Shown piece after piece: positions 1 through 41,403 of a DNA stretch of 41,403 bases. Position numbers and translations under genes: made by a program. Every line of letters starts with the position of its first letter. Position 1 is the stretch's first letter. Below the pieces are notes generated by a model. The model was not told the origin of the DNA. It searched no databases and saw only the letters and a list, made by a program, of their open reading frames with translations. This DNA is from an uncultured Flavobacteriaceae bacterium. GTDB lineage: Bacteria > Bacteroidota > Bacteroidia > Flavobacteriales > Flavobacteriaceae. The stretch lies in NCBI GenBank assembly GCA_913061125.1, contig CAJXUB010000011.1, forward strand, positions 1-41,403, in the 5' to 3' direction.

Positions 1-23
1 TTAAGATTTGCATCATATCATAA

Positions 24-53
24 ATAAAAAACCCTCTGAATATCAAAGGGTTT
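24..53 (-). terminator. Rho-independent terminator after tRNA-Arg
   Basis: Read on the minus strand, a 7-bp stem (AAACCCT paired with AGGGTTT, positions 47-53 with 29-35) is followed directly by a T-rich tract. It lies about 6 nt past the 3' end of the tRNA and should end the yqeY/tRNA-Arg transcript. Confidence 0.8.
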
Positions 54-58
54 ATATG

Positions 59-132
59 TGACTGCGAAAGGAGTCGAACCTTCAACCGCTGGAGCCGAAA
101 TCCAGTGCTCTATCCAATTGAGCTACGCAGCC
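59..132 (-). tRNA. tRNA-Arg, anticodon TCG (reads CGA)
   Basis: The minus strand folds into a complete cloverleaf. The 7-bp acceptor stem is GGCTGCG with CGCAGTC (one G-T pair). The anticodon stem CTGGA/TCCAG encloses the loop TTTCGGC, giving anticodon TCG. The T-loop contains GGTTCGA. The discriminator base is A, and CCA is not encoded (CAT follows), so it must be added after transcription. The 5' end is only 6 nt after the upstream yqeY stop codon, so co-transcription and release by RNase P are likely (inference). Confidence 0.95.
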
Positions 133-138
133 ATTTAT

Positions 139-588
139 TTAAATTAAATTTTTCTTTACAAGCGTCGAAATAGTTTTACCATCGGTTTGTCCTTCCAATT
201 TTTTACTCAAAAACCCCATCACTTTTCCCATATCTTTCATGCTTTCAGCACCAAGCGTTTGTATGGCCTCTAAAACATGTTGTTCTACTTCAGCTTCAGA
301 GAGCATTTCTGGAAGAAATTGACCAATTATTTCAGCCTCAGCAAGTTCTGGAGCTGCCAAGTCAGGGCGTTGTTGTTCGCTGAAGATAGCAGCACTGTCT
401 TGGCGTTGTTTGACTAATTTTTGAAGGAGTTTAACTTCCTCAGCCTCAGTCATTTCAGCTTTTGATCCGCTTTCAGTTTGCGCCAATAAAATGGCAGATT
501 TTACGGAACGAAGCGCTGTAAGGGCCACCGCATCTTTGGATTTCATGGCAGCTTTCATGGCGATCATAATCGAAGTTTGTAAACTCAT
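139..588 (-). CDS. yqeY: GatB/YqeY domain-containing protein
   Basis: A 149-residue YqeY-family protein. The family resembles the tRNA-binding C-terminal domain of the GatB amidotransferase subunit, but its cellular role is not settled. The N-terminus MSLQTSIMIAMKAAMKSKD, the segment LRSVKSAIL and the C-terminal VMGFLSKKLEGQTDGK are family hallmarks. I chose the ATG at 586-588 because it matches the usual family start; an in-frame ATG 36 nt upstream lies inside the promoter. The gene follows ftsZ on the same strand but appears to have its own promoter, and it is followed almost immediately by tRNA-Arg. Confidence 0.9.
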   Translation of the reverse strand: MSLQTSIMIAMKAAMKSKDAVALTALRSVKSAILLAQTESGSKAEMTEAEEVKLLQKLVKQRQDSAAIFSEQQRPDLAAPELAEAEIIGQFLPEMLSEAEVEQHVLEAIQTLGAESMKDMGKVMGFLSKKLEGQTDGKTISTLVKKNLI

Positions 589-611
589 TTTACGATTGTT
601 TTTTTGGGCTA

Positions 612-641
612 CGAATATACGCAATTATATCCTTGAACAAA
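612..641 (-). promoter_or_regulatory. Bacteroidota-type promoter for yqeY/tRNA-Arg
   Basis: On the minus strand TTTG (638-641) is separated by 18 nt from TATATTCG (612-619), one mismatch from the Bacteroidota -7 consensus TAnnTTTG. The predicted start of transcription is just upstream of the chosen yqeY ATG, giving a short leader. It lies in the ftsZ-yqeY gap, where I see no terminator, so read-through from ftsZ is also possible. Confidence 0.5.
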
Positions 642-669
642 TGGGATTAATGAAAAAAATCTGAGGTGA

Positions 670-2610
670 CTAATCCACATTGTCGTGCAAAAAGGAGTTA
701 TTGGTACGGACCTGAACATCTTGATTCTCGTCGGCTGACAAAGACGTTCTTGAAAACAATGACTGAGAACCTTCATTGGAATCGCTCAGCTCAACTCCTT
801 GTCGTTTGTATGCTGGTTCTTTTTCAATTTCTTCAATTTTGGAAGCGTTAAATTTATAATTAAAGGCCTTCATCTTTTTTCGTCTTTCGTCCGCTCTATC
901 GCGTAAGGTTTTGGATATCGGACTGTCGAATGGGTTTCCAACTTCTTCAGGAGCGGTTGAAACGTGTTGCTCCTTCACAGTAATTTTGGTGAAAACCAAT
1001 TCTTCTTCAGCTTCAACTTCGATTTCATCAGGGTGTGCTTCAATAGCGAGTTTTTGACCTGTCTGTTCCAAAACGATATGGTCGTCTAAAGTGTAACGAC
1101 ACTCACTTTCGGGACTGGTTTCTGCAACTGGAATAAGTTCTATGTACTCATCAACTTCAATCTCATTGACATGATCTTCCAATTCAAAAACTTCAGCTTC
1201 TGAACGAATTGAATCTTGTTTAAGCTCGGCCAATGGCAGGTCAAAAGTCAACACGGTTTGTTCCTCAACACTAATTTGATCTGTAGATTCTGCAATTTCT
1301 GCGGTTTCAGTAATGTCGGTAATGTTGTTGATAATAAATTCATCATCATTAGCATCAACCCCTTGAACCAACTCATAATCAACACTAATATCTTTAATCC
1401 GTTCAGTGGTTGGAATTAAATCCATCGTTTCTTGAGAAAATTCTTCCAAAGACTCCTCTTCAAAATCCTCCTCAAGTTGATGTACAACAGCGACTGAATT
1501 TCCGTCATTTTTCAAGACGTCTTGAGGGCGAAGATCATTTGATGGTGTCAAATCGTGTTGCATCATTTGCTCATCCTCCAAGGCATGAACCACTTTTTTC
1601 GGTTCCACGTTGGTAATGACATTTTGTTGATGCGCATCAAAACCGGTAGCAATAATGGTTACAGAAATGGCCTCTCCCAGCGAGTCGTCCTCGCCAACAC
1701 CCATAATAATATTTGCACCCTGGCCGGCTTCGGCCTGAATGTGGTCATTGATTTCGCCGATTTCATCGATAGTAATTTCAAGATTTCCAGAAACTATGAG
1801 CAGTAATACGTTTTTGGTACCTGTGATTTTATTATCGTTGAGCAGTGGCGAATCTAGCGCTGCCGTAATGGCTTTTTTGGCTCTGTTATCCCCGATGGCG
1901 GTGGCAGAACCCATAATGGCAGTTCCGCTCTTACTCAATACGGTTTTGGCATCGCGCAAATCAATATTTTGAGTGTAATGATGGGTTATAACTTCTGCTA
2001 TGCCACGAGCTGCAGTGGAAAGGACTTCGTCTGCTTTTGAAAATCCTGCTTTAAAACCTAAATTCCCATAAACCTCTCGAAGTTTATTGTTGTTGATAAT
2101 AACCAAAGAATCAACCACTTGCCGCAATTTTTCTATCCCCTTATGCGCCTGAGTGTTTCTAATTTTTCCTTCAAACTGAAAAGGCATGGTTACTATTCCA
2201 ACGGTAAGAATATCCATATCCATTGCCATTTTAGCAATAATCGGTGCGGCTCCTGTTCCGGTTCCACCGCCCATTCCAGCTGTTATAAATACCATTTTGG
2301 TATTGGTGTTGAGCATGGCTCGTATGTCCTCTAAACTTTCGACGGCTGCTTGTTCTCCGATGTCTGGGTTTGCTCCGGCTCCTAGTCCTTCCGTCAGATT
2401 AACACCCAGTTGAATTTTGTTGGGGACACCGCTATTGTTTAGCGCTTGTGCATCGGTGTTGCATATGACAAAATCGACGCCTTTTATCCCTAAGTTAAAC
2501 ATGTGATTGATGGCATTACTACCGCCACCACCAACGCCGATGACCTTAATCACGTTGGATTGATTTTTTGGAAGATCAAATGTAATTCCAAATTCGTTGT
2601 TGCTGCTCAT
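670..2610 (-). CDS. ftsZ: Cell division protein FtsZ
   Basis: The tubulin-like GTPase that polymerises into the Z-ring; 646 residues, much longer than E. coli FtsZ (383) because of a long tail. The GTP-binding signature GGGTGTG is at about 114-120 and the T7-loop NIDLRD at 215-220, which supplies the catalytic aspartates to the next subunit. The globular domain ends near 330. A very acidic, low-complexity linker follows to about 590. A segment EPAYKRQG (about 598-605) resembles the conserved FtsZ C-terminal peptide that binds FtsA, but here about 40 more residues follow it. It is the last gene of the dcw operon, 28 nt after ftsA. Confidence 0.98.
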   Translation of the reverse strand: MSSNNEFGITFDLPKNQSNVIKVIGVGGGGSNAINHMFNLGIKGVDFVICNTDAQALNNSGVPNKIQLGVNLTEGLGAGANPDIGEQAAVESLEDIRAMLNTNTKMVFITAGMGGGTGTGAAPIIAKMAMDMDILTVGIVTMPFQFEGKIRNTQAHKGIEKLRQVVDSLVIINNNKLREVYGNLGFKAGFSKADEVLSTAARGIAEVITHHYTQNIDLRDAKTVLSKSGTAIMGSATAIGDNRAKKAITAALDSPLLNDNKITGTKNVLLLIVSGNLEITIDEIGEINDHIQAEAGQGANIIMGVGEDDSLGEAISVTIIATGFDAHQQNVITNVEPKKVVHALEDEQMMQHDLTPSNDLRPQDVLKNDGNSVAVVHQLEEDFEEESLEEFSQETMDLIPTTERIKDISVDYELVQGVDANDDEFIINNITDITETAEIAESTDQISVEEQTVLTFDLPLAELKQDSIRSEAEVFELEDHVNEIEVDEYIELIPVAETSPESECRYTLDDHIVLEQTGQKLAIEAHPDEIEVEAEEELVFTKITVKEQHVSTAPEEVGNPFDSPISKTLRDRADERRKKMKAFNYKFNASKIEEIEKEPAYKRQGVELSDSNEGSQSLFSRTSLSADENQDVQVRTNNSFLHDNVD

Positions 2611-2638
2611 TGTATTAAAAATTTATATTGTGTGTTGG

Positions 2639-3937
2639 TTATTCTGCATTTTCTAAAAAGTCTTTGACTCTTTCGGTTAGTTTTTCTAAAAATCCTTTGG
2701 TGCGTTTTGGTGGGGCTTCTTGGGGTATTTCATCATTCGGCTCTTCAGGTTCAAAGACTATAGTCTCTATTTTTTCTTGGCGTTGCAATCCATCTAAAAC
2801 AAGCCCTACAGCTGTAGCATAAAGCGGACTGGTGATGTCACTATCGCTATCCCCTGCCAAATGCTCATTGGGGTAACCCACTCGGGTATCCATACCCGTA
2901 ATATACTCCACCAACTGCTTCAAATGGTTAAGCTGGCTGCCGCCACCCGTTAGTACAATTCCTGCTATGAGTTTTTTCTTTTGCTCTTCGTGGCCGTAAT
3001 TTTTAATTTCAACATACACTTGTTCAATAATTTCTACGACCCTAGCATGAATAATTTTAGATAGATTTTTTAGGGTTATTTCTTTCGGATCGCGGCCACG
3101 CAACCCAGGAATAGATACGATTTCGTTGTCTTTATTCTCGCCCGGCCAGGCAGATCCAAATTTAATTTTTAACAACTCGGCTTGTTTTTCAATTATGGAA
3201 CACCCTTCCTTAATATCCTCAGTAATGACATTACCACCAAATGGAATGACTGCGGTGTGACGAATAATCCCGTCTTTAAAAACGGCCAAATCTGTGGTCC
3301 CACCACCAATATCAATCAGAGCCACACCCGCTTCTTTTTCTTCTTGACTTAAAACCGCCTTGGCCGAGGCCAGTGGTTCAAGAGTGATGCCTGACAGCCC
3401 CAATCCGGCCGTTTGGACACAACGGCCAATATTTCGAATGGAAGAAACTTGCCCGACTACAACATGAAAATTGGCTTCCAACCGCTCGCCGTACATTCCG
3501 ATGGGCTCTTTAATTTCGGCCTGACCATCCACCTTGAAATCCTGAGGCAAAACATGAATAATTTCTTCCCCTGGTAACATCACCAATTTATGAACTTGAT
3601 TGATTAAACGGTCGATGTCATCTTCATTAATAACTTCCTCTGCATTGGGTCTGGTGATGTAGTCGCTGTGTTGCAAGCTTCGGATGTGCTGCCCAGCAAT
3701 ACCAACCGTCACGTCGCCAATTTTGGAATCGCAAGAGGCCTCTGCCTCTGCCACCGCCTGCTGGATGGATTGTATGGTTTGGGTAATGTTATTAACCACC
3801 CCCCTGTGAACGCCCAAACTTTTAGCTTTACCAACTCCGATGGTTTCCAGCTTACCATATTGATTTTTTCGTCCAATCATGGCCACTATTTTTGTGGTTC
3901 CAATATCTAAGCCAACTGCAATATTTTCACTTTCCAT
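2639..3937 (-). CDS. ftsA: Cell division protein FtsA
   Basis: An actin-family ATPase that tethers FtsZ to the cytoplasmic membrane and recruits later division proteins; 432 residues. The phosphate-1 motif DIGTTK is at 11-16, the phosphate-2 motif DIGGGTTD at 209-216 and the adenosine motif VLTGGGSQL at 328-336. After an acidic, Pro-rich linker (about 395-412) the last residues (about 414-429, KGFLEKLTERVKDFLE) form the expected amphipathic membrane-targeting helix. It lies 7 nt after ftsQ and 28 nt before ftsZ, the classic ftsQ-ftsA-ftsZ order. Confidence 0.97.
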   Translation of the reverse strand: MESENIAVGLDIGTTKIVAMIGRKNQYGKLETIGVGKAKSLGVHRGVVNNITQTIQSIQQAVAEAEASCDSKIGDVTVGIAGQHIRSLQHSDYITRPNAEEVINEDDIDRLINQVHKLVMLPGEEIIHVLPQDFKVDGQAEIKEPIGMYGERLEANFHVVVGQVSSIRNIGRCVQTAGLGLSGITLEPLASAKAVLSQEEKEAGVALIDIGGGTTDLAVFKDGIIRHTAVIPFGGNVITEDIKEGCSIIEKQAELLKIKFGSAWPGENKDNEIVSIPGLRGRDPKEITLKNLSKIIHARVVEIIEQVYVEIKNYGHEEQKKKLIAGIVLTGGGSQLNHLKQLVEYITGMDTRVGYPNEHLAGDSDSDITSPLYATAVGLVLDGLQRQEKIETIVFEPEEPNDEIPQEAPPKRTKGFLEKLTERVKDFLENAE

Positions 3938-3944
3938 AGTCTAA

Positions 3945-4664
3945 TTATTTTTTGGTACAAACAACCTGATGGTCGAATTGTAAATTGATACTTTTATACT
4001 GTTGTATTATGTTATCACTTTTCGCTTTTTGATAAAACGCCTTTAGATTCCTAAATTTTTGATTCAATCGATCTGTATTTCCTATAATGACCTCAAAATC
4101 ACAATCTCGTAGTCGAACCGACACCTTAGACTCAATATCCACTGTGATATCGGTAACATTCAGGTTTAAAAATTGGTCTTTTTTAATGGCTTTAATGACC
4201 TCGAAAACCTGCGGAATTGTTGCCACATTATCAGGCCCGTGAACCAGCATCACACGAGCACTATGTTCATCCGACAATGGCATCATTTTTCCGTAACTGT
4301 CAATGTAAAATGGCGGCTCTGAAACAACTCTTGCTATTGGCTTTCGTTGTGTAATTTCGAGCTTAACTTCCCCATTTACAGTAAGATAGGCTTCGGCACT
4401 TTCTATCATTTGATGCGACGAAAGTTTGGACTCTAACCCTTTCAAATCTAAAACTTCTTTAGACACACACTCGAGAGATTCTTGATTTTGTATTAACAAT
4501 TTATTAACCGTAGATTTACTAATATACAGCGTATTATCGCCCACAAAATCAACCTGGACATTGGCAATGGGTTGCGCATTATTTCGAAAGGATGAAAATG
4601 CGTACAACACCAGCACCAACGCAGCGACCAACATACCTTTCATGATGTTCAGAAACTTACCCAT
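3945..4664 (-). CDS. ftsQ: Cell division protein FtsQ
   Basis: A bitopic inner-membrane protein that links the Z-ring to septal peptidoglycan synthesis through the FtsL/FtsB partners; 239 residues. A short cytoplasmic start is followed by one transmembrane helix (about 9-25) and then a periplasmic POTRA-like region containing EITQRKPIARV and FYIDSYGKMMPLS, both typical of FtsQ. Sequence conservation in this family is low, so the call also rests on size, topology and its place between murC and ftsA. Its start overlaps the murC end by 8 nt, indicating translational coupling. Confidence 0.9.
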   Translation of the reverse strand: MGKFLNIMKGMLVAALVLVLYAFSSFRNNAQPIANVQVDFVGDNTLYISKSTVNKLLIQNQESLECVSKEVLDLKGLESKLSSHQMIESAEAYLTVNGEVKLEITQRKPIARVVSEPPFYIDSYGKMMPLSDEHSARVMLVHGPDNVATIPQVFEVIKAIKKDQFLNLNVTDITVDIESKVSVRLRDCDFEVIIGNTDRLNQKFRNLKAFYQKAKSDNIIQQYKSINLQFDHQVVCTKK

Positions 4665-6006
4665 CGATTAATGCCTGTTTTAGGGGTTCAACTTCCGCTC
4701 CAATATCACCCGCACCAAGGGTTACCAACAGAGGGTTTCCTATAGCTTTGATAGCATCAACCAGGGCTGATTTTTGAACTAATGTTTTATACCGCGATTT
4801 AATTTTTTTTAGTAACCACTCAGATGTTATTCCCTCTATAGGACGTTCTCTGGCTGGATATATATCGAGCAACAACACCGCATCAAACTCTGATAGCACT
4901 TTGGCAAATTCAGAAGCAAAATCTTGAGTCCTGCTGTACAAATGGGGCTGAAAAACTGCAGTGGCTTTCTGGTTTGGGTGCATTTCTTTCAGGGCGTTAG
5001 AAACCGCAAGAAGTTCCTTGGGATGGTGTGCATAGTCGTCAATAAATACGAGGTTGTCATTTTTTAGAATGTAGGAAAATCGGCGTTTTACGCCTTTATA
5101 ATCTTTTAGAGCATTGCGAAGTGCGTCTTCAGAAATCCCTTTTTCTATGGCCATAGCCAACGCAACAACGGCATTTGACAGATTGTGTTTTCCAGCCATG
5201 TTAAGCTCAAAATTTCTAATGCAATTTGAAGGTGTTTTTAAATCAAAATGATAGGTTCCATTGTTTACAGTTAGATTAATTGCGGCGTAATCGGCTTGAG
5301 TCTCAACTCCGTAAGTTATTCCCGCCATGGGAACCTCATGGTGGACAAATAAACGCCCATCGTTAGGGAGAAGTTTTGCGAAATTTTCAAAGGCTTGAGC
5401 CAACGTTTTTGCATCGCCATAAATGTCCAAATGATCGGGATCAATGGCTGTAATGCAAGCAAAATTGGGTCGAAGCGATAGGAAAGAACGGTCAAATTCG
5501 TCGGCTTCCACCACCGTTATTTCGTTGCCATTTTGAATCAAATTCGAGTTGTAATTTTCTGAAATCCCACCAAGAAATGCCGTAGCTTTTTGATTGGTAC
5601 TTTCTAACAAATACCCCAAAATACTGCTCGTTGTAGTTTTGCCATGCGTTCCTGCTACTGCCATGCAAAACGTGTCTTGTGTGACATGTCCTAGAACCTG
5701 TGCTCTTTTTAGTATTTCAAAACCATGAGATCTAAAATAATTCAGAATAGCATTCGTGTTTGGTACGGCTGGTGTGTAAACTACTAAAGTGTAATGGCGA
5801 TTCAACGCAGTGGAATTAATCGCATTTATGCTGTCATTAAATACAACCTCAATGCCTTTGTCTAGTAGTGCATTTGTAATCGCGCTTGGGGTTTTGTCGT
5901 AACCTGAAACGGTTTTGCCAGCTGCATGGAAATAATGGGCCAAGGCACTCATTCCAATGCCTCCAATTCCTACGAAATAGATATGTTCAAACCGCTTTAA
6001 ATTCAT
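4657..6006 (-). CDS. murC: UDP-N-acetylmuramate--L-alanine ligase MurC
   Basis: A cytoplasmic ATP-dependent ligase that adds L-Ala to UDP-MurNAc, the first step of the peptidoglycan stem peptide; 449 residues. The N-terminal UDP-binding loop GIGGIGMS is at 13-20, the ATP P-loop GTHGKTTT at 119-126, the [10 protein letters not shown] metal/ATP segment in the middle, and the C-terminal-domain signature DDYAHHP is present. It overlaps murG by 4 nt (ATGA type) and ftsQ by 8 nt. No murB or ddl follows, unlike in the E. coli dcw cluster. Confidence 0.97.
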
Positions 6007-7097
6007 GTGCTCAACAATTTTAAAACTTCACCCAAAATGGCGTCCGTAGCCGATGGTTTGGCCAATTGCTTAATATTTGTTTTCAAGGTGTTTTGTAAAG
6101 TTTCGGATTGAATTAACTCTGAAAATTTGGCTTCAAATTTTGAATTCAAATCTGATTCTTTAATTAGAATGGCAGCTTTGGCATCCGCAACAGTTTTGGC
6201 ATTTTGGGTTTGATGGTCTTCAGCAACATTTGGAGATGGAATAAAAATGACCGGTTTTGCCACCAAGCACAACTCAGAAACCGAGCTGGCACCCGCTCGC
6301 GAAATCACAAAATCTGCGGCCGCATAAGCCAAATCCATACGCCCTATGTAATCCAAAACTTGAACATCTTGATTGGAGTGGTAAGGTTTGAAGGTGTTAA
6401 AATATAAAGCACCGCATTGCCAAATCAACTGAATGTTATTTTGTTTAAAATAATTTAATTTACTTTCAACAAGTTCATTTATGCGTTTTGCACCAAGACT
6501 ACCTCCCAAAACCAATAACGTTTTCTTTGTTGTGTCTAAATCGAAATGGGCATTCGCCGCCTCTGTTTTGGCTTCTAACTCCAGGATATCTTGCCGCACA
6601 GGATTTCCAGTGAGTACGATTTTTTGTTTGGGAAAAAATCGAGATAAATTCCCATAAGCAACACATATGGTGTGCGCGCGTTTTGCTAATAATTTATTGG
6701 TTATCCCGGGGTAAGAATTTTGCTCTTGTATCAGTGTAGGAATGCCAAAAAGTGACGCCACAAACAACACTGGACCACTTGCAAAACCTCCCGTTCCAAT
6801 GGCAATAGTGGGTCTAAATCTAACGATGGTGTACATGGCCTGAATGAGACTAACCACGAGTTTTAGAGGGAAAAGGACGTTTTTGTAAAGGTTCTTTCGT
6901 TGGAATCCAGAAATCCATAACCCCACAATGCGATAACCGGCACGGGGTACTTTTTCCATTTCCATTTTTCGATGAGCTCCAACAAATAATATTTCAGTGG
7001 TGGAATCGTGCCGTTTTAAAGCATTCGCGATGGCTAGCGCAGGATAGATATGCCCTCCTGTTCCACCGCCTGATATGATTGCTTTAAATTTTTGCAT
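6003..7097 (-). CDS. murG: UDP-GlcNAc:undecaprenyl-PP-MurNAc-pentapeptide GlcNAc transferase MurG
   Basis: A peripheral membrane GT-B glycosyltransferase that turns lipid I into lipid II on the cytoplasmic face; 364 residues. The N-terminal glycine-rich loop [11 protein letters not shown] (10-20) contacts the lipid-linked acceptor, [10 protein letters not shown] is a second G-loop, and the C-terminal nucleotide-sugar signature [10 protein letters not shown] followed by EDHQTQNA is intact. It overlaps ftsW by 1 nt and murC by 4 nt, so translation is coupled in a run of precursor genes. Confidence 0.97.
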
Positions 7098-8290
7098 TAC
7101 AACGTCTCGCTTAAAATGTCTAAAGGGCTTTGTTCGTCGCCCGACTGATTTCTAATTTCTTCTCGTTTTGCGCTTACACTTAAAATAATTCCAATGGCCA
7201 AACAAGTCACCCAAATGGAAGTTCCCCCGCTGCTAATCAGTGGTAAGGTTTGTCCTGTGACTGGAAATAATTCTACGGCTACCCCCATGTTAATTAGGGC
7301 TTGAAAGATTATGGGTAATCCAACACCAATGGTGGTTAATTTGCCAAAAACAGAATCGGCCTTTTGAGCCACAACAACGATTCGAAACAGCAATAATGAG
7401 TACAATAGGATTAAAAACACTCCCCCAATGAGGCCATATTCTTCTATTATGATGGCAAAAATAAAATCTGACGACGATTGTGGCAGGAAGTTTTTTTGCA
7501 CACTTTTTCCTGGTCCGAGTCCATAAAAGCTACCCGTGGCGATAGCAATTTTGGCCTTTTCAATTTGATAATCCTCTGCGGTATCTTTATTGTCTAAAAA
7601 ATGTTCTATTCGACTGTTCCAGGTATCCACACGATTCGGCATGGCCTCTGGAAATAATTTGGCTGTCATAATAAAAAACATCAAACCCATAATAGCCATG
7701 CCTACAATTGCCGCCAAGTACCGAATGGGATACCCTCCTAAAAATACCAGCACAATGATCATGAAGAATATGATGGCGGCCGTTGAAAAATTGGCTGGTA
7801 ATATCAATACCAATACAATAAAAACTGGCAACCAAAGGTTCAACATTGAGGATTTAAAGGTGATATTTTCTTCGAAATTTTTGGATAAATAGCGCGCCAC
7901 ATAAACCATCAGAACCAATGCCGCAAGGGTAGATGGCTGAAATGTAAACCCGACTACAGGAATTCGAATCCATCGGCTGGCATTGGCCCCAGCAATGGTT
8001 GTGCCCTGAAGTAAGGTTACTACTAATAAAATGAGAATCACGGGGAACATCACCATTGAAAGGCCTCGGAAGTAGCGGTAAGGTATTTTATGAATGCCAT
8101 AAATAATGGAAAATCCTAAAAATAAATGCACAAAATGTTTGACGAAATAACCAAAAGTTTGACCGTTCCCGCCCGTGTAAGCCAAGTTACTTGCTGCACT
8201 ATACACTGGCAGAAAAGAAAATATAGCCAACAGGGCCACGATAGCCCAAATCATACGATCTCCTTTTATGTTATCTAATCTTAATTTCAT
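7097..8290 (-). CDS. ftsW: Peptidoglycan polymerase FtsW (SEDS family)
   Basis: A polytopic SEDS-family glycosyltransferase that polymerises lipid II at the septum together with FtsI; 397 residues with about ten hydrophobic helices. The large extracellular loop contains [16 protein letters not shown]; Asp275 matches the essential SEDS aspartate, although the usual H-T before it is S-S here. The C-terminal [15 protein letters not shown] is a strong FtsW/RodA signature. FtsW rather than RodA is chosen from its position between murD and murG. It abuts murD (next base) and overlaps murG by 1 nt. Confidence 0.95.
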
Positions 8291-9622
8291 TTACAACTGA
8301 CGAACTTCGTTTTTAAATTGTTGACCTCTATCTTCATAATTTTTAAACAAATCAAAACTGGCACAGGCCGGGGAAAGGAGGACATTATCTCCGGCGCGCG
8401 CAATGTTGTAAGCAATTTTTACAGCTTCGGACATAAATTGTGTTTCAATCATAACATCCACCATGGATTCAAAATTTTCGAACAATGCCTCGTTGTGTTT
8501 ACCCAAGCAGATTATGGCCTTGACCTTCTCATTCACAAAGGGATACAACGCCGTGTAATCGTTGCCTTTGTCCACCCCGCCAACGATCCAAACCGTTGGA
8601 GCATTCATGCTTTCCAATGCAAAATAGGTGGCATTAACGTTCGTTGCTTTGGAGTCGTTAATGTATTGTACTTTGTTGATTTTTAGCACTTGCTCAAGCC
8701 GATGTTCCGCCCCTTGAAAGCACTCTAAACTTTCTCGAATGGTATCTTTTCGAATCTTTAACAGATGCGCTACAGTAGCGGCAGCCATGGCATTTTTGAT
8801 GTTATGTTTACCTTCTAAAGCTAAATTTGATGTTGGCATTTTGATCGTTTTATTGTTGTACGTAATTGTAATATGTTGATTGTCGAAAAAAGCCCCTTGC
8901 GCCACTGTTTTCTGCAACGAAAAAGGCAATAATGTGGATTGAATGTTGTGAGAATTTAGATGATGCTGAATCACAGGGTCATCGGCATCATATATCAAAA
9001 AATCTTCGGCCGATTGATTCATGGCTATTCTAAATTTTGAAGCGATGTAATTTTCAAACTTATAATCATATCGGTCTAAATGATCTGGAGTGATGTTGGT
9101 AATCACAGCAATGTGGGGACAAAATTTTTGGATTCCATCCAACTGAAAACTACTGAGCTCCAACACGAAATGTTCTGGATTGGTTAGAGCTTGTTTGGCA
9201 AAACTATCGCCAATATTTCCAGCCATAATGACCTCGAAATTGGCTCGTGACAACACGTGATGTATCATCATCGTTGTTGTTGTCTTTCCGTTACTCCCTG
9301 TAACACCAATGATATTTGCGGCTGTAAATTGTGCTGCAAATTCTATTTCTGAAATGACAGGTATTTCATGATTAATTAATTGTTGAACTATATCAACTTG
9401 CTCTGAAATTCCTGGACTTTTCATGACCACATTGGCATTTAGAATTTTGGAAGCCGTATGTTGCCCCTCCTCCCATTCAATCGCATGATGTTTAAGAACG
9501 TCCTTATACTTGGCTTGAATTGTTCCAAAATCTGAAACAAACACCTCAAATCCTTTCGCATTTCCCAACAGCGCTGTTCCCACACCGCTTTCGCCACCAC
9601 CAAGAACTACCAACCGATTCAT
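8291..9622 (-). CDS. murD: UDP-MurNAc-L-alanine--D-glutamate ligase MurD
   Basis: A cytoplasmic Mur ligase that adds D-Glu to UDP-MurNAc-L-Ala; 443 residues. It shows an N-terminal Rossmann loop GGGESGVG (8-15), the ATP P-loop GVTGSNGKTTT (106-116), the ELSSFQLD segment and the C-terminal YINDSKATN motif that is characteristic of MurD. It starts the base after the mraY stop and ends the base before ftsW begins, so there is no spacer on either side. Confidence 0.97.
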   Translation of the reverse strand: MNRLVVLGGGESGVGTALLGNAKGFEVFVSDFGTIQAKYKDVLKHHAIEWEEGQHTASKILNANVVMKSPGISEQVDIVQQLINHEIPVISEIEFAAQFTAANIIGVTGSNGKTTTTMMIHHVLSRANFEVIMAGNIGDSFAKQALTNPEHFVLELSSFQLDGIQKFCPHIAVITNITPDHLDRYDYKFENYIASKFRIAMNQSAEDFLIYDADDPVIQHHLNSHNIQSTLLPFSLQKTVAQGAFFDNQHITITYNNKTIKMPTSNLALEGKHNIKNAMAAATVAHLLKIRKDTIRESLECFQGAEHRLEQVLKINKVQYINDSKATNVNATYFALESMNAPTVWIVGGVDKGNDYTALYPFVNEKVKAIICLGKHNEALFENFESMVDVMIETQFMSEAVKIAYNIARAGDNVLLSPACASFDLFKNYEDRGQQFKNEVRQL

Positions 9623-10858
9623 CTATCTGATTTTTAAGGTTACTATGGTTAGAATCGCCAAAAGAATCCCAACAATCCAAAACCGTGTAACGATTTTACT
9701 CTCGTGATATCCTAATTTTTGATAATGGTGATGAAGTGGAGACATCTTGAAAATGCGACGTCCCTCACCAAATTTTTTCTTGGTATATTTAAAATAACTG
9801 ACCTGCAAAACAACGGACAGGTTTTCCATCAGGAAAATCCCACACAATAGTGGAATCAACCATTCTTTTCTGACGGCTATGGCGATGACTGCTATAATTC
9901 CGCCGATAGTCAAACTTCCTGTATCGCCCATAAACACCTGAGCAGGATAGGTATTGTACCACAAAAACCCAATCAGGGCTCCAACAAATGCTGCAATAAA
10001 AATGGTAATTTCCTCCACCCGAGGGATATACATGATGTTCAAATAATCGGAAAAAATAATGTTCCCCGATACCCATGCAAAAATGCCTAACGTGAGGACA
10101 ATAATAGCCGAGGTTCCTGCTGCAAGGCCATCAATACCGTCGGTTAAGTTGGCGCCGTTGGACACGGCCGTTATGATAAAAATAACAACCAAAACAAACA
10201 CCAACCAAGCATACGATTCCAAGTTGGGGTGGATCCATGTGATGAGATCGGCATAGTCAAATTCATTCCCCTTAAAGAATGGAATTGTTGTTTTTGTTGA
10301 TTTACTTTCGGGGTAAAACTGAACCGAAACCCCTTGCGTATTTGCCACAGTTTGTTGCAAAAACTCTGTGGGGATTTTTTCCTTAATGGTCACTTCAGAA
10401 TGAAAAAACAGGGTCAGTCCGACAACGAGTCCTAACCCTAACTGTCCAATAATTTTAAACTTGCCTTTAAGCCCCTCTTTATCATTTTTGAATTTTTTGA
10501 TGTAATCGTCAACAAACCCAATGGTTCCCATCCACAACGTGGTTATGAGCAGTAAAATAATATAAATGTTATCCAATTTAGACACCAATACTACGGGGGC
10601 AATTGTGGCCAAAATGACGATTAATCCTCCCATTGTTGGTGTACCAGCTTTTTCGGATTGGCCCTCTAAGCCCAGGTCTCTTATGGTCTCGCCAACTTGT
10701 TTTCGTTTTAAAATTGTAATAATTTTTTTGCCAAATATTGTAGAAATCAAAAGAGATAAAATAATGGCCAATGCTGCTCTGAAGGACAAAAATCCAAACA
10801 ATGATGCCCCTGGTAATTGGTATTGATTTTCTAAATATTCGAACAAATAGTACAGCAT
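9623..10858 (-). CDS. mraY: Phospho-MurNAc-pentapeptide translocase MraY
   Basis: An integral membrane enzyme that transfers phospho-MurNAc-pentapeptide to undecaprenyl phosphate, forming lipid I. Catalytic Asp-Asp is at 117-118 ([11 protein letters not shown]), the [12 protein letters not shown] motif at 237-248 and the histidine motif HHH at 376-378. At 411 residues it is about 50 longer than E. coli MraY (360), mostly because of a hydrophilic segment at about 153-215 between two membrane helices. It lies 1 nt after murE; no murF separates them. Confidence 0.97.
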
Positions 10859-10859
10859 G

Positions 10860-12323
10860 TTATTTTTGCAATTGATTTAATACGGTTTTGGCAATTTCAT
10901 AATCATTAAAATCGGTACGTTCCCCTTTAATTTCCTGATAGGTCTCGTGCCCCTTTCCAGCCACTAAAATGATGTCATTTGCTGTGGCCAACTGGCAAGC
11001 CGTTTTTATGGCCTGCTTTCGGTTTGTGATGGACATAATTCGTTTGAAATTTTGGGGCTCCACCCCCTGCTCCATGTCTGAAATGATGGTCTCCGGATCT
11101 TCTGATCGTGGATTGTCGCTGGTAAAAATGACCTTTGAGCTCAGCGCAGAAGCGATGTGTCCCATTTTTGGTCGTTTGGTTTTATCGCGGTCACCGCCAC
11201 ATCCTACGACCGTAATGAGCGTCTCGTTTTTTGTTCGTATGGCATTGATGGTTTGAAGTATATTTTTTAAAGCATCGGGCGTGTGAGCGTAATCTATAAT
11301 TACCGTAATATTGGTATTCGTAACGAAATATTCAAAGCGACCACTAACACTTTCCAGGGTACTCATCAAACGTAATATTTCGTCGTGTTTCAGTCCTAAA
11401 ATATCAGCGCAAGCAAAAACAGCTGCCAAATTATAGGCATTAAATGTGCCTATTAATTTAACCCAAAGTTCCGAATCGTTAATTTTCATCAACAACCCTT
11501 TAAATTGATTTTCTAAGATTTGGGCACGGTAGTTGGCGTAACTTTTTAGGGCATAAGTATGTACTTTCGCCATCGTATTTTGCACCATAATTTTGCCATT
11601 TTTATCGTCCACATTGGTCAGTGCAAAAGCAGATTTTGGCAAGCCATCGAAAAACGATTTTTTGACATCACGATAGGATGCAAAAGAGTCGTGATAATCC
11701 AAATGATCGTGAGTTAAATTGGTGAAAATTCCACCCTTAAAAACTAATCCTTTGGTGCGCTGCTGATGAATACCATGCGAGCTCACCTCCATAAAACAAA
11801 ACTCCACGCCGGCCTGATTCATGTCCTGCAGGTAGGAATTGATGACTAAAGCATCTGGTGTGGTGTGAGTGGCAGGATAAACGGTACCGTCCACCAAGAT
11901 TTTCACTGTGGACAACAACCCTACTTTAAACCCTGCTGCTTTAAATAAATCGTAAAGTAAAGACGCAATAGTTGTTTTACCATTGGTTCCAGTAACTCCA
12001 ATTAAAGATAAATTTTCTGAGGGATGATTATAATAATTGGCGGCCATTATGGCCAGAGCTTCCGATGAGGATTCCACTTGAACATAGGTCACACCTTGTA
12101 CCTTTTTAATCGGGTCTTTTTCGAAAACCACTGCGACCGCACCATTCTTGATAGCTTGCTGAATAAACTGATGACCATCCGACTGGACTCCTTTTACAGC
12201 AACAAACACATCATTTGGCTTGACTTTTCTAGAATCGTACTGCAAATTCGACACCTCACAATGAGTCGAGCCACAAACCGATTCAATGGCTACTTTATAG
12301 AGTATGTCTTTTAGTACTTTCAC
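10860..12323 (-). CDS. murE: UDP-MurNAc-tripeptide synthetase MurE (meso-DAP type)
   Basis: A cytoplasmic ligase that adds the third stem-peptide residue; 487 residues. The P-loop [10 protein letters not shown] is at 109-118, [11 protein letters not shown] (201-211) lies in the central domain, and DNPRSEDP (403-410) matches the motif that selects meso-diaminopimelate instead of lysine, as expected for a Gram-negative. It overlaps ftsI by 4 nt. The gene that normally follows, murF, is absent here. Confidence 0.96.
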
Positions 12324-14329
12324 GATAATTCTAAAACTATTGTAGTATTTGGTTTAATTTTCTGACCTTTCTTCACGGATTGATTTGTCACATTTCCTTT
12401 GCCGATAAGTTTGACATTTAAGCCCATATTTTCCAACAGTGCCACAGCATCCATAGCGGGCATTCCTTTTAAATTGGGCATGATGGTTTTATACTTTTGC
12501 GCTACTTCATAATAGGATTGGTATTGCATTTCAACTTCGTTGGAAGGTTGATTGATATTTTCAACTTTATCAAGAATGGGGGCATCGGTATAAATTTTTT
12601 GTGCGATTTTCTTAAAAACAGGACCAGACACATCGGCGCCATAATAACCCACACTTTTATCTGGTTCGTGAATAACCACGATGCACGAATATTTGGGATT
12701 TTCTGCCGGGAAATAGCCCGAAAATGTAGATATGTAGTTCAGCTGCTCTTTGTTGGAATAATCTTTTTGACAGGTTCCAGTTTTCCCTGCCATTGAAAAA
12801 TATTCAGAATACAACCCATGCCCTGTACCGTGAGGTTTTTCAACAACATTTTTTAGGAGAGCTTGTAGTTTTTTTATTGTTGCTGAACTGCAAATCTGCG
12901 GATTAATTACTTCAGTTTCAAACGTTTCGATGGTTTTATCAATCGCCTTAACTTCTTTTAAAAATCGAGGTTTAACCATGGTACCGTTGTTGGCAATCGC
13001 ATTGTAAAAGGTCAATGTTTGAAGCGGGGTGAAAGACACGCCATATCCGTAAGCCATCCATTGCAAAGCGATTCCACTCCACCGGTTATTTTTAACTCGG
13101 GGATCTGGAATAATTGGGTGCCCTTCTCCAATGAGGGGCAGGGCCAGAGAATCTTGAAGATTCATTTTGTATAACCCATCCACAAAGGCCTCGGGATTGT
13201 TGTTGTAGGCCTGATGAATCGCGCTCACAATTCCCGTATTGGAGGACACTTCAAAGGCCTCGGCAACAGAAATTTTGCCGTAACCACCGTCTTTAGAATC
13301 TCTTACTTTTTTTCCATAAAATGACAACACCCCTTTTTTGGTATCCACGATTGTTGTCGTGTCAATTTTTTGATCTTCAAGAGCCACGGCCAATGCCATC
13401 AGTTTGAATGTTGACCCTGGTTCGTGCGATTCGCCGACAGCATAATTCAGCCGTTCGTAGTAGTTTCCTTCCTGGTTTCGACCCAAATTGGAAATCGCTC
13501 TCACTTCACCTGTTTTAGTTTCCATCACCACCACGCTGCCATGGTCGGCTTTGTAGGTTTCCAACTGCTCCAGCAAGGCATGGTGGGCAATATCCTGAAT
13601 GTTAACATCTATAGTGGTATAAATGTCGTAGCCGTCTTGGGGTTCCGTTTGATTAAAATCGTCTATGGGCTTCCATTGGCCTTTGCCGATGCGTTGTTTT
13701 AGACGGTTTCCGTCAGCCCCCCGAAGGTATTTCTCGCCAAATGCTCCATCAATTCCCACCCTTGTAACATACCCTTGGTCATCAATGCGTTCGTACCCTA
13801 TAGATCGTTGAGCCATAGGGCCAAGCGGGTAATAGCGTTTGGTTTTTTGGTCTACAATAAGGCCCCCTTTGAAGGCCCCCAGATTAAGTAGAGGAAATTC
13901 TCTAAATCTCAAATAATCGGAGTAGTCCAGATTTCTTGCCAGTAAGAAATATCTATTTCTATTTTCTCTTGCCTTTCGCATTCGGATTTGTAAATCATCG
14001 GAAGAGGTTTGGAAAAAATTGGAAAGTGAATCGCATAGGGGTCCAATGAAGGTTTCAAAATTTCGATTGGATGATGTGACCAAATCAATACGAAGGTCAT
14101 ATTTTGGAACCGATGTGGCCAATAAATCTCCATTTCTGGAGTAAACATTACCCCTATTTGCAGGAATTACAACATCTTTTATGGTTCGTTTTTGAGCCAA
14201 TTTTCGATAGGATTCACCTTGTATAAATTGAATGTCAACCAACTTAAAAACAACTAAAAACGCAAAAATGAACATCCCCCCCGATACGAAGTATAATTTG
14301 TTGAGTATGTTGGTTTCTTTATTTGACAT
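12320..14329 (-). CDS. ftsI: Septal transpeptidase FtsI (PBP3-like) with C-terminal PASTA domain
   Basis: A class B penicillin-binding protein that crosslinks septal peptidoglycan, the partner of FtsW. 669 residues: one N-terminal transmembrane helix (about 12-30), a dimerisation/pedestal domain containing NRGNVYSRNGDLLA, and a transpeptidase domain with Ser306-T-F-Lys309, SSN at 362-364 and KTG at 516-518. A single PASTA domain occupies about 613-669 (IMPNLKGMPAMDAVALL). E. coli FtsI has no PASTA domain. It abuts ftsL (1-nt overlap) and overlaps murE by 4 nt. Confidence 0.96.
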   Translation of the reverse strand: MSNKETNILNKLYFVSGGMFIFAFLVVFKLVDIQFIQGESYRKLAQKRTIKDVVIPANRGNVYSRNGDLLATSVPKYDLRIDLVTSSNRNFETFIGPLCDSLSNFFQTSSDDLQIRMRKARENRNRYFLLARNLDYSDYLRFREFPLLNLGAFKGGLIVDQKTKRYYPLGPMAQRSIGYERIDDQGYVTRVGIDGAFGEKYLRGADGNRLKQRIGKGQWKPIDDFNQTEPQDGYDIYTTIDVNIQDIAHHALLEQLETYKADHGSVVVMETKTGEVRAISNLGRNQEGNYYERLNYAVGESHEPGSTFKLMALAVALEDQKIDTTTIVDTKKGVLSFYGKKVRDSKDGGYGKISVAEAFEVSSNTGIVSAIHQAYNNNPEAFVDGLYKMNLQDSLALPLIGEGHPIIPDPRVKNNRWSGIALQWMAYGYGVSFTPLQTLTFYNAIANNGTMVKPRFLKEVKAIDKTIETFETEVINPQICSSATIKKLQALLKNVVEKPHGTGHGLYSEYFSMAGKTGTCQKDYSNKEQLNYISTFSGYFPAENPKYSCIVVIHEPDKSVGYYGADVSGPVFKKIAQKIYTDAPILDKVENINQPSNEVEMQYQSYYEVAQKYKTIMPNLKGMPAMDAVALLENMGLNVKLIGKGNVTNQSVKKGQKIKPNTTIVLELS

Positions 14330-14655
14330 CAGGGTTTGGTTGGGTTTGAAGAAATTAAAATTTTGACGGGTGGTGTGTTTGAGGGCACTATGCCTTTCTC
14401 AAACATACGTTCTCTTACCACAGACTCCATTTTTAGCCCCATAACTTTAGCTCGGGTCTCCACATATTTGGAACGAAATGCTTTGACTTCTTCGTGGAGT
14501 TGTGCAATCTGATGCACTTTGCTGTCCGCACTATGAGAACTGGCTATCATGATAAGTGCCAAAACAGAAAAGAAAATAATTAGACGCCACTTTTTGTAAG
14601 CGCCATCGCTTACTAAAAATGTTCCTTTCAATATGTTGTAAATGGTATTTTTCAC
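14329..14655 (-). CDS. ftsL: FtsL-like cell division protein
   Basis: A 108-residue bitopic membrane protein. A basic N-terminus (YKKWR) precedes one transmembrane helix (about 24-40). A likely coiled coil follows (about 46-80, IAQLHEEVKAFRSKYVETR), the part that in known FtsL pairs with FtsB and FtsQ. The sequence family diverges quickly, so the assignment relies on topology, size and position between rsmH and ftsI, where ftsL always lies in dcw clusters. It starts 6 nt after rsmH. Confidence 0.85.
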   Translation of the reverse strand: MKNTIYNILKGTFLVSDGAYKKWRLIIFFSVLALIMIASSHSADSKVHQIAQLHEEVKAFRSKYVETRAKVMGLKMESVVRERMFEKGIVPSNTPPVKILISSNPTKP

Positions 14656-14661
14656 CTGTTA

Positions 14662-15567
14662 TTATTGCTTTTCTGCAATTCTTAATTTTGCGCTTCTTGC
14701 TCTGTTATTTTTATTAATTTCTCTTTCTGTGGGTACAATTAGTTTTCCAATTTTTTTAAATGGAACCTGAAAATTTCCAAAAATATCCCGTGTAGGTTCT
14801 CCTTCAAATAGGCCGTTTCTCATATACCGTTTCACCAAACGATCCTCCAATGAATGGTAGGAAATAACACTCAACCTGCCCTGGGGTTTTAACACACCCT
14901 CTGCATCAACCAAAAAAGCTTTTAAAGCTTCCAACTCATTATTCACCTCAATCCGCACGGCTTGATAGATTTGTGCTAAAATTTTGTTCTGCTTCTTTCT
15001 GGGCAAATGTTTGGCTACAACGGATTTCAATTGAAACGTGGTTTCAATTGGTCTATCTTGCCGTGCACCTACAATGGTTCTAGCCAAAACTGGAGCCATT
15101 CGTAACTCTCCAAAATCCCAAAAAATTCGTCTTAGATCTTCCTCCTCATAGGAGTTAATTAAGGATTTGGCGGACAAAGCGTTGTCTTGATTCATCCTCA
15201 TATCGAGGGGCGCATCGAACCGAATGGAAAATCCACGCTCTGGCGCATCAAATTGATGGGAAGAGACCCCAAAATCTGCCAAAATACCATCAACAGTGTT
15301 ATACCCATGAAACTTCAAAAACCGCTTCATGTACCTGAAATTTTCATTGATTAACAGAAATCGAGAATCTTGAATTGTATTTGAAAGAGCGTCCTTATCT
15401 TGATCGAAAGCGATTAGTTTTCCCTTGGGACCAAGTTGTTTTAAAATTTCTCTGCTGTGGCCACCACCTCCAAAAGTCACATCCACATACACACCGTCTT
15501 TTTTAATGTCTAAACCATCTAACGCTTCTTCAAGCAAAACGGGGTTATGATACATCATCGACATCAT
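14662..15567 (-). CDS. rsmH: 16S rRNA (cytosine-1402-N4)-methyltransferase RsmH
   Basis: A SAM-dependent methyltransferase (MraW) that modifies C1402 in the 16S rRNA decoding centre; up to 301 residues. The SAM-binding motif VYVDVTFGGGGHS is at about 27-38, FGVSSHQFDAPERGFS and SYHSLEDRLVK are family signatures, and the end carries NKNNRARSAKLR. The start is ambiguous: four ATGs (MMSMMYHNPVLL) occur at 15567, 15564, 15558 and 15555, all overlapping the mraZ end. The longest form is given, but the last two fit the conserved YHNPVLL start equally well. Confidence 0.95.
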   Translation of the reverse strand: MMSMMYHNPVLLEEALDGLDIKKDGVYVDVTFGGGGHSREILKQLGPKGKLIAFDQDKDALSNTIQDSRFLLINENFRYMKRFLKFHGYNTVDGILADFGVSSHQFDAPERGFSIRFDAPLDMRMNQDNALSAKSLINSYEEEDLRRIFWDFGELRMAPVLARTIVGARQDRPIETTFQLKSVVAKHLPRKKQNKILAQIYQAVRIEVNNELEALKAFLVDAEGVLKPQGRLSVISYHSLEDRLVKRYMRNGLFEGEPTRDIFGNFQVPFKKIGKLIVPTEREINKNNRARSAKLRIAEKQ

Positions 15568-16012
15568 CTTGACCCATTACTTCTTCAGCCAGTTCGGCAA
15601 AATCGCTTGCAGCATCGTCAATGGCTTTTTCATACAAATCCTTATCCCAGATTTCTACAATATTTACCGCAGAGGACACTACAATTTCTTTTGAAATTCC
15701 TGCAAATCCTACCAGATCCTTAGGAATCAACAACCGCCCAGAGGCATCCAAATCGATAGCTCGGACACCGGCTGTAAAACGGCGAATAAAATCGTTGTTT
15801 TTCTTCTTAAAACGGTTCAGTTTATTAACCTTCTGCATCAGCGCTTGCCATTCGTCCATGGGATACAATTCCAAGCACGGTTGAAAAACGGCCCGCTTCA
15901 AAACAAACCCTTTATCCATTGAAGACGCAAGCTGCTTTTTTAGGGCAACTGGCAACATCATACGCCCTTTGGCGTCTGCTCTACATTCATATGTTCCAAT
16001 GAGAGAATTCAT
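15545..16012 (-). CDS. mraZ: Transcriptional regulator MraZ
   Basis: An AbrB-like DNA-binding protein, typically a ring-forming oligomer, that controls the dcw operon it heads; 155 residues. Two SpoVT/AbrB half-repeats are visible, each with the conserved loop: DAKGRMMLP (13-21) and DASGRLLIP (89-97). It is the first gene of the operon and overlaps rsmH by up to 23 nt. Three direct repeats that fit MraZ boxes lie 49-78 nt upstream of its ATG, so autoregulation is expected. The acidic tail (QDDVDDVS) is slightly longer than in the E. coli protein (152 residues). Confidence 0.96.
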   Translation of the reverse strand: MNSLIGTYECRADAKGRMMLPVALKKQLASSMDKGFVLKRAVFQPCLELYPMDEWQALMQKVNKLNRFKKKNNDFIRRFTAGVRAIDLDASGRLLIPKDLVGFAGISKEIVVSSAVNIVEIWDKDLYEKAIDDAASDFAELAEEVMGQDDVDDVS

Positions 16013-16043
16013 TGTATCGGACCATTAATGGGTTTGTTAATTT

Positions 16044-16051
16044 CAAATTTA
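16044..16051 (-). promoter_or_regulatory. -7 element of the mraZ (dcw operon) promoter
   Basis: The minus strand reads TAAATTTG, a perfect match to the Bacteroidota -7 consensus TAnnTTTG, about 32 nt before the mraZ ATG. No TTG or TTTG lies at the usual 17-23 nt upstream distance; that space is occupied by the first MraZ box. The promoter may therefore be weak without help, or readily blocked when the box is bound (inference). Confidence 0.55.
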
Positions 16052-16060
16052 GAAAATATT

Positions 16061-16090
16061 TACCACTTTTTACCACTTTTTACCACTTTG
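16061..16090 (-). promoter_or_regulatory. MraZ boxes: three tandem 10-bp direct repeats
   Basis: The minus strand has three consecutive 10-mers: CAAAGTGGTA, AAAAGTGGTA, AAAAGTGGTA. AAAGTGG repeated at one helical turn is the kind of MraZ operator described in mollicutes, and the GTGG core resembles the E. coli TGGG repeats. The array ends about 9 nt upstream of the -7 element, covering where the polymerase would contact the -33 region. This fits repression of the whole mraZ-ftsZ operon by its first product. Confidence 0.8.
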
Positions 16091-16182
16091 TTTATAAAAT
16101 TCTATTAAACGCAAATTACATCGACAAACAACAATATTACTATGACATAAAATGCTGATTTTCAATAGTTTACAAATATTAT

Positions 16183-16208
16183 ATTGTAATTAACATTACA
16201 ATGTTAAT
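16183..16208. repeat. Two overlapping inverted repeats (candidate operator)
   Basis: ATTGTAAT/ATTACAAT (16183-16190 with 16195-16202, 4-nt spacer) overlaps the near-perfect 20-bp palindrome ATTAACATTACAATGTTAAT (16189-16208; arms of 9 with a 2-nt spacer). Both arm pairs are exact. The site is about 105 bp upstream of the plus-strand -7 element and about 130 bp upstream of the mraZ one. It could bind a dimeric regulator, but AT-rich DNA yields such repeats by chance more easily than balanced DNA. Confidence 0.4.
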
Positions 16209-16224
16209 AACTCTTTTTTTGTGA

Positions 16225-16248
16225 TTTTTGAGGGTTACCGCTCAAAAA
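16225..16248. repeat. 8-bp inverted repeat flanking GGTTACCG
   Basis: TTTTTGAG (16225-16232) and CTCAAAAA (16241-16248) are exact reverse complements around GGTTACCG, which itself contains GGT/ACC. There is no T-tract after the stem in either direction, so it does not look like a terminator. It lies upstream of the predicted plus-strand transcription start and may be a protein-binding site. Confidence 0.35.
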
Positions 16249-16286
16249 AATAGCATTTCAGACACCTCTATTTTGAGTTGTTCGTA

Positions 16287-16320
16287 TTGTGTTTCGTTAA
16301 AGAAAAATTGATTAGCTTTG
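16287..16320 (+). promoter_or_regulatory. Promoter of the hydrolase-engB group
   Basis: TAGCTTTG at 16313-16320 matches TAnnTTTG exactly. Upstream, TTTC at 16292-16295 (17-nt spacing) or TTG at 16287-16289 (23-nt spacing) could act as the -33 element. The predicted start of transcription is some 20 nt before the ATG at 16349. Confidence 0.5.
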
Positions 16321-16348
16321 TTGCCAAACCAATTTTTCGATTGTTTCA

Positions 16349-17113
16349 ATGGGTTACGAACTAATGAAGGAAGATAAATTTAGCTATGCTGAGATCGGAG
16401 AAGGCCGCCCTATCATCATTTTGCACGGACTCATGGGAGGATTGAGCAATTTTGACGGTGTTATCCAGCATTTTAGCAAGTTGGGCTACAAATTGGTCTT
16501 GCCAGAACTTCCGATTTACGATTTGAATCTTATACAAACGAACGTCAAAAATTTTGCTAAGTATCTAAGAGACTTTATCGAATTCAAGGGCTACGAGGAT
16601 GTCATCCTTTTGGGGAACTCGCTCGGGGGGCATATTGGGTTGTATCACACAAAACTTTTCCCCAAAAAAGTGGCGGGACTGGTCATCACGGGCAGTTCTG
16701 GTTTGTACGAAAGCGCTATGGGAGGTGGCTACACCAAGCGAAGCGATTATAACGTTATAAAAGCCAAAGCTCAAGAGGTTTTTTACGACCCCGCAGTGGC
16801 CACAAAAGAGATTGTAGATGATGTTTATGCTACTGTTAATGACCGAAATAAACTCGTAAAAACATTGGCTATCGCCAAAAGTGCTATCCGTCACAATATG
16901 GCTAAAGATTTGCCCAAAATGAATACGCCAACTTGTATCATTTGGGGTAAAAATGACATAGTAACGCCACCTAATGTTGCGGAGGAGTTTCATGCCTTAT
17001 TACCAGATTCAAATCTTTATTGGATTGATCAATGTGGCCATGCCGCGATGATGGAACATCCTGTTCGTTTCAACGAAATTCTGGAAGAATGGCTTTTGGA
17101 AAGAAAGTTGTAA
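16349..17113 (+). CDS. Alpha/beta hydrolase
   Basis: A 254-residue alpha/beta-hydrolase-fold protein with an intact catalytic triad: nucleophile Ser91 in GNSLGG (89-94), Asp203 in WGKNDIV and His231 in CGHAAMMEHP. HGLMGG at 26-31 supplies the oxyanion hole. The substrate cannot be told from sequence; esterase, lipase-like or dehalogenase-like activities are all possible. No signal peptide is present, so it is probably cytoplasmic. A second in-frame ATG five codons downstream is a possible alternative start. It lies 10 nt before engB and probably shares its transcript. Confidence 0.9.
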   Translation: MGYELMKEDKFSYAEIGEGRPIIILHGLMGGLSNFDGVIQHFSKLGYKLVLPELPIYDLNLIQTNVKNFAKYLRDFIEFKGYEDVILLGNSLGGHIGLYHTKLFPKKVAGLVITGSSGLYESAMGGGYTKRSDYNVIKAKAQEVFYDPAVATKEIVDDVYATVNDRNKLVKTLAIAKSAIRHNMAKDLPKMNTPTCIIWGKNDIVTPPNVAEEFHALLPDSNLYWIDQCGHAAMMEHPVRFNEILEEWLLERKL

Positions 17114-17123
17114 TTTTCACAAC

Positions 17124-17726
17124 ATGCGAATTAAATCCGCAACATTTATCGTAAGTAATCAAGAGGTCTCCAAGTGCCCAAAAAGCAATCTTCCGGAGTA
17201 TGCTTTCATTGGGAGAAGTAATGTGGGAAAATCGTCTCTAATTAACATGCTCACCAACCAAAAGAAATTAGCCAAAACCTCTGGACGACCCGGAAAGACT
17301 CAACTTATAAATCATTTTCTAATCAACGAGAACTGGCACTTGGTGGATCTGCCGGGCTACGGCTATGCTCGAGTTTCAAAGTCCAAAAAAAATACATTTC
17401 AAAAATTCATTACCAACTATTTCAGAGACAGAAAACAACTGGTTTGCGCTTTTGTTCTCGTTGATATCAGACACGAACCTCAGCCCATTGACCTCAATTT
17501 CATGCAGTGGTTGGGTGAAAACAATCTTCCGTTTTGCATTGTTTTTACCAAATCGGATAAACTCAAACCCAAAGCGATCGAAACCCATATTGAGACCTAT
17601 ACGGCACTTATGTTGGAACACTGGGAAACCATGCCAAAATATTTCATAACCTCATCCACAAAACACCAGGGAAAGGATGAACTTTTGAATTATATTGAGA
17701 CAATCAATTTTTCGATTCGGAGCTGA
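17124..17726 (+). CDS. engB: Ribosome biogenesis GTPase EngB (YihA/YsxC)
   Basis: An essential GTPase that assists assembly of the large ribosomal subunit; 200 residues. G1 is GRSNVGKSS (30-38), the G2 region RPGKTQ is near 55-60, G3 DLPGYG is at 75-80, G4 TKSD at 142-145 and G5 SS at 177-178. All motifs are intact and the length is typical of the family. It starts 10 nt after the hydrolase stop. A short inverted repeat, GTTGT/ACAAC, spans that junction and might affect engB initiation. Confidence 0.97.
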   Translation: MRIKSATFIVSNQEVSKCPKSNLPEYAFIGRSNVGKSSLINMLTNQKKLAKTSGRPGKTQLINHFLINENWHLVDLPGYGYARVSKSKKNTFQKFITNYFRDRKQLVCAFVLVDIRHEPQPIDLNFMQWLGENNLPFCIVFTKSDKLKPKAIETHIETYTALMLEHWETMPKYFITSSTKHQGKDELLNYIETINFSIRS

Positions 17727-17798
17727 AACCCTCAATTTAAACAAAATCGTACTGTGGTGTGCCCATATTTTTCTACTTTAGCATATCGATAATTTGGT

Positions 17799-18536
17799 AT
17801 GATTTTTCTTCAACACATTGGGACCTATTTTTTAATGATTTCGGAGATGTTTCGTAAGCCCACAAAGTGGTCGGTTTTGAAACAACTAATTTTAAAAGAA
17901 ATTGAAGATTTGGTCATTGGATCAATCGGAATTGTAGCATTTATATCTTTTTTCGTAGGGGGTGTTGTGACCATCCAAACGGCCTTAAACATCAACAGCC
18001 CTCTGATTCCAAAATATTTGGTAGGATTTGCTACCAGACAATCCGTTATTTTAGAGTTTGCCCCTACATTTATTTCCATCATTATGGCCGGAAAAGTAGG
18101 GTCCTTTATCACTTCAAGCATTGGAACCATGCGTGTAACAGAACAAATTGACGCACTGGAAGTCATGGGGGTTAATTCTATAAACTACCTTGTATTTCCA
18201 AAAGCCATTGCCATGCTGCTTTACCCCTTCGTGATATCCATAGCGATGTTTTTGGGAATCATCGGTGGAATGGCCGCCTGCGTCTATGGTGGTTTTTCAA
18301 CTTTGCAAGATTATATTACTGGCGTTCAGCTGGATTTTATTCCTTTTCATATGGCCTATGCCTTTATAAAAACTTTCGTTTTCGCTTTTATTTTGGCAAC
18401 TATTCCATCCTATCACGGGTATTTTATGAAGGGAGGTGCATTGGAAGTTGGCAAAGCCAGCACCGTGGCCTTTGTTTGGACCAGCGTCGTTATTATACTA
18501 TTAAATTACATTCTAACTCAAATGCTACTGAGCTAA
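17799..18536 (+). CDS. mlaE: MlaE-family ABC transporter permease
   Basis: The permease of an Mla-type phospholipid transporter between inner and outer membrane; 245 residues with about five or six hydrophobic helices. The stretches EFAPTFISIIMAGKVGS (about 84-100) and EQIDALEVMGVNSINYLVFP (about 112-131) are hallmarks of the MlaE/YrbE family. The stop overlaps the mlaF start by 1 nt (TAATG), so the two are translationally coupled. A 72-nt gap separates it from engB; TACTTTAG near 17774 is a weak -7 candidate. No MCE-domain (MlaD) gene is next to it. Confidence 0.95.
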   Translation: MIFLQHIGTYFLMISEMFRKPTKWSVLKQLILKEIEDLVIGSIGIVAFISFFVGGVVTIQTALNINSPLIPKYLVGFATRQSVILEFAPTFISIIMAGKVGSFITSSIGTMRVTEQIDALEVMGVNSINYLVFPKAIAMLLYPFVISIAMFLGIIGGMAACVYGGFSTLQDYITGVQLDFIPFHMAYAFIKTFVFAFILATIPSYHGYFMKGGALEVGKASTVAFVWTSVVIILLNYILTQMLLS

Positions 18537-19297
18537 TGATATCGGTGACCAATCTGCATAAATCCTTTGGCGACATTGAGGTCTTGAAAGGCATTTCGAC
18601 CCAATTCGAGCAAGGGAAAACCAACCTCATTATCGGACAAAGCGGTTCTGGCAAAACTGTTTTTCTTAAATGCCTGCTTGGGCTTTATGACTATAATGAG
18701 GGCGAAATTTCCTACGACGAGAAAGTATTTGCTGGACTCAATGATTCCGAAAAACGAAATTTACGGTCCAAAATTGGAATGGTATTCCAAGGGAGCGCTC
18801 TTTTTGATTCTATGACCATTGCAGAAAATGTAATGTTCCCCCTTCGGATGTTTACCAATCAAAGCGAAAGTGAAATGCAAGACCGCGCCGATACGGTTCT
18901 CAAGCGAGTTAACTTGAAAAATGCGCACCATAAAATGCCGAGCGAGGCCTCGGGCGGAATGCAAAAACGTGTGGCCATTGCCAGGGCCATTGTCAACAAC
19001 CCGAAATATTTGTTTTGTGACGAACCCAACTCTGGGCTAGATCCCAAAACCGCCATAGTCATCGATAATTTAGTTCAAGAAATCACAAAGGAGTATAACA
19101 TCGTGACCGTCATCAACTCACATGACATGAATTCTGTAATGGAAATTGGTGAAAAAATTGTGTTTTTAAAAGATGGTAAAAAAGCTTGGGAAGGCAGTAA
19201 AGACACCATTTTTAAGACGGACAATGAGGCGGTTTCAAATTTTGTTTATTCCTCTAATTTGTTCAAAAAAGTACGAAAAATGTACCTCAACGGTTAG
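18536..19297 (+). CDS. mlaF: MlaF-family ABC transporter ATP-binding protein
   Basis: The ATPase partner of the upstream MlaE; 253 residues from the ATG that overlaps the mlaE stop. An in-frame ATG 60 nt upstream lies inside mlaE and gives a non-homologous extension, so it is rejected. Walker A GQSGSGKT is at 34-41, the signature SGGMQKR at 139-145, Walker B YLFCDEP at 158-164 and the H-loop His at 196. The signature reads SGGMQ rather than LSGGQ, as is usual for Mla ATPases. Its stop is 3 nt from that of the convergent DUF389 gene. Confidence 0.96.
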   Translation: MISVTNLHKSFGDIEVLKGISTQFEQGKTNLIIGQSGSGKTVFLKCLLGLYDYNEGEISYDEKVFAGLNDSEKRNLRSKIGMVFQGSALFDSMTIAENVMFPLRMFTNQSESEMQDRADTVLKRVNLKNAHHKMPSEASGGMQKRVAIARAIVNNPKYLFCDEPNSGLDPKTAIVIDNLVQEITKEYNIVTVINSHDMNSVMEIGEKIVFLKDGKKAWEGSKDTIFKTDNEAVSNFVYSSNLFKKVRKMYLNG

Positions 19298-19300
19298 GAT

Positions 19301-20734
19301 TTATTGAGCAATAAGTTCAATGCTTTTTAATTGAGTTTCTTGCTGAATCCATAATTTTAAATCGGCGTTTTTTTGAATTTTCAAACTGTCTTGCAAGGTT
19401 GATTTCCAGCGGATTTTGGCTAAAAATACCGTATCTGTATCCCTAAAATTTGACGACTCTAAAACTTGCGAATACCCAAACGATTCTAAATCCGGAAATT
19501 GAATTTTTGCGTCCTTGGCTAGATTAATAAACGCAAAGCCAAAACTCGATTTTTCTTTATGAGATAAGACCATTTTCAGACTGTCAATAGTAGAATTTAA
19601 TCGTTCAATTTCTAAATCTCGAGCTTCAATTTTATCCAAAGCAACATCGTATAATTCTAAAATTTTATCTGTGCTCCTATTCGAATTTCCATTAATTACC
19701 AAATCAAAATCGCTAATATATTGGTAGCTTTTCAATTCGTTCATCAAATCCGATTTGGTGGCATCGCCCACGTCCCCATTGAATGTTAGAGTAATCACTT
19801 GATTTTCAGTATCAATATTATCGCGCTGAAGCCACAAATTGGTGTTACTATTAATTTCTTTTTCAAGATAATTGTTATAATCAAAAGCGTATTGCGATTC
19901 TTTAAGAACATCATAAAAAGTCCAACCTGCTGGCAACATCATGGCAAACGCAATTAATGCCGCAATTCGAGCAATGGTTTTTCGGCGTTTCGAATTGGCA
20001 TAATTGAGCATTGGAAACCTCAATACTTTTAAAACAATAAATGTTGCCAAGGCAATAAAAATGGTATTTATGGCAAACAAATACATGGCTCCGAAAAAAT
20101 AATCCCAATTTCCTTGAGACAATCCATATCCGGCGGTACAAAGGGGTGGCATCAGGGCGGTGGCTATGGCCACGCCAAAAATTACTGTAGCAATGGTCCC
20201 CTTTTTTGTTCTTGCAATGATCAATGCCAAACCACCAAAAAAGGCGATTAGAACATCCCGAATATCGGGTTTTACACGACCCAAAAGTTCAGAGGTGTCT
20301 TGGTTTAATGGGAAAAGATAGAAAAATAAAAATGCTGTTAACAGACTCAAAATCAACATTGTAAGCAAGTTGATTAAAGACTTCCGTAAGGTATCAATAT
20401 CGTTAATGGCGATGGACAAGCCCACGCCCAAAATGGGGCCCATGAGTGGTGAAATAAGCATCGCTCCGATAACTACGGCCGTCGAATTGGCATTTAATCC
20501 AACTGATGCTACAAATATGGAACAAATTAAAATCCATGCGGTTGCGCCTTTGAATGGAATGTCCGTTTTTATGGCAGAAATGGTTGCTTCTCGATCGGTA
20601 TCGTGACGAAAATCTAGCAATTCGACCAAGAAAATTTTCACAGATTCAAAAAGGCCTTTGGCGTCTTTTTTGACTGCTGCTTTGGAACGTTGGACCGTTT
20701 CGTCTTGGCGTTGTTGTTCTAAATTTTCATCCAT
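19301..20734 (-). CDS. DUF389 family membrane protein
   Basis: A 477-residue protein of the DUF389 family, whose function is unknown. A charged soluble N-terminus (1-60) is followed by a block of about six or seven membrane helices (about 63-275) with the family segments NSTAVVIGAMLISPLMGPILG and ATALMPPLCTAGYG. The last 200 residues are soluble and include a likely coiled coil near 355-395. It begins 2 nt after manC on the same strand, apparently the last gene of the argS-sprT-manC group. No terminator is evident at its end. Confidence 0.9.
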   Translation of the reverse strand: MDENLEQQRQDETVQRSKAAVKKDAKGLFESVKIFLVELLDFRHDTDREATISAIKTDIPFKGATAWILICSIFVASVGLNANSTAVVIGAMLISPLMGPILGVGLSIAINDIDTLRKSLINLLTMLILSLLTAFLFFYLFPLNQDTSELLGRVKPDIRDVLIAFFGGLALIIARTKKGTIATVIFGVAIATALMPPLCTAGYGLSQGNWDYFFGAMYLFAINTIFIALATFIVLKVLRFPMLNYANSKRRKTIARIAALIAFAMMLPAGWTFYDVLKESQYAFDYNNYLEKEINSNTNLWLQRDNIDTENQVITLTFNGDVGDATKSDLMNELKSYQYISDFDLVINGNSNRSTDKILELYDVALDKIEARDLEIERLNSTIDSLKMVLSHKEKSSFGFAFINLAKDAKIQFPDLESFGYSQVLESSNFRDTDTVFLAKIRWKSTLQDSLKIQKNADLKLWIQQETQLKSIELIAQ

Positions 20735-20736
20735 TT

Positions 20737-21816
20737 CTATGTGTATTTTTCACCAAAAGTATTTTTTACACGTTGGCGCAATTGCTTGATGTCTTGCTCT
20801 TTATCTTTTGGAAATATAAGTAAAATTTCATTGTCTTCCACTACAATATAATCATTCAAACTATCAATAACGACAATTTTGTTGGTGTCTGTCTTTATCA
20901 TATTTCCCTTGGAATCTTGAGCGAGAAGACGGGCATTGACAACTGCGTTTTGAGTATCATTTTCTGAAATTTTGGAGTATAAACTCCCCCAAGTTCCTAA
21001 GTCGTTCCAATCAAAATTTGCGACTAAAACAAAAACATTTTTACTGTGTTCCATCAGCGCATAATCCACAGAAATATTTTCAGCCTGTTGGTAGTGTTCC
21101 CTCACGAAAGCAGCTTCTGCGTCCGTATTATAGGCCGAAATCCCTTTACTAAACAAGGCGTACATGGTGGGTTGTAACGACTGAAACGCTCTCAAAACTG
21201 CTTTTGTTGACCAAATAAAGATTCCAGCATTCCATAAAAAATTTCCTTCGGAAATAAAATCTTTTGCAGTTTCATAATCTGGTTTTTCACGAAATTGATT
21301 AACCGGTTTTACAAGATTTTTGGTGCCGGTACTGTACTCTATGTAGCCATATCCGGTATTGGGAAAAGTCGGAACAATTCCAAGTGTCATAAGAGCGTCG
21401 TTGGACTGCGCAAACTCAAACGTTGTTTGTAAATCGGAAGAAAAGGCATCTTCATCCTCAATCCAATGGTCGCTGGGTGCCACAATCATAACGGCATCTG
21501 GATTTTCTTTATGAATTTTTAATGAGGCCATAAGAATACATGGGGCAGTATTACGCATGGCTGGTTCTGCAATAACCTGATTTTCAGAGCATTGCGGCAA
21601 TTGATCCAAGACCAATTGGGTGTAGGATGAATTGGTGAGAATCCGAATATTTTCTACGGGTACGGTATTTTGCAATCGGGAAACGGTTTTTTGCAACAAC
21701 GTTTGTCCAGTACCGAGCATGTCGTGAAATTGTTTTGGAAATTCGGTCTTACTGACAGGCCAAAATCGAGAACCTACACCGCCAGCCATAACAATGGCGT
21801 AATAATTTTTATTCAT
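20737..21816 (-). CDS. manC: Mannose-1-phosphate guanylyltransferase
   Basis: A nucleotidyltransferase that makes GDP-mannose from mannose-1-phosphate and GTP, feeding surface polysaccharide and glycan synthesis; about 359 residues. The GT-A activating loop GGVGSRFWP (12-20) with FPKQF (26-30) and the later APSDHWIEDEDAF, FLWNAGIFIW and WNDLGTWGS segments identify the family. It lacks the isomerase (type II PMI) domain found in longer bifunctional ManC. The start is taken at MNKNYY; two codons upstream is an alternative ATG at 21822. Either start overlaps the upstream SprT-like gene by a few nt. Confidence 0.93.
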   Translation of the reverse strand: MNKNYYAIVMAGGVGSRFWPVSKTEFPKQFHDMLGTGQTLLQKTVSRLQNTVPVENIRILTNSSYTQLVLDQLPQCSENQVIAEPAMRNTAPCILMASLKIHKENPDAVMIVAPSDHWIEDEDAFSSDLQTTFEFAQSNDALMTLGIVPTFPNTGYGYIEYSTGTKNLVKPVNQFREKPDYETAKDFISEGNFLWNAGIFIWSTKAVLRAFQSLQPTMYALFSKGISAYNTDAEAAFVREHYQQAENISVDYALMEHSKNVFVLVANFDWNDLGTWGSLYSKISENDTQNAVVNARLLAQDSKGNMIKTDTNKIVVIDSLNDYIVVEDNEILLIFPKDKEQDIKQLRQRVKNTFGEKYT

Positions 21817-22417
21817 TTTCATCGTTTATACGTTTAACTTCTGCATGGGGGCTAAATGCATACAATCGACCCGTTTTAAGGGCTTTACATTCGTATCTTG
21901 TGCGCCGTTTTTTTATTTTTTTATAGCGTTTACCGTTGGGGGTTTTAAATATCCCACCATCGGGAATTTCAAAGATATATGTTTTTTCGTTAGGGGCATC
22001 AAACGCTTTAAGGGCCAAGGCCAGGGGCACATCGGTATCGCTGCTTGCTTTTGGATTTTTAAAATGGTGGGCAAGCAATGGCAAAAGGGTTTCTGGAAAA
22101 ATATCAGGGTTTAAAAAAGGGAGCATGAGGTGCTGAAATGTAATTTTCCATTCCTTGCCGTGGGGCCTAACCCGTAAGCCGTGAGTTTTATAAGTCTCAT
22201 GATGAGCAATTTCGTGTACTAAAGTGATGAGAAATCTGTAGGGATTCAGATTAGCATTGACCGTTATTTGCGGATATCCGTTGGCCATTTTTCGGTAATC
22301 GCCATGACGTGTTTTTCGTTCTCTTTTGACTTTTACATTCAAATGATTTCCTTCCAACAATTGGCGCACACCGCGGTAAGCTTGTTTTGGAATGTAACAT
22401 TTAAGATCTTGGTTCAT
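21809..22417 (-). CDS. SprT-like zinc metallopeptidase
   Basis: A 202-residue SprT-domain protein. The zinc site HEIAH is at 68-72 (His68, Glu69, His72) and a probable third ligand is His86 in RPHGKEWK. SprT-family proteins include the DNA-protein crosslink protease Spartan in eukaryotes; the bacterial role is unclear. The C-terminal part is basic (YKKIKKRRTRYECKALKTG), which could bind nucleic acid (inference). It lies 8 nt after argS and overlaps manC. Confidence 0.88.
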   Translation of the reverse strand: MNQDLKCYIPKQAYRGVRQLLEGNHLNVKVKRERKTRHGDYRKMANGYPQITVNANLNPYRFLITLVHEIAHHETYKTHGLRVRPHGKEWKITFQHLMLPFLNPDIFPETLLPLLAHHFKNPKASSDTDVPLALALKAFDAPNEKTYIFEIPDGGIFKTPNGKRYKKIKKRRTRYECKALKTGRLYAFSPHAEVKRINDENE

Positions 22418-22425
22418 TTAAAAAT

Positions 22426-24204
22426 CTACATGCGTTGTGGTACTTGAATCCCCAGTAAACTAAATGCATTTTTTATGGTATTCCCAACAACCTCACAAAG
22501 TTGTACTCGAAAACAAATCTCTGCCTGGGAATCCGCACCGAAAATTGGAATATTTTGGTAAAAGGAATTAAATTCTTTAACCAAATCATAGGTGTAATTG
22601 GCGATGAGTGCCGGACTGAAATGTGCTGCGGCCTGCTGAATTGTTGCTGGAAACAATTGAAGCTGTTTAATTACAAGTTTCTCCTTGTCGGACAACTCAA
22701 TTGCAGTTGAATCTGAATTTAAATCAACATCAGATTTTCTCAAAATGGCCTGAATTCGGGCATAAGTATATTGAATAAATGGCCCTGTATTTCCTTGAAA
22801 ATCTACTGAAGCTTTTGGGTCAAATAGGATTGATTTTTTGGGGTCAACTTTAAGAATAAAATACTTGAGTGCTCCCAGGCCTATGGTGGCATAGGTTTGA
22901 TTTTTTTCTGTTTCAGAATAGCCCTCCAATTTACCAAGTTCTTGTGAAATGGTTTTGGCCGTGGCAGTCATTTCGTCAATCAAATCGTCAGCATCCACCA
23001 CTGTCCCTTCTCGACTTTTCATTTTTCCACTGGGCAAATCCACCATGCCATAACTCAGATGATGTAACTTTTTTGCCCAATTAAATCCTAATTTTTTTAA
23101 AATTAAAAACAACACCTTAAAGTGGTAATCTTGCTCATTCCCAACCGTGTAAACCATGGCAGAAACGTCTGGAAAATCTTTAACCCGCTGGATGGCTGTT
23201 CCGATATCTTGAGTCATGTAAACTGCAGTTCCATCGGCTCGTAAAACTATTTTTTCATCCAGTCCATCGTCCGATAAATCGCACCAAACAGACCCATCAT
23301 CTTTTCTGAAAAACACCCCTGTTTTTAGCCCTTCTTCAATGAATGATTTTCCTAATAAATAGGTTTGACTTTCGTAATAATAACTGTCAAAATCGACGCC
23401 TAAATTGTTGTAAGTCGCTTCAAATCCCTCATAAACCCATTGATTCATGGTGTTCCAAAGTGCTACCACTTCTGGATTTCCTGCTTCCCAATCACGAAGC
23501 ATCTTTTGTGCCTCCAAAAGGATTGGAGCGTTTGTTTTAGCTTCCGCCTCAGACTTGCCCTGTTGCTCCAATACCGCAATTTCTTGTTTATAAATTTGAT
23601 CGAATTTAACATAGTACTTCCCGACCAATTTGTCCCCCTTTAATCCTGTGCTGGCAGGCGTTTCACCCTGTCCGTAACGTTGCCAAGCCAGCATACTCTT
23701 ACAGATGTGAATTCCCCTATCGTTGATGATTTGAGTTTTGTAAACTTTTTGGCCAGAGGCCTCCAAAATTTGAGCAACACTGTATCCCAAAAGATTATTA
23801 CGAATATGTCCCAAGTGCAAAGGTTTATTGGTATTTGGGGAAGAATATTCCACCATAACCGCTGGGGTTTTATCTGGAGTAACAAACCCAAATTTGTTGT
23901 CCGATTTTATGGTTTGAAATTCTCTAAAAAAATAGTCGTCGGATAAGACTAAATTCAAAAATCCTTTAACCACATTGAAGCGCACAACATCGTTACAATG
24001 AGATACCAAATAGGCACCAAGATCAGAGCCCAATTGCTCAGGATTCATTTTGATATGGCGCAACATAGGGAAAGTAACCACCGTGATATCGCCTTCAAAA
24101 TCCTTTCGGGTGGACTGAAATTCAACCCCATCCAAAGCCATTGAATACAATGCTTTAAATGCCGATTTTATATGATCTGATAATTGGTTTTGAAGATTCG
24201 CCAT
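22426..24204 (-). CDS. argS: Arginyl-tRNA synthetase
   Basis: A class I aminoacyl-tRNA synthetase that charges tRNA-Arg; 592 residues. The HIGH-type motif HLGH is at 130-133 within SSPNTNKPLHLGHIRNN, and the KMSKS-equivalent is KMKSREG (394-400). The N-terminal Add1 tRNA-recognition domain and the C-terminal anticodon-binding helical domain (about 475-592, ending in GIQVPQRM) are both complete. A good -7 element lies 18 nt before its ATG, so it probably starts its own transcript that continues into the SprT-like gene, manC and DUF389. Confidence 0.98.
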   Translation of the reverse strand: MANLQNQLSDHIKSAFKALYSMALDGVEFQSTRKDFEGDITVVTFPMLRHIKMNPEQLGSDLGAYLVSHCNDVVRFNVVKGFLNLVLSDDYFFREFQTIKSDNKFGFVTPDKTPAVMVEYSSPNTNKPLHLGHIRNNLLGYSVAQILEASGQKVYKTQIINDRGIHICKSMLAWQRYGQGETPASTGLKGDKLVGKYYVKFDQIYKQEIAVLEQQGKSEAEAKTNAPILLEAQKMLRDWEAGNPEVVALWNTMNQWVYEGFEATYNNLGVDFDSYYYESQTYLLGKSFIEEGLKTGVFFRKDDGSVWCDLSDDGLDEKIVLRADGTAVYMTQDIGTAIQRVKDFPDVSAMVYTVGNEQDYHFKVLFLILKKLGFNWAKKLHHLSYGMVDLPSGKMKSREGTVVDADDLIDEMTATAKTISQELGKLEGYSETEKNQTYATIGLGALKYFILKVDPKKSILFDPKASVDFQGNTGPFIQYTYARIQAILRKSDVDLNSDSTAIELSDKEKLVIKQLQLFPATIQQAAAHFSPALIANYTYDLVKEFNSFYQNIPIFGADSQAEICFRVQLCEVVGNTIKNAFSLLGIQVPQRM

Positions 24205-24221
24205 AGACTGATTTTCAGGGT

Positions 24222-24229
24222 CAAAGATA
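24222..24229 (-). promoter_or_regulatory. -7 element upstream of argS
   Basis: The minus strand reads TATCTTTG, an exact TAnnTTTG match inside the 38-nt gap between ctlX and argS. No clear TTTG is seen at -33. The leader would be only about a dozen nt long. Confidence 0.45.
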
Positions 24230-24242
24230 CATTTTTTTGGCT

Positions 24243-25190
24243 CTAATTATTAAGGCGTTTTGGCAAAAAAATCTCGGCCATCATACATCGTGCACTACCA
24301 CCCCCACAAGTTTCAATGGTATCTAAAGAGACTGAAATAATTTGAGCATGAAGTTCCAGTTCGTGCAATTGAACGGCGGTGAGAGAATCTCTCGCAGATT
24401 GACTCATCACCAAAAGGGATTGATCATTTGTACCTCTGAGTTGAAGCATATTTCCTGCAAATTGATTGACTTGAGATTCAGTAATATGAACAATCGATTT
24501 TCCGTCACCTTTCAGATGTTTTACAACGTTTTGTCGTTCCTTTTTATCATCTATCGAATCCAAACATACGACTGCAAAAGTGTCACCAACACACATCATG
24601 ACGTTGGTGTGGTATATTTTTTTTCTGAGATTTCCTACCGTTTGAAACGCAGAAAATACAACTGGAGTGTATTCGAAATCTTCGCAAAATTCAATCAACA
24701 AATCTTCATCTGCTCGAGGCGAAAGTGCACAATAGGCCTTTCTATTTTTTCGATCCAGGATTAAACTTCCTGTTCCCTCCAAAAACAGATTTTCTTGCTC
24801 AGCAGTTGTGTAGTCCACAATGGTTTCGATGTCAAAACCTTGTGCTTCTATGGTGTCCAATATCGAATCTTTGCGTTCTTGCCGTCGGTTTTTGGCAAAC
24901 ATGGGAAATAATCCTACAGTTCCATCGCCGTGAAAGGACACCCAATTGTTTGGGAAAATAGAATCTGGAGTGTCAAAATCTTTAGTATCCTCTACCACCA
25001 CAACTTGAACTCCTGCGTGGCGGAGTTGGTTAACAAAGCCATCAAACTCTTTGACGGCCAATGCATTAACCTGTTCTGGAGTTAATGATTCGATGACGTT
25101 TTGATAGTAATTATTAACGGCTGTTTGTTCGTTCATTCTGAACTGAACGGGGCGTATCATCAATACGGAATTTGTGGCTTGTTGAGTCAT
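24243..25190 (-). CDS. ctlX: CtlX-type citrulline/arginine hydrolase (guanidino-modifying enzyme superfamily)
   Basis: A 315-residue member of the arginine deiminase/amidinotransferase superfamily, closest by eye to the CtlX group linked to citrulline use in Francisella. Conserved pieces are DSIFPNNW (Asp76), FLEGTGSL (Glu138), YHTNVMM (His194) and the terminal ETCGGGSARCMMAE, where Cys302 fits the catalytic cysteine. The substrate is uncertain (arginine, citrulline or a methylated arginine). The start MTQQ at 25190 is preferred over the ATG at 25229, which would overlap the upstream paralogue. The upstream gene encodes another member of the superfamily. Confidence 0.85.
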   Translation of the reverse strand: MTQQATNSVLMIRPVQFRMNEQTAVNNYYQNVIESLTPEQVNALAVKEFDGFVNQLRHAGVQVVVVEDTKDFDTPDSIFPNNWVSFHGDGTVGLFPMFAKNRRQERKDSILDTIEAQGFDIETIVDYTTAEQENLFLEGTGSLILDRKNRKAYCALSPRADEDLLIEFCEDFEYTPVVFSAFQTVGNLRKKIYHTNVMMCVGDTFAVVCLDSIDDKKERQNVVKHLKGDGKSIVHITESQVNQFAGNMLQLRGTNDQSLLVMSQSARDSLTAVQLHELELHAQIISVSLDTIETCGGGSARCMMAEIFLPKRLNN

Positions 25191-25198
25191 AGTTATAG

Positions 25199-26113
25199 TT
25201 AGGCGCGTATTAATGGCATGGTTGAACATCGGAGTAACCCTCCTTGTTTTGAAATTTCGCTGTAAGGCACCTCTTCAACGTGAAATTTTTGGGCCCTTAG
25301 CCATCGATTTAACCGTGTAAAATGGCGTTCGGAAATTACTACATCTTCTGAAATCGAAAAAACGTTACAATTCATAGCAGCCATTTCTGTTTTGGTGGCT
25401 TGGAAGAGATTTTCCTTACCAAAGAGTTGTTCTAAAAATTTATAATCAGATGCTTTTAAAAACCCCTCTTTGTGGATGAGTGCTTTCCCTCGGCCAAGGG
25501 GTTGGAAACAACAATCCAAATGCAAAGCATTCTCAAGAGGATTTGTGTTTGATTTTTTGAGCTCTAGAGCTTTAACCGTCTTGTTGGGAAAAAGCTGTTT
25601 GATGGCATCGACCGCTTGCTGATTGGTTCTTGCTGTGATATAATTCAGATAATTTTCACCTGTGAAAACACCAATAAAAATATAATGACCGTAAAGAATT
25701 ACATCGCCACCTTCAATATGACATTCTTCAGGAAGTTCAATAATTTTGTTTGGATCAATTTGATCCAACAAATTGGAAATGGCCAAAAATTCTTTTTCTC
25801 GTTCTGGTAAAATATTAGATTTTATCAGTTGATCTTCAATCACAAAGGCAATATCTCTGGAAAAAATTTGATTGTAATCGGGGATAATATCAGGGCGATA
25901 CACTTCCACATCATACGATTTGAACAATGCCTGGAGAGTGTTCATTTCTTGAACCATCTCAGATTCCAGAGGGTAGGTCCCTGCCAATACGTGTTGCAAA
26001 CTACTGGGGTCGTAACAATCCTCGGGGTTTGGAATTGAGCCATTACTCTTTGCAGTGCCTAAAAGCACCGCTTTTAGACGATCACTTTCATTGACAACAT
26101 TTAAGCGTATCAT
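25199..26113 (-). CDS. Dimethylarginine dimethylaminohydrolase / amidinotransferase family protein
   Basis: A 304-residue guanidino-group-modifying enzyme with the full active-site set: Asp87 in FSRDIAF, EGGD at 134-137, His198 in LHLDCCF and nucleophile Cys296 in LLRCSTMP. This layout is shared by glycine/arginine amidinotransferases, DDAH and arginine deiminases, so the reaction (deimination, demethylamination or amidino transfer) cannot be fixed from sequence. It lies 18 nt after gltA and 8 nt before ctlX, on the same strand. It is only distantly similar to ctlX, so this does not look like a recent duplication. Confidence 0.85.
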   Translation of the reverse strand: MIRLNVVNESDRLKAVLLGTAKSNGSIPNPEDCYDPSSLQHVLAGTYPLESEMVQEMNTLQALFKSYDVEVYRPDIIPDYNQIFSRDIAFVIEDQLIKSNILPEREKEFLAISNLLDQIDPNKIIELPEECHIEGGDVILYGHYIFIGVFTGENYLNYITARTNQQAVDAIKQLFPNKTVKALELKKSNTNPLENALHLDCCFQPLGRGKALIHKEGFLKASDYKFLEQLFGKENLFQATKTEMAAMNCNVFSISEDVVISERHFTRLNRWLRAQKFHVEEVPYSEISKQGGLLRCSTMPLIRA

Positions 26114-26131
26114 AACTGTATTTTGTAAATC

Positions 26132-27433
26132 CTAATCCATCACGGATTTGAATGTTCGGTGGTTGGGACCGGTGTATATTTGACGGGGACGACCGATGGG
26201 TTCTTTTTTGAGTCGCATTTCACGCCATTGACCAATCCACCCTGGTAATCGCCCTAAGGCAAACATCACCGTAAACATGTCAACTGGAATACCCATAGCT
26301 CGGTATATAATCCCAGAGTAAAAATCGACATTGGGGTACAACCGTCGATCTACAAAGTAGGGATCTGAAAGAGCTTCCTTTTCAAGATCTTTAGCTATAT
26401 CTAGGATGGGGTCTTCCACACCAAGGTCGTTTAGCACCTCATCTGCAGTAACTTTAATGATCTTGGCTCGGGGATCAAAATTTTTATACACGCGGTGTCC
26501 AAAGCCCATGAGTCTAAAAGGATCACTTTTGTCCTTAGCTTTGGCCATGTATTTTTTTGTATCTCCACCATCGGCTTTTATGGCTTCAAGCATTTCTAGT
26601 ACGGCTTGATTTGCCCCACCATGCAATGGCCCCCAAAGGGCTGAAATTCCTGATGATATGGATGCAAACAAGCCGGCATGAGATGAGCCAACGATTCTCA
26701 CTGTGGAGGTTGAACAGTTTTGTTCGTGGTCCGCATGTAATATAAGAAGCTTATTTAAAGCTTTGACAATCACAGGGTTTTCTTCATAATCCTTATTTGG
26801 CTTTTTAAACATCATTTTTAGAATGTTTTCTACATAACCCAAAGAATTGTCTCCATATTCCAATGGCAACCCGTGTTTTTTTCTGTAGGTCCAAGTGACC
26901 AACACAGGGATTTTCCCTAACACCTTTACAATATTATCATAAAGTGCTTTTTTACTTCGCTCGTAATCGATATTATTTATTTGATCGTTAGATGGGTTGA
27001 AAGCGGTAAGGGCACTTGTGAGGGAGGATAATATTCCCATAGGATGGGCCGCTTTAGGAAAAGCATCTAATATTTTTCGAATGTCATCATCAACGATCGA
27101 GTTTTCCTTTATGTCCTCATGAAACTGATCGAGTTCTTCTTTTGTGGGCAATTCACCAAAAATTAGAAGAAATGCTACCTCTAAAAAATCGGCTTTATTG
27201 GCCAATTCCTCTATAGAATAGCCCCTGTATCTCAAAATTCCTTTTTCGCCATCTAAAAAGGTAATACCGCTTTCGCATGAGCCGGTGTTTTTGAATCCAG
27301 GATCGATAGTCGTTACACCTCCCGTAATTGCCCTAAGTTTAGAAATATCAATAGCTTGTTCGTTTTCTGTACCCACTAATATGGGGAAATCATACTTTTT
27401 TCCGTTGATTTCTATGGTGGCTTTGTCTGACAT
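26132..27433 (-). CDS. gltA: Citrate synthase
   Basis: A TCA-cycle enzyme condensing acetyl-CoA and oxaloacetate; 433 residues, the size of the hexameric, NADH-sensitive Gram-negative type. Catalytic residues are His271 (GPLHGGANQ), His313 (MGFGHRVY) and Asp370 (NVDFYSG); LHADHEQNCSTSTVR (232-246) is the family signature. It stands 149 nt from eno with the eno terminator in the gap, so it must have its own promoter; I could not identify a convincing one. The two guanidino-modifying genes follow closely and may share its transcript. Confidence 0.97.
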   Translation of the reverse strand: MSDKATIEINGKKYDFPILVGTENEQAIDISKLRAITGGVTTIDPGFKNTGSCESGITFLDGEKGILRYRGYSIEELANKADFLEVAFLLIFGELPTKEELDQFHEDIKENSIVDDDIRKILDAFPKAAHPMGILSSLTSALTAFNPSNDQINNIDYERSKKALYDNIVKVLGKIPVLVTWTYRKKHGLPLEYGDNSLGYVENILKMMFKKPNKDYEENPVIVKALNKLLILHADHEQNCSTSTVRIVGSSHAGLFASISSGISALWGPLHGGANQAVLEMLEAIKADGGDTKKYMAKAKDKSDPFRLMGFGHRVYKNFDPRAKIIKVTADEVLNDLGVEDPILDIAKDLEKEALSDPYFVDRRLYPNVDFYSGIIYRAMGIPVDMFTVMFALGRLPGWIGQWREMRLKKEPIGRPRQIYTGPNHRTFKSVMD

Positions 27434-27521
27434 GATTGTGTTTAATTGTTGGAAATTTGATGTGCTAATTTAAGAAAATACCACGATTTTATCAGTGTGA
27501 AATTGGATATAATTATTACAA

Positions 27522-27553
27522 TAAAAAAAACCATCCTAAAAAAGAATGGTTTT
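27522..27553 (-). terminator. Rho-independent terminator after eno
   Basis: On the minus strand the stem AAAACCAT/ATGGTTTT (8 bp; 27546-27553 with 27527-27534) closes an 11-nt loop and is followed by an uninterrupted run of T. It lies 30 nt after the eno stop and separates eno from gltA. Confidence 0.85.
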
Positions 27554-27582
27554 AATTCCAAAGGATTTAATAAGAAATTCGA

Positions 27583-28926
<1,344 letters not shown>

Positions 28927-29019
28927 TTAACATCTCATTATGATATGAATTAAAGAAAATTTAAACTACAACGATATAGTTAATATTACACCAAAGACGT
29001 TTTAAAGAAAGTGGAATCT

Positions 29020-30117
29020 TTATTTTAAAAGTTCAATAAATTGATCGAACAGATACGACGAATCGTGTGGCCCGGGGCTGGCTTCTGGATGGTACTGTAC
29101 CGAAAAACATTTTTTATTTTTCATGGCAATTCCTGCAACCGTATCGTCGTTCAAATGCAAGTGTGTTATTTCCAATTCTGAATTGGACTCGGCATCGGCG
29201 CGGTTAACTGCAAAACCATGGTTTTGAGAGGTAATTTCGCCCTTTCCTGTTTTTAGATTTTTAACTGGATGATTAATTCCTCGGTGCCCGTTGTGCATTT
29301 TATAAGTAGAAACGCCATTGGCTAAAGCGATAACTTGATGACCCAAACAGATGCCAAATAATGGCAAGTTTTTTTCAATAATAGTTTTAGCCAGCGCTTG
29401 TGCCTCAACCAAAGGTTCGGGATCGCCTGGACCATTGGACAGGAAATAACCGTCTGGATTCCATGCGCTTAATTCTTCAAAAGTGGCATTGTAGGGAAAA
29501 ACTTTAATGTACGCATCGCGTTTGGCAAAGTTTCTAAGAATATTTTTCTTAATTCCGATATCAAGGGCTGCAATTTTGTAGGTTGCATTTTCATCGCCAA
29601 AGAAATAGGGGTTTTTTGTGGATACTTTGGAGGCCAGCTCCAACCCTTCCATATTGGGGACTTCGGCGAGTTGTTTTTTGAGTTTATCAACGGCATCAAC
29701 TTCGGTAGATATTACGGCGTTCATAGCGCCATTTTCTCTGATGTAACTGACCAATGCTCTGGTATCCACATCGGAAATTGCAAAGAGATTATTGGCCTCA
29801 AAAAAAGATTCTAAACTTCCGTTTGAATTGATTCTGGAATAATCGTAGCTGAAATTTTTACAAATCAGACCTGCAATTTTTATGCCTTCAGATTCCACTT
29901 CCGAATCGTTTACACCATAGTTACCAATATGTGCATTGGTCGCAACCATAAGCTGGCCAAAGTATGAAGGGTCTGTAAATATTTCTTGATACCCTGTCAT
30001 ACCGGTATTGAAACATACTTCTCCAAATGCTGTTCCTTCCCGGCCTATGGCTTTGCCATAAAATTGGGTTCCGTCTGCAAGGATTAAAATCGCGTCTTTT
30101 CTAGATTTGTATTTCAT
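29020..30117 (-). CDS. carA: Carbamoyl-phosphate synthase small subunit
   Basis: The glutaminase subunit that supplies ammonia to CarB for carbamoyl phosphate, used in pyrimidine and arginine synthesis; 365 residues. The N-terminal CarA domain contains NTGMTGYQE; the C-terminal class I amidotransferase has Cys257 (GICLGHQ), His343 and Glu345 (QYHPEASPGP). The start MKYKSRKD at 30117 fits the family; an ATG 33 nt upstream sits next to the rplQ terminator. CAATTTTG, one mismatch from the -7 consensus, lies just upstream. carB is not in the window. Confidence 0.96.
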   Translation of the reverse strand: MKYKSRKDAILILADGTQFYGKAIGREGTAFGEVCFNTGMTGYQEIFTDPSYFGQLMVATNAHIGNYGVNDSEVESEGIKIAGLICKNFSYDYSRINSNGSLESFFEANNLFAISDVDTRALVSYIRENGAMNAVISTEVDAVDKLKKQLAEVPNMEGLELASKVSTKNPYFFGDENATYKIAALDIGIKKNILRNFAKRDAYIKVFPYNATFEELSAWNPDGYFLSNGPGDPEPLVEAQALAKTIIEKNLPLFGICLGHQVIALANGVSTYKMHNGHRGINHPVKNLKTGKGEITSQNHGFAVNRADAESNSELEITHLHLNDDTVAGIAMKNKKCFSVQYHPEASPGPHDSSYLFDQFIELLK

Positions 30118-30150
30118 ATTGCTGTGGCTAATTGTGGCACAAAATTGCAT

Positions 30151-30183
30151 AAAAAAAAGGATAAACTAAAACAGTTTATCCTT
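30151..30183 (-). terminator. Rho-independent terminator of the ribosomal operon
   Basis: On the minus strand AAGGATAAACT/AGTTTATCCTT forms a perfect 11-bp stem (30173-30183 with 30157-30167) with a 5-nt loop, followed by eight T. It lies 24 nt after the rplQ stop and ends the S10/spc/alpha transcript before carA. Confidence 0.92.
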
Positions 30184-30207
30184 AATATTTCAAATGATTA
30201 TTAACAT

Positions 30208-30678
30208 TTATTCTTCCTCGTCAGTAGTGGCAACTGGCGCAGCAGCAGCAGGTTTTGCTTTTCCACCTCTACGACTTCGGCGTGTTGTTTTCTTCTTAGG
30301 CTTATCGGCATTGTACAACTCGTTGTAATCTACCAGCTCAATCATAGCCATGTCGGCATTATCTCCCAATCGGTTTCCTAACTTGATGATTCTGGTGTAT
30401 CCCCCCGGTCTGTCACCAACTTTGGCAGCAACGTCTCTGAAAAGGGTGGCCACAGCGGCTTTCTGACGCAGTCTACTAAAAACCACACGGCGGTTGTGGG
30501 TAGTATCTTGTTTAGATTTTGTCACTAACGGTTCGATAAACTGCTTAAGCGCCTTGGCCTTTGCTGTAGTCGTATTAATGCGCTTGTGCTCAATTAGCGA
30601 ACAAGCCATGTTGGCCAACATTGATTTTCTGTGGGCCGTTTTTCTTCCTAAATGATTAATTTTCTTTCCGTGTCTCAT
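30208..30678 (-). CDS. rplQ: 50S ribosomal protein L17
   Basis: Large-subunit protein near the exit tunnel; 156 residues. The core is classical ([24 protein letters not shown], then [10 protein letters not shown]). After about residue 125 there is a basic then Ala-rich and acidic tail ([24 protein letters not shown]) not present in E. coli L17 (127 residues). It is the last gene of the ribosomal operon. A 72-nt spacer with a large RNA hairpin separates it from rpoA. Confidence 0.97.
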
Positions 30679-30690
30679 GGTATTGTCTGT

Positions 30691-30753
30691 TAACCACCAT
30701 CTTGCTTCAACCCAGAACTAATGCAGTACTGGGGCGCAAAATATGGTGTGTTA
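30691..30753 (-). promoter_or_regulatory. Long imperfect RNA hairpin between rpoA and rplQ
   Basis: Read on the minus strand, complementary segments nest in order: TAAC/GTTA (30750-30753 with 30691-30694), CACCAT/ATGGTG (30743-30748 with 30695-30700), TTTGC/GCAAG (30736-30740 with 30701-30705, one G-U), CCCAG/CTGGG (30729-30733 with 30711-30715) and ACT/AGT around a GCATT loop. That is about 23 pairs over 63 nt, starting at the rpoA stop codon and ending 12 nt before the rplQ ATG. No T-tract follows, so it is not a terminator. A regulatory leader or processing site is likely (inference). Confidence 0.6.
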
Positions 30754-31743
30754 GTCTTTGTCTAATTTATATTTTGCCAGGTCCATTCCAAAACTAAGGC
30801 CCTTCACACTAACCAATTCTTCTAGTTCTGTTAGTGATTTTTTTCCAAAGTTTCTAAACTTCATTAGATCGTTCTTGTTGAACGACACCAAGTCGCCAAG
30901 AGTATCTACTTCGGCTGCTTTCAAACAATTTAATGCACGAACGGAAAGGTCCATGTCAATTAATTTTGTTTTAAGCAACTGACGCATATGCAGGGACTCT
31001 TCGTCATAAGTTTCAGTTTGCGCAATCTCATCCGCTTCGAGAGTGATTCGCTCATCAGAGAATAACATGAAGTGGTGAATGAGGATTTTTGCAGCTTGCG
31101 TGAGAGCATCTTGAGGGTTTATAGAACCGTCTGTAATGATTTCGAAAACAAGTTTTTCATAATCCGTTTTTTGTTCCACTCGGTAGTTCTCCACGCTGTA
31201 TTTTACGTTTTTTATGGGGGTGTAAATTGAATCTGTAAAAATTGTTCCAACGGCTGCAGCTGATTTTTTATTCTCTTCTGCAGGAACATATCCACGCCCT
31301 TTTTCAATGGTGATTTCCATTGATATATTAACCTTAGGATCCAAATTACAGATCAAGTGGTCGGAATTTAAAATCTGGAATCCAGAAATAAATTTCTGAA
31401 AGTCTCCAGCAGTTATTTTATCTTGACCAGAAATGGAAATGGAAACAGACTCGTTATCAACTTCGTCGATTTGACGTTTGAAACGGATTTGTTTCAAGTT
31501 TAATATCATTTCAGTTACATCTTCTACAACACCAGTAATGGTTGAGAATTCGTGATCTACACCTTCGATTTTAACTGAAGTAATTGCAAAACCTTCCAAT
31601 GAAGATAGTAGTACCCTTCTCAAGGCATTTCCAACGGTTAAACCATAACCGGGTTCTAGAGGTCTAAATTCAAATTTGCCTTCATAATCTGTAGAATCAA
31701 TCATGATGACTTTATCGGGCTTCTGAAAATTTAAAATTGCCAT
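30751..31743 (-). CDS. rpoA: DNA-directed RNA polymerase subunit alpha
   Basis: Alpha subunit that nucleates core assembly; 330 residues. The N-terminal assembly domain (about 1-230) includes the conserved [21 protein letters not shown] (27-47). The C-terminal domain (about 250-325) has the helix-hairpin-helix segments [19 protein letters not shown] and [10 protein letters not shown], used for contacts with UP-element DNA and activators. It starts 21 nt after rpsD and ends 72 nt before rplQ. Confidence 0.98.
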
Positions 31744-31764
31744 AGTGGTTTGTGTTTCAGTTAA

Positions 31765-32370
31765 TTATTTAGAATACAATTCGACAATGAACTGTTCGTT
31801 GATATTTTCTGGAATCTGAATTCTTGCGGGGACTGATACAAACGTTCCTGATTTTGTATCGTTGTTAAATGTAATCCACTCATAAATGGCGGATGAATTG
31901 GCTAAAGAAGCATTAATGGCCTCTAAAGATTTTGACTTCTCTCGAACGGCTACCACGTCGCCAGCTTTTAAAGAATAAGAAGGGATGTTTACAACTTTTC
32001 CGTTAACGGTAATGTGACGGTGAGACACCAATTGTCGGGCACCGCTTCGTGTTGGGGATAATCCCATTCTGTAAACGACATTATCCAATCGAGATTCACA
32101 AAGTTGAAGTAGTACTTCACCAGTAATTCCTTCAGCTGCAGTTGCTTTTTTAAATAAATTTCTAAATTGTTTTTCGAGGATCCCGTAAGTGTATTTTGCC
32201 TTCTGCTTCTCCATGAGTTGGATGGCATATTCGGATTTTTTTCCTCTCCTGCGGTTGTTGCCGTGTTGCCCTGGAGGGTAATTTCTTTTTTCAAAAGATT
32301 TATCTTCTCCAAAAATGGGTTCGCCAAATTTTCTGGCGATTTTTGTTTTAGGACCAGTATATCTTGCCAT
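31765..32370 (-). CDS. rpsD: 30S ribosomal protein S4
   Basis: Primary 16S rRNA-binding protein of the small-subunit body; 201 residues. It has the N-terminal [12 protein letters not shown] region and an S4 RNA-binding domain (about 92-155) with [10 protein letters not shown] and [21 protein letters not shown]. No zinc cysteines are seen at the N-terminus. The gene lies after a 94-nt spacer with a candidate regulatory hairpin; S4 is a known autoregulator of this operon in other bacteria. Confidence 0.97.
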
Positions 32371-32386
32371 GTTTGTTGTTTTAGTT

Positions 32387-32442
32387 GAAAGCCGTTGGGA
32401 ATTCAGGTCTTAATCTTATCCTTCGCCAACGGTTGGTCTTTC
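32387..32442 (-). promoter_or_regulatory. Candidate S4 leader structure in the rpsK-rpsD spacer
   Basis: On the minus strand GAAAG (32438-32442) pairs with CTTTC (32387-32391), and CCGTTGG (32426-32432) pairs with CCAACGG (32392-32398). This gives a 12-bp stem with a 5-nt bulge (ACCAA) on one side and a 27-nt apical loop. The bulge offers an alternative: CCAAC/GTTGG (32432-32436 with 32426-32430) would form a small local hairpin using the same GTTGG, so two exclusive folds are possible. It ends 16 nt before the rpsD ATG. Confidence 0.55.
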
Positions 32443-32464
32443 TGTTATACTTGTGTTATAAATT

Positions 32465-32848
32465 TTATACTCTTCTACGCTTAGGGGGTCTGCAGCCGTT
32501 GTGCGGCGTTGGTGTCACATCAATAATTTCTGTAACTTCAATACCTCCGTTGTGAATGCTTCGAATGGCAGACTCTCTCCCATTTCCAGGCCCTTTAACA
32601 TAAACTTTAACTTTTCTCAGTCCAGCTTCTTTGGCTGTTCCAACAGCGTCTTCGGCGGCCAATTGTGCCGCATAAGGTGTGTTCTTTTTAGATCCTCTAA
32701 ACCCCATTTTTCCTGCAGATGACCAAGAGATGACGTCTCCTTTTTTATTGGTCAAAGAGATAATAATGTTGTTAAAAGAAGCTGTAATGTGGGCCTCACC
32801 TGTAGATTCCACAATCACTTTGCGTTTTTTAGTACTTGACTTTGCCAT
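32465..32848 (-). CDS. rpsK: 30S ribosomal protein S11
   Basis: Small-subunit platform protein; 127 residues. [24 protein letters not shown] and the C-terminal [18 protein letters not shown] are diagnostic. It starts 12 nt after rpsM and is followed by the longest spacer in the ribosomal operon (94 nt, before rpsD). Confidence 0.97.
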
Positions 32849-32860
32849 ATTACTAATGTA

Positions 32861-33235
32861 TTATTTCGTTACTTTTTTCTTGTTAGCAACTGTTTTTCTT
32901 TTACCTTTTCTTGTTCGGGAGTTGTTCTTGGTACGTTGTCCTCGAAGTGGCAATCCAGCTCTGTGACGAATTCCTCTGTAGCACCCAATATCCATCAATC
33001 GCTTGATGTTTAGTTGCGTTTCAGATCGCAATTCGCCTTCAATAGTATACTGGCCAACTGCGGCACGGATGTTACCAATTTCTTCATCGGTCCAGTCCGA
33101 TACTTTTGTGCTTTCATCGACTTTGGCTGCCGCCAAAATGTCTTTAGCTCGGCTTCTTCCAATGCCGTAGATGTACGTTAATGAAATTACTCCTCTTTTT
33201 TGTTTTGGGATGTCTACCCCTGCAATTCTAGCCAT
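32861..33235 (-). CDS. rpsM: 30S ribosomal protein S13
   Basis: Small-subunit head protein contacting the P-site tRNA and the intersubunit bridges; 124 residues. It shows [24 protein letters not shown] at the N-terminus, the helix-two-turn-helix region, [25 protein letters not shown] and a basic tail. It begins 2 nt after the rpmJ stop. Confidence 0.97.
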
Positions 33236-33237
33236 AA

Positions 33238-33354
33238 TTAACCTTGTCTTTGTTTGAATCTAGGATTCTTTTTGTTGATTACGTAAAGTCTTCCTTTTCG
33301 TCGTACGATTTTACAATCGGCACTTCGTTTCTTTATTGATGCTCTAACTTTCAT
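33238..33354 (-). CDS. rpmJ: 50S ribosomal protein L36
   Basis: A 38-residue protein, [20 protein letters not shown] followed by [18 protein letters not shown]. It lies between infA (14-nt gap) and rpsM (2-nt gap), the conserved place for rpmJ. Of the four zinc ligands of the C+ form (three Cys and one His) only one Cys is left, at residue 14, so this is a zinc-independent C- type. Confidence 0.95.
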
Positions 33355-33368
33355 CTTCTTACTGATTT

Positions 33369-33584
33369 TTAATATCTGTACGTTATTCTTGCCTTAGTTA
33401 AATCGTAAGGACTCATTTCCAATTTTACTTTATCCCCAGGTAATAGCTTGATGTAATGCATACGCATTTTACCAGAGATGTGAGCAGTCACTATGTGACC
33501 ATTTTCAAGTTCCACCCGAAACATAGCATTGGACAATGCTTCGCTGATGGTTCCATCTTGTTCTATTGCGGGTTGTTTTGCCAT
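33369..33584 (-). CDS. infA: Translation initiation factor IF-1
   Basis: A 71-residue OB-fold protein that binds the ribosomal A site during initiation. [31 protein letters not shown] is the conserved OB core and it ends in [14 protein letters not shown]. It begins 4 nt after secY; the position between secY and rpmJ is common outside Proteobacteria. No adk or map gene intervenes. Confidence 0.97.
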
Positions 33585-33588
33585 TCCG

Positions 33589-34941
33589 TTATATTGATTT
33601 TCTGTTTTTCCCGGTCTTCATCAATCCGTCGTAATGTTTATTAAGCAGGTAAGAATTTACCTGTTGCATGGTATCAATGGCTACCCCTACCATAATGAGT
33701 AGCGATGTTCCTCCAAAGAACAGTGCCCAACCGGGTTGAATGTCCATGATTTGAACAATTATGGCTGGGAATACCGCAATAAGAGCCAAGAAAATTGAGC
33801 CCGGTAGAGTAATCTGTGACATGATTTTATCTAAATACTCTGAGGTCTCACCTCCAGGACGTATCCCAGGTATAAACCCACCGCTCCGTTTCAAATCGTC
33901 TGCCATTTTATTGGTGGGTACCGTAATCGCTGTGTAAAAATAGGTAAACACAATAATCAATAGACCAAATACAATATTGTACCACAGTCCAAACATACTG
34001 TTACCACCAAAGTTGGCTACCAACCATTGGCCCACAATCGAATCTTTTAAAATGTCTAACCCACCAATCAATCCTGGTACAAACATGATCGCTTGTGCAA
34101 AAATGATAGGCATCACACCAGAAGCGTTTAACTTCAGTGGGATGTATTGACGGGAGCCCATAATGTTTTTTTCGTAACCACCAGACGCCGTTCTTCTTGC
34201 ATATTGAACAGCAATTTTTCGTACCGCCATAACTAGCATAACGGAAGCCAAAATGATGGCAAACCAAATGACCAGTTCAATAAGAATTTTGATTAATCCG
34301 CCTTGGGATTGGTTCACAGCAGAGTCAAATTCCTGCGCAAAAGACAAGGGCATTGTAGCAATGATTCCAACCATAATAAGAATGGAAATTCCATTTCCAA
34401 CACCTTTGTCCGTAATTTTTTCACCCAACCACATGGCAAAAATACATCCTGTGACAAGAATAATCACAGAAGAGAAATAGAACACACCGCTCTGCCCAAG
34501 CGTAAATGCTTGTGTTCCTCCCATAAGAGCCGGTAAACTCGCCAAGTAGGCTGGTGCTTGAACCAAACAAATTCCAATGGTTAGCCATCGGGTAATTTGA
34601 GTTATTTTCTTTTGACCACTGGCACCTTCCTTTTGAAGTTTTTGTAAATAAGGAATCGCAATTCCCATCAGTTGAACCACAATAGATGCCGAAATGTAAG
34701 GCATGATACCAAGAGCAAAAACTGAAGCTTTAGCAAAGGCACCTCCGGTAAAGGCGTTAAGAAGCCCTAGAAGTCCAGAATCTGTGTTGGATGCTAGTGA
34801 CCCCAACTGAGTGGCATCAATCCCTGGTAGAACAACCTGAGCTCCAAAACGATAGACCAACAACAGACCCAGAGTGAGGATAATTCTATCCTTGAGTTCT
34901 GTAATTTTCCAAACGTTTTTTAAGGTCTCTATAAATTTCAT
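33589..34941 (-). CDS. secY: Preprotein translocase subunit SecY
   Basis: The channel of the Sec translocon in the inner membrane; 450 residues with ten predicted membrane helices. [23 protein letters not shown] starts helix 1; [29 protein letters not shown] is the classical signature; [24 protein letters not shown] is the cytoplasmic loop C5, the SecA/ribosome contact. It starts 10 nt after rplO. Confidence 0.98.
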
Positions 34942-34951
34942 TCTCAGAGGT

Positions 34952-35404
34952 TTATAAGGTTACTGCTTCTCCACCTGCAGCTTCAATGGCCGCTTTGGCT
35001 GATGCTGTAAATTTGTGTGCAGATACTTTTAATTTTGCTTTTAATTCGCCACGTCCTAAGATTTTAACCAACTCGTTTTTTCGTGCTAAACGGAGTTCAA
35101 CAATGGTGTTGAAATCTAACGATGATTTTATTTTTTTATCGTCCACCAATTGCTGTATGGTATCAAGGTTTATACCCTGATATTCTTTACGGTTAATGTT
35201 TTTGAATCCAAATTTAGGTACCCGTCGTTGGAGCGGCATTTGCCCACCTTCAAATCCGATTTTTCTTGAATAACCAGAGCGTGACTTGGCTCCTTTATGA
35301 CCTCGCTTGGCAGTGCCGCCTTTACCAGATCCTTGACCCCTTCCAACGCGTTTTCCTGGACTTTGAACTGAACCTTCTGCAGGTTTTAAATTACTTAATT
35401 TCAT
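34952..35404 (-). CDS. rplO: 50S ribosomal protein L15
   Basis: Large-subunit protein with a long basic glycine-rich extension; 150 residues. The N-terminus reads MKLSNLKPAEGSVQSPGKRV followed by GRGQGSGKGGTAKRGHKGAKSR; the globular C-terminal half ends in AKAAIEAAGGEAVTL. It sits 18 nt after rpmD and 10 nt before secY. Confidence 0.97.
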   Translation of the reverse strand: MKLSNLKPAEGSVQSPGKRVGRGQGSGKGGTAKRGHKGAKSRSGYSRKIGFEGGQMPLQRRVPKFGFKNINRKEYQGINLDTIQQLVDDKKIKSSLDFNTIVELRLARKNELVKILGRGELKAKLKVSAHKFTASAKAAIEAAGGEAVTL

Positions 35405-35422
35405 TTTTCAGTTATCTTATGA

Positions 35423-35602
35423 TTAAGCTTCTTCAACAGAAACTAAATGTTTTACTTTATGAACCATTCCTAAAATATTAGGCGTGGCTTCATGTTCTAC
35501 TGTTTGACCAATTTTTTTCAATCCAAGGGCTTCCAATGTTAGCTTTTGTCTCTTGGTTCTATTGATCGCGCTTTTTTGTTTCGTTACTTTTATCTTCGCC
35601 AT
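35423..35602 (-). CDS. rpmD: 50S ribosomal protein L30
   Basis: A 59-residue protein translated from the ATG at 35600-35602: MAKIKVTKQKSAINRTKRQK, then LTLEALGLKKIGQTVEHEAT and PNILGMVHKVKHLVSVEEA. The LGLKKIGQTVEHE.TPNILGMV pattern is diagnostic of L30. It lies 13 nt after rpsE and 18 nt before rplO, the usual spc position. Confidence 0.96.
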   Translation of the reverse strand: MAKIKVTKQKSAINRTKRQKLTLEALGLKKIGQTVEHEATPNILGMVHKVKHLVSVEEA

Positions 35603-35615
35603 GATTCTTATCGTC

Positions 35616-36140
35616 TTAACCGTTAAACACTTTTTCTAAAGAAATCCCACGATCGCGTGCAATCTTGTTGGCATCTCTGAGTTGCAACAGTGCATCAAAA
35701 GTAGCTTTTACCACATTGTGTGGGTTGGAGGACCCTTGAGACTTTGAGAGAACATCATGAACGCCAACCGCTTCTAAAACAACACGAACGGCTCCTCCTG
35801 CAATAACTCCGGTACCGGGAGCTGCAGGGATAAGGTTCACTCTTGCGCCACCGTATTTCCCTTTTTGTTCGTGAGGGAGTGTTCCTTTAATGATTGGGAT
35901 TCGAACTAAGTTTTTCTTAGCATCCTCAACAGCTTTTGCGATGGCGCTGGCTACGTCCTTAGATTTTCCTAGGCCATGTCCAACAACACCAGCCTCGTCC
36001 CCAACAACCACAATGGCTGAGAATCCGAAGGCACGTCCACCTTTAGTTACTTTTGTTACTCTTTGAACACCTACTAAACGGTCTTTCAATTCCAAACCAC
36101 TTGGTTTAACTAGTTCTGCGCTTTTGTATTTTTGATACAT
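35616..36140 (-). CDS. rpsE: 30S ribosomal protein S5
   Basis: Small-subunit protein at the mRNA entry side, affecting fidelity; 174 residues. A double-stranded-RNA-binding N-terminal domain has [21 protein letters not shown] and [20 protein letters not shown]; the C-terminal domain includes [27 protein letters not shown]. It starts 5 nt after rplR. Confidence 0.97.
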
Positions 36141-36145
36141 ATCTT

Positions 36146-36502
36146 TTAAAATTTAAGTCCGGCTTCTCTAGCGCCTTCTGCTAATGATTTTACTCTCCCG
36201 TGGTACAAGTAACCTGCTCTATCGAACGAAACATCAGTTATACCTGCCTTCACGGCTTTTTCTGCAACGGATTGTCCAACCAATGCAGCAATTTCTGTTT
36301 TGGACCCTTTTTGGTCGCTAAATGCTTTATCTCTGGACGATGCTGCAGCGATGGTTACACCAGAAACATCGTCAATCAATTGCGCATAAATTTCTTTATT
36401 ACTCCTGAAAACATTTAATCGTGGGCGAGATGCAGTCCCAGAAACTGTTTTTCTGATTCTGTTTTTTATCCGTTGTCTTCTCTGTGTTTTTGTCAGTGCC
36501 AT
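36146..36502 (-). CDS. rplR: 50S ribosomal protein L18
   Basis: A 5S rRNA-binding protein; 118 residues from [20 protein letters not shown]. An in-frame ATG at 36550 would add 16 residues that overlap the rplF end and do not resemble L18, so it is rejected. [20 protein letters not shown] and the C-terminal [24 protein letters not shown] are conserved. Confidence 0.96.
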
Positions 36503-36512
36503 ACTATTATAT

Positions 36513-37055
36513 TTATGCTGATTTACCTGCTTTTCTTCGTATTTGCTCACCTACAAATTTGATCCCTTTCCCTTTGTATGGTTCAGGTTTTCTAAACCCT
36601 CGGATTTTGGCAGCAACTTGGCCAACAAGCTGCTTGTCAAATGAAGTGAGTTTTACAATTGGATTTTTTCCTTTTTCCGAAATGGTTTCAACCTTAACTT
36701 CCGGAGCTATATCCAACACGATGTTGTGTGAAAATCCTAAAGCTAAATCCAGTTTTTGACCCTGATTTGAAGCTCTGTAACCTACACCAACAAGTTCCAA
36801 TTCTTTGGTCCATCCTGCCGTTACGCCTTGAATCATATTATTAACCAAAGCTCTATACAACCCGTGTTTGGCTCTGTGATCTTTTTGATCAGAAGGACGC
36901 TCTACGGTTACTGTGTTGTCTTCAACCTTGAACGTCACTGCAGAGTATTCCTGTGTTAATTCACCAAGTTTACCTTTTACAGTTATGGCATGGTCTGCTA
37001 CATCGATAGTAACACCTTCTGGAATTGTTATTGGATTTTTTCCTATTCTAGACAT
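36513..37055 (-). CDS. rplF: 50S ribosomal protein L6
   Basis: Large-subunit protein near the factor-binding site; 180 residues with two similar beta-alpha domains. [17 protein letters not shown] opens the first; the second contains ELVGVGYRA and the terminal [20 protein letters not shown], followed by IRRKAGKSA. It lies 18 nt after rpsH. Confidence 0.97.
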
Positions 37056-37073
37056 GTCTTTAATTCTTTTGTA

Positions 37074-37472
37074 TTAATAAACGAAACACAACACTTCTCC
37101 ACCTACGTTTTCGCGTTGAGCTTGTTTTCCCGTCATCACGCCGTGGGAGGTAGAAACGATGGCTATTCCAAGACCGTTAAGGATGCGCGGTAGTTCTTTA
37201 GAACTGGCGTACTTACGCAAACCTGGTTTGCTGATTCGTTGGATTTTTTTTATGACAGACTCTTTGGTGTCTTTAGTGTATTTTAGGGCTATTTTAATGG
37301 TCCCTTGTGCCGTAGAATCGTCAAATTTATAACTTAAAATATAGCCCTGGTCGAACAATATCTTAGTAATTTCTTTTTTCAAATTAGATGCAGGAATTTC
37401 AACCACCTTATGATTGGCACGAACTGCGTTTCTGATTCTTGTTAAATAATCCGCTATTGGATCTGTATTCAT
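37074..37472 (-). CDS. rpsH: 30S ribosomal protein S8
   Basis: Primary 16S rRNA-binding protein, and in E. coli the translational repressor of the spc operon; 132 residues. DPIADYLTRIRNAVRANHKVVEIPAS and the C-terminal ELPRILNGLGIAIVSTSHGVMT with GGEVLCFVY are diagnostic. It is preceded by an unusually long 72-nt spacer that can form a hairpin. Confidence 0.97.
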   Translation of the reverse strand: MNTDPIADYLTRIRNAVRANHKVVEIPASNLKKEITKILFDQGYILSYKFDDSTAQGTIKIALKYTKDTKESVIKKIQRISKPGLRKYASSKELPRILNGLGIAIVSTSHGVMTGKQAQRENVGGEVLCFVY

Positions 37473-37492
37473 AGTTATTAATTTTCGGTTTC

Positions 37493-37521
37493 GGTTTTCT
37501 ATTTCTAGAACCTAAAACCCG
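37493..37521 (-). promoter_or_regulatory. Candidate RNA hairpin upstream of rpsH (S8)
   Basis: In the 72-nt rpsN-rpsH spacer the minus strand has GGTTTT (37514-37519) complementary to AAAACC (37493-37498), enclosing CTA-GAAA-TAG (37499-37508) with a 5-nt bulge. In another register TTCTA (37506-37510) pairs with TAGAA (37497-37501) around the same GAAA tetraloop. It lies about 20 nt before the rpsH ATG, and no T-tract follows. Confidence 0.45.
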
Positions 37522-37544
37522 TTTATAATTCTGATTATATTGTA

Positions 37545-37814
37545 TTACCAGCTGGCTTTTTTCACTCCTGGAATTAGTCCTTTGTTGGCCATTTCTCTAA
37601 ATGTAACTCTCGAAATTCCAAACTGTCGCATGTACCCTTTTGGACGTCCAGTGAGTTTACATCGGTTGTGCATACGGATTGGCGAGGCGTTTTTGGGAAG
37701 TTTCTGGAGGGCTTCATAATCTCCGGCTTCCTTAAGCGCTTTGCGCTTTGCAGCGTACTTGGCCACGGTTTTTGCTCGTTTCACCTCGCGGGCTTTCATT
37801 GATTCTTTTGCCAT
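37545..37814 (-). CDS. rpsN: 30S ribosomal protein S14
   Basis: Small-subunit head protein; 89 residues. [20 protein letters not shown] at the start and [20 protein letters not shown] with [11 protein letters not shown] at the end identify it. It is the long form without the CxxC zinc ribbon (only one Cys). It starts 3 nt after rplE; a 72-nt spacer follows before rpsH. Confidence 0.97.
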
Positions 37815-37817
37815 AGC

Positions 37818-38369
37818 TTAGTTCTTTTTAAAAGGTAATCCTAATTCTGTTAATAATGATTTTGCTTCTTTGTCTGTTTCTGCAGTGGTTACAAAAGAAA
37901 TATCCATCCCCGAAATTTTATTCACCTTATCGATGTCAATTTCTGGAAAAATAATTTGTTCCGTAATGCCCAAGTTGTAATTTCCACGTCCATCAAAACC
38001 GTTGGCCTTTATCCCGTTAAAATCTCTTACTCGAGGTAATGCAGAGGTGACCAAACGGTCCAAAAATTCATACATACGCTCGCCTCTGAGTGTAACTTTA
38101 GCTCCAATGGGCATGCCTTTTCGTAACTTGAAGGACGCCACGTCTTTTTTAGAAATGGTTGCCACAGCTTGTTGCCCAGAAATTTTAGTGATTTCATCAA
38201 CGGCGTGATCGATTAATTTTTTGTCGGCAACAGCAGCGCCAACGCCTTTTGAAATTACAATTTTGGTGAGCTTCGGTACTTGCATCACATTGTTGTACCC
38301 AAACTCTTCAGTTAAAGCAGCAACTACTTTGTCCTTGTATTCTTGTTTTAATCTTGGTGTGTACGTCAT
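37818..38369 (-). CDS. rplE: 50S ribosomal protein L5
   Basis: A 5S rRNA-binding protein forming an intersubunit bridge and contacting P-site tRNA; 183 residues. [38 protein letters not shown] and [23 protein letters not shown] are family signatures. It starts 5 nt after rplX. Confidence 0.97.
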
Positions 38370-38374
38370 AACTC

Positions 38375-38686
38375 TTAAATTACTTCGTTCGATTTTTTGG
38401 CGTAGCGTACCTTTTTACCATCTTCCGTTCTATACCCAACTCGAGTAATTTCTCCTTTTGAGGTTAGAAGTGAAAGGTTGGAAACTTGAATCGCTGCCTC
38501 TTTCTCTACGATGCCGCCTTGAGGATTCTGTGCACTAGGTTTCATGTGTTTTTTTATCATGTTAACCCCCTCAACGATGGCTTTATTTTTGTCGTTAAAT
38601 ACAGTAAGCACTTTTCCTTCAGATCCTTTATGATCTCCAGCTATCACGCGAACGGTATCTCCTGTTTTTATCTTTAACTTTCCCAT
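38375..38686 (-). CDS. rplX: 50S ribosomal protein L24
   Basis: Assembly-initiating large-subunit protein; 103 residues. The KOW motif is [21 protein letters not shown], followed by [22 protein letters not shown]. It lies 10 nt after rplN. Confidence 0.97.
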
Positions 38687-38696
38687 TGTTTAATAT

Positions 38697-39065
38697 TTAA
38701 AGCACTTCTGGTGCTAATGAAACAATTTTCATGAATTTCTTATCGCGAAGCTCTCTAGCCACAGGACCAAACACACGCGTGCCTTTCATCTCGCCATTAG
38801 CATCAAGTAGGACACAAGCGTTATCGTCAAATCGTATGTAGGACCCGTCTGGACGACGAACTTCTTTTACCGTACGAACAACCACCGCTGTAGATACAGC
38901 ACCTTTTTTGACATTGCCATTGGGCGTTGCATCCTTAACAGACACTACAATTTTGTCCCCAAGTGAAGCATATCTACGCTTTGTTCCACCCAAAACTCGA
39001 ATGGTCAAAACCTCTTTTGCTCCAGTATTGTCAGCTACTTTTAATCTTGATTCTTGTTGTACCAT
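38697..39065 (-). CDS. rplN: 50S ribosomal protein L14
   Basis: Large-subunit protein at the intersubunit face; 122 residues. [42 protein letters not shown] and the end [18 protein letters not shown] are highly conserved. It starts 2 nt after rpsQ. Confidence 0.98.
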
Positions 39066-39067
39066 AA

Positions 39068-39325
39068 TTACTTCGCTCTTTCAATAATTTCTACTAATCT
39101 CCAACATTTGGATTTGCTCAAGGGTCGTGTTTCCATGATCCTTACAGTATCGCCTTCGTTGCAGTCATTTTGTTCGTCGTGTGCCACGTACTTTTTGGTT
39201 TTAAGTACGAATTTTCCGTACATAGGATGCTTTACTTTTTTAACCTCAGAAACCACAATAGATTTCATCATTTTGTTACTAGTAACGATCCCGATACGCT
39301 CTTTTCTTAAATTTCTTTTTTCCAT
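39068..39325 (-). CDS. rpsQ: 30S ribosomal protein S17
   Basis: Primary 16S rRNA-binding OB-fold protein; 85 residues. [22 protein letters not shown] and [29 protein letters not shown] followed by WRLVEI are the S17 hallmarks. It begins 17 nt after rpmC. Confidence 0.97.
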
Positions 39326-39342
39326 CTCTTCAGCAAATACAA

Positions 39343-39534
39343 TTATTGGTCGTCTCGTTTTGTTAACTCCGTAGCCAATCGTGCAACATTGCGTCTAACA
39401 GTACGCAACTGGATTGGGTTTTCTAGAGGTGATACCGCGTGCGTCATTTTTAAATCGGCATACGCTTTTTTGGTTTCACTAAGTTTCTCTTGTAACTCAG
39501 CCGTCGATAGTTCTTTAATTTCTGATTGTTTCAT
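39343..39534 (-). CDS. rpmC: 50S ribosomal protein L29
   Basis: A small two-helix protein at the exit tunnel that contacts SRP and trigger factor; 63 residues. [26 protein letters not shown] and [20 protein letters not shown] fit the L29 pattern. It lies 12 nt after rplP. Confidence 0.96.
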
Positions 39535-39546
39535 GATACAGTTTAA

Positions 39547-39966
39547 TTAAGCTTCGTAGTCTCGAGCGATTACAAATTTTGTTTTAACAGGCAGTTTTTG
39601 TGCAGCCAATCGAAGCGCCTCTCGTGCAACTTCGATAGGAACACCACCAACTTCAAATAGGATTCGACCCGGCTTAACCACCGCAGCCCAATATTCCACA
39701 GCTCCTTTACCCTTACCCATACGAACCTCAAGAGGTTTTTTGGTGATGGGCTTATCTGGAAATATTTTAATCCAAAGCTGGCCTTCTCTTTTCATGTAAC
39801 GCGTTGCAGCGATACGAGCGGCCTCAATTTGACGTGACGTCAAAAAGTTGGAGTCTAATGATTTTATACCAAACATACCATTAGAAAGCTGATGACCTCT
39901 TCCAGAGTTCCCTTTCATACGTCCTTTTTGGACCTTGCGGTATTTTGTCTTTTTCGGTTGTAACAT
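39547..39966 (-). CDS. rplP: 50S ribosomal protein L16
   Basis: Large-subunit protein close to the A-site tRNA and the peptidyl-transferase centre; 139 residues. It shows [31 protein letters not shown]-type [20 protein letters not shown] and the end [15 protein letters not shown]. It starts 18 nt after rpsC. Confidence 0.97.
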
Positions 39967-39984
39967 TTCTTTGTATTTAAAAAA

Positions 39985-40695
39985 TTACTTTCTACGACGA
40001 TTTTTTGAGTTCGAACGACCACCGCGATCGCCTTTTTTGGACAATCCAACTAAGGGAGACAATTCGCGCTTTCCATAAACTTCGCCTTTCATAATCCACA
40101 CTTTAATTCCCAAACGACCATAGGTAGTGTGGGCTTCAACTAGAGCATAATCAATATCAGCCCTAAAAGTGGATAATGGAATACGACCTTCCTTATAATG
40201 CTCATTTCGAGCCATCTCTGCACCATTCAACCGACCACTAATCTGAATTTTTATACCTTCAGCGTTCATACGCATGGTAGCCGCGATGGCCATTTTGATG
40301 GCACGTTTGTAAGAAATTCGATTTTCAATTTGACGGGCAATACTTGAGGCCACTAGAAAAGCGTCTAATTCAGGTCGTTTGATTTCAATGATGTTCAATT
40401 GAATGTCTTTCCCAGTTAATTTTCTTAACTCTTCTTTTAGCTTATCAACTTCCTGACCACCTTTACCAATAATGATTCCCGGGCGGGCTGTCGTTATGGT
40501 GATGGTCACAAGTTTTAAGGTTCTTTCTATAATAACTCGAGATACACTGGCTTTGGCCAAACGCACAAAAATGTACTTTCTGATCTTGTCGTCTTCGGCC
40601 AATTTGTCACCATAATCATTTCCACCATACCAGTTGGATTCCCAACCTCTGATAATGCCCAGGCGATTTCCTATCGGATTTGTCTTCTGTCCCAT
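39985..40695 (-). CDS. rpsC: 30S ribosomal protein S3
   Basis: Small-subunit protein at the mRNA entry tunnel; 236 residues. The type II KH domain has its GKGG loop at 77-80 ([20 protein letters not shown]). The C-terminal domain carries [32 protein letters not shown] and ends in a basic tail ([12 protein letters not shown]). It lies 3 nt after rplV. Confidence 0.98.
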
Positions 40696-40698
40696 GTA

Positions 40699-41109
40699 TT
40701 AATTACTTTCTGTGTTATTGTTAGCTCCAAGTACGACAGTAACGTGGTTGGAGCGTTTTCTAATTCGGTGTGCACGTCCTTGTGGTGCTGGTCGAAGTCT
40801 TTTTAACATCGATCCACCATCCACACGGATCTCTTTAATGAATAAATTGGCTGCTTCAATGTCTGCATCTTCATTTTTGGCTTGCCAATTGGCAACCGCT
40901 GAAAGAACAAGCTTTTCCAAGCGACGAGATGCTTCTTTTTGGCTAAATCTCAAAATATTGAGTGCCTTTTCTACTTTCTCACCACGAACCAAGTCCGCAA
41001 CTAAACGCATTTTTCTTGGTGACGTAGGACAATTGTTAAGCTTCGCAAAAGCGACTTGCTTTTTGTTGGCTTTTATTGTGTCTGCCATTTGTTTTTTACG
41101 ACTTCCCAT
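40699..41109 (-). CDS. rplV: 50S ribosomal protein L22
   Basis: Large-subunit protein lining the exit tunnel with a long beta hairpin; 136 residues. [24 protein letters not shown], the [31 protein letters not shown] hairpin and the end TVVLGANN are conserved. The start [13 protein letters not shown] fits the extended N-terminus seen in this phylum; an internal ATG seven codons downstream is a weaker alternative. Confidence 0.96.
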
Positions 41110-41114
41110 AGCGT

Positions 41115-41393
41115 TTATTTTTTACCTTTATTTTTAGCACCAGCGTGTCCTCTAAACGAACGTGTTGGCGAAAATTCTCCTAACTTATGACCTACCATGT
41201 TTTCTGTAATGTAAACAGGAACAAACTGACGCCCATTGTGTACGGCGATGGTTTGCCCAACAAAATCTGGAGTAATCATACTGGCTCGAGACCAGGTTTT
41301 GATGACCGATTTTTTGTTGGCTTCTACATTTGCAGCCACTTTTCTTTCCAATTTATAATGAACGTAAGGTCCTTTTTTTAATGATCTTGCCAT
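41115..41393 (-). CDS. rpsS: 30S ribosomal protein S19
   Basis: Small-subunit head protein; 92 residues. [42 protein letters not shown] and [23 protein letters not shown] are diagnostic. It is the first complete gene of the cluster in this window. Only 10 bases remain upstream, where rplB would be expected to end. Confidence 0.98.
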
Positions 41394-41403
41394 GTCTTAT
41401 TAT

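Follow-up and report, generated by a model that had tools for sequence, protein, structure and literature searches.

The 72-nt spacer between rpoA and rplQ (30679..30750, minus strand) in the 41,403-nt stretch of uncultured Flavobacteriaceae DNA that we analysed, here called the window, encodes a conserved RNA element on the mRNA strand that is tied to rplQ, the gene of ribosomal protein L17. The best explanation is probably that the element is a new ribosomal-protein leader, used by L17 to repress translation of its own gene, a reading to which we give a probability of roughly 60%.

The ribosomal protein operon is encoded on the minus strand of the window, and the hairpin lies between rpoA (31743–30751) and rplQ (30208..30678), the gene putatively controlled by it. 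Both genes and the spacer were placed from the ORF list and the sequence; rplQ was recognized by its translation, which also served as the search query in relatives. An earlier reading, made from the sequence only, had given the gap as 72 nt and called it long for this operon. The length was reproduced, with rpoA ending at 30751 and rplQ starting at 30678, but the gap is not unique, as rpsK and rpsD are separated by 94 nt. This second long gap contains the Rfam S4-Flavobacteria leader (RF03141, 32393..32431, minus strand, matched above the gathering score) upstream of rpsD, in the same operon but in a different spacer and thus separate from the rpoA-rplQ hairpin. An intrinsic terminator follows rplQ (30157..30183, minus strand; terminator scan and fold, z −4.8). 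With such a strong terminator at its 3' side, rplQ closes the unit and is the sole gene downstream of the hairpin, which by the usual inference points to L17 as the ligand.

Nearly all of the gap folds into one imperfect stem, as had been claimed. The hairpin from 30753 to 30691 (minus strand) comprises 24 computed pairs, where about 23 had been counted, and ends 12 nt ahead of the rplQ ATG. Its folding energy is −23.7 kcal/mol (z −3.6, 0 of 200 shuffles equally stable), and that of the whole spacer on the same strand is −24.5 kcal/mol (z −3.5, 1 of 200 shuffles equally stable). Such values are unconvincing by themselves, because z fell below −2 in 29.5% of 44 motif-free spacers, compared to 61% of 192 motif-bearing ones. 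Folding energy alone is weak evidence for the hairpin, and the case rests on the comparison with relatives. The frequency of stable folds among motif-free spacers would fit a chance hairpin without function, but covariation, a near-invariant core and a distribution confined to rplQ contradict this explanation, and its probability is negligible. No run of T or U follows the stem on the minus strand of the spacer, by sequence or by terminator scan, and the scan lists no minus-strand terminator within the hairpin, in agreement with the earlier claim that the structure is not a terminator.

The conserved hairpin, from P1 to its partner strand P1', spans about 30695..30748 (minus strand, as are all parts that follow), as judged from the fold, the model match and covariation. 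Our covariance models matched the window at 30756–30685, with 54 bits for the first and 60.7 bits for the second. In P1, the 5' strand CACCA (30744..30748; fold, covariation and relatives) pairs with UGGUG (30699–30695; fold and relatives); relatives have about five pairs here, with very variable sequence. Next on the 5' strand comes a UA bulge (30742..30743), conserved in relatives, which leads to P2, formed by the nearly invariant strands UUUUGC (30736..30741; relatives and covariation analysis) and GCAAGA (30700..30705). P2 of relatives reads (U/A/G)UUUGC with GCAAGA, its first position standing opposite an invariant A, often not as a standard pair. An asymmetric internal loop follows, with GC on the 5' side (30735–30734) and UUGAA on the 3' side (30706..30710) in the window, and with UC or GC facing UUGAA-like or UUUGGUA-like bases in relatives. 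The variable apical stem-loop P3 (30711..30733) is paired with differing sequences in relatives, although pairing guided the alignment of P3, which biases its statistics towards pairing. The arms of the hairpin occur at very variable spacing. From the 3' end of P1 to the rplQ AUG we counted 16 nt in 81 of 161 loci and 11 nt in 54 of 161 (range 10–19), the shorter distance mainly together with the UUUGGUA-type loop. Six loci (L036, L044, L077, L127, L217 and L221) have spacers of 139–153 nt, with extra sequence between the rpoA stop codon and the hairpin; in L036 this includes a long inverted repeat.

Compensatory changes were found in relatives, the check on the stem that the sequence-only reading had itself proposed. 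Already within the window's genus, P1 reads CACCA/UGGUG in the window versus CAUCA/UGAUG in eight motif-bearing congeners. Both-sided changes affected 9 of 15 pairs in an alignment of 34 sequences (of 36, with L046 and L056 omitted). Among 68 model-aligned sequences, 95.3% of the cells pair, sliding the pairing partner lowers this value to 35–60%, and 71 cells carry double changes versus 17.9 in shuffles. Since counts of double changes ignore relatedness, a phylogenetic null was added, in which columns were simulated independently on a tree (150 simulations). The tree held 161 non-redundant sequences out of 176 motif loci, identical rplQ starts having been removed, and the alignment was anchored on P2 alone; a duplicate locus (L001, identical to L002) and two 23S loci (L100 and L101) were also taken out. 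Of 483 column pairs, the three ranked highest were the predicted P1 pairs 10-51, 9-52 and 12-49, with values unreached in 150 simulations. The fourth-ranked pair, 9-54 (E 0.0067), is not a predicted one, and the fifth, 11-50 (E 0.02), is again a predicted P1 pair.

The stem had been described as starting at the rpoA stop codon. It does fold there in the window, with 30691..30694 pairing with 30753–30750, but these outermost four pairs (columns 4–7 with 53–56 of alignment A1) showed no covariation in relatives under the phylogenetic null. The outer helix was therefore dropped, and the supported element extends from about 30748 to 30695. P2 hardly varies and thus can hardly covary. One swap of a P2 pair, from UUUGC/GCAAG to UUUGA/UCAAG, was found in L123 and L125, and one P2 pair is broken in L256, a model match. 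The string filter used for locus counts demands TTTG and CRAGA-type bases, so that invariance at these bases is partly imposed; L256 was the sole model match that it rejected. One P2 pair was U.G in all 67 distinct model matches, a count made without the string filter, yet with a model built from filtered sequences.

A constant U.G pair would be A.C in the antisense strand, which argues for an RNA element on the mRNA strand. This bears on the alternative that the spacer holds a DNA element, either a promoter or a dyad-symmetric operator for a transcription factor. The −7 box of Bacteroidota promoters is TAnnTTTG, and the conserved UA(U/A/G)UUUG resembles it, one base short. However, the invariable U.G pair, the compensatory changes throughout both arms and the very variable spacing of these arms make a DNA element very unlikely; a scan for sigma-70-type promoters, which does not cover those of Bacteroidota, gave no minus-strand site in or near the spacer.

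To describe the distribution we rely on an evenly drawn sample of the family, in which the covariance model detected the element in 112 of 199 genomes and 111 of 198 genera, with one match each (105 of 170 among good-quality genomes). Inspection of the spacers placed all 112 matches directly upstream of rplQ. Among the 87 genomes without a match, five also gave no match for rplQ. Of the rplQ loci taken from genus and family, 68 of 98 carry the hairpin (30 do not), as do 78 of 80 in a named-genome set; the two sets overlap and favour close relatives, so that 112 of 199 remains the evenly drawn figure. Named motif-bearing records include Winogradskyella, Psychroserpens, Tamlana, Aquimarina, Bizionia, Mangrovimonas and Mesoflavibacter. 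Within the window's genus, nine of the ten genomes with an rplQ match carry the element, the window included, and one (L011) does not. Beyond the family, the first model matched 37 of 296 genomes in a sample of the order and the second 12 of 396 in a sample of the class, all of them Flavobacteriaceae, although the large scans of genomes used stricter filters and may miss weak members; all 30 matching loci opened from the order sample lay before rplQ. The impression from the sequence that the hairpin looks conserved was thus borne out. Relatives lacking the stem, which had been named as evidence against it, do exist (the 87 family genomes without a model match, and L011), but the absence is not general.

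No known family accounted for the element, an outcome that the sequence-only reading had left to a search. Searched against Rfam 15 at thresholds up to E 10, the window spacer gave no match, the only one in the searched stretch being a chance snoRNA-like match inside rpoA; at E 1 none was found in the spacers of 12 relatives, eight of them with the motif. The L17DE model (RF01708) likewise matched neither the window spacer nor those of relatives. L17DE, too, is a structured RNA associated with the L17 gene and may serve feedback control, but it lies downstream of that gene in Lactobacillales and Listeria (PMC2864571), while the Flavobacteriaceae element lies upstream. Also related in kind is the L17 leader listed for Actino- and Proteobacteria in PMC7247131, a predicted leader that serves rplQ alone and whose ligand was inferred from the gene. 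It belongs to other phyla and is set apart here by description; no family of Rfam 15, a release that may or may not include this leader, matched the window spacer at E 10. For Flavobacteria, the same source lists leaders of S4, S15, S16 and L19. We found no description of the rplQ hairpin motif in the literature, supplements aside, and it may be in print elsewhere. In the literature searched, L17-linked RNA elements are described from Actino- and Proteobacteria and from Lactobacillales and Listeria, but from no member of the Bacteroidota.

The S4-Flavobacteria leader shares with the hairpin the operon, the bacterial family and the nature of a hairpin leader for a ribosomal protein, but it lies upstream of rpsD, and its model misses the rpoA-rplQ spacer. 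The presence of this leader in the operon raises the alternative of a second S4 operator, in which S4 rather than L17 would bind the hairpin and repress rplQ. A second S4 site before rplQ was indeed proposed for E. coli (Meek and Hayward 1984, cited in the review PMC10931766, according to which strong evidence for it is lacking); that site has the same operon position, the rpoA-rplQ spacer, but is unproven, belongs to another phylum and is likened to ours by position, not by sequence. The RF03141 model, however, found no match in the spacer even at E 10, its only match being 32393–32431. Moreover, the S4-Flavobacteria leader, present in 158 of 199 family genomes, was found in 94 of the 112 that bear the element and in 64 of the 87 that do not, so the two are not tied. 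We consider a second S4 operator improbable.

The sequence-only reading had offered two functions for the hairpin, control by L17 or processing by an RNase. For an L17 leader speak the conserved structure with its covariation, the near-invariant core, the lack of a terminator in the hairpin, the single copy per matching genome and the constant position before rplQ; conserved, covarying structure and a location consistently upstream of a ribosomal protein gene on the same strand, as in all 112 matches, are what is expected of ribosomal protein leaders. A processing site would be recognized by an endoribonuclease that splits rplQ from the rpoA mRNA and sets its stability. The intercistronic position and the long stem suit this function, but a near-invariant inner stem and loop between freely varying outer and apical stems resembles a specific protein site, and we regard processing as unlikely. 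Similarly doubtful is a leader that acts on rplQ in response to another protein or a small molecule. Assigning a ligand from gene position alone is uncertain, as section 5 of PMC7247131 points out; on the other hand, rplQ is the sole downstream gene before the terminator, and leaders of single ribosomal protein genes are usually read as autogenous. In PMC7247131, leaders serving one ribosomal protein gene are assigned to that protein.

We infer for the L17 leader that the hairpin is regulatory, that L17 is its ligand and that it acts by translational repression. The hairpin would be a cis-acting ribosomal-protein leader, internal to the operon, with rplQ as the only gene whose translation it controls. 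L17 in excess of free sites on 23S rRNA would putatively bind it, the contact being the near-invariant UUUGC/GCAAG stem with the UA bulge and the asymmetric loop. Stabilized by L17, the hairpin, whose outer stem mostly stops 16 or 11 nt short of the AUG, would hinder 30S initiation on rplQ. In this way the output of L17 would be trimmed with no effect on rpsD and rpoA; those two genes are served by an S4 leader of their own farther upstream. Structure close to the start codon and A residues at −3, −6, −12 and −13 modulate initiation in F. johnsoniae (PMC6847099). A hairpin locked by bound protein, with its end at about −12 to −17, would lie against the region of A contacts and could hinder 30S binding. 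Some observations count against an L17 leader: the hairpin does not resemble 23S rRNA, 87 of 199 genomes have no match, L256 has a broken pair, and the column pair 9-54 was not predicted.

Resemblance to the rRNA site is an optional feature of leaders, and none between the hairpin and 23S rRNA was detected. A supposed look-alike in helix H101 of E. coli 23S rRNA was rejected, as the 3' end of the 23S rRNA of a congener does not show it. The best half-motif string in 23S agreed at 9 of 10 bases, near chance by a rough estimate. A UUUUGC/AGCAAG string pair in 23S was rejected as a mimic, as the consensus structure does not pair its two strings. The first covariance model found nothing at E 1 on two 23S loci. 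With filters off, the second gave weak matches on a congener's rRNA locus (best E 0.61), none of them inside the 23S match at 1501–4322 of L101. The window's own genome gave no match for 23S. L17 helps to fold H47–49 of 23S rRNA (PMC9935924).

The start codon of rplQ has a context of its own at motif loci. GUC stands directly before the AUG at 144 of 161 motif loci versus 0 of 35 motif-free loci, and the sole GUC among 46 filter-negative loci belongs to L256, itself a model match. Parsimony counted 7 changes at each GUC base versus 49 at −4. Where GUC is present, the A favoured at −3 is lost; the triplet might base-pair with GAC of codons 2–3 around the start codon, and it may have a role in initiation or repression. 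It is not essential, as the window has ACC at this place (30681–30679). The first rplQ codons, ATGAGACAC (30670–30678, minus strand), were invariant at 161 of 161 motif loci, third positions included; they also occur in nearly all motif-free loci inspected, with L084 differing.

Compact, nearly invariant and present in more than half of the Flavobacteriaceae genera sampled, the hairpin would offer a direct handle on how expression of rplQ is balanced independently of rpsD and rpoA. The same holds for repression of translation by leaders where initiation relies on start regions that are A-rich and free of structure. An annotation family could be made from the covariance model. In its fullest form, which we propose tentatively and hold at somewhat below even odds, the L17 reading describes a new leader class in 111 of 198 genera, in bacteria that do without Shine-Dalgarno pairing; this class would work together with the GUC before the AUG and be replaced by different hairpins at the same site in some other genera of the family, as a case of repeated reinvention of L17 control at one place in the operon.

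Other hairpins do occur at the same site in some motif-free genomes, in keeping with reports that leaders are narrowly distributed. Seven motif-free loci (L079, L080, L086, L088, L090, L213 and L214) share a different conserved hairpin of the form TTTCTTACAGGA..GGG..CCC..TTGGAGAAATA. As a string pattern this form was found once each in 6 of 199 family genomes, five times placed before rplQ (G193 is the sixth genome). In an alignment of these alternative hairpins (A4), for which no model was built, two groups are one base out of register. A third form before rplQ, CTTCTATTGGA..GGGA..TCCC..AAGGAAG, was seen in L070, L072 and L273, and it is perhaps related to the TTTCTTACAGGA..GGG form by a one-base shift.
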